DNA of 46,788 nt from Pseudomonadota bacterium (lineage in GTDB: Bacteria > Pseudomonadota > Gammaproteobacteria > Xanthomonadales > Xanthomonadaceae), in assembly GCA_018242465.1 (NCBI GenBank), contig JAFEBY010000061.1:1-46788 (forward strand), written 5' to 3'. Below the pieces are notes generated by a model. The model was not told the DNA's origin. It saw nothing but the letters and a program-made list of their open reading frames with translations, and made no database searches. The position numbers and the translations under genes are program-made. Each line of letters starts with the position of its first letter. Within the stretch, counting starts at the first letter, position 1. Shown piece after piece: positions 1 to 46,788 of this stretch.

Positions 1-1202
1 AAGCCGAGCGTCCACAGCATCGGCACTTCCAGGCGGATGCGCCCGCGATACATGGTGAACAGCCAGTTGAAGATCTTCGCGCCCGTCGGGATCGAGATGA
101 TCATCGTGGTGATGCCGAAGAACGAATTCACCGACGCCCCGGAGCCCATGGTGAAGAAGTGATGCAGCCACACCAGGTAGGAGAGGATGGTGATGCAGAC
201 CGTCGCGTAGACCATCGAGCTGTAGCCGAACAGGCGCTTGCCGCAGAAGGTCGACACGACTTCCGAGTAGATGCCGAAGCACGGCAGGACCAGGATGTAG
301 ACCTCCGGGTGGCCCCAGATCCAGATCAGGTTCACGTACATCATGGCGTTGCCGCCGAAGTCGTTGGTGAAGAAATGCGTGCCCATGTAGCGGTCCAGCG
401 CCAGCAGGGCGAGCACCGCGGTCAGGACCGGGAAGGTCACCACGATCAGCACGTTGGTGCACAGCGCTGTCCAGGTGAACACCGGCATCTGCATCAGGCC
501 CATGCCCGGTGCGCGCATCTTCACGATGGTGGCGATCAGGTTGATGCCCGATAGCGTCGTGCCGACGCCGGCGACCTGCAGGCCCCAGATGTAGTAATCG
601 ACCCCGACATCCGGACTGAACTCCAGGCCCGACAACGGGGGATATGCCAGCCAGCCGGTGCGGGCGAATTCGCCGAGGAACAGCGACAACATCACCAGCA
701 CCGCGCCGCCAACCGTCATCCAGAAGCTGAAGTTGTTGAGGAAGGGGAAGGCGACGTCGCGCGTGCCGATTTGCAGCGGGACGAGGTAGTTCATCAGGCC
801 CGTCACCAGCGGCATGGCGACGAAGAAGATCATGATCACGCCGTGCGCGGTGAAGATCTGGTCGTAATGGTGCGGCGGCAGGTAGCCCACGTTGTCGCCA
901 AAGGACACCGCCTGTTGCAGGCGCATCATCAGTGCATCGGCAAAGCCGCGCAGCAGCATGACGATGCCCAGCACCATGTACATGATGCCGATCTTCTTGT
1001 GGTCGATGCTGGTGAACCAGTCGCGCCACAGGGTTCCCCACAGCTTGTACTTGGTGATCACGGCGAAAACGCCGAGGCCGGCCAGCATGCTGCCGATGAA
1101 GGTCCACAGCACGATCGGCTCGTGCAACATCGGGATCTCGTCCAGGCTCAGTCGGCCGAGCAAGGCGGATGTTTCGGGGGCGTTGGCGATGGTGTGCAAC
1201 AT
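1..1202 (-). CDS. cyoB: Cytochrome bo3 ubiquinol oxidase subunit I (3' end outside window)
   Basis: Subunit I of the haem-copper quinol oxidase, which oxidises ubiquinol, reduces O2 and pumps protons at the inner membrane. About 400 codons are present and the C-terminus lies beyond the left edge. The N-terminus reads [20 protein letters not shown]. After it come family blocks such as [22 protein letters not shown] (a haem ligand region), [18 protein letters not shown] (CuB/cross-linked His-Tyr region) and WLHHFFTMG. The start ATG is one base after the cyoA stop, so the two are co-transcribed. The residues match CyoB better than aa3-type CtaD, and subunit II lacks CuA, which supports a quinol oxidase. 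cyoC and cyoD would be expected further left. Confidence 0.95.
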
Positions 1203-1203
1203 G

Positions 1204-2109
1204 TCAGTTCCCGTGGTGCATGTCGGCCATGCACATCTGGTTCGGTTCGACGCAACGATTGAGGATGGCGTCGTAGAGACCGCCTTCGACCTTGCCGTAA
1301 TGGCGCACCGGTTCGCGTTCGCTGGGCTTGGCCAGCTGTTCGTATGCGCTGCGATCGAGCGCGCCGCCGTTCTGCTTCGCATCCGCGACCCACGTGTCGA
1401 ACGCGGCGGCATCGGTAGCGTGGAAGGTAAAGCGCATGTGCGAGAAGCCGGCGCCGCTGTAGTTCGACGAAAAGCCTTCGTACTGGCCGGGCTTGTCGAT
1501 CGTGGCGTGCAGTCTGGTTTCCATGCCCGGCATGGTGTAGATCATCCCGGCCAGCGCCGGCACGTAGAACGCATTCATCACGTTCGACGAGGTGAGGTGG
1601 AATTCGATCGGACGATCGACCGGGGCCGCCAGTTCATTGACGGTGGCGATGCCCTGCTCGGGATAGATGAACAGCCATTTCCAGTCCAGCGAGACCACGT
1701 CCACCACCAGCGGCTTGGTCCCGGCAGGCACCGGCTTGCCGGCGCCGAGACGGGTCAGCGGACGGTAGGGATCGAGGGTGTGGGTGGTGATCCAGGTCAC
1801 CGCACCGAGCGCGATGATGATCAGCAGCGGTGCCGCCCAGATCAGCAGTTCCAGCTGGGTGGAATGATCCCAGTCCGGCTTGTAGGTGGCATTGGCCTTG
1901 GCGCGGTAGCGCCAGGCGAACAGCAGGATGAGCACGATCACCGGGACGATGATCAGCAGCATCAGCACGGTGGCGACGATGATCAGATTGCCTTGCTGGG
2001 CGGCGACATCGCCGGGCGCATTCAGGACGATGCTCCTGGAACAGCCAGCCAGCGCCAGCAGGGCTGTGGCGGCAGCCAGGCGCCGGATCAAGGTTTTCGC
2101 TCTGCTCAT
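1204..2109 (-). CDS. cyoA: Cytochrome bo3 ubiquinol oxidase subunit II
   Basis: Membrane-anchored subunit II of the quinol oxidase, 301 aa against about 315 in E. coli. The chosen start gives [10 protein letters not shown] followed by a lipoprotein signal with lipobox LALAGCS, so the mature protein is probably lipid-anchored. Two membrane helices follow (about residues 38-65 and 85-110), then a periplasmic cupredoxin domain. The CuA cysteines of cytochrome c oxidases are replaced ([12 protein letters not shown]), as expected for a quinol oxidase. The frame stays open upstream, but the lipobox fixes this start. The gene leads the cyo operon and is divergent from the transporter gene at 2318. 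Confidence 0.95.
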
Positions 2110-2317
2110 TGCGGACACCCGGGGTTCGCGGTGGACATGCGCCGGACAGCGCGCGGGCGGCCCGATCCGGGCCGCAAGGTGTACTTTATTCCCCCGGAGA
2201 CGGCAGGGCGATTGGACGTTTTGTCCTATGGCCCGGCACGTCCGATGGTGGGAAGCTAGTGCAGACGGATCGCGTCCCGGCGCGCCGCATCCCCGACTTG
2301 CCAGGAATGGTTGACCG

Positions 2318-3649
2318 ATGTCCACGAATCCTTCGTCCACCAGCACTCTCCACGACCACGGTGCGCACAGCAGCCATGACGTCGCCCCCGGCGAGATCGC
2401 CGTTGGCGTGGTGGTGGGCCGCACGTCGGAATATTTCGACTTCTTCGTCTACGGCATCGCCTCGGCGCTGGTGTTCCCGTCGGTGTTCTTCCCGTTCGCG
2501 TCCAAGCTCGACGCGACGCTGTACTCGTTCGCGGTGTTCGCACTGGCCTTCATCGCGCGTCCGTTCGGCACCATGTTGTTCCTGTGGATCCAACGGCGCT
2601 GGGGCCGCGGCACCAAGCTGACCGCCGCGCTGTTCCTGCTCGGCACCTGTACCGCCGGTATCGCCTTCCTGCCGGGTTACGCCACCCTGGGCACGACCTC
2701 GATCGTGTTGTTGTCGGTATTCCGCTTCGTCCAGGGCATCGCGCTAGGCGGATCGTGGGACGGCCTGCCGTCGCTGTTGGCGCTCAATGCGCCGAAGAAG
2801 CGTCGTGGCTGGTACGCGATGCTCGGCCAGCTCGGTGCGCCGACCGGCTTCATCGTCGCCGCCGGCCTGTTCGCCTACCTCTATTCCGCGCTGCCGACGG
2901 ATGAGGTGCTCGACTGGGGCTGGCGCTATCCGTTCTTCGCCGCCTTCGCCATCAATGTGGTCGCGCTGTTCGCGCGCCTGCGCCTTGTCGTCACCGACGA
3001 ATATGCGCAGAAGATGGATGAGCAGGACCTCGAGCCGGTCCGTGTCGTCGAATTGCTGAAGGTCAAGGGCCGCTATGTCGCCATCGGTGCCTTTACCGCG
3101 TTGGCCAGCTACGCGCTGTTCCACCTCGTCACCATCTTCCCGCTGTCGTGGATCCTGCTGTTCTCCAACCAGTCGGTGCCGCAATTCCTGGTCGTGCAGA
3201 TCATCGGGGCGTTCTTCGCCGCAGGCGGTATCGTCGCCTCCGGCTTCATCGCCGACCGTATCACTCGCCAGCGCACGCTGGGCGCGCTCGCCGTCGCCAT
3301 CGCCGCCTACAGCGGATTCGCGCCGACCCTGCTCGGTGCCGGCTCGGTGGGGCAGGACATCTACATCATCGCCGGCTTCACCCTGCTGGGGCTGTCCTAC
3401 GGTCAGGCGGCGGGGGCGTTGAACGCCAACTTCGGCGATCGCTATCGCTATACCGGCGCGGCCCTCAGCAACGACATCGCATGGCTGATCGGCGCCGCGT
3501 TCGCACCATTGGTCGCGCTCGGCCTGTGCGCCAAATTCGGCCTCGCCTACGTCGGCGCCTACCTGCTGTCGGGCGCGTTGGCGACGCTGGCGGCGCTGGG
3601 CGTCAACCGCTGGCTGCGACTCAAGCGCGACGCCGCGCGGGCCAAGTGA
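2318..3649 (+). CDS. MFS transporter, metabolite:H+ symporter (MHS)-like
   Basis: A 443-aa membrane protein with about twelve hydrophobic helices. It has MHS-type signatures: [12 protein letters not shown] in helix 1, the loop [11 protein letters not shown] before RRWGRGTK, and [11 protein letters not shown] in helix 4. Such proteins usually carry organic acids or osmolytes with protons; the substrate cannot be told from sequence. The N-terminus is His-rich ([10 protein letters not shown]). An AGGA about 10 bases before the ATG may serve as ribosome binding site. It is divergent from cyoA, and its stop overlaps the start of sdhE. Confidence 0.85.
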
Positions 3650-3897
3650 GCGAAGACGCCGAATTCAAGCGCATCCGCTGGCGCTCGCGGCGCGGCATGC
3701 GCGAACTCGACCAGGTCTTCGACCGCTATCTCGAGCACGGGTGGCCGCAGGATTCCGAGGCGCAACGGGCGGTTTTCCTACGGCTGATGGATTGCGAGGA
3801 CGATAAGCTCTGGCGCTGGATCATGGGCTATGAGCAATGCAGTGACGCCGAACTCGCCGGACTCATCGAACGCCTGCGCACCCTCGGAGGCTGTTGA
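3646..3897 (+). CDS. sdhE: FAD assembly factor SdhE (succinate dehydrogenase assembly factor 2)
   Basis: A small cytosolic protein of 83 aa that promotes covalent FAD attachment to SdhA. It carries the family motif RRGMRELD near residue 13 and the conserved WPQD...[16 protein letters not shown] core, at normal family length. The start is inferred as GTG overlapping the TGA of the transporter gene (GTGA). No ATG lies at a sensible position, and the first residues [17 protein letters not shown] fit the family. The next gene begins inside its 3' end, the usual sdhE-ygfX pairing. The succinate dehydrogenase genes are not in this window. Confidence 0.9.
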
Positions 3898-4300
3898 ACA
3901 GGCAATCGAGCTGGGGCCGACGCCGCTGTCGCGCGCGGTGCCGATCGTGCTTGGGCTGCTGGCCACCATCGCGGTGCTTGTCTCCGCATTTCCATGGATG
4001 ATCAAGCTTCCGCTGGCCGTGGCCGCGCTGGCGCATGCGGCGTGGCTGGAACGACGCGAACGTGCGCGTCCAGCGCATGTGCTCGATTTCGATGGCGATC
4101 CGCGCCTCGACGGCATCGTCCTGCGCACTGCCCGCGTCGAATTGCATGGGCCGTGGCTGACGCTGGTCAGCAGGGATGAGCGTGGCCGCTGGCGGCGCGA
4201 AACCTGGTGGCATCGCCTCGATGTCGTGAACCGCCGCCGACTGCGGCTGGCCATTGCCGGCGAACGACACATGCTTTCCCCGCCGATGCTGGCACCATAA
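3830..4300 (+). CDS. YgfX/CptA-like small membrane protein
   Basis: A 156-aa protein with two adjacent hydrophobic segments (about residues 36-70, [17 protein letters not shown] then [15 protein letters not shown]), followed by a soluble basic domain containing [11 protein letters not shown] and [15 protein letters not shown]. Position and topology match YgfX, the membrane partner encoded with SdhE in many gammaproteobacteria. Sequence similarity is weak, so function is inferred mainly from context. The ATG lies 68 bases inside sdhE, an unusually long overlap. No in-frame ATG exists between the sdhE stop and the first hydrophobic segment, which supports this start, though a later GTG cannot be excluded. 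Confidence 0.7.
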
Positions 4301-4323
4301 CGCGTCCCTCCCTGCGGCCTCCC

Positions 4324-5571
4324 ATGTTCAAACCGCTCCCCATCGCCATCGGCCTGCGCTACTTGCGCGCCAAACGCCGCAATGGCTTCATCTCCTTCAT
4401 TTCGATGGCGTCGATCATCGGTATCGCGCTCGGCGTTGCCGTGCTCATCACCACGCTGTCGGTCATGGGGGGGTTCCAGCGCGAGATCCGCGACCGCCTG
4501 CTGCAGATGGCGGCGCATGCCACCGTCGTCGCCGATGGTCGCGAAATGACCGAATGGCCGCGTGCGATCAAGTTGGCACTGGCCGATCCGCGCGTTGCCG
4601 CGGCTTCGCCCTATGTCGATACCCAAGCGCTGATCGACGGCGGCAACGACAAGGCACCGGCGATCATCCGTGGCGTACTGCCGGAGCAGGAACGCAAGGT
4701 TTCGGTCATCGGCGACAAGCTGGTGGTCGGCAGCCTCGATTCCCTGACGCCCGGCAGCTACAACATCCTGCTCGGCAAGGAGTTGGCCGATATCCTCGGC
4801 GTGCGGATGGGCGACAGCGTGCTGGTCGCGACATCCGGCATGAACATCACCGGCATGGGCGCGACTCCACAGATGAAGCGCTTCGTGGTCAGCGGCGTGT
4901 TCGAAGCGGGGCACCAGGAGTTCGACAAGGGCCTGGCGATCGTGCGCATGGACGATCTCCAGCGCGTGCAGCGGATGGGCGATGGCGTCACCGGCGTGCG
5001 CCTCAAGCTGCATGACATGGACAAGGCCTGGGACGTTGCCCGCGACCTCGCCTTGAAGCTCGGCGGCGGGTATCGCGTCAACGACTGGATGCACGAGAAC
5101 GCCAACATCTTCCGCGCCATCCGCATGGAACGCACGATGATGGCGATCCTGCTGTCGCTGATCATCGCCATGGGCGCGTTCAACCTGGTGTCGTCGCAGG
5201 TGATGCTGGTCACCGACAAGCAGGCCGACATCGCCATCCAGCGCACACTGGGGATGACGCCGGGGCAGGTGATGCGCATCTTCATGGTGCAGGGCAGCCT
5301 GATCGGCATCATCGGGACTGTCATCGGCGTGGTTGGCGGCATCCTGCTGACGCTCAATCTCGAGCACATCCTCAAGCTGATCGAACGCATGTTCCATGTG
5401 ACGCTGCTGCCGGAGGACGTCTACTACATCACCGGCCTGCCCACCGACCTGCGCGCCGATACCGTCGCGATCATCGCGGCGGTCGCGCTGGCGATGGCCT
5501 TCCTCGCCACCTTGTATCCGGCCTGGCGGGCGTCGCGCACGCCGCCGGCGGAGGCGCTGCGCTATGAGTAA
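4324..5571 (+). CDS. lolC: Lipoprotein-releasing ABC transporter permease LolC/LolE family
   Basis: Inner-membrane permease of the Lol system, which extracts outer-membrane lipoproteins for LolA; 415 aa. It begins [20 protein letters not shown]. It has the expected layout: one N-terminal helix ([20 protein letters not shown]), a large periplasmic MacB-like domain, then a FtsX-like core of three helices (about 275-405) ending in [19 protein letters not shown]. The frame is open upstream to 4207, but the conserved N-terminus fixes the ATG at 4324. It overlaps lolD by 8 bases. Only one permease gene is present, so the complex may be a homodimer, or a second permease is elsewhere. Confidence 0.93.
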
Positions 5572-6259
5572 CGAAGTCATCCGTGCCGAGCAGCTCGGCA
5601 AGGTCTATGCCGAAGGCAAGCTGCACACGCCGGTGTTCGACGGTCTTGACCTGCGCATTGTCGAAGGCGAGTCGGTGGCGATCGTCGGGGCTTCCGGCGC
5701 TGGCAAGAGCACCTTGCTGCATTTGCTTGGCGGGCTCGATGTGCCAAGCACGGGCGAGGTCTATGTCGGTGGCCAGAAGATGTCGACGCTCAAGGATGCC
5801 GACCGCGGCCGCCTGCGCAATCGTGCGCTCGGTTTCATCTACCAGTTCCATCACCTGCTGCCGGAATTCACCGCGCTCGAAAACGTGATGCTGCCGGTGA
5901 TGCTGGGTGGCGCCAGTGCGGCGGAGGCCGGCAAGCGCGCGACCGCATTGCTGGGACAGGTCGGGTTGGGCGGACGCCTCGAGCACAAGCCGGGCGAACT
6001 TTCGGGCGGCGAACGCCAGCGTGCGGCGGTGGCGCGCGCGATGGTCAACACGCCGAACTGCATCCTCGGCGACGAACCGACCGGCAACCTCGATGATCGC
6101 ACCGCGGAAACCGTATTCGAGCTGATGCTGGAACTCAATCGTGCCAAGGGCACCAGCCTGGTGCTGGTGACGCACGATCGCCGCCTCGCGCGCCGGCTCG
6201 ATCGCGTGCTCGAATTGAGCAACGGGCGATTGCACGAATTGCCTCCGGGCGACGTCTGA
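5564..6259 (+). CDS. lolD: Lipoprotein-releasing ABC transporter ATP-binding protein
   Basis: ATPase of the Lol transporter, 231 aa, normal length for LolD. It has Walker [10 protein letters not shown] (about residues 42-50), a Q-loop at [18 protein letters not shown], signature LSGGERQR (about 145), Walker [13 protein letters not shown] and the switch His in LVLVTHD. The QFHHLLPEF stretch is typical of LolD within the MacB/LolD family. Its ATG overlaps the end of lolC by 8 bases, implying translational coupling, and comEC starts one base after its stop. Confidence 0.95.
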
Positions 6260-6260
6260 C

Positions 6261-8570
6261 GTGAGCGCAGAGACAGGGACGTCGCCGCGCATCGGACCCC
6301 GCGCTGCCATCGGATTGCTGGCTGGCGCGATGTCGTGCCTGTGGGCGCCATGGCTGGCGCCGCGCTGGGCATTGATCGTGTTGGCGATCACCGGGTTGGT
6401 GCTGTGGTGGAAGCTGCCGCGACGCGTCTGGATCGCCACCGCGTTGCTGGGTTTCGGCTGGGCCGGAATCGTCGCGGGCATGGTGTTGCAGTCGCGCTTG
6501 CCCGCAACGTTGGAAGGACGCGAACTGGTGGTGCAGGGGCGCGTCGATAACCTGCCCGAGCAGGACAGCAAGAGTACGCGTTTCCAGTTCGTCGTCGATG
6601 ACGATGTCGCGCAGCAGGCGGAATTGCGCGGGAAGCGTCTCCGCCTCGGCTGGTTCGCCGCGCCTGACCAGGTGCCGCCGCAAATCGAATCGGGATCGCG
6701 TTGGCGCCTGCACGTCAAGCTCAAGCGCCCGCACGGGCTACGCAATCCTGGCGTGCAGGATTCCGAGCGCGGCATGCTGGTCGATCGCATCGTCGCCACG
6801 GGATCGGTGAAGGGTGGCGAGGGCAATGAAGAATTACAGGCAGGCGACGGCATCGATGCGCTGCGCGACGGCATTGCCCAACGCATCGAACAGGGGTCGT
6901 CGCCGTCACGGCGTTTCATCCGCGCTTTGGCCGTTGGTGATACGCGCGGATTGAGCGATGACGACTGGACGATCCTGCGCGCAAACGGCCTGACCCATCT
7001 CATCGCGATTTCCGGCTCGCACGTCGCGCTGACCGCGATCCTCGGCTCGGCACTGGCATGGCTGTCGTGGGTGGGATTTCCGGGCCTCGGTCGATCGCTG
7101 CCGCGACGCACGGCGATGCTGCTGGCGGGGATCGTTGTCGCCGCGTTCTACACCGCGCTCTCGGGTGGTGAAGTGCCGACCTTGCGCACGCTGCTGATGA
7201 TGGCGAGCGTCGCATCCGCAGTGGTGTTGCGCCGGCGCATGGGCGCGGTGCAGGCGCTGGCGATCGCAGCGATCGCGCTCACCCTGATCGATCCGCTGAA
7301 TCTGCTGCGCCCCGGTTTCTGGCTGAGTTTCGCCGGCGTGGCGTGGCTGTCGTGGTGCCTGCGCGAAGGCGGGCGCGGCATGTTGCGCGAATTCCTCGGC
7401 GCGCAGGGCGTGGCGACGCTCGGGCTGCTGCCGCTGTCGATGCTGTTTTTCGCCCAAGCGTCGTGGGTGTCACCGCTCGCGAACATGATCGCCGTTCCGT
7501 GGTGGGGGTTTGTCGTCGTCCCGTTGTCCTTGCTCGGCGTGCTTGCCGATGGCCTGCACCACGGCTGGGGCGCACCACTGTGGAACTTCGCGGCATGGCT
7601 GTTCGACCTTGCTTGGCCACTATTCCAGCGCATCGCCGATTGGCCGCTTGGGCAGTCGCGCCTGCCGGAAGCGAGCATCATTGCGTGGCCGCTGGCATTG
7701 ATTGGCGCGTTTTGGCTACTGGCACCGCGGAAACTTCCGGGCAAGCCGCTGGCGCTTGCGTTGTGGCTGCCGATGTTCACGCCGCTGCAGCCGGCGCCGT
7801 TGCCGGGTGAAGTGCGGATGCAGATGATCGATGTCGGGCAGGGGCAGGCGATCCTGTTGCGCACCGCGCACCACGTCATCCTCTACGACGCCGGCCCAGC
7901 GACCGACGATGGCTACGATGCCGGGGCCACCGTGGTGCTGCCGGCGCTGGCCGCGCTTGGCGTCGATCGCATCGACCTGATGATGCTCAGCCACGCCGAT
8001 GCCGATCATGCCGGCGGCATGAACGCGGTGCTTGCCGGGATGCCGGTCGCGGTGGTGCAGGCGCCACCGCATGCGCCGATCGAGGTCGATACGCACTGCA
8101 AGCGCGGAGACCGCTGGGCGTGGGATGGCGTCGACTTCGAGGTCGTCTCGCCGCTGCCGGATTCTGAGTACACCGGCAATCCGTCGAGTTGCGTGCTGCG
8201 GGTGTCCAGCGGGGATCATGCGCTGCTGCTGACCGGCGATATCGACCAGGCGACCGAACGCGCAATGGTCGAGCGCAATCCTGCCTCGTTGCGCGCCGAT
8301 GTGGTGTCGATGCCACACCATGGGAGTGCCGGCTCCTCCAGTGATGCCTTCATCCATGCGACTGGCGCGGCTTGGGCGATCGCCTCGGCCGGCTACCGCA
8401 ACAAGTTCCACCATCCCAACCCCAAGGCGGTGGCGCGCTGGACCGCTGCCGGCACCCGCGTCCTGGACACTCCGCACGCCGGTTCGGTTGGCGTCGAGCT
8501 GTCACCGGGCGGCGTTGTGGTCGCGACCGAGCGGGTGCGACGCAAGCGCATCTGGGACAGCGGCGGCTGA
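6261..8570 (+). CDS. comEC: DNA internalization channel ComEC/Rec2
   Basis: Inner-membrane channel for single-stranded DNA during natural transformation, 769 aa, typical length. Domain order: N-terminal helices and an OB-like DUF4131 region (about 1-200), the Competence membrane domain (about 215-480) with the signature NGLTHLIAISGSHVAL, then a C-terminal metallo-beta-lactamase domain with DVGQGQAILL, LSHADADHAGG and MPHHGSAGSS. The start is a GTG one base after the lolD stop. It sits at its conserved place before exbB/exbD-msbA. Uptake pilus genes are not in this window, so competence itself is not shown. Confidence 0.93.
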   Translation: MSAETGTSPRIGPRAAIGLLAGAMSCLWAPWLAPRWALIVLAITGLVLWWKLPRRVWIATALLGFGWAGIVAGMVLQSRLPATLEGRELVVQGRVDNLPEQDSKSTRFQFVVDDDVAQQAELRGKRLRLGWFAAPDQVPPQIESGSRWRLHVKLKRPHGLRNPGVQDSERGMLVDRIVATGSVKGGEGNEELQAGDGIDALRDGIAQRIEQGSSPSRRFIRALAVGDTRGLSDDDWTILRANGLTHLIAISGSHVALTAILGSALAWLSWVGFPGLGRSLPRRTAMLLAGIVVAAFYTALSGGEVPTLRTLLMMASVASAVVLRRRMGAVQALAIAAIALTLIDPLNLLRPGFWLSFAGVAWLSWCLREGGRGMLREFLGAQGVATLGLLPLSMLFFAQASWVSPLANMIAVPWWGFVVVPLSLLGVLADGLHHGWGAPLWNFAAWLFDLAWPLFQRIADWPLGQSRLPEASIIAWPLALIGAFWLLAPRKLPGKPLALALWLPMFTPLQPAPLPGEVRMQMIDVGQGQAILLRTAHHVILYDAGPATDDGYDAGATVVLPALAALGVDRIDLMMLSHADADHAGGMNAVLAGMPVAVVQAPPHAPIEVDTHCKRGDRWAWDGVDFEVVSPLPDSEYTGNPSSCVLRVSSGDHALLLTGDIDQATERAMVERNPASLRADVVSMPHHGSAGSSSDAFIHATGAAWAIASAGYRNKFHHPNPKAVARWTAAGTRVLDTPHAGSVGVELSPGGVVVATERVRRKRIWDSGG

Positions 8571-8625
8571 CCGGTCCGCGCGCTGGGCTATCCTATCGGC
8601 TACTCCCCCAAATCCAGGTTGCAGA

Positions 8626-9261
8626 GTGCTCGAACTGGTGAAGGCCGGCGGCTGGCCGATGATTCCCCTCCTTCTGTTGTCGCTGGCGGCGTTTTCCATC
8701 ATCGTCGAACGACTGTGGAGCCTCCGCCGCGCCACGATCCTGCCGCCTGGCCTCGGCGACGAGGTCCGCAACTGGGCGGCGCGGGGCGGCCTCGATCCCA
8801 AGCACATCGACTCCCTGCGCGACACCTCGCCGTTGGGGCAGGTGCTGGCCGCGGCACTCGATGTCCGTGACCGCACGCCGGACCAGCGCCGTGAGCGCGT
8901 CGAGGACGTTGGCCGCCACCAGGTGTTCCGGATGGAGCGCTTCCTCAACGCGCTTGGCACCATCGCCGCGATTGGCCCGCTGCTCGGCCTGTTCGGCACC
9001 GTGGTCGGCATGATCCAGATGTTCCTCGGCATCCTCGACCACGGCCTCGGCGACGTGAACCAGCTCGCCGGCGGCATCGGCAAGGCGCTGGTGTGCACCG
9101 CGACCGGCATGATCGTCGCGATCCCGGCACTGATTGCCCATCGCTGGCTGAAGCATCGCATCGCCAGCTACATCATCGATTTCGAGCATGAAGTGATGCT
9201 GCTCGACGACGTCATCGATGATCGTCGCGACCTCGCCGCCAAGATAAGCGCGCACGGCTGA
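8626..9261 (+). CDS. exbB: MotA/TolQ/ExbB proton channel family protein
   Basis: A 211-aa inner-membrane protein of the ExbB/TolQ family that turns proton flow into work for TonB- or Tol-type systems. It has one N-terminal helix (MIPLLLLSLAAFSIIVERLW), a cytoplasmic region, then two helices containing LGTIAAIGPLLGLFGTVVGM and the conserved ALVCTATGMIVAIPAL. The frame is open well upstream, but homology begins at LELVKAGGWPM, so a GTG start is chosen. Gene order (comEC-exbB-exbD-msbA) suggests an envelope role. Its TonB or TolA partner is unknown, so the symbol is approximate. Confidence 0.87.
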   Translation: MLELVKAGGWPMIPLLLLSLAAFSIIVERLWSLRRATILPPGLGDEVRNWAARGGLDPKHIDSLRDTSPLGQVLAAALDVRDRTPDQRRERVEDVGRHQVFRMERFLNALGTIAAIGPLLGLFGTVVGMIQMFLGILDHGLGDVNQLAGGIGKALVCTATGMIVAIPALIAHRWLKHRIASYIIDFEHEVMLLDDVIDDRRDLAAKISAHG

Positions 9262-9262
9262 C

Positions 9263-9697
9263 ATGCGCATCCGCGACCGCGAGCAGGACGACATGTCGGA
9301 GATCAACCTGATCCCGTTGATCGATGTCATCCTCTGCCTGATCATCTTCTTCGTGATCACCACGACGTTCACCTCGCGCAACGTGCTGCGCCTGCAACTG
9401 CCGCGCGCCGAAGGCGAGGCGCCACCGCAGAAGGACAAGCCGTTGAGTGTGCTGGTGAACGCCGATGGTCGTTACTTCGTCGAGGACCGCGAGTCGCTGC
9501 GCAATGACGTCGAAACCCTCAAGCACACCATCGCCGAAGTCGCCGGCAGCGACCGCAGCAAGCCGGTGTTGTTGCGCGCCGATGCGCGCACGCCACATCA
9601 GGCCGTCGTGACCGCCTATGAGGCGCTGGGCCAGCTCGGCTTCCGCCAGGTGATGATCGCCACCGCACCGCAGCCGAAGGAAGGTGCGCCGAAATGA
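9263..9697 (+). CDS. exbD: ExbD/TolR family biopolymer transport protein
   Basis: Single-span partner of the upstream proton channel, 144 aa. A short cytoplasmic N-terminus (MRIRDREQDDMSEINLIPLID) leads into one helix, VILCLIIFFVITTTF. The Asp in INLIPLIDVILCL is the conserved protonatable residue. A periplasmic domain of about 100 residues follows and ends FRQVMIATAP. It starts one base after the upstream stop and overlaps msbA by 4 bases (ATGA). Together they make a stator-like unit next to lipid A export genes. Confidence 0.9.
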   Translation: MRIRDREQDDMSEINLIPLIDVILCLIIFFVITTTFTSRNVLRLQLPRAEGEAPPQKDKPLSVLVNADGRYFVEDRESLRNDVETLKHTIAEVAGSDRSKPVLLRADARTPHQAVVTAYEALGQLGFRQVMIATAPQPKEGAPK

Positions 9698-11439
9698 CCG
9701 AAGGCGCACACACGACCCGCGAAACCTATCGACGACTGCTCGGCTATGCCAAGCCTTATCGCGGTTTGCTGGCTGCCGCGTTCCTCGGCATGTTGCTGGA
9801 AGCGGCATCAAGCGCGGGCATCCTGCAATTGATGAAGTGGATCGTCGACGACATCTTCAATGCGCGCCGGTACATCTATCTGTTTCCGGCGGCGCTGGTC
9901 GGCCTGCTGCTGGCGCGTGGTTTCTTCGGATTGGTCGGCGATTACTGCATCGCCCGCGGTGGCCGCAATGTCGCCCGCGACCTGCGCCTGCAGCTGATGA
10001 CCAAGTACCTGCGCTTGCCGGGCGCGCGCTTCGATCAGGAGCCGGTACCGGTGATGATCACCCGGCTCGGCGGCGACACCGAACAGGTGGCGCAGGCCTC
10101 GGTCGATGCGCTCAAGGTGATGGTGAGCAATACGCTCAACATCATCGGCACCTTGTATGTGATGTTCTACAACAGCTGGCGCGTGTCGCTTGTGCTGCTG
10201 GTGCTGGCACCGCTGCTGGCCTCGATCATGGGCAAGGTCGGCAAGCGGTATCGCCGCCTCAACCACGAAATCCAGACCGCCGCCGCCGACATGCTGCAGT
10301 CGGCCGACCAGGCCCTGCATGCACATCAGGAAGTGAAGACCTATGGCGCGCAGCAGGCCGAGCTGTCGCGCTACGCCGACCAGAACGCGCGCAATGTCAG
10401 TTTGTCGCTGAAGGTCGAAGTGACGCGCAGCTCGTTGTCCTTGTTCGTGCAGGTATTGGGTGCGGTCGGCGTGGCGGTGATGCTGGTGATTTCCGCGCGT
10501 GAAGCCGCGGCCGGGCGCCTGACCAGCGGCACGTTCTTCACCCTGCTCACGGCGATGGTCAGCCTGGTACCGCTGCTGCGCCAGATCACCAATGTCCAGA
10601 GCATGTTGCAGCGGGGCATCTCCTCGGCCAATCGCGTGTTCGACGTGCTCGATGCCAAGGACGAACGTGACGAAGGGCGGCTGTCGCTGGAGCGCGCGCG
10701 CGGCGAGCTCGAGTTCCGCCACGTCAGCGCGCGTTACGACGGCCAGCAGGCGTCGGCGCTGGACGATGTCAGTTTCACGGCGCGCCCGGGCACCGTGACG
10801 GCGATCGTCGGGCGCTCTGGCAGCGGCAAGTCGACGCTGATCAAGCTGATTCCGCGTTTCTACGAACCGGCAGCGGGCGAGATCCTGCTCGACGGACAGC
10901 CGCTCGACGCCTATCGTCTCGCCGACCTGCGCCGCCAGATCGCACTGGTCGGCCAGCACGTCGCCTTGTTCGACGGCAACATCGCCGACAACGTCGCCTA
11001 CGGCGAAATGGCCGACGCCGACGCCTCGCGCGTGCGCCGCGCCATCGAGGGCGCGAATGCGGCCGAGTTCGTCGACCGCCTGCCGGAAGGCCTCGGAACC
11101 CATGTCGGTGAGCGTGGCGGGAAACTGTCGGGTGGCCAGCGCCAGCGCATCGCCATCGCGCGTGCCTTGCTGAAGGACGCGCCGATCCTGATCCTTGACG
11201 AGGCCACCGCCGCGCTCGACAACGAATCCGAGCGCCTGGTGCAGACCGCGCTCGATCACCTGATGCCCGATCGCACCACGCTGGTGATTGCGCATCGCTT
11301 GTCGACCATCGAACACGCCGACCAGGTGCTGGTGCTCGACCACGGCCGCATCGTCGAACGCGGTACCCACCGCGAACTGCTGGGGCAGGGCGGTGTGTAT
11401 GCCCATCTCCATGCCATGCAGTTCCGGGAGGGGGCATGA
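9694..11439 (+). CDS. msbA: Lipid A export ATP-binding/permease protein MsbA
   Basis: Homodimeric ABC half-transporter that flips core-lipid A across the inner membrane, 581 aa, typical MsbA length. The N-terminal membrane domain has six helices (about 1-320). The nucleotide-binding domain has Walker A GRSGSGKST (about 372), Q-loop QHVALFDGNIADNV, signature KLSGGQRQR (about 479), Walker B ILILDEATAALD and switch IAHRLSTIEHAD. It overlaps exbD and lpxK by 4 bases each. The neighbouring lpxK and kdsB make the lipid A assignment firm among related ABC exporters. Confidence 0.94.
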   Translation: MTEGAHTTRETYRRLLGYAKPYRGLLAAAFLGMLLEAASSAGILQLMKWIVDDIFNARRYIYLFPAALVGLLLARGFFGLVGDYCIARGGRNVARDLRLQLMTKYLRLPGARFDQEPVPVMITRLGGDTEQVAQASVDALKVMVSNTLNIIGTLYVMFYNSWRVSLVLLVLAPLLASIMGKVGKRYRRLNHEIQTAAADMLQSADQALHAHQEVKTYGAQQAELSRYADQNARNVSLSLKVEVTRSSLSLFVQVLGAVGVAVMLVISAREAAAGRLTSGTFFTLLTAMVSLVPLLRQITNVQSMLQRGISSANRVFDVLDAKDERDEGRLSLERARGELEFRHVSARYDGQQASALDDVSFTARPGTVTAIVGRSGSGKSTLIKLIPRFYEPAAGEILLDGQPLDAYRLADLRRQIALVGQHVALFDGNIADNVAYGEMADADASRVRRAIEGANAAEFVDRLPEGLGTHVGERGGKLSGGQRQRIAIARALLKDAPILILDEATAALDNESERLVQTALDHLMPDRTTLVIAHRLSTIEHADQVLVLDHGRIVERGTHRELLGQGGVYAHLHAMQFREGA

Positions 11440-12455
11440 GTCGCGAACGCCGGCCACCGTCATGGTGGTTTGGCGATGACGCGGCACCCGCATGGACCAC
11501 GCCGCTCGAATCGCTGTATCGCAGTGCGTCGATGCGCCGTCGCCGGGTGCAGCAACGGCGCACGAAATCGATCGGTATCCCGGTGCTGGTGATCGGCAAC
11601 CTGATCGCCGGTGGCGCCGGCAAGACGCCGCTGACGATTGCCGTTGTCGAGCGACTGCGCGAATGGGGTTGGCATCCCGGTGTCGCCAGTCGCGGCTATG
11701 GCCGTGCCGATGCGCGGCAGGCGCGTTGGGTCGAGGGGAGTGATGATCCGGCGATCTCCGGCGATGAACCGGTGGTGATCGCGCGTCGCACGAAGGTGCC
11801 GGTGCGCGTCGATGTCCGCCGCGCCGATGCTGCGACGGCGCTGCGCGATCGCGGCTGCGACATCGTGGTCTGCGACGATGGCTTGCAGCATTACGCCTTG
11901 GCGCGCGATATCGAAATCGAAGTGATCGATGGTGCGCGCGGCTACGGCAACGGGCGGATGATCCCGGCCGGGCCGCTGCGCGAGCCGATCGAGCGCGCGG
12001 AACTCTGCGACTTCCGCGTGCGCAATCTCGGCAGTGATGTCGCCGCGGGCAGCGAGAATGATTTCGGCGTGTGGCCGATGCATCTGGCCGCGCAACGCGC
12101 CGTCTCCCTGCGCGGTCCGCGCGTGCGCAGTCTCGCCGAATTCGCCGGCCAGCGCGTGCATGCGGTTGCCGGCATCGGCCATCCCGAGCGCTTCTTCGAC
12201 ACCCTGCGCCAGCATGGGATCGCGGTGGTGCCGCATGCGTTCCCGGACCATCATGCCTACACGCCGGAGGACTTCGATTTCTCCAGCCCGTTGCCGGTGC
12301 TGATGACGGAAAAGGACGCGGTGAAATGCAGCGTCTTCGCCGGCGAACACTGGTACAGCGTGCCGGTGGATGCCGAATTGCCGGCGGCATTCTGGATCGG
12401 ACTGGAAGATCGGGTCCAACAACTGCGCCAACTGAACCTGCTGGAGTCGACATGA
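11436..12455 (+). CDS. lpxK: Tetraacyldisaccharide 4'-kinase
   Basis: Phosphorylates the 4' position of the lipid A disaccharide at the cytoplasmic face of the inner membrane; 339 aa, usual size. It has an N-terminal amphipathic region ([16 protein letters not shown]), a P-loop variant [13 protein letters not shown] (about 56), the conserved [31 protein letters not shown] with the catalytic Asp, and [10 protein letters not shown] near the end. It overlaps both msbA and kdsB by 4 bases, so the three lipid A/Kdo genes are translationally coupled. Confidence 0.95.
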
Positions 12456-13237
12456 CCTTGCCGTTCGTCGTTGCCATTCCCGCGCGCCTGTCGGCCAGCC
12501 GCTTGCCGGGCAAGCCGCTGCGCCTGCTCGGGAATGAACCACTGGTTCGCCACGTCGCGCGGCGTGCGCTCGCCGCCGGCGCCGATGACGTGGTGGTCGC
12601 CGCGGACGACGCCAGCATCCTCGCCGCGCTCGACGGCATCGCCGTGCGTGGTGTGCTCACCCGCAGTGATCACGCTTCCGGCACCGACCGCCTCGCCGAA
12701 TGCGCGCGACTCGCCGGCTGGAGCGATGACACCCTGGTGGTGAACCTGCAGGGCGACGAACCGTTCGCACCGGCGTCGGGCATCCGCGCCGTCGCCCGGA
12801 CGCTGGCCGACAGCGGTGCGGAGATGGCGACGCTGGCCACCGAAATCGACGATCCCGAGCAGCTGTTCGATCCCAACACCGTCAAGCTGGTCTGGCGCGA
12901 TCCAGTGGGCGATGCGCAGTGGCGCGACGTCCTGTACTTCAGCCGTGCGCCGATCCCCTGGCATCGCGATGCCTTCGCACAAAACAGGCGCGTGCTGATG
13001 CCGGGGCAGTGCCTGCGCCACATCGGCATCTACGCTTATCGCGTCGATTTCCTCCAGCGTTTCGCAGCGATGCCGCAGGGCAGGCTGGAACAACTGGAAT
13101 CGCTGGAACAATTACGCGTACTGGAAGCGGGATTTCGCATCGCCGCCGCGCTGGCTCCGGAACCGTTTCCGCCGGGTGTCGATACGCCGGAAGATCTCGC
13201 GCGCGCCGAGGCGCATCTTGCCGGCGCTGCCGCATGA
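12452..13237 (+). CDS. kdsB: 3-deoxy-manno-octulosonate cytidylyltransferase
   Basis: Activates Kdo as CMP-Kdo for the inner core of lipopolysaccharide, a cytosolic reaction. The protein is 261 aa, near the family norm. Motifs are [18 protein letters not shown] at the N-terminus, [24 protein letters not shown] (nucleotide/metal site), [12 protein letters not shown] and [15 protein letters not shown]. The ATG overlaps the lpxK stop (ATGA). A gap of 21 bases separates it from uvrC. Confidence 0.96.
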
Positions 13238-13258
13238 CTCCCGCCGCATAATGGCGTC

Positions 13259-15103
13259 GTGACCCGCGCTGAACACGCTCCCTTCGACGGCAAGGCCTAC
13301 GTCCGCGACCTGACCAGCGCGCCCGGCGTCTATCGCATGTACGCGGCCGACGACACGCTGCTTTACGTCGGTAAGGCAGCCTCGCTCAACAAGCGCGTCG
13401 CCAGCTATTTCAACAAGGCGCTGTCCATCCGCATCGCGACCATGGTCGGCCAGATCGCGCGGATCGAAGTCACCGTCACCCGCACGCCCGCCGAGGCGCT
13501 GATCCTCGAGAACCAGCTGATCAAGACGCTCAAGCCTCGCTACAACGTGATGTTGCGCGACGACAAGAGCTATCCCTACGTGCTGCTCACGCAGGAGGAA
13601 TTCCCGCGCATCGCGTTGCATCGCGGCCCGCGCGCGATTCCCGGCAAATATTACGGGCCGTATCCCAGCGCCTGGTCGGTGCGCGAAACCCTCAATTTCA
13701 TGCACCGCCTGTTCAAGCTGCGCAATTGCGAGGACAGCGTGTTCCGCAACCGCACACGGCCCTGCCTGCAATACCAGATCGGTCGCTGCACCGCGCCCTG
13801 TGTCGGCCTGATTGACGCCGCGTCCTACGCCCACGATGCCCATCGCGCCGAACTGTTCCTGTCCGGCCGCAGCGAGGAGCTCGGGCATGAACTCACCGCC
13901 GAAATGGAAGCCGCCAGCGCGCGTCTCGATTTCGAGGAAGCCGCGCGCCTGCGCGATGTCCTCACCAGCGTCCGCAAGCTGCAGACGCATCATTCGCTAG
14001 GCAATGACGGCAATGACACTGACGTCCTCGCCTGCGTGCTGCGCAATGGCCACGCCTGCGTGATGTCACTGTCGTGGCGCGATGGCCGCAATCTCGGCAC
14101 CCGGTCGTTCTTCCCCAGGCTCAACGGCGAGGATTCCGCCGCAGAAGTCTTGGCCGCCTTCGTCTCCCAGTATTACGGCGATCATCCGCCGCCACGGGAA
14201 ATCTGGCTCGACCAGGACATTCCCGAGCGCGAACTGATCGAGGAGGCGCTCAACGAAGCGTCGCTGTACAAGGTGCGCCTGCGCACGCGCTTCCGTGGCG
14301 AACGCGCGGCGCAGGTGGATTTCGTCCGTCGCAACGCCGACGTCGCGCTGGCATCGGAACTCGCCAGCAACGCGGCGCAGAAGGCGCGACTGGATTCGTT
14401 GTGCGTGCTGCTCGGGCTGGAAGCGCCGCCGCATCGCATCGAGTGCTACGACATCAGCCACACCATGGGCGAGGCGACGGTCGCCTCCTGCGTGGTGTTC
14501 GACGAGAACGGCCCGGTGCGCGGACAGTACCGGCGCTTCAACATCACAGGTATCACCCCCGGCGACGACTACGCCGCCATGCACCAGGTGCTGACGCGCC
14601 GCTTCAAACGCGCGATGGAGAGCATTGCCGAAGGCGAGGCCCCGGCCAATCCGATCCCCGACCTGCTGCTCATCGACGGTGGCGTTGGCCAGTTGGCGCA
14701 GGCGAGGGCGGTGCTGAACGAACTCAATGTCGAAGGCGTGGCGATGATCGGCGTCGCCAAGGGCCCGGAACGCATCGCCGGCGACGAAACCCTGGTGTTT
14801 CCCGATGGCCGCGAACTGCATCCGGGCAAGCAATCGCCGGGCCTGCAACTGATCCAGCAGGTGCGCGACGAGGCCCACCGTTTCGCCATCACCGGCCACC
14901 GCGGGCGCCGCCAGAAGGCGCGTACCACCAGCAAGCTCGAAGACATTCCCGGGATCGGGCCGCGCCGCCGCGCCAGCCTGCTCAAGCACTTCGGCGGCAT
15001 GGTCGGTTTGAAGGCCGCCAGCACCAGCGATATCGCCCGGGTCGAGGGCGTCAATGCCGCACTGGCCGAAAGGATATACGCGGCGCTGCACGGACTCGCG
15101 TAG
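13259..15103 (+). CDS. uvrC: Excinuclease ABC subunit C
   Basis: Dual-incision nuclease of nucleotide excision repair, 614 aa, standard length. Domain order: GIY-YIG endonuclease (about 15-95, PGVYRMYAADDTLLYVGKA), Cys-containing linker CLQYQIGRCTAPC, UVR motif binding UvrB (about 200-235, SARLDFEEAARLRD), RNase H-like 5' nuclease (ECYDISHTMGEATVASCVVF and LLLIDGGVGQL), and a C-terminal helix-hairpin-helix pair (LEDIPGIGPRRRASLLKHFG). The start is GTG; no in-frame ATG lies closer to the conserved APGVYRM region. Confidence 0.96.
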   Translation: MTRAEHAPFDGKAYVRDLTSAPGVYRMYAADDTLLYVGKAASLNKRVASYFNKALSIRIATMVGQIARIEVTVTRTPAEALILENQLIKTLKPRYNVMLRDDKSYPYVLLTQEEFPRIALHRGPRAIPGKYYGPYPSAWSVRETLNFMHRLFKLRNCEDSVFRNRTRPCLQYQIGRCTAPCVGLIDAASYAHDAHRAELFLSGRSEELGHELTAEMEAASARLDFEEAARLRDVLTSVRKLQTHHSLGNDGNDTDVLACVLRNGHACVMSLSWRDGRNLGTRSFFPRLNGEDSAAEVLAAFVSQYYGDHPPPREIWLDQDIPERELIEEALNEASLYKVRLRTRFRGERAAQVDFVRRNADVALASELASNAAQKARLDSLCVLLGLEAPPHRIECYDISHTMGEATVASCVVFDENGPVRGQYRRFNITGITPGDDYAAMHQVLTRRFKRAMESIAEGEAPANPIPDLLLIDGGVGQLAQARAVLNELNVEGVAMIGVAKGPERIAGDETLVFPDGRELHPGKQSPGLQLIQQVRDEAHRFAITGHRGRRQKARTTSKLEDIPGIGPRRRASLLKHFGGMVGLKAASTSDIARVEGVNAALAERIYAALHGLA

Positions 15104-15115
15104 CATGTGCGGGGC

Positions 15116-15826
<711 letters not shown>

Positions 15827-15833
15827 GTTTTGC

Positions 15834-15864
15834 AAAGCCCCGGTACGCCGGGGCTTTGTTTTGT
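15834..15864 (+). terminator. Rho-independent terminator after tRNA-Gly
   Basis: A perfect 10-bp stem AAAGCCCCGG/CCGGGGCTTT with loop TACG (15834-15857) is followed by GTTTTGT. It sits 7 bases after the tRNA CCA end and only 24 bases before tRNA-Cys. Confidence 0.85.
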
Positions 15865-15881
15865 AGGACAATGCTTTTGAT

Positions 15882-15955
15882 GGCCGGGTGGCAGAGTGGT
15901 TATGCAGCGGACTGCAAATCCGCGTACGCCGGTTCAATTCCGACCTCGGCCTCCA
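15882..15955 (+). tRNA. tRNA-Cys (anticodon GCA)
   Basis: A 74-base tRNA with CCA encoded. The acceptor GGCCGGG pairs with CTCGGCC, allowing one G-T. The anticodon arm GCGGACTGCAAATCCGC has anticodon GCA. The T-loop contains GTTCAATTC. A terminator hairpin lies directly upstream and leaves no room for a full promoter of its own, so expression may depend on read-through from the tRNA-Gly promoter. Confidence 0.96.
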
Positions 15956-15963
15956 TCAAGACG

Positions 15964-15991
15964 ATCCCGGCGCAAGCCGGGATTTTTCTTT
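15964..15991 (+). terminator. Rho-independent terminator after tRNA-Cys
   Basis: An 8-bp stem ATCCCGGC/GCCGGGAT with loop GCAA (15964-15983) is followed by TTTTCTTT. It ends the tRNA unit just before the metallohydrolase gene at 16005. Confidence 0.85.
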
Positions 15992-16004
15992 GTACAGTGG
16001 TGCC

Positions 16005-16814
16005 ATGAACGCGCACGTCGAGAGCTTTTACGATCCCGCGACCTCCACCTTCAGCCATGTCGTCTTCGATGGCGAGGGCGGACGGGCCGCGATCATCGAT
16101 CCCGTGCTCGATTACGACCCGGCGACGACCCGCACTTCGACGACGTCCGCGCAACGCGTGCTCGATTTCGTGCATGCACACGGCCTGCAGGTCGACTGGA
16201 TCCTCGAGACCCACGCGCATGCCGATCATCTCACTGCCGCGGCGTGGTTGAAGCGCGAAACCGCCGCGCCGGTCGCGATTGGTCGCGGGATCACCAAAGT
16301 GCAGGAACGCTTCAAGGCACTGTTGGGATTGGAAGACGATTTTGCGGTCGATGGCAGTCAGTTCGATCGCTTGCTCGATGATGGCGACAGCTTCAACATC
16401 GGGCAGCTCACTGCAAGGGTGATGGCGACGCCGGGACATACCGACGACAGCCTGACCTACCTGATCGGCGATGCCGCCTTCATCGGGGACACCCTGTTCG
16501 CGCCGGAAACCGGCACCGCGCGCGTCGACTTTCCCGGTGGCGACGCCCACAAACTGTATTGTTCGATCCATCGCCTGTTCGATCTCCCCGCCGACACCCG
16601 CATCTTCCTGTGCCACGACTATCCGCAGGGACGCGCAGCGCGGGCGCTGACATCGATCGCCGACCAGGAGCAGCACAACATCCACGTGGGTGGCGGCGCA
16701 TCCGAAGATGCATTCGTGGAGATGCGGCGCAAGCGTGATGCCACGTTGTCGACGCCGAAGCTGATCGATCCGGCGCTGCACGCGAATATCCGCGCAGGCG
16801 TACTGCCTTCCTAA
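16005..16814 (+). CDS. MBL-fold metallohydrolase, persulfide dioxygenase (ETHE1/Blh)-like
   Basis: A 269-aa cytosolic metallo-beta-lactamase-fold protein. It begins MNAHVESFYDPATSTFSHVV, and AAIIDPVLDYDPATTRT is typical of the Blh/ETHE1 branch rather than glyoxalase II. Metal-site motifs are ETHAHADHLTAA (about 68-79), MATPGHTDDS, a metal-ligand Asp region FIGDTLFAPETGTARVDF, and FLCHDYP. Relatives oxidise glutathione persulfide to sulfite. It starts 21 bases after the tRNA-Cys terminator and has no partner gene such as a rhodanese or BigR beside it. The frame is open upstream into the tRNA, but homology starts here. Confidence 0.85.
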   Translation: MNAHVESFYDPATSTFSHVVFDGEGGRAAIIDPVLDYDPATTRTSTTSAQRVLDFVHAHGLQVDWILETHAHADHLTAAAWLKRETAAPVAIGRGITKVQERFKALLGLEDDFAVDGSQFDRLLDDGDSFNIGQLTARVMATPGHTDDSLTYLIGDAAFIGDTLFAPETGTARVDFPGGDAHKLYCSIHRLFDLPADTRIFLCHDYPQGRAARALTSIADQEQHNIHVGGGASEDAFVEMRRKRDATLSTPKLIDPALHANIRAGVLPS

Positions 16815-17022
16815 TGGTGCCCGGAGTGGGGATCGAACCGCGCCGCGATCATGGCCAGGATGCGATCGGGTTGAACGCGCCGCAGCGCGCCTGGAACTGC
16901 GTGTGCGAGCTGTGATCGTGGTGCCCGGAGTGGGGATCGAACCGCGCCGCGATCATGGCCAGGATGCGGTCGGGATGAACGCGCCGCAGCGCGCCTGGAA
17001 CTGCGTGTGTGAGCTGTGATCG
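16815..17022 (-). repeat. Two 104-bp tandem units each carrying the 3' end of tRNA-Leu
   Basis: Units at 16815-16918 and 16919-17022 differ at only three positions. Each begins (plus-strand sense) with the same 25 bases as the 3' end of the tRNA-Leu gene at 17023, so the tRNA 3' end occurs three times at exact 104-base spacing. In the tRNA's transcription direction the order is tRNA-Leu, spacer, tRNA 3' end, spacer, tRNA 3' end. Each spacer contains a CGCGC/GCGCG hairpin. The layout resembles the tyrT repeats of E. coli. No credible protein is encoded. Confidence 0.9.
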
Positions 17023-17110
17023 TGGTGCCCGGAGTGGGGATCGAACCCACATGATGTCGCCATCGAGGGATTTTAAGTCCCTTGCGTCTACCAGTTTCGC
17101 CATCCGGGCA
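17023..17110 (-). tRNA. tRNA-Leu (anticodon TAA)
   Basis: An 88-base class II tRNA on the minus strand with CCA encoded. The acceptor TGCCCGG pairs with CCGGGCA. The anticodon loop CTTAAAA gives anticodon TAA. There is a long variable arm, and the T-loop is GTTCGATCC. It is followed on the same strand by two tandem copies of its own 3' end. Confidence 0.96.
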
Positions 17111-17193
17111 GGCTGCAAATGCTACTCCGTGGAGCGCACGGCGTCTTGCGCCCCGCCATGCGAACATGTGGGTCCAGTCATCGGAATGAACCC

Positions 17194-18846
17194 ATGATCG
17201 TCTTCAAGAGCGAGCAGGCGCGTTATCTCGGCTATGTGCTGGCATTGGCCGGATTGCTGGTCTCGCTGCTGTTGCTGTTGTGGGGGCATCGCCAGAGTTG
17301 GCTGGTCGGGGTGATCGTGTTCGGTGCGTTGGCGGTGCTGGGAACGGCCGACTTGCTCCAGACAAAAAGCACGTTGCGCCGCAACTACCCGATCTTCGCC
17401 CACATCCGCTACGTGCTGGAATCATTCGGGCCGGAGATCCGCCAGTATTTCGTCGAGTCCGACATCGTCGAGGTGCCATTCTCGCGCGAGCAGCGCACAT
17501 TGGTGTACGAACGCGCGAAGGGTCTCAGCGATGTGGTGCCGTTCGGGACCGAGCTCGATGTCTATGGCGACCAGTACGAGTGGATCAACCATTCGATCAC
17601 GCCGACCCCGCACCACGACGAAAATTACCGGATCACCATCGGTGCGGGCACTGCACAGCCATACGACGCCAGCGTCTTCAATATTTCGGCGATGAGCTTC
17701 GGCGCGCTTTCCGCCAACGCGATCCGGGCGCTCAACAAGGGCGCCAGGCTCGGCGGTTTCAGCCACGACACCGGCGAAGGCTCGATCTCCCCCTATCACC
17801 GCGAATTCGGCGGCGACCTGGTGTGGGAGATCGGTTCCGGCTATTTCGGTTGTCGCAACGGCGATGGCAGTTTCAACGCCGACAAATTCGCGGCCAATGC
17901 GCGCGACCCGCAAGTGAAGATGGTCGAGCTGAAGCTGTCGCAGGGTGCCAAGCCCGGCCACGGCGGCGTGTTGCCGGCGGCCAAGGTGTCGGCAGAAATC
18001 GCGGCGACGCGTGGGGTGCCGATGGGGCAGGACTGCGTCTCGCCAGCGCGCCATACCGTGTTCTCGACGCCGGTCGAGTTGCTGCAATTCGTCGCCCGCA
18101 TGCGCGAGATGTCGGGCGGCAAGCCGGCAGGCTTCAAACTGGCGATCGGCCATCCCTGGGAATGGTTCGCAATCGCCAAAGCCATGCATGAAACCGGGTT
18201 GCTGCCGGACTTCATCGTGGTCGATGGTGCGGAAGGCGGCACCGGTGCGGCACCGTCGGAATTCATCAACCACGTCGGCGTGCCGATGCACGAAGGGTTG
18301 ATGCTGGTCGACAACACCCTGATCGGGCTCGGCCTGCGTGACCGCATCCGCATCGGCGCAGCGGGCAAGATCACCAGTGGCTTCGATCTTGCCCTTGCGA
18401 TGGCGCTGGGTGCGGACTGGTGCAATGCGGCGCGTGCCTACATGTTCTCTCTGGGTTGCATCCAGGCGCGCAGTTGCCACAACGACAAATGCCCGACCGG
18501 CGTCGCCACCCAAGACCCGAGCCGCTGGAAAACGCTCGATGTCGAGGACAAGGCGCAGCGCGTCGCCAGCTTCCACGGCAATACCCTGAAGGCACTGCGT
18601 GACATGCTGTGTGCGGCTGGCTTGACCCACCCCTGTGAGCTCGGCCCGGAACACATCCTGCGCCGGGTCAGCCCCATCGAAATCCGTGCGCTATCGCAGC
18701 TGTACCCCAGGCTCCACCCCGGCGAGTTGCTCGACGGCCGTGAACCGAGCCACCAGGTCTTTCGCCTGTTCTGGCGCGAGGCGTGCAGTGACAGCTTTGC
18801 GGCGCCATCGCGGATTGCAGAAATGCGCACCTCGAAATCTTTCTGA
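17194..18846 (+). CDS. FMN-binding glutamate synthase family protein, membrane-anchored
   Basis: A 550-aa protein with two N-terminal hydrophobic helices (about 8-60), then a GltS-type FMN/Fe-S alpha-beta barrel. Recognisable blocks are NISAMSFGALSANAIRALN, HDTGEGSISPYH, VKMVELKLSQGAKPGHGG, VVDGAEGGTGAAP and the 3Fe-4S cysteine region CIQARSCHNDKCPTGVATQDP. It lacks the amidotransferase domain of full glutamate synthase, so glutamine-dependent activity is not expected. The natural substrate of this stand-alone family is unknown to me. It is a monocistronic gene divergent from tRNA-Leu. Confidence 0.88.
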   Translation: MIVFKSEQARYLGYVLALAGLLVSLLLLLWGHRQSWLVGVIVFGALAVLGTADLLQTKSTLRRNYPIFAHIRYVLESFGPEIRQYFVESDIVEVPFSREQRTLVYERAKGLSDVVPFGTELDVYGDQYEWINHSITPTPHHDENYRITIGAGTAQPYDASVFNISAMSFGALSANAIRALNKGARLGGFSHDTGEGSISPYHREFGGDLVWEIGSGYFGCRNGDGSFNADKFAANARDPQVKMVELKLSQGAKPGHGGVLPAAKVSAEIAATRGVPMGQDCVSPARHTVFSTPVELLQFVARMREMSGGKPAGFKLAIGHPWEWFAIAKAMHETGLLPDFIVVDGAEGGTGAAPSEFINHVGVPMHEGLMLVDNTLIGLGLRDRIRIGAAGKITSGFDLALAMALGADWCNAARAYMFSLGCIQARSCHNDKCPTGVATQDPSRWKTLDVEDKAQRVASFHGNTLKALRDMLCAAGLTHPCELGPEHILRRVSPIEIRALSQLYPRLHPGELLDGREPSHQVFRLFWREACSDSFAAPSRIAEMRTSKSF

Positions 18847-18854
18847 ACCGGCAA

Positions 18855-19070
18855 TCACGCTGTTTGCGGTGCCCGGAATCCACAGCGCAGGAAGATCATG
18901 CGTTCGCGGGCGTCGAGATCGTCGAACACGAGTTCGCGGGCATCGCTCGTGCGCTGGTCGTGGGTGACGAATTCGTGGCCGAGGTATGCGGAATTGCGGT
19001 TCGCCGCATGACTATTCAGCCATTCGGGCAAGAGATTCCGTTCTTGGCGAGATGGGGAAAGCGTGTCCAT
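18855..19070 (-). CDS. Small hypothetical protein, related to the protein at 19586
   Basis: A 71-aa protein starting MDTLSPSRQERNLLPEWLN; not a family I recognise. Its C-terminal half (GHEFVTHDQRTSDARELVFD through LRCGF) aligns with that of the 73-aa protein at 19586-19807 (THDQRTSDARELV against TYDMRPTDAKELE, and RERMIFLRCGF against ERRILVRLGY). Unlike that protein it lacks the N-terminal CxxC. The frame is open upstream but the extension is Arg/Pro-rich and shadow-like, so the ATG at 19070 is preferred. It is convergent with the glutamate-synthase-like gene, ending 8 bases after that stop. Confidence 0.6.
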   Translation of the reverse strand: MDTLSPSRQERNLLPEWLNSHAANRNSAYLGHEFVTHDQRTSDARELVFDDLDARERMIFLRCGFRAPQTA

Positions 19071-19189
19071 GTGTCTTCCCTGGCGATGGCACGGCCTTCG
19101 TGGCCGCGGGGACAGGATCGCGCGGCGGCGGCACTTTGGCACTCGGGATGTGGTCGATGCGGGTGTAGGAAAACCCCGTGCCCGGACCG

Positions 19190-19549
19190 TCAGGGATCGC
19201 CGATCAGTTCCAGCGCCCGTTCCGGTGGGCGGCAAACGACTGCGCGATCGCCGCGTACCAGGATCGGTCGCTCGATCAGGCGTGGGTGCGCCACCATCGC
19301 CGCGATTGCAGTTTCGTCGGGCAGGGCTGGATCATCCAGGCCGAGCTGGGTGTATTCCGGTTCGTTGTTGCGCAACAGGGCGCGGGCAGGGACGGCGAGT
19401 TTGCGCAGCAGGTCGCGCAAGGTGGCGGCGTCGGGCGGGGTGTGCAGGTATTCGACCACCGTCGGCTGCAGGCCACGATCAGCGAGCAGGGCCGCGGTGG
19501 CGCGACATTTCGAGCAGGTGTCGTTGTGGTAGAGGACGAGGTCAGGCAT
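19190..19549 (-). CDS. arsC: ArsC-family reductase (glutaredoxin-type)
   Basis: A 119-aa cytosolic thioredoxin-fold protein. It begins MPDLVLYHNDTCSKCRATAA, with the catalytic Cys in TCSKCR. HPRLIERPILVRGDRAVVCRPPE carries arginines typical of the arsenate-binding site. Length and motifs match plasmid R773-type ArsC, which reduces arsenate with glutaredoxin. The frame opens nine codons earlier, but homology begins at MPDL. No arsR, arsB or acr3 is nearby, so a chromosomal, possibly non-arsenate role is possible. Confidence 0.85.
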   Translation of the reverse strand: MPDLVLYHNDTCSKCRATAALLADRGLQPTVVEYLHTPPDAATLRDLLRKLAVPARALLRNNEPEYTQLGLDDPALPDETAIAAMVAHPRLIERPILVRGDRAVVCRPPERALELIGDP

Positions 19550-19585
19550 GGGTGCATTCTGCGATGAATGCACCATGGATGTCAG

Positions 19586-19807
19586 TCAGGCGGCTTGTTC
19601 GGAGTGATAGCCAAGCCGGACCAGGATGCGGCGCTCGACCTCGCTCAACTGCGATTCCTCGAGTTCCTTGGCGTCAGTTGGGCGCATGTCGTAGGTGGTG
19701 AAGACATGCTGACGGTGGCCGAAGGCGCAGTATTCGCCATCACCAGTCTTGTATGAAATCGGGGCGCCGCACTTGCGGCAAAGCGTGGTGTCGTCCTTGG
19801 CTGCCAT
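19586..19807 (-). CDS. Small zinc-ribbon-like hypothetical protein
   Basis: A 73-aa protein, MAAKDDTTLCRKCGAPISYK at the N-terminus, with LCRKCG and YCAFGHRQH as probable zinc ligands (C-x2-C then C-x3-H-x2-H). The C-terminal half, TYDMRPTDAKELE then VERRILVRLGY, is shared with the 71-aa protein at 18855. I do not recognise a named family. It lies 36 bases upstream of arsC on the same strand, so both may be co-transcribed. The start ATG is chosen because the upstream open extension is not conserved in character. Confidence 0.6.
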   Translation of the reverse strand: MAAKDDTTLCRKCGAPISYKTGDGEYCAFGHRQHVFTTYDMRPTDAKELEESQLSEVERRILVRLGYHSEQAA

Positions 19808-19986
19808 ATACCTACGTCCTGTAGGGGAATACACGAAATCCCGTGTACGGGAGCGATCGTAGCACCGTGACACGGGTCTCGTCCTGCGTAAGCGTTCACA
19901 AAAATCGGAAGTCGATGCGGGCGGGAAATCCGGTAGGGCAATGTGTCCAAAGTGAATGGCCGCGCGTCATATGGCACTATGACCCC

Positions 19987-20748
19987 ATGACTGAGGTCCA
20001 GACATTCGACCTGGCTTCGATCCGGAGCAGTTGCGTGCACTGCTCGCTGCGGCAGCTGTGCCTGCCGGCGGGGATCGGCAGCGAGGAGTTGCGGCAGCTG
20101 GACGATATCGTGCGCCGCCGCCGGCCAATTGCCCAGAACGAGCGCCTATACCGGCTGGGAGACCCCCTCACGGCGGTATACGTGGCACGCGACGGCGCGT
20201 TCAAGACGGTTGCGATCAGTGAGTCGGGTGAGGAGCAGATCATCGGGTTCCATCTGCCTGGTGAGTTGATGGGCCTCGATGCTTTGGGCGCGGGCGTGCA
20301 TCGTTGCGAAGCGGTGGCGCTGGCCACCGCGAATGTCTGCGAGGTGCCGTTCGAACGGCTTTCAGAGGTTGCAGCGCAACTGCCCGGCCTGCAGCAGCAG
20401 TTGTTGCGGGTCATCGGCCAGAGTGTCGGCCGCGACCACGATCATCTCGGGATGCTGGTACGGCGGCAGGCGGTGGAACGTGTCGCATTGTTCCTGCATG
20501 GGCTTGCCGAACGCTACCGCAACATCGGTCAGTCGGCACTCGAATTCAAGTTGCCCATGAGCCGCGACGATATCGCGCACTACCTTGGCCTGGCGCTGGA
20601 AACGGTGAGTCGCGGCTTCAGCAAGCTGCAGGACGATGGCGTGATTGCGGTGCTGGGTCGCCAGATCGAAATCCGCGATCCGGAAGAGCTTGACCGCCTT
20701 GCCCACGGGGTGGAGCACGAGGAGCCACGCAACCGCAGCCGCGCCTGA
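19987..20748 (+). CDS. fnr: FNR-type oxygen-sensing transcription regulator (first copy)
   Basis: A Crp/FNR regulator of 253 aa. It has all four Fe-S cysteines of FNR: C16, C19 and C25 (CVHCSLRQLC) and C118 (ANVCEVPFE). A cyclic-nucleotide-type beta domain contains GFHLPGELMGLDALG, a dimer helix follows, and the HTH is DDIAHYLGLALETVSRGFSKL. The E-x2-SR recognition helix predicts binding to TTGAT-N4-ATCAA. Such sites precede ccoN, nirK, the NO reductase gene and hemN in this window. No FNR box is evident before this gene. It is convergent with the cco assembly genes. Confidence 0.93.
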   Translation: MTEVQTFDLASIRSSCVHCSLRQLCLPAGIGSEELRQLDDIVRRRRPIAQNERLYRLGDPLTAVYVARDGAFKTVAISESGEEQIIGFHLPGELMGLDALGAGVHRCEAVALATANVCEVPFERLSEVAAQLPGLQQQLLRVIGQSVGRDHDHLGMLVRRQAVERVALFLHGLAERYRNIGQSALEFKLPMSRDDIAHYLGLALETVSRGFSKLQDDGVIAVLGRQIEIRDPEELDRLAHGVEHEEPRNRSRA

Positions 20749-20751
20749 TTG

Positions 20752-21474
20752 TCAGGACGGCAGGCTCTGGCAGCCCAGTGCGGCCAAGACGCCGTGCAAG
20801 GCAGGAGCCTTCATCAGCAAGGGCGCGGTGAGCGTCAGTATTCCAGCGGACAGCACGCAGATGCCCATGGCGATGCGCCAGCCGCCGCGCTGCAGGCGCT
20901 GGCCCATGCGTGCGCCCGCCCAAGTGAGCGGCAACATGACCGGCAACGTGCCGAGGCCGAACGCGACCATCGTCATCGCGCCATTGATGGTGCTGGCCTG
21001 CAACCACGCGGCAGCGAGCAGAGTGGTGCTGAGGCCGCAGGGCATCCATCCCCACAACATGCCGAGCGCGATGCGCTTGCCGGTGGTATCTGCCGGCAAC
21101 AGGCGCCGTTGCAGCGGTCGCAGCCATTGCCATAGCCGGCTGCCGGGGCCGCCCGGGAAAGACAGGCGGCCACGACGGTCGAGCAGGCGCAGGGCTGCGA
21201 CGATCAATACCAGTCCGACTGCGGCGCGCAGCCCGAGCGTGAGCCAGGGCAGGCGAGCGACGCCCACGATGCCGTGTCCAACGCCACCGGCGATGGCGCC
21301 TGCAAGTGTGTAGCCGCCGATGCGTCCAAGATTCGGCTGCAACGCGCGCCACCAGCCGCCATGCTGCTGCACCGACAGGCCCGTGGCGATCCCGCCGCAC
21401 ATCACCGCGCAATGCGCACCACCGAGCAGTCCGCTCAGCAGGGCGCCACCGAGAACCAGCCAGTCAATCGGCAT
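20752..21474 (-). CDS. TauE/SafE-family membrane protein of the cco locus
   Basis: A 240-aa inner-membrane protein with about six helices. It starts MPIDWLVLGGALLSGLLGGA and has HCAVMCGGIATGL and LWGWMPCGLSTTLLAAAW. The two short Cys motifs (HCxxMCGG and MPCG) are typical of the cytochrome-biogenesis-like SafE proteins that follow ccoS in many cco clusters and have been linked to copper or oxidase maturation. The start has a strong GAGGAG before the ATG and overlaps ccoS by 11 bases. A sulfite exporter role is not supported by the context. Confidence 0.85.
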   Translation of the reverse strand: MPIDWLVLGGALLSGLLGGAHCAVMCGGIATGLSVQQHGGWWRALQPNLGRIGGYTLAGAIAGGVGHGIVGVARLPWLTLGLRAAVGLVLIVAALRLLDRRGRLSFPGGPGSRLWQWLRPLQRRLLPADTTGKRIALGMLWGWMPCGLSTTLLAAAWLQASTINGAMTMVAFGLGTLPVMLPLTWAGARMGQRLQRGGWRIAMGICVLSAGILTLTAPLLMKAPALHGVLAALGCQSLPS

Positions 21475-21649
21475 CGGGATGCTCCTCGCGGTGTTCAGGC
21501 GGGGTCGGCGCGTCGTCATCGACCAGGATGTCGAGCGCAGGGGTCTCGAGGTCGTCGAACTGCCCGCGCTTCACCGCCCACGCGAATGCCGCGATCGCCA
21601 CCACCAGCAGCATCAGGCTGAGCGGGATCAGCAGCAGCAGGATGATCAT
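21464..21649 (-). CDS. ccoS: Cbb3-type cytochrome oxidase assembly protein CcoS
   Basis: A 61-aa single-span membrane protein, MIILLLLIPLSLMLLVVAIA, then AFAWAVKRGQFDDLETPALD, the CcoS signature. It is needed to insert the cofactors of CcoN in studied species. It overlaps the ccoI stop (ATGA) and the downstream SafE-type gene by 11 bases. The acidic, His-containing tail (DDDAPTPPEHREEHPDAD) is variable in this family. Confidence 0.93.
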   Translation of the reverse strand: MIILLLLIPLSLMLLVVAIAAFAWAVKRGQFDDLETPALDILVDDDAPTPPEHREEHPDAD

Positions 21650-24057
21650 GCCCGCACCCGCGTCAGCCGCAATGCGTTGAGAGTCACGGCAAGGGATGAC
21701 AACGACATGCCGAGCGCGGCGATCCACGGCGTGACCATGCCCATGGCGGCCAGCGGCAAAGCCAGCAGGTTGTAACCGATCGCCCAGGCGAAGTTCTCGC
21801 CGATGATGCGGCGCGTCCTGCGTGCCAGTGCGAGCGCGGCAGGAATGCGCATGAGTGCGGGTGAGGCCAGGACGAGGTCGGCGGAACGTTGCGCCAGCGC
21901 CGCGCCTTCACCGACCGCGATGGAGACATCGGCGCCGGCGAGGACCGGGGCGTCGTTGAGACCGTCGCCGACCATCGCGACGTTGGCGCCACCTGCCTGC
22001 AGGCGGCGGACGAAGGCGAGTTTGTCTTCGGGGGATTGCCGTGCGTGCGCATCGTCGATGCCGAGGCGGGTGGCGAGGCGTTCGACTGCAGTCTGCGAAT
22101 CCCCGCTGGAAAGATGCAGGTCGATCCCGAGCCGCCGCAGCGCGGCCAGTGCCTCGCGAGCGTCGCCGCGTTCGCTTTCGCGGATGGCGAAGCGCGCGGC
22201 GGCGTGTTCGCCATCCCCAAGCCAGATCGCGCCATCGTCGTTGCCCGCGCATGCGAAAGCGGCCTGGCCAATGCGCCAGCGCCGGCCATCGACCACGCCT
22301 TCGATGCCCTTGCCGCGGTGCGTGGTGACGTCACTGGCTATCGTCGTGCCGATCGCGGGATCATGGAAGGCGCGTGCCAGCGGGTGCGTGCTGCCATGTT
22401 CGAGTGCGCGGGCGATCCGCAGCGCGGTGTCGCGATCGATGTCATCGAACGTTGCGATGCCATCGATCACCGGCGATCCGTCGCCCAGGGTTCCGGTCTT
22501 GTCGAAGACGACATGGTCGACACGCGCCAGTCGATCGAGCGCATCGGCGCCAACCGGCAGCATGCCCAGTTTCGCCAGCGTGCCATTGGCGGACGCGAGT
22601 GCGGCCGGCACCGCCAGCGACAGCGCGCACGGACAACTGATCGCCAGCAACGACAACGTGACTTCGAGTGCGCGCGATGGGTCGTGGCTGCGCCAAGCGA
22701 AAAATACGATGACAGCAGCGGCCAGCATCGCCAGCACGAACCAGGTCGCGATGCGGTCGGCGGTACGCGCGAGCGGCGGGCGGTGGGCCTGCGCCTGTTC
22801 GGCCAGTCGCGCCAGTTGCGACAATCGCGTCGCCGGTCCGGTGGCGGTGACGCGAATGCGTGCAGGGCGATCGCCACAGATCGTTCCGGCGAAAATCGCT
22901 TCGCCCGCGGTCTTGCCGATGCCATGGGACTCGCCGGTCAGCAAGGCTTCGGCGAAGGTAGCGTGGTCATCGAGCAGGCTGCCATCCGCGGGAACGTGCT
23001 CGCCACTGGCGATGCAGACGATATCGCCGGACTGCAGCGCGGCCAGCGGCACGTGTTCACGGGTGCCATCGGCGCGTTCGCGCAGGGCCAGCGCCGGCCG
23101 TGCCCGGGCCAGTGCGTCCACCTGTGCCGATGCGGTGCTGCGCGCGCGTTGTTCCAGCATGCGCGCCAGCAGCAACAGGAACACGAACATCACCGCGGCG
23201 TCGTACCAGACTTGCGAACCGCCCCGGATCGTTTCGGCTACGCTGGCGAAATAGGCCAGCAGCACCGATGTCGTGATCAGCGTGTCCATGCCAAGGCTGC
23301 GATGGTGCAATTCCCGCCAGCAGCCGGACAGGAACGGCCAACCAGCGTAGAACACCACGGGCGTGGAGACGAGGAAGGTGATCCAGCGAAAGAAATCGCG
23401 CATCGCCAGCGACATTTCGCCGCGGGTGTCGAGATAGAGCGCTTCGGCGAACATCATCGCCTGCATCGCCCCGAGTCCGGCGATGCCGAGCCTGAGCAGC
23501 CATCGGTTGCGTTCGTGGCGACGCATGCGTTCTCCGGCATCGCCGGTCGCCAGCCACGGCCGATAACCGAGTGATTGCAGTCGGCGCAATGCGGTCGACA
23601 AGCGGATGCACGCCGGATCCCAGGCGATGCGGATGCGGCCGGTCACGGCGTTGGCGCTGACCTCGAGCACGCCGGGTTCGCGCGCAATCGCCCGATCGAT
23701 CAGCCACGCGCAGGCGGCGCAGCGCATGCCGTTGGTGAGCAGGGTGAGTTCGCGGCCGCCGGGGACGGCGCGTGCATGTTCGGCGAGGATGTCCTCGCGA
23801 TCCCATAGCGTGAGATCGGAATCATCCCCAGTGACGCGTGCGGCCGGCGCGCTGCGCAGGCGATAGTAGTCGTCGAGCCGGGCGTCGCGGATCCACGCCG
23901 CCGCGGCCGCGCAACCGTCGCAGCAGAAGGCGCGTTCGGCACCATCGAGTTCGGCAAGCGCGGGGCTGGACGGCAAGGCTTCGTTGCAGTGGAAGCAGGT
24001 GTAAGTGGCGAGCGTTGCGCTGGCCGTGCCTGTGAAGTCCGCGGGCACGCTGTTCAT
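21646..24057 (-). CDS. ccoI: Copper-translocating P1B-ATPase for cbb3 oxidase
   Basis: An 803-aa copper exporter delivering Cu to the cbb3 oxidase. The N-terminal Cys-rich region (CFHCNEALP and FCCDGCAAAA) typical of CcoI/FixI is followed by a heavy-metal domain with GMRCAACAW. Eight helices then include the ion motif SCPCALSLAVPAA. The cytoplasmic domains hold TGES (actuator), DKTGTLGDG (phosphorylation Asp), STHPLA and GDGLNDAPVL. It lies between ccoH and ccoS in the usual ccoGHIS order. The start sits 5 bases after the ccoH stop. Confidence 0.96.
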   Translation of the reverse strand: MNSVPADFTGTASATLATYTCFHCNEALPSSPALAELDGAERAFCCDGCAAAAAWIRDARLDDYYRLRSAPAARVTGDDSDLTLWDREDILAEHARAVPGGRELTLLTNGMRCAACAWLIDRAIAREPGVLEVSANAVTGRIRIAWDPACIRLSTALRRLQSLGYRPWLATGDAGERMRRHERNRWLLRLGIAGLGAMQAMMFAEALYLDTRGEMSLAMRDFFRWITFLVSTPVVFYAGWPFLSGCWRELHHRSLGMDTLITTSVLLAYFASVAETIRGGSQVWYDAAVMFVFLLLLARMLEQRARSTASAQVDALARARPALALRERADGTREHVPLAALQSGDIVCIASGEHVPADGSLLDDHATFAEALLTGESHGIGKTAGEAIFAGTICGDRPARIRVTATGPATRLSQLARLAEQAQAHRPPLARTADRIATWFVLAMLAAAVIVFFAWRSHDPSRALEVTLSLLAISCPCALSLAVPAALASANGTLAKLGMLPVGADALDRLARVDHVVFDKTGTLGDGSPVIDGIATFDDIDRDTALRIARALEHGSTHPLARAFHDPAIGTTIASDVTTHRGKGIEGVVDGRRWRIGQAAFACAGNDDGAIWLGDGEHAAARFAIRESERGDAREALAALRRLGIDLHLSSGDSQTAVERLATRLGIDDAHARQSPEDKLAFVRRLQAGGANVAMVGDGLNDAPVLAGADVSIAVGEGAALAQRSADLVLASPALMRIPAALALARRTRRIIGENFAWAIGYNLLALPLAAMGMVTPWIAALGMSLSSLAVTLNALRLTRVRA

Positions 24058-24062
24058 GGTGA

Positions 24063-24584
24063 TCAGTCGCTGCCGATCGCGGGATGCAGATAGATGGCCT
24101 GTTGTCGTGCAATCCAGCGCCCATGCAGTTTCCAGGCGCCATTCGCGGGTGTCAGCTGCACGTTCCAGTCATGCGACAGGTCGATGTCCTGCGCCTTGCT
24201 CCAGCCATTCGCCGTTGGTGCCAGTTCCACCACCATGTCGAGCTTGGCGGCTGTCGGATGATGCAGCAAGAGTTGCAGGGGGGCGTGGCGATCGAACTCG
24301 CCTGACACCGGGTCCACTTCGATCGTGCCCTTGGCTGTGCGCGCGACCGCACTCAGGTGCAATTGCTGTGCACGGGCATCGGGCGTGAGATCGGTGGTCT
24401 GGATTTGCGCCGTGTGCTGGACAGTATCAGGCACCAAGTCGTTGTTGCCGGACGAGTGTGCAGACTCATATAGCAGTGCGAACGAGGCGAAGACGGCTGC
24501 AGCAGGGATGGCAAAAACCAGCCACACCATCGGTTCGCGCCACGGACTGCGTTTCTGTACGGGAGATTCGGGGTTGTCGTTCAT
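24063..24584 (-). CDS. ccoH: FixH/CcoH family assembly protein
   Basis: A 173-aa protein with a cytoplasmic N-terminus (MNDNPESPVQKRSPWREPMV), one helix (WLVFAIPAAAVFASFALLY) and a periplasmic domain ending DWNVQLTPANGAWKLHGRW, the FixH fold pattern. It is needed for stable cbb3 assembly. The ATG overlaps the ccoG stop (ATGA). The protein is shadowed by a longer open frame starting further upstream inside ccoG, but the helix position and the overlap support this start. Confidence 0.9.
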   Translation of the reverse strand: MNDNPESPVQKRSPWREPMVWLVFAIPAAAVFASFALLYESAHSSGNNDLVPDTVQHTAQIQTTDLTPDARAQQLHLSAVARTAKGTIEVDPVSGEFDRHAPLQLLLHHPTAAKLDMVVELAPTANGWSKAQDIDLSHDWNVQLTPANGAWKLHGRWIARQQAIYLHPAIGSD

Positions 24585-26134
24585 TGCACCGGTCCGAAGA
24601 AGCTGCTTTCCACTTCCTTGCGGACGCTGTTGTCGGCATTCGTCACGATGAAGCGGAGATCGTGGCGACCCTGCACCGGCGATCTCGCCTGCACCGTCAG
24701 CACCACCGATGCGACATCGCCGGCAGGTACCGTCACGGGGGCGATGTCGCGCAAGGCGAGGGCATCCTGGTCGCGCGCTGCGGGAACCAGGACGATCGTG
24801 TATTGCTGCGGGCGGTCGCTCTTGTTGGCGAGCTTGAGGGTGTAGCCGTTCTCGATGCCAGCGGCGGTCTCGCGATAGAGCGCGTTGCGATCGCGCAGGA
24901 TTTCCGCGATCAGCGGCGAACGCGTGGCAACGCCCCAAGCGAAGCCTGCAAGCAACGCCAGCAGGATGAGGCCGTAGACCACAATGCGGGGGCGCAGCAC
25001 CTTGGTGCGACTGCCGTCGAGTGCGTTCTGGGTGGTATTGCGGATCAGCCCCTTGCGGTAGCCCATCTTGGCCATCACGTCGTCGCAGGCATCAATGCAG
25101 GCGCCGCAGGCGATGCATTCGTATTGCAGGCCGTTGCGGATGTCGATGCCGACCGGGCAGACCTGGACGCAGATCGTGCAATCGATGCAGTCGCCAAGTT
25201 CTTCCGGTGCGAACTTCGGCAATGGCTGCACTTCGGTTCCGACGGCGTTGTCGAAGGTGATGGTGCCCTTGGCCTGTGCGCGTGAATCGGCGGCACTGGG
25301 GTGGCGGCTGGCGCGGAAGACATAGTCGTAAGCGGTGGCGAGATCGAGCAGGCCGCGGCCGCGCGTGAAAACGTCGGCGATGCTGCGTTTGCGTGGGCCG
25401 CGCGGTTCGCCGCGCATGGCGTCATAGGCGATGATCAGCGTGTTGCGGTCGAACATCGCGCTCTGGAAGCGCGCATACGGGCACATGTACTTGCACACCT
25501 GTTCGCGCAGGAATCCGGCGTTGCCCCAGGTGGCGAAGGCGTAGAACAGGATCCAGAACGTTTCCCAGCCGTTGATTCCGAAGGGCAGGCGCGACCACAG
25601 CTCACGGATTGGGACGAAATAGCCGACGAAGGTGAAGCCGGTCCACAGCGCGAACACGATCCACGACACATGCTTGCCGCCCTTGCGCAGCAGCTTGTCG
25701 CGCGACCAAGGCGCGGCATCGAGCTTGATGCGCGCGTTGCGGTCGCCTTCGCACCAGCGCTCGATCCACAGGAAGGTTTCGGTCCATACCGTCTGCGGGC
25801 AGGCGTAGCCGCACCACAGGCGGCCGGCGAGGGCGGTAAAGAAGAACAGCGAGACGCCGGCGATGATCAACAGCAGCGCCAGCAGCGGAAAATCCTGCGG
25901 CCAGAAAGTCAGGCCAAAGACATGAAACTTGCGCGCAGGCAGATCGAACAACACTGCCTGGTGGCCGTCCCAGCGCAGCCATGCGAAGCCGTAGAACATG
26001 CCGAGCAGCCATGCCACCGCAATCTTGCGCAGGCGATCGAAGCGCCCGCTGACATCGCGTGGATAGACCTTGCGTTCGCTGACGTAATACGAGCCTTCGT
26101 CCTCAGCCAACGCGATATCGATGGTTTTCTTCAT
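24581..26134 (-). CDS. ccoG: Cytochrome c oxidase accessory protein CcoG (FixG/RdxA)
   Basis: A 517-aa polyferredoxin membrane protein, reported as a cupric reductase in cbb3 assembly. Five helices include FTALAGRLWCGYACPQTVWTE and EQVCKYMCPYARFQ. Two 4Fe-4S motifs occur in CIDCTICVQVCP and CIACGACIDACDDVM. The C-terminal periplasmic domain is Ig-like (YTLKLANKSDRPQQYTIVL). It overlaps the small gene upstream and ccoH downstream by 4 bases each. Confidence 0.95.
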   Translation of the reverse strand: MKKTIDIALAEDEGSYYVSERKVYPRDVSGRFDRLRKIAVAWLLGMFYGFAWLRWDGHQAVLFDLPARKFHVFGLTFWPQDFPLLALLLIIAGVSLFFFTALAGRLWCGYACPQTVWTETFLWIERWCEGDRNARIKLDAAPWSRDKLLRKGGKHVSWIVFALWTGFTFVGYFVPIRELWSRLPFGINGWETFWILFYAFATWGNAGFLREQVCKYMCPYARFQSAMFDRNTLIIAYDAMRGEPRGPRKRSIADVFTRGRGLLDLATAYDYVFRASRHPSAADSRAQAKGTITFDNAVGTEVQPLPKFAPEELGDCIDCTICVQVCPVGIDIRNGLQYECIACGACIDACDDVMAKMGYRKGLIRNTTQNALDGSRTKVLRPRIVVYGLILLALLAGFAWGVATRSPLIAEILRDRNALYRETAAGIENGYTLKLANKSDRPQQYTIVLVPAARDQDALALRDIAPVTVPAGDVASVVLTVQARSPVQGRHDLRFIVTNADNSVRKEVESSFFGPVQ

Positions 26135-26418
26135 TGCAGGGGGCGGTTGAAGCGGCTACCCGGGCGCAGCAGCCACCAGGTGAACAGACTGGAGGATGAT
26201 GTGGCCAGCCAGAACATGAAGAAGCCGACGGTGTAGCCCATCTCGCGGGTGATCTGCAGTGACGGGAAGGTCAGGTCGCGCAAGGCCAACGGGTCAACGA
26301 AGGCGAAGAACACCATCGTCGCCACGCCGGCAGCGAAGAAGCTCGGCCAGGCGATTGCACCGATACGCTGCGCCAGCGGGCGTGGCGGGTGATCGAAGTC
26401 GCGATTGCCTTCCGTCAT
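26131..26418 (-). CDS. Uncharacterised small membrane protein between ccoP and ccoG
   Basis: A 95-aa protein, MTEGNRDFDHPPRPLAQRIG at the N-terminus, with two hydrophobic helices (about 22-45 and 60-85, TVGFFMFWLATSSSSLFTWW). It starts 5 bases after the ccoP stop and overlaps ccoG by 4 bases, so it is an integral part of the operon. I know no name for it, and the standard ccoNOQP-ccoGHIS set lacks it. A role in assembly or stability of the cbb3 oxidase is inferred from position only. Confidence 0.8.
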   Translation of the reverse strand: MTEGNRDFDHPPRPLAQRIGAIAWPSFFAAGVATMVFFAFVDPLALRDLTFPSLQITREMGYTVGFFMFWLATSSSSLFTWWLLRPGSRFNRPLQ

Positions 26419-26423
26419 GGTCG

Positions 26424-27362
26424 TCACTTCGTGGCAGGAGCCGCCATTTTGCCAGCATTGCCAGGATGGGACAGTGACCACACGTAGGCGGCGGCAAGGC
26501 GCGAACGCGTCTCGCCCAGGATCGGGCGATGCGCCGGCATGACGCCGTGGCGGCCGTTGGCGATGCTCTCGTGGATGGCCGCGTTGCTGCCGCCATACAG
26601 CCACACGCTGTCGGTCAGGTCAGGCGCGCCGAGCTGCTGGTTGCCCTTGCCGTCGGGACCGTGGCAGGCCACACACACACCTTCGTACAGTGCCTTGCCC
26701 TTGACGGCCATGAAGTCGAGCGGCTTGTCCGGCTGCCCCAGCGCATGCACGTAGGCGACCACATAGTCGACGGCGTTCTCGCCATCCATGCCGGTCAGTA
26801 CCGGGCCCCAGGACGGCATCACGCCATCGCGGCCATCAAGAACCGATTGCAGGACCTGGTCGGGGGAGCCGCCCCATTTCCATTCCTGATCGGTCAGGTT
26901 GGGATAACCAATCGCGCCCTTGGCCGAAGAGCCGTGGCAGGTCGCGCAGGTGTTGTTGAAGATCGAACGGCCCAGCTTCACCGCTTCGGGATTGCCCGCG
27001 AGCACGTCGATCGATTGGCCCTTGAACGGTGCGAAGGTTGCCTCGAGGGTGGCGTCGTAGGCGGCCTTTTGCTGCGCGTATTCGCCCTTCGAACTCCAGT
27101 GGCCGAGCCCCGGAAAAGTCCCCAGACCACCGAACCAGAAGAGGTAGCCGATGGCGAACACGATCGCAATGAAAAATCCGTTGATCCACCAGCGTGGCAT
27201 CGGCTTGTTGTATTCGGTGATGTCACCGTCCCAGTAGTGACTGGTGTCTTCGGGTTTGGGATCCCCGGGGCGGCGCTTGGCCGTCCACCACAGCAACCAG
27301 GCGCAGCCCAAAAGATTGAACGCGATCAGCGCTATGACGAACAAGTTCCATGCATTGCTCAT
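26424..27362 (-). CDS. ccoP: Cbb3-type cytochrome c oxidase subunit III (dihaem)
   Basis: A 312-aa membrane-anchored dihaem cytochrome c passing electrons to CcoO/CcoN. Two N-terminal helices are MSNAWNLFVIALIAFNLLG, then (after the DITEYNKPMPRWW signature) FFIAIVFAIGYLFWF. Two haem sites are CATCHGSSAKG and CVACHGPDGKG, with distal Met candidates in GVMPSWG and GVMPAHRP. The start overlaps the ccoQ stop by 4 bases. Confidence 0.97.
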   Translation of the reverse strand: MSNAWNLFVIALIAFNLLGCAWLLWWTAKRRPGDPKPEDTSHYWDGDITEYNKPMPRWWINGFFIAIVFAIGYLFWFGGLGTFPGLGHWSSKGEYAQQKAAYDATLEATFAPFKGQSIDVLAGNPEAVKLGRSIFNNTCATCHGSSAKGAIGYPNLTDQEWKWGGSPDQVLQSVLDGRDGVMPSWGPVLTGMDGENAVDYVVAYVHALGQPDKPLDFMAVKGKALYEGVCVACHGPDGKGNQQLGAPDLTDSVWLYGGSNAAIHESIANGRHGVMPAHRPILGETRSRLAAAYVWSLSHPGNAGKMAAPATK

Positions 27363-27529
27363 TGGCTGGCCCCCTCGTCGGTGGTCATTTCCTCGCCGGG
27401 GGGCACGCCGTCATCCACGGCCAGGCGAGCGGCAGCGGCGAATTCGTTGCGCAGGCGCGGCTGCCATGCCCAGATCCACATGGCGATGAACAGCAGCAAC
27501 ATCATGGTGGTCACGATTCCCGAAAGCAT
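27359..27529 (-). CDS. ccoQ: Cbb3-type oxidase subunit CcoQ/FixQ
   Basis: A 56-aa protein, MLSGIVTTMMLLLFIAMWIW followed by AWQPRLRNEFAAAARLAVDD. It is a single-span protein of the CcoQ size and pattern, which stabilises CcoP in the complex. The ribosome binding site GAGTGAGGA precedes the ATG. It lies 3 bases after ccoO and overlaps ccoP (ATGA). Confidence 0.92.
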   Translation of the reverse strand: MLSGIVTTMMLLLFIAMWIWAWQPRLRNEFAAAARLAVDDGVPPGEEMTTDEGASQ

Positions 27530-27532
27530 TCC

Positions 27533-28147
27533 TCACTCTCCCCGCGGTGCGTGTTTGCCGAGGCCCTGCAGGTAGGCGACCACGGCGTCGAGTTCGGTTT
27601 TGCCGGCGACGTCGTCTGCTGCCTTCGCGATCTCGGCGTCGGTGTAAGGATCCCCGATGCGCTTGAGTGCGCGCATGTGTGCGGTGATTTCCTGGCCATC
27701 CAGCGGGTTCTTCCCCAGCCAGGGGAATGCCGGCATGTTCGATTCCGGGACCACATCGCGCGGATTGTTGAGGTGCACGCGATGCCAGTCGTCGGAATAG
27801 CGGCCGCCAACGCGGGCGAGGTCGGGGCCGGTGCGCTTGCTGCCCCACTGGAACGGATGGTCATAGACCGATTCGCCAGCCAGCGAGTAGTGACCATAGC
27901 GCTCGGTTTCGAAGCGCAGTGTGCGCACCATCTGCGAATGGCAGTTGTAGCAGCCTTCGCGGATGTAGACGTCCCGCCCTGCAAGTTGCAGTGCCGGGTA
28001 GGGCTTGACGCCTGGCAACGGCTTGATTGCCTCGGCCTGGAACATCAGCGGGACGATCTCGGCAAGACCGCCAAGCGAGACCGCGATGGCGACCAGCACT
28101 GCCAGCAGGCCGATGTTTTTTTCGATTTTCTCGTGTGCGATTCCCAT
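27533..28147 (-). CDS. ccoO: Cbb3-type cytochrome c oxidase subunit II (monohaem)
   Basis: A 204-aa membrane-anchored monohaem cytochrome c. One N-terminal helix ([20 protein letters not shown]) is followed by the haem site [15 protein letters not shown] and the conserved blocks [20 protein letters not shown] and [12 protein letters not shown] (distal Met). The ribosome binding site AGGAAAAG precedes the ATG, 10 bases after ccoN. Confidence 0.97.
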
Positions 28148-28157
28148 CGTCTTTTCC

Positions 28158-29645
28158 TCAGGCGCGCGCTTCGGCGGCGTTGGGCTCCATCACCGGTTGG
28201 GCAGCGACATCGCGCGCTTGCTTGCGGGTGCGCCACATGTTCCATGCCATCAGGCAGAAGCCGGACAACACCAGAAGTCCGCCAAGCAACCGTCCCAGGT
28301 AGTAGGGATAGGTCGCGCTCAGTGATTCGACGAAGCTGTAGGTCAGCGTGCCGTCGGAATTGGTGGCGCGCCACATCAGGCCCTGGGTGATACCGGCGAT
28401 CCACATCGAGACGATGTAGAACACCACGCCGATCGTGTGCAGCCAGAAGTGCACGTCGATCCACTTGGTCGAATACATGCCGGGCAGCCCGAGCAGTCGC
28501 GGGTACAGCGAGTACAGTGAGCCGATCGAGATCATCGCCACCCAGCCCAGGGTGCCGGCATGAACATGGCCGATGGTCCAGTCCGTGTAGTGCGACAGTG
28601 AATTGACAGTCTTGATCGACAGCATCGGCCCCTCGAAGGTGGCGATCATGTAGAAGCTGATCGCGACAATCATGAACTTGAGGATCGGGTCGGTACGCAG
28701 CTTGTGCCAGACGCCGGAGAGGGTAAGGATGCCGTTCATCGCGCCACCCCAGCTCGGCGCCAGCAGGATGACCGAGAACACCATGCCCACCGACTGTGCC
28801 CAGTCCGGCAGCGCGGTGTATTGCAAATGGTGCGGGCCAGCCCACATGTAGATCGAGATCAGCGCCCAGAAATGCACGATCGACAGCCGGTAGGAATAGA
28901 TCGGACGCTGTGCTTGCTTCGGCACGAAGTAATACATCATCGCCAAGTAGCCGACGGTCAGCAGGAAGGCAACGGCATTGTGGCCGTACCACCATTGCAC
29001 CATCGCATCGACGGCGCCGCTGTAGACCGGATACGACTTCCACATCCCGGCTGGGACCGCCAGGTTGTTGACGATGTGGAGCAGCCCCACTGCGATCACG
29101 TAGGCACCGTAGAACCAGTTCGCCACGTAAATGTGCTTGACCCGGCGCTTGGCAAGGGTGCCGAAGAACAGCCAGCCATAGGCGACCCAGACGATCGCGA
29201 TCAGCACGTCGAGCGGCCATTCCAGCTCGGCGTATTCCTTCCCCTGGGTGATGCCCATCGGCAGGGTAATCACTGCGCCGAGCATCGCCGCCTGCCAGCC
29301 CCAGAACACGAACTGGGCAAGGCGGTCGGAGATCAGACGCACGTGGCAAGTGCGCTGGACCACGTGCAGCGAAGTTGCGAATAGCACCGAGCCGCCAAAA
29401 GCGAAGATCATGCCGTTCGTATGCAGCGGGCGCAGGCGGCTGTAGGTCAGCCACGGAATGCCTTCGCCGATTGTCGGCCAGTACAGCTGGGCGGCGATCA
29501 GGACGCCGACCAGCATGCCGACGATGCCCCAGATCACGGTCGCCACCGCGAACTGCAGCACCACCTTGTCGTTGTAATAGCCGTAGCGCGCGTCTGCGGC
29601 CGGCGCCGTGCCGGCTGTGCCGGCAATCGTCTGGTTGGGAGTCAT
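28158..29645 (-). CDS. ccoN: Cbb3-type cytochrome c oxidase catalytic subunit I
   Basis: Catalytic subunit of the high-affinity cbb3 oxidase for respiration at low oxygen, 495 aa from the chosen ATG. His-rich haem/CuB motifs include [42 protein letters not shown] and [13 protein letters not shown]. Twelve helices are predictable. The frame is open to 29693, but an FNR box at 29703-29716 places transcription start near 29668, and the earlier ATG at 29675 would fall in the -10 element, so [12 protein letters not shown] is preferred. It is the first gene of ccoNOQP. Confidence 0.96.
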
Positions 29646-29702
29646 GGTGTCGTCGGGTTGGGGCTGCATCGGCATTTTTGCCGCAATGCGCAAACCGAGT
29701 CT

Positions 29703-29716
29703 TGATCTGGATCAAA
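29703..29716 (-). promoter_or_regulatory. FNR box upstream of ccoN
   Basis: TTGATCTGGATCAA is a perfect match to the FNR consensus TTGAT-N4-ATCAA. If centred at -41.5, transcription starts near 29668, and AAAAAT (29679-29674) falls at the -10 position, the class II activated layout. ccoN begins about 23 bases later. Confidence 0.9.
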
Positions 29717-29735
29717 CCCGGCCGGGGAAATGGAA

Positions 29736-29768
29736 AGCCCGACCGTGGAATCGCCACGGTCGGGCTTG
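29736..29768 (-). terminator. Terminator of the nirK-nirV-sco-azurin unit
   Basis: A perfect 14-bp inverted repeat AAGCCCGACCGTGG/CCACGGTCGGGCTT with a 5-base loop lies 22 bases after the azurin stop. In the minus-strand direction it is followed by a short T run. It separates the nir unit from the cco promoter just beyond. Confidence 0.85.
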
Positions 29769-29790
29769 GGAGGGAGGGATCCGATCGGGA

Positions 29791-30249
29791 TTATTTGGTG
29801 ACGGTCAGCTTGCCCTTCATCAGCGCGGAATGGCCCGGGAAGCTGCAGAAGAAGCTGTAGTCCCCGCCAGCCTTGAGCTTGTTGCCGGGGAACGATGCCG
29901 AAGTGTGCCCGCCGCCGCCGATCAGCGCCGTTGCGGCGATCACCTTGGGGTCGCCCTTGGGCAGGTAGTTGCCCGCGGCACCGGCTTTCATTCCCGCGGA
30001 GGTGATTGCGGCCATGTCGGCGGTCTGGCTGATCACCACGTTGTGGCCCATTGCTGCCACCGGCATCTTGCCGGCGTGGGTGAGTTCGATGGTGATCTTC
30101 GGACAGGATGCGGACACGCTCGCAGCCTTCTGGTCGAACTGCATCGCGTCGTTGCCCTGGAGGCGAATGGTGCAGTTGGACGCTGCGCTGGCGAATGGGG
30201 CGACGGCAAGCAGGGCGCTGGCGGCGAGGATGGCGTGTACGGTTTTCAT
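29791..30249 (-). CDS. azu: Azurin (blue copper protein)
   Basis: A periplasmic electron carrier, 152 aa with a signal peptide (MKTVHAILAASALLAVAPFA, cleavage near ASA). Type 1 copper ligands are visible: His in GKMPVAAMGHNVVI, and Cys, His and Met in FFCSFPGHSALMKG. The disulfide Cys pair is in NCTIRL and ASCPKITIEL. AGGAG precedes the ATG. It is the last gene after nirK, nirV and sco and probably donates electrons to NirK or cbb3. Confidence 0.96.
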   Translation of the reverse strand: MKTVHAILAASALLAVAPFASAASNCTIRLQGNDAMQFDQKAASVSASCPKITIELTHAGKMPVAAMGHNVVISQTADMAAITSAGMKAGAAGNYLPKGDPKVIAATALIGGGGHTSASFPGNKLKAGGDYSFFCSFPGHSALMKGKLTVTK

Positions 30250-30321
30250 TGTGTGATCTCCTGGTTCGGGTTCGGGTTTGGATGCGGGATGAAAGGAGTT
30301 ATATGAAGACGCGTGCCGTAG

Positions 30322-30915
30322 TCAGGGCGTGACGGCCTTGCGCACTGCGTCCAGGAATTGCGGGTCCGGTGGCCCGCCGATGCGTTCGGTACGCGCGACG
30401 ATGCGGCCGTCGGCATCGAGCAGGAGCAGGGCGCTGGTGTGGTTGAAGCTGCCGTCGGCCAGTTGCCGGTAGCGGATGCCGAGCACGCCGGAGGCGGCAC
30501 GCACGTTGTTGGGCGCGGGCGCGGCAAGCGTCCAGCGCGCGGTGTCGATGCTGCGTTTTGTGGCAAGTGCCTGCAATGCGGCGGGCGTGTCGTGTTCGGG
30601 GTCGATGCTGATCAGGAGCACATCAAGCCGTTGCCGTTGCGCAGGTGTCAGGTTCTTGTCGATGGTCTTGGCCGAATCGATGATCATCGGGCACATGTAA
30701 GGGCACGAGGCATAGAACATCGTCACCAGTTGCGGCTTGCCGCGACGTGCGCGCCAGTCCGCATGGTGACCGGACTGGTCGGCCAGCGACAATGGAAGCT
30801 GGTACACGGAATCACGCGGAAGCGGTGCGCTTGCAGGTGTGGCAGGGGTCCCAGCCACGACCGCGTTGGCCAGCAACAGTGCGGCGATCCCGAGCAGGGT
30901 AGTGTGTCGTTTCAT
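30322..30915 (-). CDS. SCO1/SenC family copper chaperone
   Basis: A 197-aa periplasmic thioredoxin-fold protein with a signal peptide (MKRHTTLLGIAALLLANAVV). The copper site is MFYASCPYMCP (C-x3-C) plus His in DGSFNHTSALLLL, and LISIDPEHDTP is the family hallmark. Such proteins supply copper to oxidases. Here the operon context (nirK, nirV, azurin) suggests metallation of nitrite reductase. The ATG overlaps the nirV stop (ATGA). Confidence 0.9.
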   Translation of the reverse strand: MKRHTTLLGIAALLLANAVVAGTPATPASAPLPRDSVYQLPLSLADQSGHHADWRARRGKPQLVTMFYASCPYMCPMIIDSAKTIDKNLTPAQRQRLDVLLISIDPEHDTPAALQALATKRSIDTARWTLAAPAPNNVRAASGVLGIRYRQLADGSFNHTSALLLLDADGRIVARTERIGGPPDPQFLDAVRKAVTP

Positions 30916-31697
30916 CGTGCATTCCTCGCGCAGCGGAAACCAAGATTGGCAGTGGCATCGGCCCCGCCCAGCGCCGACAGCATGGCGACCCGCATCAGCA
31001 CCGCGTAGTTCTCGCGGTCCTTCATCGACAGGGCGCCGGCACCGCAGAACTTCGCCTTGTCGGCATCCCCCTGGTCGCGGTTGTCGGCGGACACCAGCAG
31101 CGAGGAATAATCGTCGGTCCATTCCCAGACCAGACCGTGCAGGTCGCGTACGCCCCAAACATCCGGTGGTTGTTGACCGACGCGCGCCAACGCCTCGTTG
31201 GATGGATGCGAATACCAGGCGAGGATGCGATCCCGCCAAGCGGGATCGGCGCGGGCATCGCGACGGGTCTCGTCGGCTGCGGCCGCGTATTCCCATTCGG
31301 ACCAGCGCGGCAGGCGGGCCCCTTGCGATTCGCAGTAGGCGGATGCCGCGAACCAGCTCACCCAGACCACCGGCTGGTCGGGCAGTGCGACCGGCCCGAG
31401 ATGCGTCGCGTCCTGCCAGTGCGAGAGATAACGCTCCTCGGCCAGCACGCCGGAGACGCGGTCACGCCGCCATTGCGGATGTGTTTCGACGAAGGCGAGG
31501 AACTGTGCATTCGTCACCGGTGTGCGCATCAGCTCGAACGGTGCGACGCGCACGCCATCCTTCGCGTCCTCGTAGGCCAGCACGCTGCGGAACGTGCCGC
31601 CAGGCAGTGCCGCATACCCATCGTCCTGCGTGGCGGCCATCGTGGTGGCAGCCGGCAGGATCGATGCGAGAACCAGCAGGGCGGCAGCGCGGCGCAT
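30912..31697 (-). CDS. nirV: NirV-like formylglycine-generating-enzyme-fold protein
   Basis: A 261-aa secreted protein (signal MRRAAALLVLASILPAATTM) of the SUMF1/FGE-sulfatase fold. Typical blocks are FELMRTPVTNAQFLAFVE, PVVWVSWFAASAYCESQGAR, LPRWSEWEYAAAA, DLHGLVWEWTDDY and NLGFRCARNA. Genes of this type follow nirK in many denitrifiers and are called nirV; the exact function is unsettled. It starts one base after the nirK stop and overlaps sco. Confidence 0.9.
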   Translation of the reverse strand: MRRAAALLVLASILPAATTMAATQDDGYAALPGGTFRSVLAYEDAKDGVRVAPFELMRTPVTNAQFLAFVETHPQWRRDRVSGVLAEERYLSHWQDATHLGPVALPDQPVVWVSWFAASAYCESQGARLPRWSEWEYAAAADETRRDARADPAWRDRILAWYSHPSNEALARVGQQPPDVWGVRDLHGLVWEWTDDYSSLLVSADNRDQGDADKAKFCGAGALSMKDRENYAVLMRVAMLSALGGADATANLGFRCARNAR

Positions 31698-31698
31698 G

Positions 31699-33228
31699 TC
31701 AGTGGGCTGAACCCGTGTTGGCGGGCTTCACGGCCGCGCGCGCCACCTTGGCGTCCTCGCGGGTGATCTCACCGCCGGGATTGCCCCAGCTGTTGAGCAC
31801 GTAGGTGCCGATGTTGGCGATCTCGTCATCGGTGAGCTGCGACATCGGTGGCATCAGCGAGTCGAACTCCTTGCCGTTGACCGTGACCTTGCCCTGCAGT
31901 CCATGGATCATGATGTCGGCCAGGCGCTTGACGTCGGCAGCGATGTAGTCCGAGCCGGCCAGCGGCGGGAACACGCCGGGCAGTCCCTTGCCATCGGGTT
32001 GATGGCAGGTGGAGCAAGTGCCGTTGAAGAGGATCTTGCCGGCAGCGATGCGTTCTTCGCGGGTGACGTTGCCATGTGCAGCGGCAGTCGCAGCAGTGCC
32101 AATGGCGGCCGTGGAGGGTACGCCTGTCGCCTTGTCGCCCAGGTAGACCTCGTCCACCTCCTTGCCGGAATAGATCGCCTTGTCATCGGCGCCGTCGGCC
32201 TTGAGGATGGCGAGTGCGCCCTTGTTGAAGGCACGGAAGATGCTGTGGTCGACCAGCACGTAGCTGCCCGGCACCTGCAGGCGGAAATCCATGATTGCCG
32301 CGCCGCCGGAGGGAATCAGTGTGGTCTGCACGTTTTCCTGATAGTGCTTGCCGCCTTCGTACCAGACCTTGTCGAAGATCTCGCCGATCACGTGGAAACT
32401 GGAGACCAGGTTGGGGCCGCCATTGCCGACGTAGAGCCGGACTGTTTCACCGACCTTGGCCTGCAGCGCCTTGTCGTTGGTAAGTGCGCCTTCGCGGCCA
32501 TTGAACAGCACATAGGTCGGGTGTTCGGCGATGGCCTTCTCCATGTCGAAGGCCTGGTGGCCCTTGTCGTGGTACTTGCCCGCCGTGTAGAAATCGCCCT
32601 GCATCACGTAGTACTCGCGATCCACCTTCGGCATGCCTTCCGGCGGCTCGATCAGGATCAGTCCGTACATGCCGTTTGCCACATGCATGCCGACCGGCGC
32701 GGTCGCGCAGTGGTAGACGTAGAGGCCGGCGTTGAGCGCCTTGAAGGTGAATTGCGACTGGTGGCCGGGCGCGGTGAAGCTTGATGCAGCGCCGCCGCCA
32801 GGACCGGTCACGCCGTGCAGGTCGATGTTGTGCGGCATCTTGCTGTTGGGCATGTTGCGCAGGTGGAATTCGACCGTGTCGCCCTGGCGCACGCGGATGA
32901 AGCTGCCTGGCACGGTGCCACCGAATGTCCAGAACGTGTAGGTCACGCCCTCGGAAATTTCCATTTCCTTCTCAACCACATCCAGTTCGACGATGACCTT
33001 GGCTGGCGCTTTGCGGTTGGTTGCCGGCGGCACGAATGGCGGACTGGTCAGTACGGCCTTGACCGGTGCGCCCTGCGGCGGCCCGAAATCGCCGTAATTC
33101 GCCGGCTTGTCGGCTGCCGGCACGGGAGCGATGGTCCTGCCCTGGCTGGACACGGTGAAGGCGGAAATCGCCACCACCAATGCTGTTGCGGCGAAAGTGA
33201 CGCGGGATTTCGATGTCGCACCACGCAT
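31699..33228 (-). CDS. nirK: Copper nitrite reductase with C-terminal cytochrome c domain
   Basis: Periplasmic reduction of nitrite to NO, 509 aa. An N-terminal signal ([20 protein letters not shown]) is followed by two cupredoxin domains. Ligand regions are [27 protein letters not shown] (T1 Cys, His and Met plus a T2 His) and [14 protein letters not shown] (T2 His). Residues from about 405 form a class I cytochrome c domain with [11 protein letters not shown] and a Met in SLMPPMSQL. This resembles three-domain NirK of the Ralstonia pickettii type. GGGGAAA precedes the ATG; the FNR box is at 33298-33311. Confidence 0.96.
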
Positions 33229-33297
33229 GATGTTTCCCCAAGTACGTGGCCCGTAAGGCCGTTGGTGGAAACATACATCGGTGCGTTGCACGCGATG

Positions 33298-33311
33298 TTG
33301 ATTCAGGTCAA
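33298..33311 (-). promoter_or_regulatory. FNR box upstream of nirK
   Basis: On the plus strand this reads TTGATTCAGGTCAA, one mismatch from TTGAT-N4-ATCAA. Centred at -41.5 it puts transcription start near 33263, and TATGTT (33275-33270) then lies exactly at -12 to -7. It should drive nirK-nirV-sco and probably azurin. Confidence 0.85.
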
Positions 33312-33367
33312 GTCGGAGTGCGGTGCCTGCGCGCACGTTGGACGCGCTTGACCGGGATCAACTGTGT

Positions 33368-33769
33368 TCAGCCGAACCACCAGCGGATCGCGCCCAACGG
33401 GTTGTGCGCGCGCGCAGTGGCATAAATACAGGCGTAGGTGACCAGTGCCGCCATGTACAGCGCGACCCGTGCACCGCGGGTTCTGGCGGTACGCAGGGCG
33501 AAGACGCCCAGCATGATGTAGACGAAGATCAATGCAATCTTCACCGCGAGCCAGCCGTTGGCGAACATCGCGCCGGGCAGGATCCCCACCAGCATCAGCG
33601 CCGCACTCAGCAACGCGGTATCGATGGTATAGCTCAACCCCTTCACCGGCCACGACAGTGGCCAGCGTGCACCGGCGATCACACAGGCGCCACGGATCGC
33701 GAAAACGCTGCCACTGAGCAGCGCGAGGAAGACGTGGATCGCCTTGATTTGAGGATAGAACTCGATCAT
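33368..33769 (-). CDS. SirB-family membrane protein
   Basis: A 133-aa protein with four hydrophobic helices, starting MIEFYPQIKAIHVFLALLSG. The pattern YPQIKxIHVFLALLSGSVFAIRG and the Lys/His-containing loops match the SirB/invasion up-regulator family (DUF-type membrane proteins). It ends ARAHNPLGAIRWWFG. It lies 4 bases after nnrS and is the last gene of the NO reductase operon, suggesting a link to NO or haem/copper membrane chemistry; its biochemical role is unknown. Confidence 0.85.
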   Translation of the reverse strand: MIEFYPQIKAIHVFLALLSGSVFAIRGACVIAGARWPLSWPVKGLSYTIDTALLSAALMLVGILPGAMFANGWLAVKIALIFVYIMLGVFALRTARTRGARVALYMAALVTYACIYATARAHNPLGAIRWWFG

Positions 33770-33773
33770 GCCA

Positions 33774-35000
33774 TCAGCCCGGCTTGCCGTCCGCACGCGG
33801 CGACAGCGTGATGATGCCGATGCGTACCAACCACGGCAAGAACGCAACAATCCAGCCACAGGCGGCGATTGCCTGCCATGCCGGGGGATCCTTCGCCAGT
33901 TCGGCGCCAATCCGCAGCAGCGCAACCAGCTGGATCGCCGCGAAGGAGAACCACGCCACCTTCGGCAGCACCAATGCCCGCCCGGAATGACCCTGGGTGA
34001 CGCGGGTGACCATCGCGATGAGCGCGCTACCGAAGAAGCCAATGAACAGGGCATGCGCTGGCGCGCGTCCCAGCATGTAATCCCCGCCGAGCAGGTAGTC
34101 GATGCTTTGCGCGGAATACAGCGTGAAAGCGAACGGCAGCCACCACAGCGACACGAACAACACGGTCAGCAAAGGAGGTTTCGCGCCCTGCGGCCACCAG
34201 CGCACGCATAGCCACAGGGTGAGTATGAACATCGGGATGTCCGCCAGCCACAGCCATGAATAGCCATGGACCAGTTCAAGGACGAGGTGCAGCATCGTCA
34301 ACGCCCAGAACAGCGCCAACAGCCATAGTGGCCGCCATGGCGTGTAGCCCGGCACCACGTTGCCGGCGAAGAACGGGAACATGCGGTGGGCGACGGTCAG
34401 GTAGATCGGCAGCAGGAAACCGAATGTGCCGATCTTGATGCTGGCGAATGCCCAAAGTGGCGATGCGCCGAGCAGGAAGGCCATCCAAGCCAGCAGTCCG
34501 GCAAGTCCCAGGACCAGTGCCGCGAAACAGGATCGCGCGTGCCAGGTCGTGCCGGCTTCGCGCTTCAACAAGGGGGCCAGCGACGCAATCGCCATGATCC
34601 AGCCGGCCAGCGTCATCAACACGCCGACAACGATGCCGACATGCCAGCCCAGGGCACCGAGCAGGGTTGCGATTTGCCCGCCGAAGATGCCAAGACCGAC
34701 CGGCAGGTAATGCCAGCGATCGAGTTCGCGTAGCCCCATCCAGCGCGGGAATACCGTCAGCAGGAATCCGAAGATGAAACTTGGCAGCATCTGGTACTGC
34801 ATGATGAAGGCGTGCAGCCAACCGGCATACGGTTCAACCGCTGTCATCGACAACAGTGATGGCCAGCGCATGGACACCAGCCATGCTGCCCACCATGCCA
34901 TCGCCAGCAGCACGTTGCAGGCGCCGATGCAGAACATCAGGCGATGTGGCGCCCCAGCCAGCAGCCGTGGCGATAGGCCGGGGGTGGCGGGATCAACCAC
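33774..35000 (-). CDS. nnrS: NnrS family haem-copper membrane protein
   Basis: A 12-helix membrane protein of about 408 aa associated with relief of NO stress. Conserved blocks include WLHAFIMQYQMLPSFIFGFL, FPRWMG, MFPFFAGNVVPGYTPW, PAHALFIGFFGSALIAMVTR and RVTQGHSGR. The start is uncertain. I prefer a GTG at 35000 overlapping the stop of the upstream small gene by 8 bases; an ATG at 35069 would add 23 residues with no family likeness. It follows the NO reductase gene and the small cysteine-tail gene in one operon. Confidence 0.9.
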   Translation of the reverse strand: MVDPATPGLSPRLLAGAPHRLMFCIGACNVLLAMAWWAAWLVSMRWPSLLSMTAVEPYAGWLHAFIMQYQMLPSFIFGFLLTVFPRWMGLRELDRWHYLPVGLGIFGGQIATLLGALGWHVGIVVGVLMTLAGWIMAIASLAPLLKREAGTTWHARSCFAALVLGLAGLLAWMAFLLGASPLWAFASIKIGTFGFLLPIYLTVAHRMFPFFAGNVVPGYTPWRPLWLLALFWALTMLHLVLELVHGYSWLWLADIPMFILTLWLCVRWWPQGAKPPLLTVLFVSLWWLPFAFTLYSAQSIDYLLGGDYMLGRAPAHALFIGFFGSALIAMVTRVTQGHSGRALVLPKVAWFSFAAIQLVALLRIGAELAKDPPAWQAIAACGWIVAFLPWLVRIGIITLSPRADGKPG

Positions 35001-35229
35001 CGCAACCGCCGCAGCACACGGATGGCAGTCGCAGCAGTTCGTCCTCGCGTGCCGGGATGCCTGCGGCATGCAGGCAGGCGATCACTTCACGATCGCTTGC
35101 AACAGTCGAGATGCGCAACATGCCATCGCCGGAAAGATCAAGCAGTGCAGCGGGATCGGCCGCGGTCAACGCGCGTTCGATCTCGATCAGGTCGGGCGCT
35201 TGCCCGATGAGGGGGAGCGAGAATTCCAT
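34993..35229 (-). CDS. Small HMA-like protein with C-terminal CCGGCGG tail
   Basis: A 78-aa soluble protein starting MEFSLPLIGQAPDLIEIERA. The predicted strand-helix-strand-strand-helix pattern (LIEIERAL, LLDLSGDGMLRISTVA, REVIACLHAAGI) looks like a heavy-metal-associated or ferredoxin-like fold without its CxxC. The C-terminus ends in LPSVCCGGCGG, a three-cysteine glycine tail that could bind copper or a metal cluster. It lies between the NO reductase gene and nnrS and overlaps nnrS by 8 bases. I do not recognise a named family. Confidence 0.75.
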   Translation of the reverse strand: MEFSLPLIGQAPDLIEIERALTAADPAALLDLSGDGMLRISTVASDREVIACLHAAGIPAREDELLRLPSVCCGGCGG

Positions 35230-35254
35230 GGAGGTCGTCCTCGAAAGAGGTGGG

Positions 35255-35283
35255 GCGTGGCCCGGCAGTGCGCCGGGCCACGC
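35255..35283 (-). other. GC-rich intercistronic hairpin upstream of the NO reductase stop
   Basis: A perfect 12-bp inverted repeat GCGTGGCCCGGC/GCCGGGCCACGC with a 5-base loop lies between the NO reductase stop and the start of the 78-aa gene. There is no T run, so it is more likely an mRNA stability or processing element, or an attenuator, than a full terminator. Confidence 0.7.
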
Positions 35284-35289
35284 GGGGCA

Positions 35290-37548
35290 TCAGCGCTCGC
35301 CTGCGATTTCGCGCCGTGGCGCGACCCACAACCGCAGAACAAACCACGCCAGCGTCAGGGCACCAATGCTGAAGATGGTGTCGCCGGGCACGCGCATCCA
35401 CACCAGCAGGTGGATGATCGGGCGGTTCATGAAGGCGTCGGAGCGTGCGAACCAGTAGCCATGCTCCAGCGCCGCTTGCAACTGCAGTACACCCAGCGGC
35501 AGCAGCGTGAGCAGGGCCATCAGCGACAGGCCGATGTTGAGGCACCAGAACGCGCCGCGCAGTGCGCCCGAGCGCCAGGCGACATCCGGCTTCAATCCGC
35601 GCAGGCAGAACAGCATCAGGCCGATGCCGAGCATGCCGTATACGCCGAACAACGCAGTGTGGCCGTGCAGAGGGGTCAGGTTCAGGCCCTGCATGTAGTA
35701 CAGCGCGATCGGCGTGTTGATGAGGAAGCCGAACAGGCCCGCACCCACGAGGTTCCAGAAACTCACCGCGAGGAAGAACACGATCGGCCAGCGATAACGT
35801 GCCATCCACGGCGTGGCGCGACTGTGGCTCCAGGTCTCGTAGGCTTCAAGCCCGATGATCGCCAGCGGCACCACTTCCAGCGCGGAGAATGCCGCGCCCA
35901 GCGCCACGCCCGCCGTCGTCGTGCCGACGAAGTACAGGTGGTGGAACATGCCGAGCACGCCGCCGGTCAGGTAGACGATGGTGGCGAACAGCACCGCTTC
36001 GGTCGCGGTCTTGCCGCGCACCAGCCCGAGCTTCACGAAGAGGAAGCTCATCACCGCGACGGCGAACACTTCGAAGAAGCCTTCCACCCACAGGTGCACC
36101 ACCCACCAGCGCCAGTATTCGACCAGCGAGATGTGCGTGTGCTCGCCCCACATCAGGCCGGCGCCATAAAACAGGCCGATGGCGATCGTGGAGAGGAACA
36201 GCAGGCCGACGATGCTCGACATCTCGTCCTTGCGCTTGATTGCCGGCCACAGTGCGCGACCGACCAGGAACAGCCACAGCAGCAGGCCGATGAAGAGGAA
36301 TGCCTGCCAGAAACGGCCGATGTCGACGTACTCCCAGCCCTGGTGGCCGAACCAGAAATTGTTGGCAAGCCCCAGCTTCTGCATCACTGCGAACCACTGT
36401 CCGGAGAACGCACCGATCACGATGATCAGCAAACACGCGAACAGGAAATTGACGCCGGCACGCTGGAACTTCGGTTCATGCCCGGAAATCGCCGGCGCGA
36501 TGTAGAGCCCGGTGCCCAGCCATGCGGTGGCGATCCACAGCACCGCGAGTTGCGTGTGCCAGCTGCGCGTGAGCGAGTAGGGCAGCACATCCGCCAGCGC
36601 GAAGCCGTAGGCATCCTGGCCTTCCACCTGGTAGTGCGCCGTGGTTGCGCCCAACAGGATCTGCACCAGGAACAGCGCGATCACCACCCAGAAATACTTG
36701 GCGGTGGCTTTCATCGACGGCGTCAGCACCAGTCCCAGCAGCGGATCGGTTGCCGGAGGCGTCGGTGCAGCTTCCTTGCCGTGGTAGGCGGCGTAGTGCC
36801 AGGTCATCAGGCCGATGCCGCCGAGCAGGAACAGCAGCGAGAACATCGACCACATGAAGGCGCTCGACGTCGGCGTATTGCCGACCAGCGGATCGTAGGG
36901 CCAGTTGTTGGTGTAGCTCACCATGCTGCCATCGGGGCGGTTGGTGACCGTCGCCCACGCCGTCCAGAAGAAGAAGGCGCTCATCACCCGGCGATGCTCG
37001 GGATCGGGCGCGGTGTTTTCCTTCATGGCATAGGCCACGCGCAGATCGTGCGTGGCGGGATCGTTGGAGAACAGGCTGATGTAGTGTGCCGCGACCTGCT
37101 CAATCGCCTTGGCGCGATCATCACCGACCACGATGTCGCCGTTGCTGGCATCGTAGGTGTTCTTGCGCAGGTTGCTGCGCAATGCGCTTTGCAGTTTCGC
37201 CTGCGTCGGCTCATCCAGCTGGGCGTACGCCTGGCCGGTGTTTGCCCGGGCATCGAGGTCGAGCATCGCTTCGGCTTCGCGATGCAGCCAGTCGGCCGAC
37301 CAGTCGGGTGCGACCAGTGCGCCATGGCCCCAGATCGAGCCGAGTTCCTGGCCGCCGATGCTCTGCCAGACCTGGCGACCCTTCTCGATGTCGGCGCGGG
37401 TGTAGATGACGTGGCCGCTCGCGCTGACCACGCGTTCGGGCATGGGGGGCGCGGTCCGATGGAGATCGAATCCGAGCCAGAGCATGACGCTGAAGCTGGC
37501 GATGATCAGGGCAGCGAGCCCCAGCCATAACCGTTTGGTGGTGGACAT
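35290..37548 (-). CDS. norB: Quinol-dependent nitric oxide reductase (qNor)
   Basis: A 752-aa single-subunit NO reductase, 2 NO to N2O using quinol. The N-terminus has one helix and a periplasmic cytochrome c-like domain without a CxxCH haem site (IYTRADIEKGRQVWQSIGGQ, GSIWGHGALVAPDWSADWLH), the hallmark of qNor. The catalytic part has about 13 helices, with HTQLAVLWIATAWLGTGLY, EHTHISLVEYWRWWVVHLWV, FHHLYFVG and LTPLHGHTALFGVYG carrying haem and FeB ligands. GGGGAAA precedes the ATG; the FNR box is at 37604-37617. It leads an operon with the small gene, nnrS and sirB. Confidence 0.96.
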   Translation of the reverse strand: MSTTKRLWLGLAALIIASFSVMLWLGFDLHRTAPPMPERVVSASGHVIYTRADIEKGRQVWQSIGGQELGSIWGHGALVAPDWSADWLHREAEAMLDLDARANTGQAYAQLDEPTQAKLQSALRSNLRKNTYDASNGDIVVGDDRAKAIEQVAAHYISLFSNDPATHDLRVAYAMKENTAPDPEHRRVMSAFFFWTAWATVTNRPDGSMVSYTNNWPYDPLVGNTPTSSAFMWSMFSLLFLLGGIGLMTWHYAAYHGKEAAPTPPATDPLLGLVLTPSMKATAKYFWVVIALFLVQILLGATTAHYQVEGQDAYGFALADVLPYSLTRSWHTQLAVLWIATAWLGTGLYIAPAISGHEPKFQRAGVNFLFACLLIIVIGAFSGQWFAVMQKLGLANNFWFGHQGWEYVDIGRFWQAFLFIGLLLWLFLVGRALWPAIKRKDEMSSIVGLLFLSTIAIGLFYGAGLMWGEHTHISLVEYWRWWVVHLWVEGFFEVFAVAVMSFLFVKLGLVRGKTATEAVLFATIVYLTGGVLGMFHHLYFVGTTTAGVALGAAFSALEVVPLAIIGLEAYETWSHSRATPWMARYRWPIVFFLAVSFWNLVGAGLFGFLINTPIALYYMQGLNLTPLHGHTALFGVYGMLGIGLMLFCLRGLKPDVAWRSGALRGAFWCLNIGLSLMALLTLLPLGVLQLQAALEHGYWFARSDAFMNRPIIHLLVWMRVPGDTIFSIGALTLAWFVLRLWVAPRREIAGER

Positions 37549-37603
37549 GGTGGTTTCCCCGTGATGGACCTGAACATGGTCGACCCGGACACGAGTGTTG
37601 TCC

Positions 37604-37617
37604 CTGATCCAGATCAA
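37604..37617 (-). promoter_or_regulatory. FNR box upstream of the NO reductase gene
   Basis: On the minus strand this reads TTGATCTGGATCAG, one mismatch from the FNR consensus. Placed at -41.5 it gives a start near 37569 and a 21-base leader holding the GGGGAAA ribosome binding site. The -10 match (GACCAT) is weak, as common at activated promoters. Confidence 0.85.
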
Positions 37618-37648
37618 ATCGGGGCGATGAATCGCCCATTCACCGGGT

Positions 37649-38401
37649 TCAATCGCGCAGGATGGGCGCCGCCAGCGCTTCCAAGGGCTCGCGGTCGAGG
37701 ATTTCGAGATCGCGGCGATCAACCCGAAGCAGGCCGGCATCCTGAAAGCGCTTGAGCACGCGGCTCACGGTTTCCGGGGCCAGGCGCAGGTAGTTGGCGA
37801 TGTCGGTGCGTGCCATCGTCAAGGCGAAACGGTTGGGCGAGAACCCGCGTGCGGCCAGTCGCCGCGACAATCCCAAGAGGAATGCGGCCATGCGCTGGTC
37901 GGCACTCCAGTCGCCGGCCAGCAATGCGGCGCGGCCGATGTCGCGACTGAGCAGGCGGAACAGTTGCCGCTGCAGTCCGGGAACCTTGGCCGCAAGCACG
38001 GCGATCTTGGGGAAGGAGAAGCGGCACAGCATCACTGTGTCGAGTGCCACTGCATTGCACGGGTAGTGGTCGTCGTCGATCGCGTTGAGGCCGACCAGCT
38101 CGCCCGGCAAATGGAAGCCGAGCACGTGCTCGTGCCCGTCACGGTCGACCACGAAGGTCTTGACCGTGCCGGCGCGCACCGCGGCGATCGCCTCGAAGGG
38201 ATCACCTTCGCGGAACAAGATGTCTCCCGCATGCAGCGGCCCGACGTGTTCGACCAGTACGTGCAGCTCGCCGAGTGCGCGCTTGTCCATGCCTTCCGAC
38301 AGGCAGGCCTGCGAGAAGGCGCAGGTGGTGCAGAAGTGCAGGGCGTCGCCATCATCCGACAGCGTGTGTGGATCGGTACGCGGGAACGCAGTGGTATTCA
38401 C
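37649..38401 (-). CDS. fnr: FNR-type oxygen-sensing transcription regulator (second copy)
   Basis: A 250-aa Crp/FNR regulator distinct from the copy at 19987. From the chosen GTG start the Fe-S cysteines are C24, C27 and C33 (CTTCAFSQAC) and C126 (VMLCRFSFPKI). The beta domain has GFHLPGELVGLNAIDDD and the HTH is TDIANYLRLAPETVSRVLKRF, again with the E-x2-SR recognition helix. A GGAG six bases before the GTG supports this start; longer frames reach into hemN. It follows hemN by about 20 bases and is probably co-transcribed from the FNR-box promoter, implying autoregulation. Confidence 0.92.
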   Translation of the reverse strand: MNTTAFPRTDPHTLSDDGDALHFCTTCAFSQACLSEGMDKRALGELHVLVEHVGPLHAGDILFREGDPFEAIAAVRAGTVKTFVVDRDGHEHVLGFHLPGELVGLNAIDDDHYPCNAVALDTVMLCRFSFPKIAVLAAKVPGLQRQLFRLLSRDIGRAALLAGDWSADQRMAAFLLGLSRRLAARGFSPNRFALTMARTDIANYLRLAPETVSRVLKRFQDAGLLRVDRRDLEILDREPLEALAAPILRD

Positions 38402-38420
38402 GCAGGACTCCACGCGCGAA

Positions 38421-39821
38421 TCACACCGTACGCGAGAAGCGCGGGGTCGCCACCTGGGCAGTCTGGTCGAGGTAACGATCGAAGCACATCGCAATGTTAC
38501 GCAACAGCAGGCGTCCGTGCGATGTCACCGTGATCCGCCCGGATTCGATCCGGACCAGGCCATCGCGCTCCAAGGGTTCCAGCCGCTGCAACGCATCGGC
38601 GAAATAGCGGGTGAAATCGATCGAATGACGCCGTTCCAGCGCGTTCACCGGGATCTCGCCCTGGCACATCAGCGACTGGATCAGGTCGGCACGCAATTGG
38701 TCGTCCTGGCTCAGGCGCATGCCGCGGAAGACCGGCAGGCGGCCCTCGTCCAGCGCGGCCTGCCAACCCGCGAGATCACGCGGGTTCTGGCTGAAGCTGT
38801 CGCCGACATGGCTGATCGCACTCACGCCCAGGCCAATCAGGTCGCTGTCGGCGTGCGTGGTGTAGCCCATGAAATTGCGGTGCAGGCTGCCGTGGGCCTG
38901 GGCAATGGCGAGGTCGTCGTCGGGCAGGGCGAAATGATCCATGCCGATGTAGCTGTAGCCGGCGGCGATCAGTCGGGTGATCGCCAGCTGCAGCAACGCC
39001 AGTTTGCCCTGCGGATCGGGGAGGTCGGCAGGATGGATCCGCTGCTGCGGCTTGAACAGATGCGGCATATGCGCGTAGCCATAGACGGCAATGCGGTCGG
39101 GACGCATGTCCGTAACGGTATCGAGCGTCTTGCCGAATCCCTCCAGCGTCTGCTTGGGCAGGCCGTAGATCAGGTCGACATTGACCGAGCGGAAGCCGTG
39201 CGTGCGGCAGGCATCGATCACCGCACGGGTTTCCTCCACGCTCTGGATGCGATTCACCGCCGCCTGCACGTCCGGATCGAAATCCTGCACGCCGAAACTC
39301 GCGCGGTTGAAGCCGATCTTCGCCAGTTCGGCGATGTCTTGCGTCGACACGAAACGCGGATCGAGCTCGATGGAGATGTCGCGTTCCGGCGAATCGGAGA
39401 AATGGAAGTGGCTGTGCAGCGTGCCGACCACTTCCCGCAACTGCTCCGGGGTCAGGAAGTTCGGGGTGCCGCCGCCGAAATGCAGCTGGATCACCTCGCG
39501 GTCGCGGTCGAACAGTTGGGCGGTCAGGGCGATTTCCCGATACAGCCGCGCCAGGTAAGTTTCGGCGCGGGCATGGTCGCGGGTGATGATGCGGTTGCAG
39601 CCGCAGTAGAAGCACGGACTCTCGCAAAACGGCACGTGCACGTACAGCGACAGCCGGCGCGGGATCGGGTCGCCATTGCTGGCGATCGCGGCATCGCGCA
39701 GTTCCGCCTCGCCGAAATCCGCCCGGAATTGCGGTGCGGTCGGATACGAGGTGTAGCGCGGCCCAGGCCGGTCGTAGCGACGCAGCAAGTCGGGATCAAA
39801 GACGATGGTGTTGGCGGCCAT
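38421..39821 (-). CDS. hemN: Oxygen-independent coproporphyrinogen III dehydrogenase
   Basis: A 466-aa radical SAM enzyme making protoporphyrinogen IX without O2. It begins MAANTIVFDPDLLRRYDRPG and has PRYTSYPTAPQF, the cluster motif CESPCFYCGCN (C-x3-C-x2-C-x-C), HFGGGTPNFLTP and ELDPRFVS, all typical of true HemN. The ATG at 39821 coincides with the predicted transcription start from the FNR promoter, so the mRNA may be leaderless. It supplies haem for cbb3 and NO reductase under low oxygen and is followed by fnr. Confidence 0.96.
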   Translation of the reverse strand: MAANTIVFDPDLLRRYDRPGPRYTSYPTAPQFRADFGEAELRDAAIASNGDPIPRRLSLYVHVPFCESPCFYCGCNRIITRDHARAETYLARLYREIALTAQLFDRDREVIQLHFGGGTPNFLTPEQLREVVGTLHSHFHFSDSPERDISIELDPRFVSTQDIAELAKIGFNRASFGVQDFDPDVQAAVNRIQSVEETRAVIDACRTHGFRSVNVDLIYGLPKQTLEGFGKTLDTVTDMRPDRIAVYGYAHMPHLFKPQQRIHPADLPDPQGKLALLQLAITRLIAAGYSYIGMDHFALPDDDLAIAQAHGSLHRNFMGYTTHADSDLIGLGVSAISHVGDSFSQNPRDLAGWQAALDEGRLPVFRGMRLSQDDQLRADLIQSLMCQGEIPVNALERRHSIDFTRYFADALQRLEPLERDGLVRIESGRITVTSHGRLLLRNIAMCFDRYLDQTAQVATPRFSRTV

Positions 39822-39856
39822 GGTGAGCACGGTAGGTGCGGCAGCGCCGTCGTGCC

Positions 39857-39870
39857 TTGATCCCAGTCAA
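39857..39870 (-). promoter_or_regulatory. FNR box upstream of hemN
   Basis: On the plus strand TTGATCCCAGTCAA, one mismatch from consensus. With the usual -41.5 position, TACCGT (39834-39829) falls at -12 to -7 and transcription starts near 39822, next to the hemN ATG. Confidence 0.85.
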
Positions 39871-39893
39871 ATGAAGACAAGGAAATAGGGCGG

Positions 39894-39922
39894 CTGACAA
39901 ACCCCAGGGGAGCCGCTATACT
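39894..39922 (+). promoter_or_regulatory. Sigma-70 promoter of tRNA-Val
   Basis: The -35 CTGACA (39894-39899) and -10 TATACT (39917-39922) are 17 bases apart, each one base from consensus. A GC-rich discriminator follows, and the mature tRNA starts 11 bases after the -10. The promoter is divergent from the hemN FNR promoter. Confidence 0.85.
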
Positions 39923-39933
39923 GGGCGGCTCCC

Positions 39934-40008
39934 GGGCGGTTAGCTCAGCGGTAGAGCATTGCCTTCACACGGCAAGGGTCGCAGGTTCGATCCCTGCACC
40001 GCCCACCA
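39934..40008 (+). tRNA. tRNA-Val (anticodon CAC)
   Basis: A 75-base tRNA with CCA encoded. The acceptor GGGCGGT pairs with ACCGCCC. The anticodon stem TTGCC/GGCAA encloses TTCACAC, giving CAC. The T-arm carries GGTTCGATCC. It marks the border between the GC-rich chromosome and the AT-richer, IS-laden segment, so it is a candidate integration site. Confidence 0.95.
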
Positions 40009-40040
40009 AAATCAATACGTTATAACTGATTTTGAACCAG

Positions 40041-40070
40041 AAACCCCAGCCAAAAGCTGGGGTTTTCGTT
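40041..40070 (+). terminator. Rho-independent terminator after tRNA-Val
   Basis: A 10-bp stem AAACCCCAGC/GCTGGGGTTT with a 5-base loop (40041-40065) is followed by TCGTT TT. It lies about 33 bases after the tRNA. Confidence 0.8.
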
Positions 40071-40073
40071 TTG

Positions 40074-40161
40074 AACTGTCCCCAAATTGTCCCCAAGTGA
40101 CAGGGTGTGACGACAGGTGTCTTGGCGTTTAATCATCAACTGTCCCCGGATTGTCCCCAGG
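40074..40161 (-). repeat. Pair of GTCCCC-type direct repeats, possible integrase 3' remnant
   Basis: A 24-base motif of two GTCCCC blocks occurs at 40074-40097 and 40138-40161, with a few mismatches. Read on the minus strand, the frame through the first copy (LGDNLGTVQNENP) runs open to a TAA near 40022 and resembles the C-terminal tail of tRNA-associated tyrosine integrases. No catalytic part of an integrase is present, so this can only be a decayed fragment. The stretch 40008-40200 holds no other gene that I can see. Confidence 0.45.
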
Positions 40162-40200
40162 AGCGGCGCATCCATGCGCCATAGACGCCGCTAGGCGGCT

Positions 40201-40455
40201 CTAGGAGCGATCTCCCACACGCACCTTTACTTGAGCCAACTCTCTAAGCACCTTCAGGAGCTGCTTCCGTTTCCTGGTGGGCAATTCCGCCATCAGTTTG
40301 ATGGCTTCGGCGATATCCCGATCTTCTGCAATCAGTGCAGCCGCCGGCACATGAAGCATTTCGGCCAGCCGCTCCAATTCATCGAGATTGGTTCCACTCG
40401 CACCCGACTCGTAGCGATTGATGCGCGCACCCTTGTTGCTGCCCTTCAGACCCAT
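40201..40455 (-). pseudogene. XRE-family regulator lacking its N-terminus
   Basis: The remaining 84 codons from an ATG read MGLKGSNKGARINRYESGAS, then NLDELERLAEMLHVPAAALIAED and a helical tail. This matches the second half of an XRE helix-turn-helix domain (recognition helix and RYESG turn), but the first two helices are missing. Upstream sequence is the 3' end of an IS3-type transposase on the opposite strand, so an IS event probably replaced the N-terminus. A longer frame to 40527 exists only because it reads through the IS fragment antisense. The product is unlikely to bind DNA normally. Confidence 0.7.
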
Positions 40456-40465
40456 GGCTGTGCCC

Positions 40466-40597
40466 AAGGAGCACTGGCTATGGACGTATAACCACGAACG
40501 CCCCAACATGGCACTCGGCGGCATCACACCGATGCAGAAGTTGGCGCTCGCCGCTTAGCTCCACTTCCGCAGTCAGTTAAAAAGGGGGGGATTACCA
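40466..40597 (+). mobile_element. IS3-family remnant: transposase C-terminus and right end
   Basis: From about 40466 the plus strand encodes HWLWTYNHERPNMALGGITP followed by MQKLALAA and a TAG at 40556-40558, the characteristic end of IS3-family OrfB including the last catalytic-region residues. About 40 bases later GGGGGGATTACCA probably marks the right terminal repeat. The rest of the element is absent. It abuts the truncated XRE gene. Confidence 0.75.
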
Positions 40598-40654
40598 TTC
40601 TACTTTGTGTGGCAGGCTACTTTGGTGTTGTTCAATTGCTTGGGGTTTTTGCTG

Positions 40655-40823
40655 CGTGAACCGTCCCGGGATTCTGGCAGTGCGTCGTCGCAAGAAGGCC
40701 AAATTACCGGCGGCCTTGCGCCAGCCATTGCAAGCAGCCAGCGGACCTAACGACACCTTGAGCACGGATTTTGTCAGCGACGCACTGGCCAATTCCCGAC
40801 GCAGACAATGTGTCACGGGCTGA
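40655..40823 (+). pseudogene. IS3-family OrfB internal fragment
   Basis: The plus strand encodes GILAVRRRKKAKLPAALRQP then LSTDFVSDALANSRRR before a stop. This resembles the start of the rve/DDE catalytic core of IS3 OrfB, where WSMDFVSDAL carries the first Asp of the triad. It is broken at both ends. It belongs to a different copy from the remnant at 40466, because the order (C-terminus first, then middle) is wrong for one element. Between 40597 and 40655, and from 40823 to 40866, I see nothing else. Confidence 0.65.
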
Positions 40824-40865
40824 CAATATTGAGCCCGACACATCATCCAGTGAGACAAACGCCTA

Positions 40866-41072
40866 TCAGTTGAGCCGGCTAGGGCTACTACACAATAAAT
40901 AAATACATACAACAACGCATGAAATTGCTGCACCCAGACAAACCCCTGCGCAAAAACTTGAACTAAATCCAAGCAATAATTTTTGTGATGCGAGGGTGTT
41001 GAACCAAAAAGCCATCATTAAAAAACAAATTGTTGCTAATGATGCGATAACTACTTTAAGCTGCTGACTCAT
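40866..41072 (-). CDS. Small two-helix Cys-rich membrane protein, last gene of the M50/aminotransferase operon
   Basis: A 68-aa protein beginning MSQQLKVVIASLATICFLMM. It has two hydrophobic helices (about 5-27 and 38-62). The second contains four cysteines at helical spacing (CAGVCLGAAISCVVVCIYLLC region). A GAGGG lies upstream of the ATG, and the gene starts 33 bases after the permease stop. I recognise no family. Position at the end of an export operon suggests an immunity or transport accessory protein; a hydrophobic precursor peptide is a weaker alternative. Confidence 0.5.
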   Translation of the reverse strand: MSQQLKVVIASLATICFLMMAFWFNTLASQKLLLGFSSSFCAGVCLGAAISCVVVCIYLLCSSPSRLN

Positions 41073-41105
41073 AACTGAATAGCCCTCAAAAGTTTAAGGT
41101 CGTTA

Positions 41106-42422
41106 TTAATTTTGACGTAGCCATCGAAGCAACTCAGCCCAACTTGGCTTTTTGCCATACATCAATATACCTGTTCGATAAATCCGCGCCGCGATCCAGA
41201 TTACCGCCAATAGTGCGACACACATTATGACTAACGATGCGCACAACTGACCGATGGGAACTGCCGTTAACGACGAACGCACCGGCATCAGGAATGGCGA
41301 GAAAAATGGCACGAACGACAGCACCTCGCCAAGCCCACCCGTGGGGTTTTTAATTGCCACGAATATAGAAACAAAGCCGATCATTATAAGGAGGGTGACC
41401 ATTACCGCGTATTGCTGGGTTTCCTGCACTGTGTTGCAAATCGCACCAATGGCAGCATAAAGCGCTCCATACAACAAGAATCCCAACGCGAAATACAACA
41501 AAAAAACGAACAGAAGCTCAGGTTGCATTGCTGGGATTGGAAAACTTTGGAGCGCATCGGGGCTTACATTGAACAATTCTGCAATGCGCATCCGCTGACT
41601 GGTCAACACAAAGACGGTGCTTCCCCAAATTGCCATTTGTAGCAGACCTGCCATGCCGACCCCTATTACCTTCCCGAGCAGCATCTGAAATGGCGTCAAT
41701 GACGACACCAATACTTCCATGATACGAGAAGTCTTCTCCTCGACCACAGACGTCATAGTTTGTTGTCCATAAAGCATGATTGAGAGGTAAAGCATAAAAC
41801 CCATGAAATAAGCAATCATGAATGCTGCCGCACCACTTTGGCCTGTCAGCTTGCCTTCTGACACCTTGATAGTTTCAAGACGTGTCGGCATAAACGCCTG
41901 CTCAATCGCGTTTTCACTAACTCCTGAACTCGATAATCTAGCCGCAGTCAGAATACGACCAAGCGACTGCTCAAGTTTTGACATCGATTCTATCGAGCCA
42001 ACGTTGCTCCCAAAATAGTCTACCTTTCCATCAGAAATGGATGCGTCAGTTACAACTAGCACCCCATCCCAAGAATTTGAAGGTGATTCGTCTGAGAACC
42101 CTGTGCGTGCAACTAGACGTCCACGCACGCCGTCAATGTTGTTGTCTGCGGGAAATAACGAGACGTCATAACGTGGCGTCTTGGCGTGCGGTGAATCCAG
42201 CGATTCACTTTTTAATTGACTTGCAATCAACTTCCCAACGCCGGAAGCACTGCCATCGACTAACGCCAGGCGCATGGTTCGATCACCACCACGCAGCAGA
42301 AGCATCGGAATAACAGAAAATGAAATGATTAATACGGGCAATAGAATTGTAGAAATAATGAACGCTTTTGTTCTGACGCGCTCAACAAATTCCCGCCGAA
42401 TAACAGCTATCACCCTATTCAT
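41106..42422 (-). CDS. ABC-2 type transporter permease (NatB/YhaP-like)
   Basis: A 438-aa permease. It begins MNRVIAVIRREFVERVRTKA with a first helix (FIISTILLPVLIISFSVIPM), a long extracytoplasmic domain (about 45-215), then five helices. The motif SVVEEKTSRIMEVLVSSLTPFQMLLGKVIG is typical of NatB-type Na+/drug/peptide exporters. It starts 8 bases inside the end of the ATPase gene. The codon use is AT-richer than in the chromosomal genes. Within this operon it probably exports or excludes the mature product. Confidence 0.88.
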   Translation of the reverse strand: MNRVIAVIRREFVERVRTKAFIISTILLPVLIISFSVIPMLLLRGGDRTMRLALVDGSASGVGKLIASQLKSESLDSPHAKTPRYDVSLFPADNNIDGVRGRLVARTGFSDESPSNSWDGVLVVTDASISDGKVDYFGSNVGSIESMSKLEQSLGRILTAARLSSSGVSENAIEQAFMPTRLETIKVSEGKLTGQSGAAAFMIAYFMGFMLYLSIMLYGQQTMTSVVEEKTSRIMEVLVSSLTPFQMLLGKVIGVGMAGLLQMAIWGSTVFVLTSQRMRIAELFNVSPDALQSFPIPAMQPELLFVFLLYFALGFLLYGALYAAIGAICNTVQETQQYAVMVTLLIMIGFVSIFVAIKNPTGGLGEVLSFVPFFSPFLMPVRSSLTAVPIGQLCASLVIMCVALLAVIWIAARIYRTGILMYGKKPSWAELLRWLRQN

Positions 42423-43371
42423 GAGCTTCTCCGGTACGAGTTGCAACAGATGCTTCTTCACCGACTTTCGCAATAAAAATTGTATTTAGTGAAGGCTCCA
42501 CAATCTCAAATCGCCTTAGGCTAATGTTTTCATTCACTAAGCGATGAAGCAACTCGTCCGAAGACGCTCCAGGCGCCAACTGCAACTCAACGGTTGCACC
42601 ATAGTGATCAAACTTATCTACAAGCTGCCTATCAGATAATATCGAATCTGCCCGCTCTCCTCCGTGGTTAAAACCAAGCGCGATATGAGACCCTCCAAAA
42701 TCCGATTTCACCTGCGCTACTGAGCCGTGTAAGACCAGTTTCCCGCGGGCGATAATTGCAATTTGGTCGCACATCCGCTCTGCTTGTTCCATCACATGCG
42801 TAGAAAGCACAACAGTTTTACCCTCCTTGGCAACATCCACCACAATATCTTTCATCACCTGGGCATTTACGGGATCCAGCCCCGCAAATGGCTCGTCGAG
42901 GATCAGTAAATCTGGGTCGTGAACCAAGGCTCCGGCAAACTGAACTTTTTGCTGCATGCCCTTTGAAAGATCTTCAACTTTTTTTCCTGTCCATTCACCG
43001 ATTCCTAACCGATCAAGCCAAGCATGAGCACGTCCTTTTGCATCTGCTCGCGAAAGCCCACGAATTTCAGCCAAAAATAATAGATGATCAAAGACACGCA
43101 TTTTTTTGTAAAGGCCCCGTTCTTCTGGCAAATAGCCCACCCGATGGGAAAAGTTTCGTCCTCGGGATGCGGAACCAAACAAGGAAATTGTTCCCTCATC
43201 AGGCTTCAAAATATCCATAATCATGCGAATTGTGGTTGATTTTCCCGCCCCATTCGGGCCTAGCAAGCCAAACACTCCACCAGATGGAACGCTTAACGAA
43301 ACTCCATTTACTGCCACATGGTCCGCGAATCGCTTCGTAATCCGATCAAGATTTATGGCTGCCACTGACAT
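42415..43371 (-). CDS. ABC transporter ATP-binding protein (NatA-like)
   Basis: A 318-aa ATPase. It has Walker A LLGPNGAGKST (about 38-48), signature DLSKGMQQKVQ, Walker B LLILDEPFAGLDP and switch His in VVLSTHVMEQAE, followed by a C-terminal extension of about 100 residues typical of NatA/DrrA-type ATPases. AAGGTG at a good distance supports the ATG at 43371 over a GTG three codons earlier. It follows the SDR gene by 65 bases in which I see no gene, and overlaps the permease. Confidence 0.92.
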   Translation of the reverse strand: MSVAAINLDRITKRFADHVAVNGVSLSVPSGGVFGLLGPNGAGKSTTIRMIMDILKPDEGTISLFGSASRGRNFSHRVGYLPEERGLYKKMRVFDHLLFLAEIRGLSRADAKGRAHAWLDRLGIGEWTGKKVEDLSKGMQQKVQFAGALVHDPDLLILDEPFAGLDPVNAQVMKDIVVDVAKEGKTVVLSTHVMEQAERMCDQIAIIARGKLVLHGSVAQVKSDFGGSHIALGFNHGGERADSILSDRQLVDKFDHYGATVELQLAPGASSDELLHRLVNENISLRRFEIVEPSLNTIFIAKVGEEASVATRTGEAHE

Positions 43372-43436
43372 AGAATTCACCTTAACGATATTGCGAATAT
43401 ATTAAAAAGTGTGCACGAGGGGATTTAGATCGAAAC

Positions 43437-44207
43437 TCAGTGCGCGGTCCAGCCCCCATCTATAAGCAAATTGTGCCCGGTAACCATCGCTGCCGCGGGC
43501 GATGCAAGATAGCAAATTCCCGCCGCCACCTCGGTTGGCGTTGCAGCGCGACCAAGCAATACGCCCTGCTGAATTTGCTGTTTGAATTCTGAATTCTCAA
43601 TCAAGTGGCGATTAGTCTCATTTTCAACAAATGTAGGACTTATTGCATTCACACGAATGCCGAATTCAGCCCATTCAATTGCCAGTGCGCGAGTGAGATT
43701 AATTAGCCCTCCCTTGCTTGCGCAATATGGGGCGCGCATTCGATTTCCCACGACGCCATGCTGTGAGGCAACATTAATAATGCAACCTCGTTTTTGGTCA
43801 ACCATAATCGCCGCCGCCGCTTGAGAACACAAGAAAGCACCCTTGAGATTTACATTCATTACTTCATCAAATTCTTCTTCGTCAATATCAAGGGCTGCCT
43901 TGAATAACTGCGTGCCAGCATTGTTCACCAATATATCTAGTGTGCCAAAGTGAAGTTGGACCTGGCTCATAACATGCGAAATTGTCATCGACGCACGGAC
44001 ATCTAAAGAGATGGCCATAGCTTCTACTCCACCTCCAGATAACTCTTCAACTAAAGATTTTGTTAAGTCTCCCCGACCTGCTAATTCCGTTACTGCTACT
44101 TTAGCCCCATGTGCTCCAAGCGCTTTTGCCGTGGCTCGACCAATACCAGACCCGGCACCTGTAACCAAGGCCACCGCTCCTTTCAAGTCAAACATAGATA
44201 CAGTCAT
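43437..44207 (-). CDS. Short-chain dehydrogenase/reductase
   Basis: A 256-aa classical SDR. It has the cofactor motif VTGAGSGIGRATA (about 15-27), NNAG (about 92), the active-site Ser in INVASQHG, YCASK as Y-x3-K (about 160-164) and a C-terminal GHNLLIDGGW. The acidic residue after strand 2 is replaced by TELAGRG, so NAD/NADP preference is unclear. The ATG overlaps the aminotransferase stop (ATGA). Next to an aminotransferase, it may oxidise an alcohol to the carbonyl that is then aminated. Confidence 0.9.
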   Translation of the reverse strand: MTVSMFDLKGAVALVTGAGSGIGRATAKALGAHGAKVAVTELAGRGDLTKSLVEELSGGGVEAMAISLDVRASMTISHVMSQVQLHFGTLDILVNNAGTQLFKAALDIDEEEFDEVMNVNLKGAFLCSQAAAAIMVDQKRGCIINVASQHGVVGNRMRAPYCASKGGLINLTRALAIEWAEFGIRVNAISPTFVENETNRHLIENSEFKQQIQQGVLLGRAATPTEVAAGICYLASPAAAMVTGHNLLIDGGWTAH

Positions 44208-45460
44208 GCAATGTATCCCGATATAACGTCCCGCAGAATTTCAAGCATTTCTTCAACTTCATCGTCTGATATGGTCAGCGGCGGAAATAGGCTAATTCCG
44301 GAATCAAAGCTATACACAAGCAACCCCTCTTCTTGACAACGCATACGCACTTGCTGAGTCTCCAGCTCAGTAAACAATCTCTTGTCAGGATATTCGTGCG
44401 ACAACTCAATACCGATCATTAGCCCCATGCCGCGAACCGAGATCGCGCCGCGTTCACCGGCTAATGCTGTCAGTTCAGAACGTATCCTATGACCTAGTGT
44501 TTCTACACGATCAAGCAGGCCTTCTTCTGCCACTATGTCCAATGCAGCCAGCACCGTGGCGCACCCAACGGGATTACCATCCTGGGTACTACCAAACTGG
44601 ATCGGAATATTTGCTCTTTGAATTGGTAGGCATGTGCTAGCTGAGAATAAGGTAGCCCCCACCGGGAAATAGCCTGAATTCAGCCCCTTAGATAGCGTAA
44701 TAATGTCCGGCTCAAGTGAAAGAAGGTTAGATGCGAACATGGATCCGCAACGACCGCCCCCTGTGGCCACCTCATCCACAATCAGTAACACATCGGCATT
44801 TCGGCATAACTTGGTAACTGTCTGGCAATATTCGGGCGAAGGAACAATGATTCCTCCAGAGCCAAGTATTGGCTCCATAATTAAACAAGCAATTTCGCCT
44901 GCATCCTCGCGCAATAGCCGTGACAAGCACTCTAGCGATGATGATTCATCTAGAGGCGAAGGAATTAGCTGAAAACCCGGCAATATTTCATCCCACTTCT
45001 CGACATCACCACGAACAATCCCGCTTGCAGACAAATTCATAGCGGAACACCCATGATAGGAACGATCAAAACTCAAAATCCTCTGCTTTGATGAATGCCC
45101 ATTTGCCCGATGATGTAGGCGCGCAACCCGTAACGCCACCTCCACGGCGGAAGTCCCAGACGTTGAGAGATATACAAATTTCATCGAGCCAGCAGAGAGC
45201 GAAATCAATCGCTCCGCTAATAGTTCCGCTGGCGTATGAGTGGAATCAAATAGAGACGCATAAGCCATGTTCCGCATCTGCTGACACACGCGCTCAATAA
45301 TCTTATCGTTCCCCAAACCCAACGAGAGATTCCAAAGACCGCCGACTGCATTGAGATAACGCCTTCCCGCGGAATCAGTAACGTAGGCGCCTTCCCCCTG
45401 AGCTAGTCGCAGAGAAGCTGGCACGCCTGGGACAGCGTATGGACGCCACAGCGCGCTCAC
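44204..45460 (-). CDS. Class III (omega-type) PLP aminotransferase
   Basis: A 418-aa fold-type I aminotransferase. Landmarks are GEGAYVTDSAGRRYLNAVGG near the N-terminus, STSGTSAVEVALRVAR (phosphate site), FDRSYHGCS, LLIVDEVATGGGRCG (PLP-ring Asp) and LSKGLNSGYFPVGATLFS with the Schiff-base Lys. It resembles omega-transaminases acting on ketones or terminal aldehydes. The start is GTG overlapping the protease stop (GTGA). Its place between a peptidase and an SDR, away from amino-acid or biotin genes, argues for a role in a specialised product. Confidence 0.9.
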   Translation of the reverse strand: MSALWRPYAVPGVPASLRLAQGEGAYVTDSAGRRYLNAVGGLWNLSLGLGNDKIIERVCQQMRNMAYASLFDSTHTPAELLAERLISLSAGSMKFVYLSTSGTSAVEVALRVARLHHRANGHSSKQRILSFDRSYHGCSAMNLSASGIVRGDVEKWDEILPGFQLIPSPLDESSSLECLSRLLREDAGEIACLIMEPILGSGGIIVPSPEYCQTVTKLCRNADVLLIVDEVATGGGRCGSMFASNLLSLEPDIITLSKGLNSGYFPVGATLFSASTCLPIQRANIPIQFGSTQDGNPVGCATVLAALDIVAEEGLLDRVETLGHRIRSELTALAGERGAISVRGMGLMIGIELSHEYPDKRLFTELETQQVRMRCQEEGLLVYSFDSGISLFPPLTISDDEVEEMLEILRDVISGYIA

Positions 45461-46653
45461 TGAACCGAATCCATTTGGTAGAAAACGCTACGTAAATACG
45501 TAATTCCTTTTGTAACCGCACGACAAATTAATGGCAGTGCAAATAGAGTTACCACAACTATAGCCAACGTGCTAGACAACTTCGCCAAATAGCGATAGGC
45601 ACCGAACATACCCAGTGCCCAAAACGCGGGTACAGCCAGCACATGACCAACCCCAAACACGGTCACCGCTCTTCTATATGGAGTGCTTTTGCCTAAAGAA
45701 CGGCCAACCAATTTTCTAAATTTCAAATCGACGGATTTCAACCCCTTCTGTTGAAGTTGCGGCTCATCAAGCAGATGAACCAAAATCCAATAACCATCTA
45801 ATTTGACAAAAGGGAACAAGTTATAGACCGCCAAAACAAGGTTAATTGTTGCAAAAATTAGCAATACAGATCCACCAAAAAACAAAAAAACAACTGCAGT
45901 TAGTGCAGCCAAAATTAGCTGCAAAGCAATGCCTGCAGCCGCTACCGTTACTTTTTCACCCACCTCGCGAAATCGCCAGCTGTCACTGACATCACAATAC
46001 ATAACAGGTTGAAAATACATTAGCATTAAGCCAATTTTTTCAACCTTGCCACCAAAGTGCTTGCAGGCTATAGCATGTGCCATTTCGTGCAGCACATTCA
46101 TCGCCAAAAGACCTACGTACAAACCAAGCCAGTTCCAGCCCGACATTGCTGGATTGAATCCTGTCATAGCTCGGCTCACCGTGGTTGGCGATACAATTAG
46201 CACTGCTATCGGTAAAAAAATAAGACCTAGGTAGATCGCAAGGGCCGGCACTGAGAACAAGGCATTCACAACATTCAAATGATTGTCTAGAAATCGGTTT
46301 GGCGATCCCAATTTGAAGCGCCATTTCCGAGTATCTGCAACAAATCCCGCAACACGACTCAACGCGCTTTTTTTTACCAAATTAATTGGTGTAGGCAGGC
46401 CGGCAAGTAGCCGCTTTTCTGCAAACCAAGCAAGTAAGTATTCAACTTCATCGTAGTTGAATTCGAAACCATTTTCCCTACTAAGCAGTTCAGGGTTTCG
46501 ACTCCCATCTAATGATTCCAGAAAGCCTGCCTCGCGTATCCCTAGACGAAAGTATTCGCGAGTATCAGGTTTGTGGACGATTCTCGTATTACCATTAGCA
46601 GAGTCGATCACCACCCCGGGATCAATACAGGGATTGTTAATTGTGAGATTCAC
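45457..46653 (-). CDS. PqqD-like domain fused to M50 (site-2-protease-like) metalloprotease
   Basis: A 398-aa protein. The N-terminal ~95 residues (HKPDTREYFRLGIREAGFLE, YLLAWFAEKRLLAG) resemble the PqqD/RRE-like winged domain that binds leader peptides. The rest has six or so helices with the zinc motif VLHEMAHAIACKHFGG (HExxH near residue 188) and FPFVKLDGYWIL with the third-ligand Asp (near 281), as in peptide zinc metalloproteases of YydH type. The start is a GTG with only a weak AGG upstream; the frame stays open into the IS, so the true start is not certain. Confidence 0.85.
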   Translation of the reverse strand: MNLTINNPCIDPGVVIDSANGNTRIVHKPDTREYFRLGIREAGFLESLDGSRNPELLSRENGFEFNYDEVEYLLAWFAEKRLLAGLPTPINLVKKSALSRVAGFVADTRKWRFKLGSPNRFLDNHLNVVNALFSVPALAIYLGLIFLPIAVLIVSPTTVSRAMTGFNPAMSGWNWLGLYVGLLAMNVLHEMAHAIACKHFGGKVEKIGLMLMYFQPVMYCDVSDSWRFREVGEKVTVAAAGIALQLILAALTAVVFLFFGGSVLLIFATINLVLAVYNLFPFVKLDGYWILVHLLDEPQLQQKGLKSVDLKFRKLVGRSLGKSTPYRRAVTVFGVGHVLAVPAFWALGMFGAYRYLAKLSSTLAIVVVTLFALPLICRAVTKGITYLRSVFYQMDSVQ

Positions 46654-46664
46654 GTTATTTATGT

Positions 46665-46788
46665 TGACCTGAGACGAAACGTGTAGCCATTTTGATGGTG
46701 AGTTCTCTACCCTAGGAAGGCAAGGAGAACTCCATGAAGAAGCGCTTTACCGACGAACAAATGATTTTGATCCTGCGCGAAGCCGAGA
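46665..46788 (+). mobile_element. IS3-family element, 5' end (continues outside window)
   Basis: The right edge holds the start of an IS3-type insertion sequence. Its OrfA begins at 46734 after AAGGAGAAC. The left end probably lies near TGACCTGAG at 46665, about 12 bases upstream of the divergent protease start; the exact boundary needs the other end. It separates the protease operon from whatever lies to the right. Confidence 0.7.
46734..46788 (+). CDS. IS3-family transposase OrfA (N-terminal fragment)
   Basis: Eighteen codons are visible, MKKRFTDEQMILILREAE, the typical first helix of the IS3 OrfA helix-turn-helix protein. A strong AAGGAG precedes the ATG by about 7 bases. The gene runs off the right edge, so completeness is unknown. 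Confidence 0.85.
   Translation, partial: MKKRFTDEQMILILREAE

Follow-up and report, generated by a model that had tools for sequence, protein, structure and literature searches.

Daptides arise from a bacterial pathway in which a small membrane-active peptide has its acid end replaced by an amine. In the epipeptide (yyd) clusters a radical SAM epimerase adjoins the protease. The daptide clusters of the Bacillota, as described in the 2023 survey (PMC10036551), pair an RRE-protease with a class III aminotransferase and an oxidoreductase of PF13561, and the same survey records one Pseudomonadota cluster among 483. The phylum name Pseudomonadota is absent from the main text of a 2025 paper with 1,034 clusters. 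What, then, is to be made of such a gene set in a Pseudomonadota bacterium, an unusual host for it? The window, by which is meant the whole stretch of 46,788 nucleotides that was analysed, very probably holds the downstream part (dapP-dapD-dapC-dapT1-dapT2) of a horizontally acquired, SDR-type daptide RiPP cluster that has been cut from its upstream genes by insertion of an IS3-family element. Because the Bacillota clusters share the three components named above, the set belongs to a published class, and the view of the initial annotation that it matches no class that can be named does not hold. The reading is built on observed features, namely the gene identities, the RRE fold, the conserved catalytic residues, the gene order and precursors of the relatives, and the bordering insertion sequence (IS).

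The six minus-strand open reading frames of the initial annotation are all present, and with the elements around them they are arranged as follows.

46665..46788, plus strand: left end of an IS3-family element that continues past the contig end, orfA beginning at 46734; comparison with a Burkholderia copy gives TGACCTGAGACG as the terminal repeat
45457..46653, minus strand: dapP, an RRE domain (about residues 1-85) and an M50 intramembrane-type protease (NF041824, PF02163, RRE fold)
44204..45460, minus strand: dapD, class III PLP aminotransferase (NF041821, PF00202)
43437..44207, minus strand: dapC, SDR-type oxidoreductase, putative oxidative decarboxylase partner (PF13561)
42415..43380, minus strand: dapT1, DrrA-like ABC exporter ATPase (PF00005 and PF13732)
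41106..42422, minus strand: dapT2, ABC-2 permease (PF12698); the frame is open from 42473, the better start being the ATG at 42422
40866..41072, minus strand: hydrophobic ORF of 68 aa with 6 Cys, 33 bp 3' of the permease; no family match
40474..40610, no strand assigned: fragment of an ISXac2-like IS3 element, with an orfB C-terminus in a plus frame; left border of the low-G+C stretch
39934..40008, plus strand: tRNA-Val (CAC); similarity to the two closest congeners ends at its 3' end

The five dap genes are intact and closely spaced. The protease and aminotransferase genes overlap by 4 bp, as do those of the aminotransferase and the SDR, and the ATPase and permease genes overlap by 8 bp when counted from the ATG at 42422, these being the three overlaps described initially; the gap between SDR and ATPase is 56 bp. 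The matches to PF02163, PF00202, PF13561 (211 bits), PF00005 with PF13732, and PF12698 all lie above curated cut-offs. Family searches also bore out that neither a radical SAM nor a methyltransferase gene occurs among the six.

The protease is the RRE-fused intramembrane M50 enzyme expected of a DapP, and its best NCBIfam match is the daptide model NF041824, though at 248 bits this falls below the cut-off of 300. In dapP the HExxH residues H189-E190-H193 and the L285-D286-G287 motif are invariant in 16 of 16 aligned rows. A PqqD-like domain had been proposed for its N-terminus: at the level of structure this stood, since the modelled region adopts an RRE fold whose top Foldseek matches are TbiB1 with its leader peptide, heterocyclases such as TruD, and the PbtF RRE (E from about 1e-3 upwards, all above 0.001), while at the level of sequence it did not, PF05402 having no match anywhere in the genome. 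Likeness to the epipeptide protease YydH/LiaK (NF058609) is confined to the M50 part and amounts to 59 bits against a cut-off of 225, and the radical SAM epimerase that marks those clusters is absent from the six genes; the epipeptide reading was thus rejected.

For dapD the daptide model NF041821 is the best of 69 families at 317 bits, against a cut-off of 450, and a non-daptide aminotransferase model comes near it with 297 bits. The protein is 54% identical to its Massilia relative, groups with the Massilia and Duganella enzymes, and has S257-K258 invariant in 13 of 13 rows. The oxidoreductase expected of a DapC, NAD(P)-dependent and of either PF00465 or PF13561, is present as an SDR that is 71-72% identical to the Massilia SDR and groups with the SDRs of precursor-holding clusters; its S148-Q149-H150, R158, Y161-C162 and S164-K165 are invariant in 15 of 15 rows. 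It matches no daptide model, there being no daptide-specific SDR model among its matches, and it passes the generic subfamily NF005559 (glucose 1-dehydrogenase) with 225 bits against 215. Could this be a small-molecule operon, for an amino sugar or amino alcohol, with an unrelated protease beside it? Small-molecule pathways often use class III aminotransferases and SDRs, the daptide model outscores other class III families by little, and the SDR scores above the threshold of a generic dehydrogenase model. However, the neighbourhood of RRE-protease, DapB-like protein and short peptides is conserved and the six genes contain no sugar or polyketide family, which makes that origin highly improbable.

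A search with the protease elsewhere gave 18 loci, of which 15 hold a relative of the SDR and 13 one of the aminotransferase (matches counted at E 1e-4 and above 40 bits, with Massilia proteins as the DapB and DapM queries). The three genes thus occur together more than chance would bring about. The nearest loci are those of Massilia ST3 (L001) and Duganella Leaf126 (L002). The order in Massilia is YcaO, three precursors, a DapB-like protein, DapM, P, D and C, with a fourth precursor further on, and in Duganella two precursors, recognised by pattern, followed by B, M, P, D and C. The Massilia DapM scores 176 bits with NF041820, above the cut-off of 175, while its protease (275.5 of 300 bits) and aminotransferase (306 of 450) are, like those of the window, below theirs. 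The precursors carry Thr at the C-terminus and an LExxEAP-like leader, which in Duganella reads LPxxKAP/KSP; this pattern finds 12 ORFs in 5 of the 18 loci and none in 925 kb of shuffled sequence or in 170 kb of other loci. Short ORFs of this pattern stand beside some of the relatives, and none is found in the window. The RiPP assignment made at the outset is supported by the RRE-protease and by these precursor-bearing relatives.

In the trees of P, D and C the window, Massilia and Duganella sequences fall on one side of a branch each time (support 100/99, 100/100 and 100/100, respectively); since the trees hold only the loci, with no outgroup from elsewhere, they display grouping among loci and not class boundaries. 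Alignment A2 used 15 of the 18 loci, without L003, L007 and L008, and A3 also left out L013 and L017; A4 took 12 of the 13 aminotransferase loci, omitting L006, whose match is split over two frames and of which only pieces were searched; A5 took 14 of the 15 SDR loci (not L016); and A6 took 8 of 10 DapB-like loci (not L006 or L018), with L012 and L013 contributing short frames of some 360 aa. The DapB relatives have in common an eight-Cys, SPASM-like pattern, and none of eight proteins has the radical-SAM CxxxCxxC motif.

Further afield, weak protease matches occurred in 10 of 198 other genomes (E 2.8e-11 to 4.7e-18), and no close relative was found in 397 other genomes of the order sample (Burkholderiales) at E 1e-40. 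The close-relative search of the class sample matched 28 of 368 other genomes, in open frames of 540-837 aa and not of about 400. A plasmid search returned 70 records, all with less than 80% query coverage; Streptomyces sequences ranked highest, and four of the first five carry the annotation mpaP.

These data also bear on a related but distinct RiPP pathway, in which RRE-protease, aminotransferase and SDR would act on other peptides with no methylation. The daptide models stay below their cut-offs, no methyltransferase is among the six genes and, since L003, L007 and L008 hold no relative of the SDR or aminotransferase, the RRE-protease is used in other settings. Such a pathway is nevertheless improbable, given that P, D and C group with Massilia and Duganella clusters that have DapM relatives and Thr-ended precursors.

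Relatives of the dapT1 product, at 35-43% identity, occur in 12 of the 18 loci, all of them Bacillota. The permease has relatives in 10 loci, with none in Massilia or Duganella. The 68-aa frame exists as annotated, but its membership of the operon was not borne out, as it has no match in any of the 18 loci at the same thresholds and no NCBIfam or Pfam family. It was rejected as a precursor, lacking the leader motif and ending in Asn.

The genomic setting points to arrival from elsewhere followed by disruption. Judging by its nearest IS and locus relatives, the host would belong to the Burkholderiales. The gene stretch has a G+C content of 47.4% against 64.7%, DNA similarity to the two closest congeners stops at the 3' end of tRNA-Val, and the protease is found in none of 16 congeners; in a third congener (G013) similarity ends near window position 39793, with no tRNA in the 12 kb covered. 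A gap of 11 bp separates the protease start from the upstream IS, which opens at 46665 and is itself broken off by the contig end. The same IS end terminates contigs C90 and C24 (stretches of 122-127 bp, 99-100% identical), and the element is 78.9% identical to an IS3-family element annotated in Burkholderia ambifaria, the 3' part of which matches one contig start (C49:1-168, 76%). Contig C49 was rejected as the other half of a split cluster, the 1,668 bases inspected holding no dap-like ORF by eye, and a shared 3-bp flank (TGT) does not suffice to join it to the window.

Since the contig ends in the IS where the relatives have DapB, the locus is taken as truncated and filed as a fragment, and it is because the IS and contig end cut the cluster that methyltransferase, DapB and precursors are absent from the window. 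No ORF there fits the precursor pattern, and in the assembly, which is 87% complete, a search without positive control gave none convincing (best E 0.065, inside a 487-aa frame). DapB, an RRE fusion required for oxidative decarboxylation, is not among the six genes, nor was it found in the assembly with the Massilia protein (E up to 1) or an 8-row profile (E up to 10), both without positive control. The N-methyltransferase DapM, directly upstream of dapP in Massilia and Duganella, has as its best assembly match 45.5 bits against a cut-off of 175, a level similar to that in 14 of 14 control genomes, none of which passes. A cluster that still functions, with dapA, dapB and dapM beyond the IS or in unassembled sequence and the IS merely lying between two halves, is possible though doubtful. 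All five genes are intact, and the upstream genes may be missing from the assembly because this is incomplete and three contigs break in the same IS; against this stand the failed DapB searches and the low DapM and precursor scores. On the preferred reading of a severed cluster, the window copy would yield a product only if A, B and M have been retained elsewhere, and the split cluster probably does not produce alone.

By analogy with published daptides, DapB would bind the leader of the precursor and act with DapC and NAD(P)+ to convert the C-terminal Thr, by oxidative decarboxylation, to a ketone, which DapD would transaminate to an amine for methylation by DapM. The RRE-protease DapP would then cut off the leader and T1T2 export the peptide. 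The carbonyl-to-amine chemistry suggested initially was, on this analogy, probably right. Insertion of the IS3-family element just before dapP would have parted it from dapA, dapB and dapM.

The window thereby adds a likely Pseudomonadota daptide locus, one that suggests the pathway has both spread horizontally and decayed, and the Massilia and Duganella relatives look intact and are candidates for Gram-negative daptides. Their DapB raises an iron-sulfur question. In Streptomyces, the single DapB inspected is devoid of Cys and is partnered by a PF00465-type DapC; because the DapB of the SDR-type lineage has a SPASM-like Cys cluster, and so contrasts with this protein, C-terminal Thr decarboxylation in that lineage may need an Fe-S protein. 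We tentatively suggest, from Cys patterns, that this DapB could be an iron-sulfur protein with its SPASM-like cluster joined to a C-terminal RRE and no radical-SAM CxxxCxxC. If so, that lineage would include the window as a member split by an IS.

How does the locus compare with known systems? The Actinomycetota daptides (mpa of Microbacterium paraoxydans; Streptomyces plasmid NZ_CP108489.1, L082) share the RRE-protease, aminotransferase, ABC exporter and overall logic (PMC10036551), but their DapC is an Fe-type ADH homologue (PF00465) where the window has an SDR. The Bacillota-type loci of Paenibacillus tritici (L004), Ruminiclostridium hungatei (L005) and Paenibacillus sp. P25 (L006), which have Thr-ended precursors, resemble the window in RRE-M50 protease, class III aminotransferase, PF13561-like oxidoreductase, DrrA-type ATPase and ABC-2 permease; identities are 25-47%, the gene order differs, and the window is without precursors, DapB and DapM. 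Massilia and Duganella differ from it in having those three directly upstream (in Massilia also YcaO), in a D-C gap of about 700 bp and in their exporter genes, with no permease relative and ATPase relatives of only 26-35% identity elsewhere in the locus. Yet they share its P-D-C order, group with it in three trees and are the closest in sequence, at 71 and 61% identity for the SDR, 54 and 47% for the aminotransferase and 42 and 34% for the protease, respectively.

The gene set at one end of the window is best read as a truncated daptide cluster, new as a copy but belonging to a class that has already been described. It lies in a 2.52 Mb assembly of 139 contigs, 87% complete, of which the window is one entire contig, and its main features are the following.

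40866-46653, minus strand: six ORFs
40474-40610: ISXac2-like fragment, on the left side of the gene set

Five of the six ORFs, each above its Pfam cut-off, encode enzymes or transporters, namely an M50 protease, a class III aminotransferase, a short-chain dehydrogenase (SDR), an ABC ATPase and an ABC-2 permease. The overlapping of these genes described in the initial annotation is borne out, with three pairs sharing 4, 4 and 8 bp. For the sixth ORF (68 aa) neither a family nor a counterpart in 18 related loci was found. In daptide biosynthesis a ketone is made by DapB and DapC, converted to an amine by DapD and methylated by DapM, with leader removal ascribed to the protease (PMC10036551, PMC12338566).

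Daptide models are the best matches for both the protease (intramembrane metalloprotease, 248 bits against a cut-off of 300, among NCBIfam models) and the aminotransferase (317 bits against 450, with the runner-up of 69 families at 297), but as both scores fall under the cut-offs they do not by themselves prove daptide membership; the Massilia sp. ST3 counterparts, from a complete cluster, likewise fall under them. The SDR matches many dehydrogenase models, exceeding the cut-off of the generic NF005559, and its role therefore rests on its neighbours and relatives. Invariant residues include HExxH and LDG in the protease (16 of 16 aligned rows), Ser-Lys in the aminotransferase (13 of 13) and SQH, R158 and YC-SK in the SDR (15 of 15). 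The His of SQH and R158 are not seen in five aligned PDB segments and may be lineage markers. The protease profile also matches the zinc metalloprotease MJ0392 of M. jannaschii (3b4r, E 1e-5). Its N-terminus had been called PqqD-like; the PF05402 profile gives no match, but the modelled domain does resemble RRE structures. The protease (mean pLDDT 84.0, 16 rows) and its 89 N-terminal residues alone (81.5, 14 rows) were modelled with AlphaFold and compared with the PDB. The closest folds to this domain are TbiB1 with leader peptide, heterocyclases including TruD and, for the 89-residue model, the PbtF RRE; they have probability 1.00 and E values between about 1e-3 and 1e-2, with none reaching 0.001 or less. 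In the match list of the 89-residue model, folds from outside RiPP enzymes first occur at ranks 18-19, as a carbamoyltransferase (probability 0.97).

A pattern-based scan of a genome contig collection (84,980 species) with the protease returned 48 stretches, 18 of which encode a protease relative. The co-occurrence suggested as a check is found in most of these loci: tblastn places an SDR relative in 15 of these loci and an aminotransferase relative in 13, together with a permease relative in 10 and, Massilia itself counted, relatives of the Massilia methyltransferase in 12 and of its DapB-like protein in 10. Neither SDR nor aminotransferase was found in the three loci L003, L007 and L008, whose protease relatives come from Acidobacteria and Paenibacillus xylaniclasticus. 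The gene order in Massilia is YcaO, three precursors, DapB-like (687 aa), DapM (its score barely above the model cut-off), protease, aminotransferase and SDR, and in Duganella sp. Leaf126 precursors, DapB, DapM and the same three genes. Unrooted trees without outgroup join the window with Massilia and Duganella for protease, aminotransferase and SDR (100/99, 100/100 and 100/100). Separately, a class sample (L044-L062) holds longer M50 proteins with open frames of 540-749 aa, and several plasmid homologues carry the annotation HlyD or biotin/lipoyl-binding protein, which suggests M50-adaptor fusions.

The short ORF sought beside intact copies is seen in some of the loci. A pattern of leader motif, hydrophobic core and C-terminal Thr matches 12 ORFs, spread over 5 of the 18 loci, and nothing in the other 13, in the window, in 925 kb of shuffled sequence or in 170 kb of other loci; it was devised once the Massilia and Paenibacillus peptides were known and so is no independent test there. 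Eight of the ten DapB-like proteins found, all from relatives of the window, were aligned.

L001:7102-9165, DapB-like protein, Massilia sp. ST3
L002:7145-9169, DapB-like protein, Duganella sp. Leaf126
L004:5659-7902, DapB-like protein, Paenibacillus tritici
L005:4967-7348, DapB-like protein, Ruminiclostridium hungatei
L011:5872-8133, DapB-like protein
L012:2035-3117, DapB-like protein
L013:10718-11815, DapB-like protein
L014:1598-3826, DapB-like protein

They share eight invariant Cys (C466, C474, C493, C526, C529, C535, C538 and C550, Massilia numbering), an arrangement that we take to resemble SPASM domains, and none has a CxxxCxxC motif. Model matches comprise SPASM TIGR04085 in one of the eight (E 0.0019), the radical SAM maturase TIGR04148 in three (best E 0.0018) and daptide_RRE in one (E 4.2e-5). 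The radical SAM sactipeptide maturase 5wgg gives an alignment of E 0.64, not significant alone, and an RRE-like C-terminal stretch aligns with the lasso RRE TfuB1 (E 0.0014). One Streptomyces DapB (360 aa, plasmid NZ_CP108489.1) aligns with the same region (hhalign probability 72.7) and, unlike these proteins of SDR-type loci, contains no Cys. Among the literature matches listed, none contains both the terms DapB and SPASM.

An IS3-family element begins at 46665, 11 bp ahead of the start codon of the protease gene, and runs for 124 bp before the contig stops; as a near-identical stretch terminates two other contigs of the assembly (C90 and C24), the right end is read as an assembly break within a repeated element. 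Between the ISXac2-like fragment and this element the G+C content is 47.4%, against 64.7% at positions 1-39900. The two closest congeners (HemN 97% and 91% identical) cease to resemble the window in DNA sequence at most 10 bp from the 3' end of tRNA-Val (39934-40008), a third congener being uninformative on this point, and the protease is found in none of 16 congeners. We infer that the gene set sits on a foreign island adjoining a tRNA gene. After the tRNA comes a repressor-like HTH ORF (40201-40527; RstR-like under cut-off, its start inside the IS fragment), followed by the foreign stretch. Searches of the assembly for DapB find none, either with the Massilia protein (E up to 1) or with an eight-row profile (E up to 10); the best methyltransferase scores 45.5 bits against 176 for Massilia DapM, and there is no convincing precursor. 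Given an incomplete assembly and searches that lacked a positive control in this genome, the loss of dapA, dapB and dapM is likely but not proven.

The set had been proposed as possibly undescribed, a view that does not hold, as daptides were described in 2023 (PMC10036551) and their pathway was reconstituted in 2025 (PMC12338566). In the Massilia locus a YcaO gene (L001:4576-5898) adjoins the precursors, a feature shared with the imidazoline-forming actinobacterial daptides described in PMC12338566. Given that the published daptides, according to PMC10036551, include Bacillota clusters with PF13561 oxidoreductases and, among 483 clusters, one from Pseudomonadota with 3 precursors, the window represents a further, truncated case of that class.
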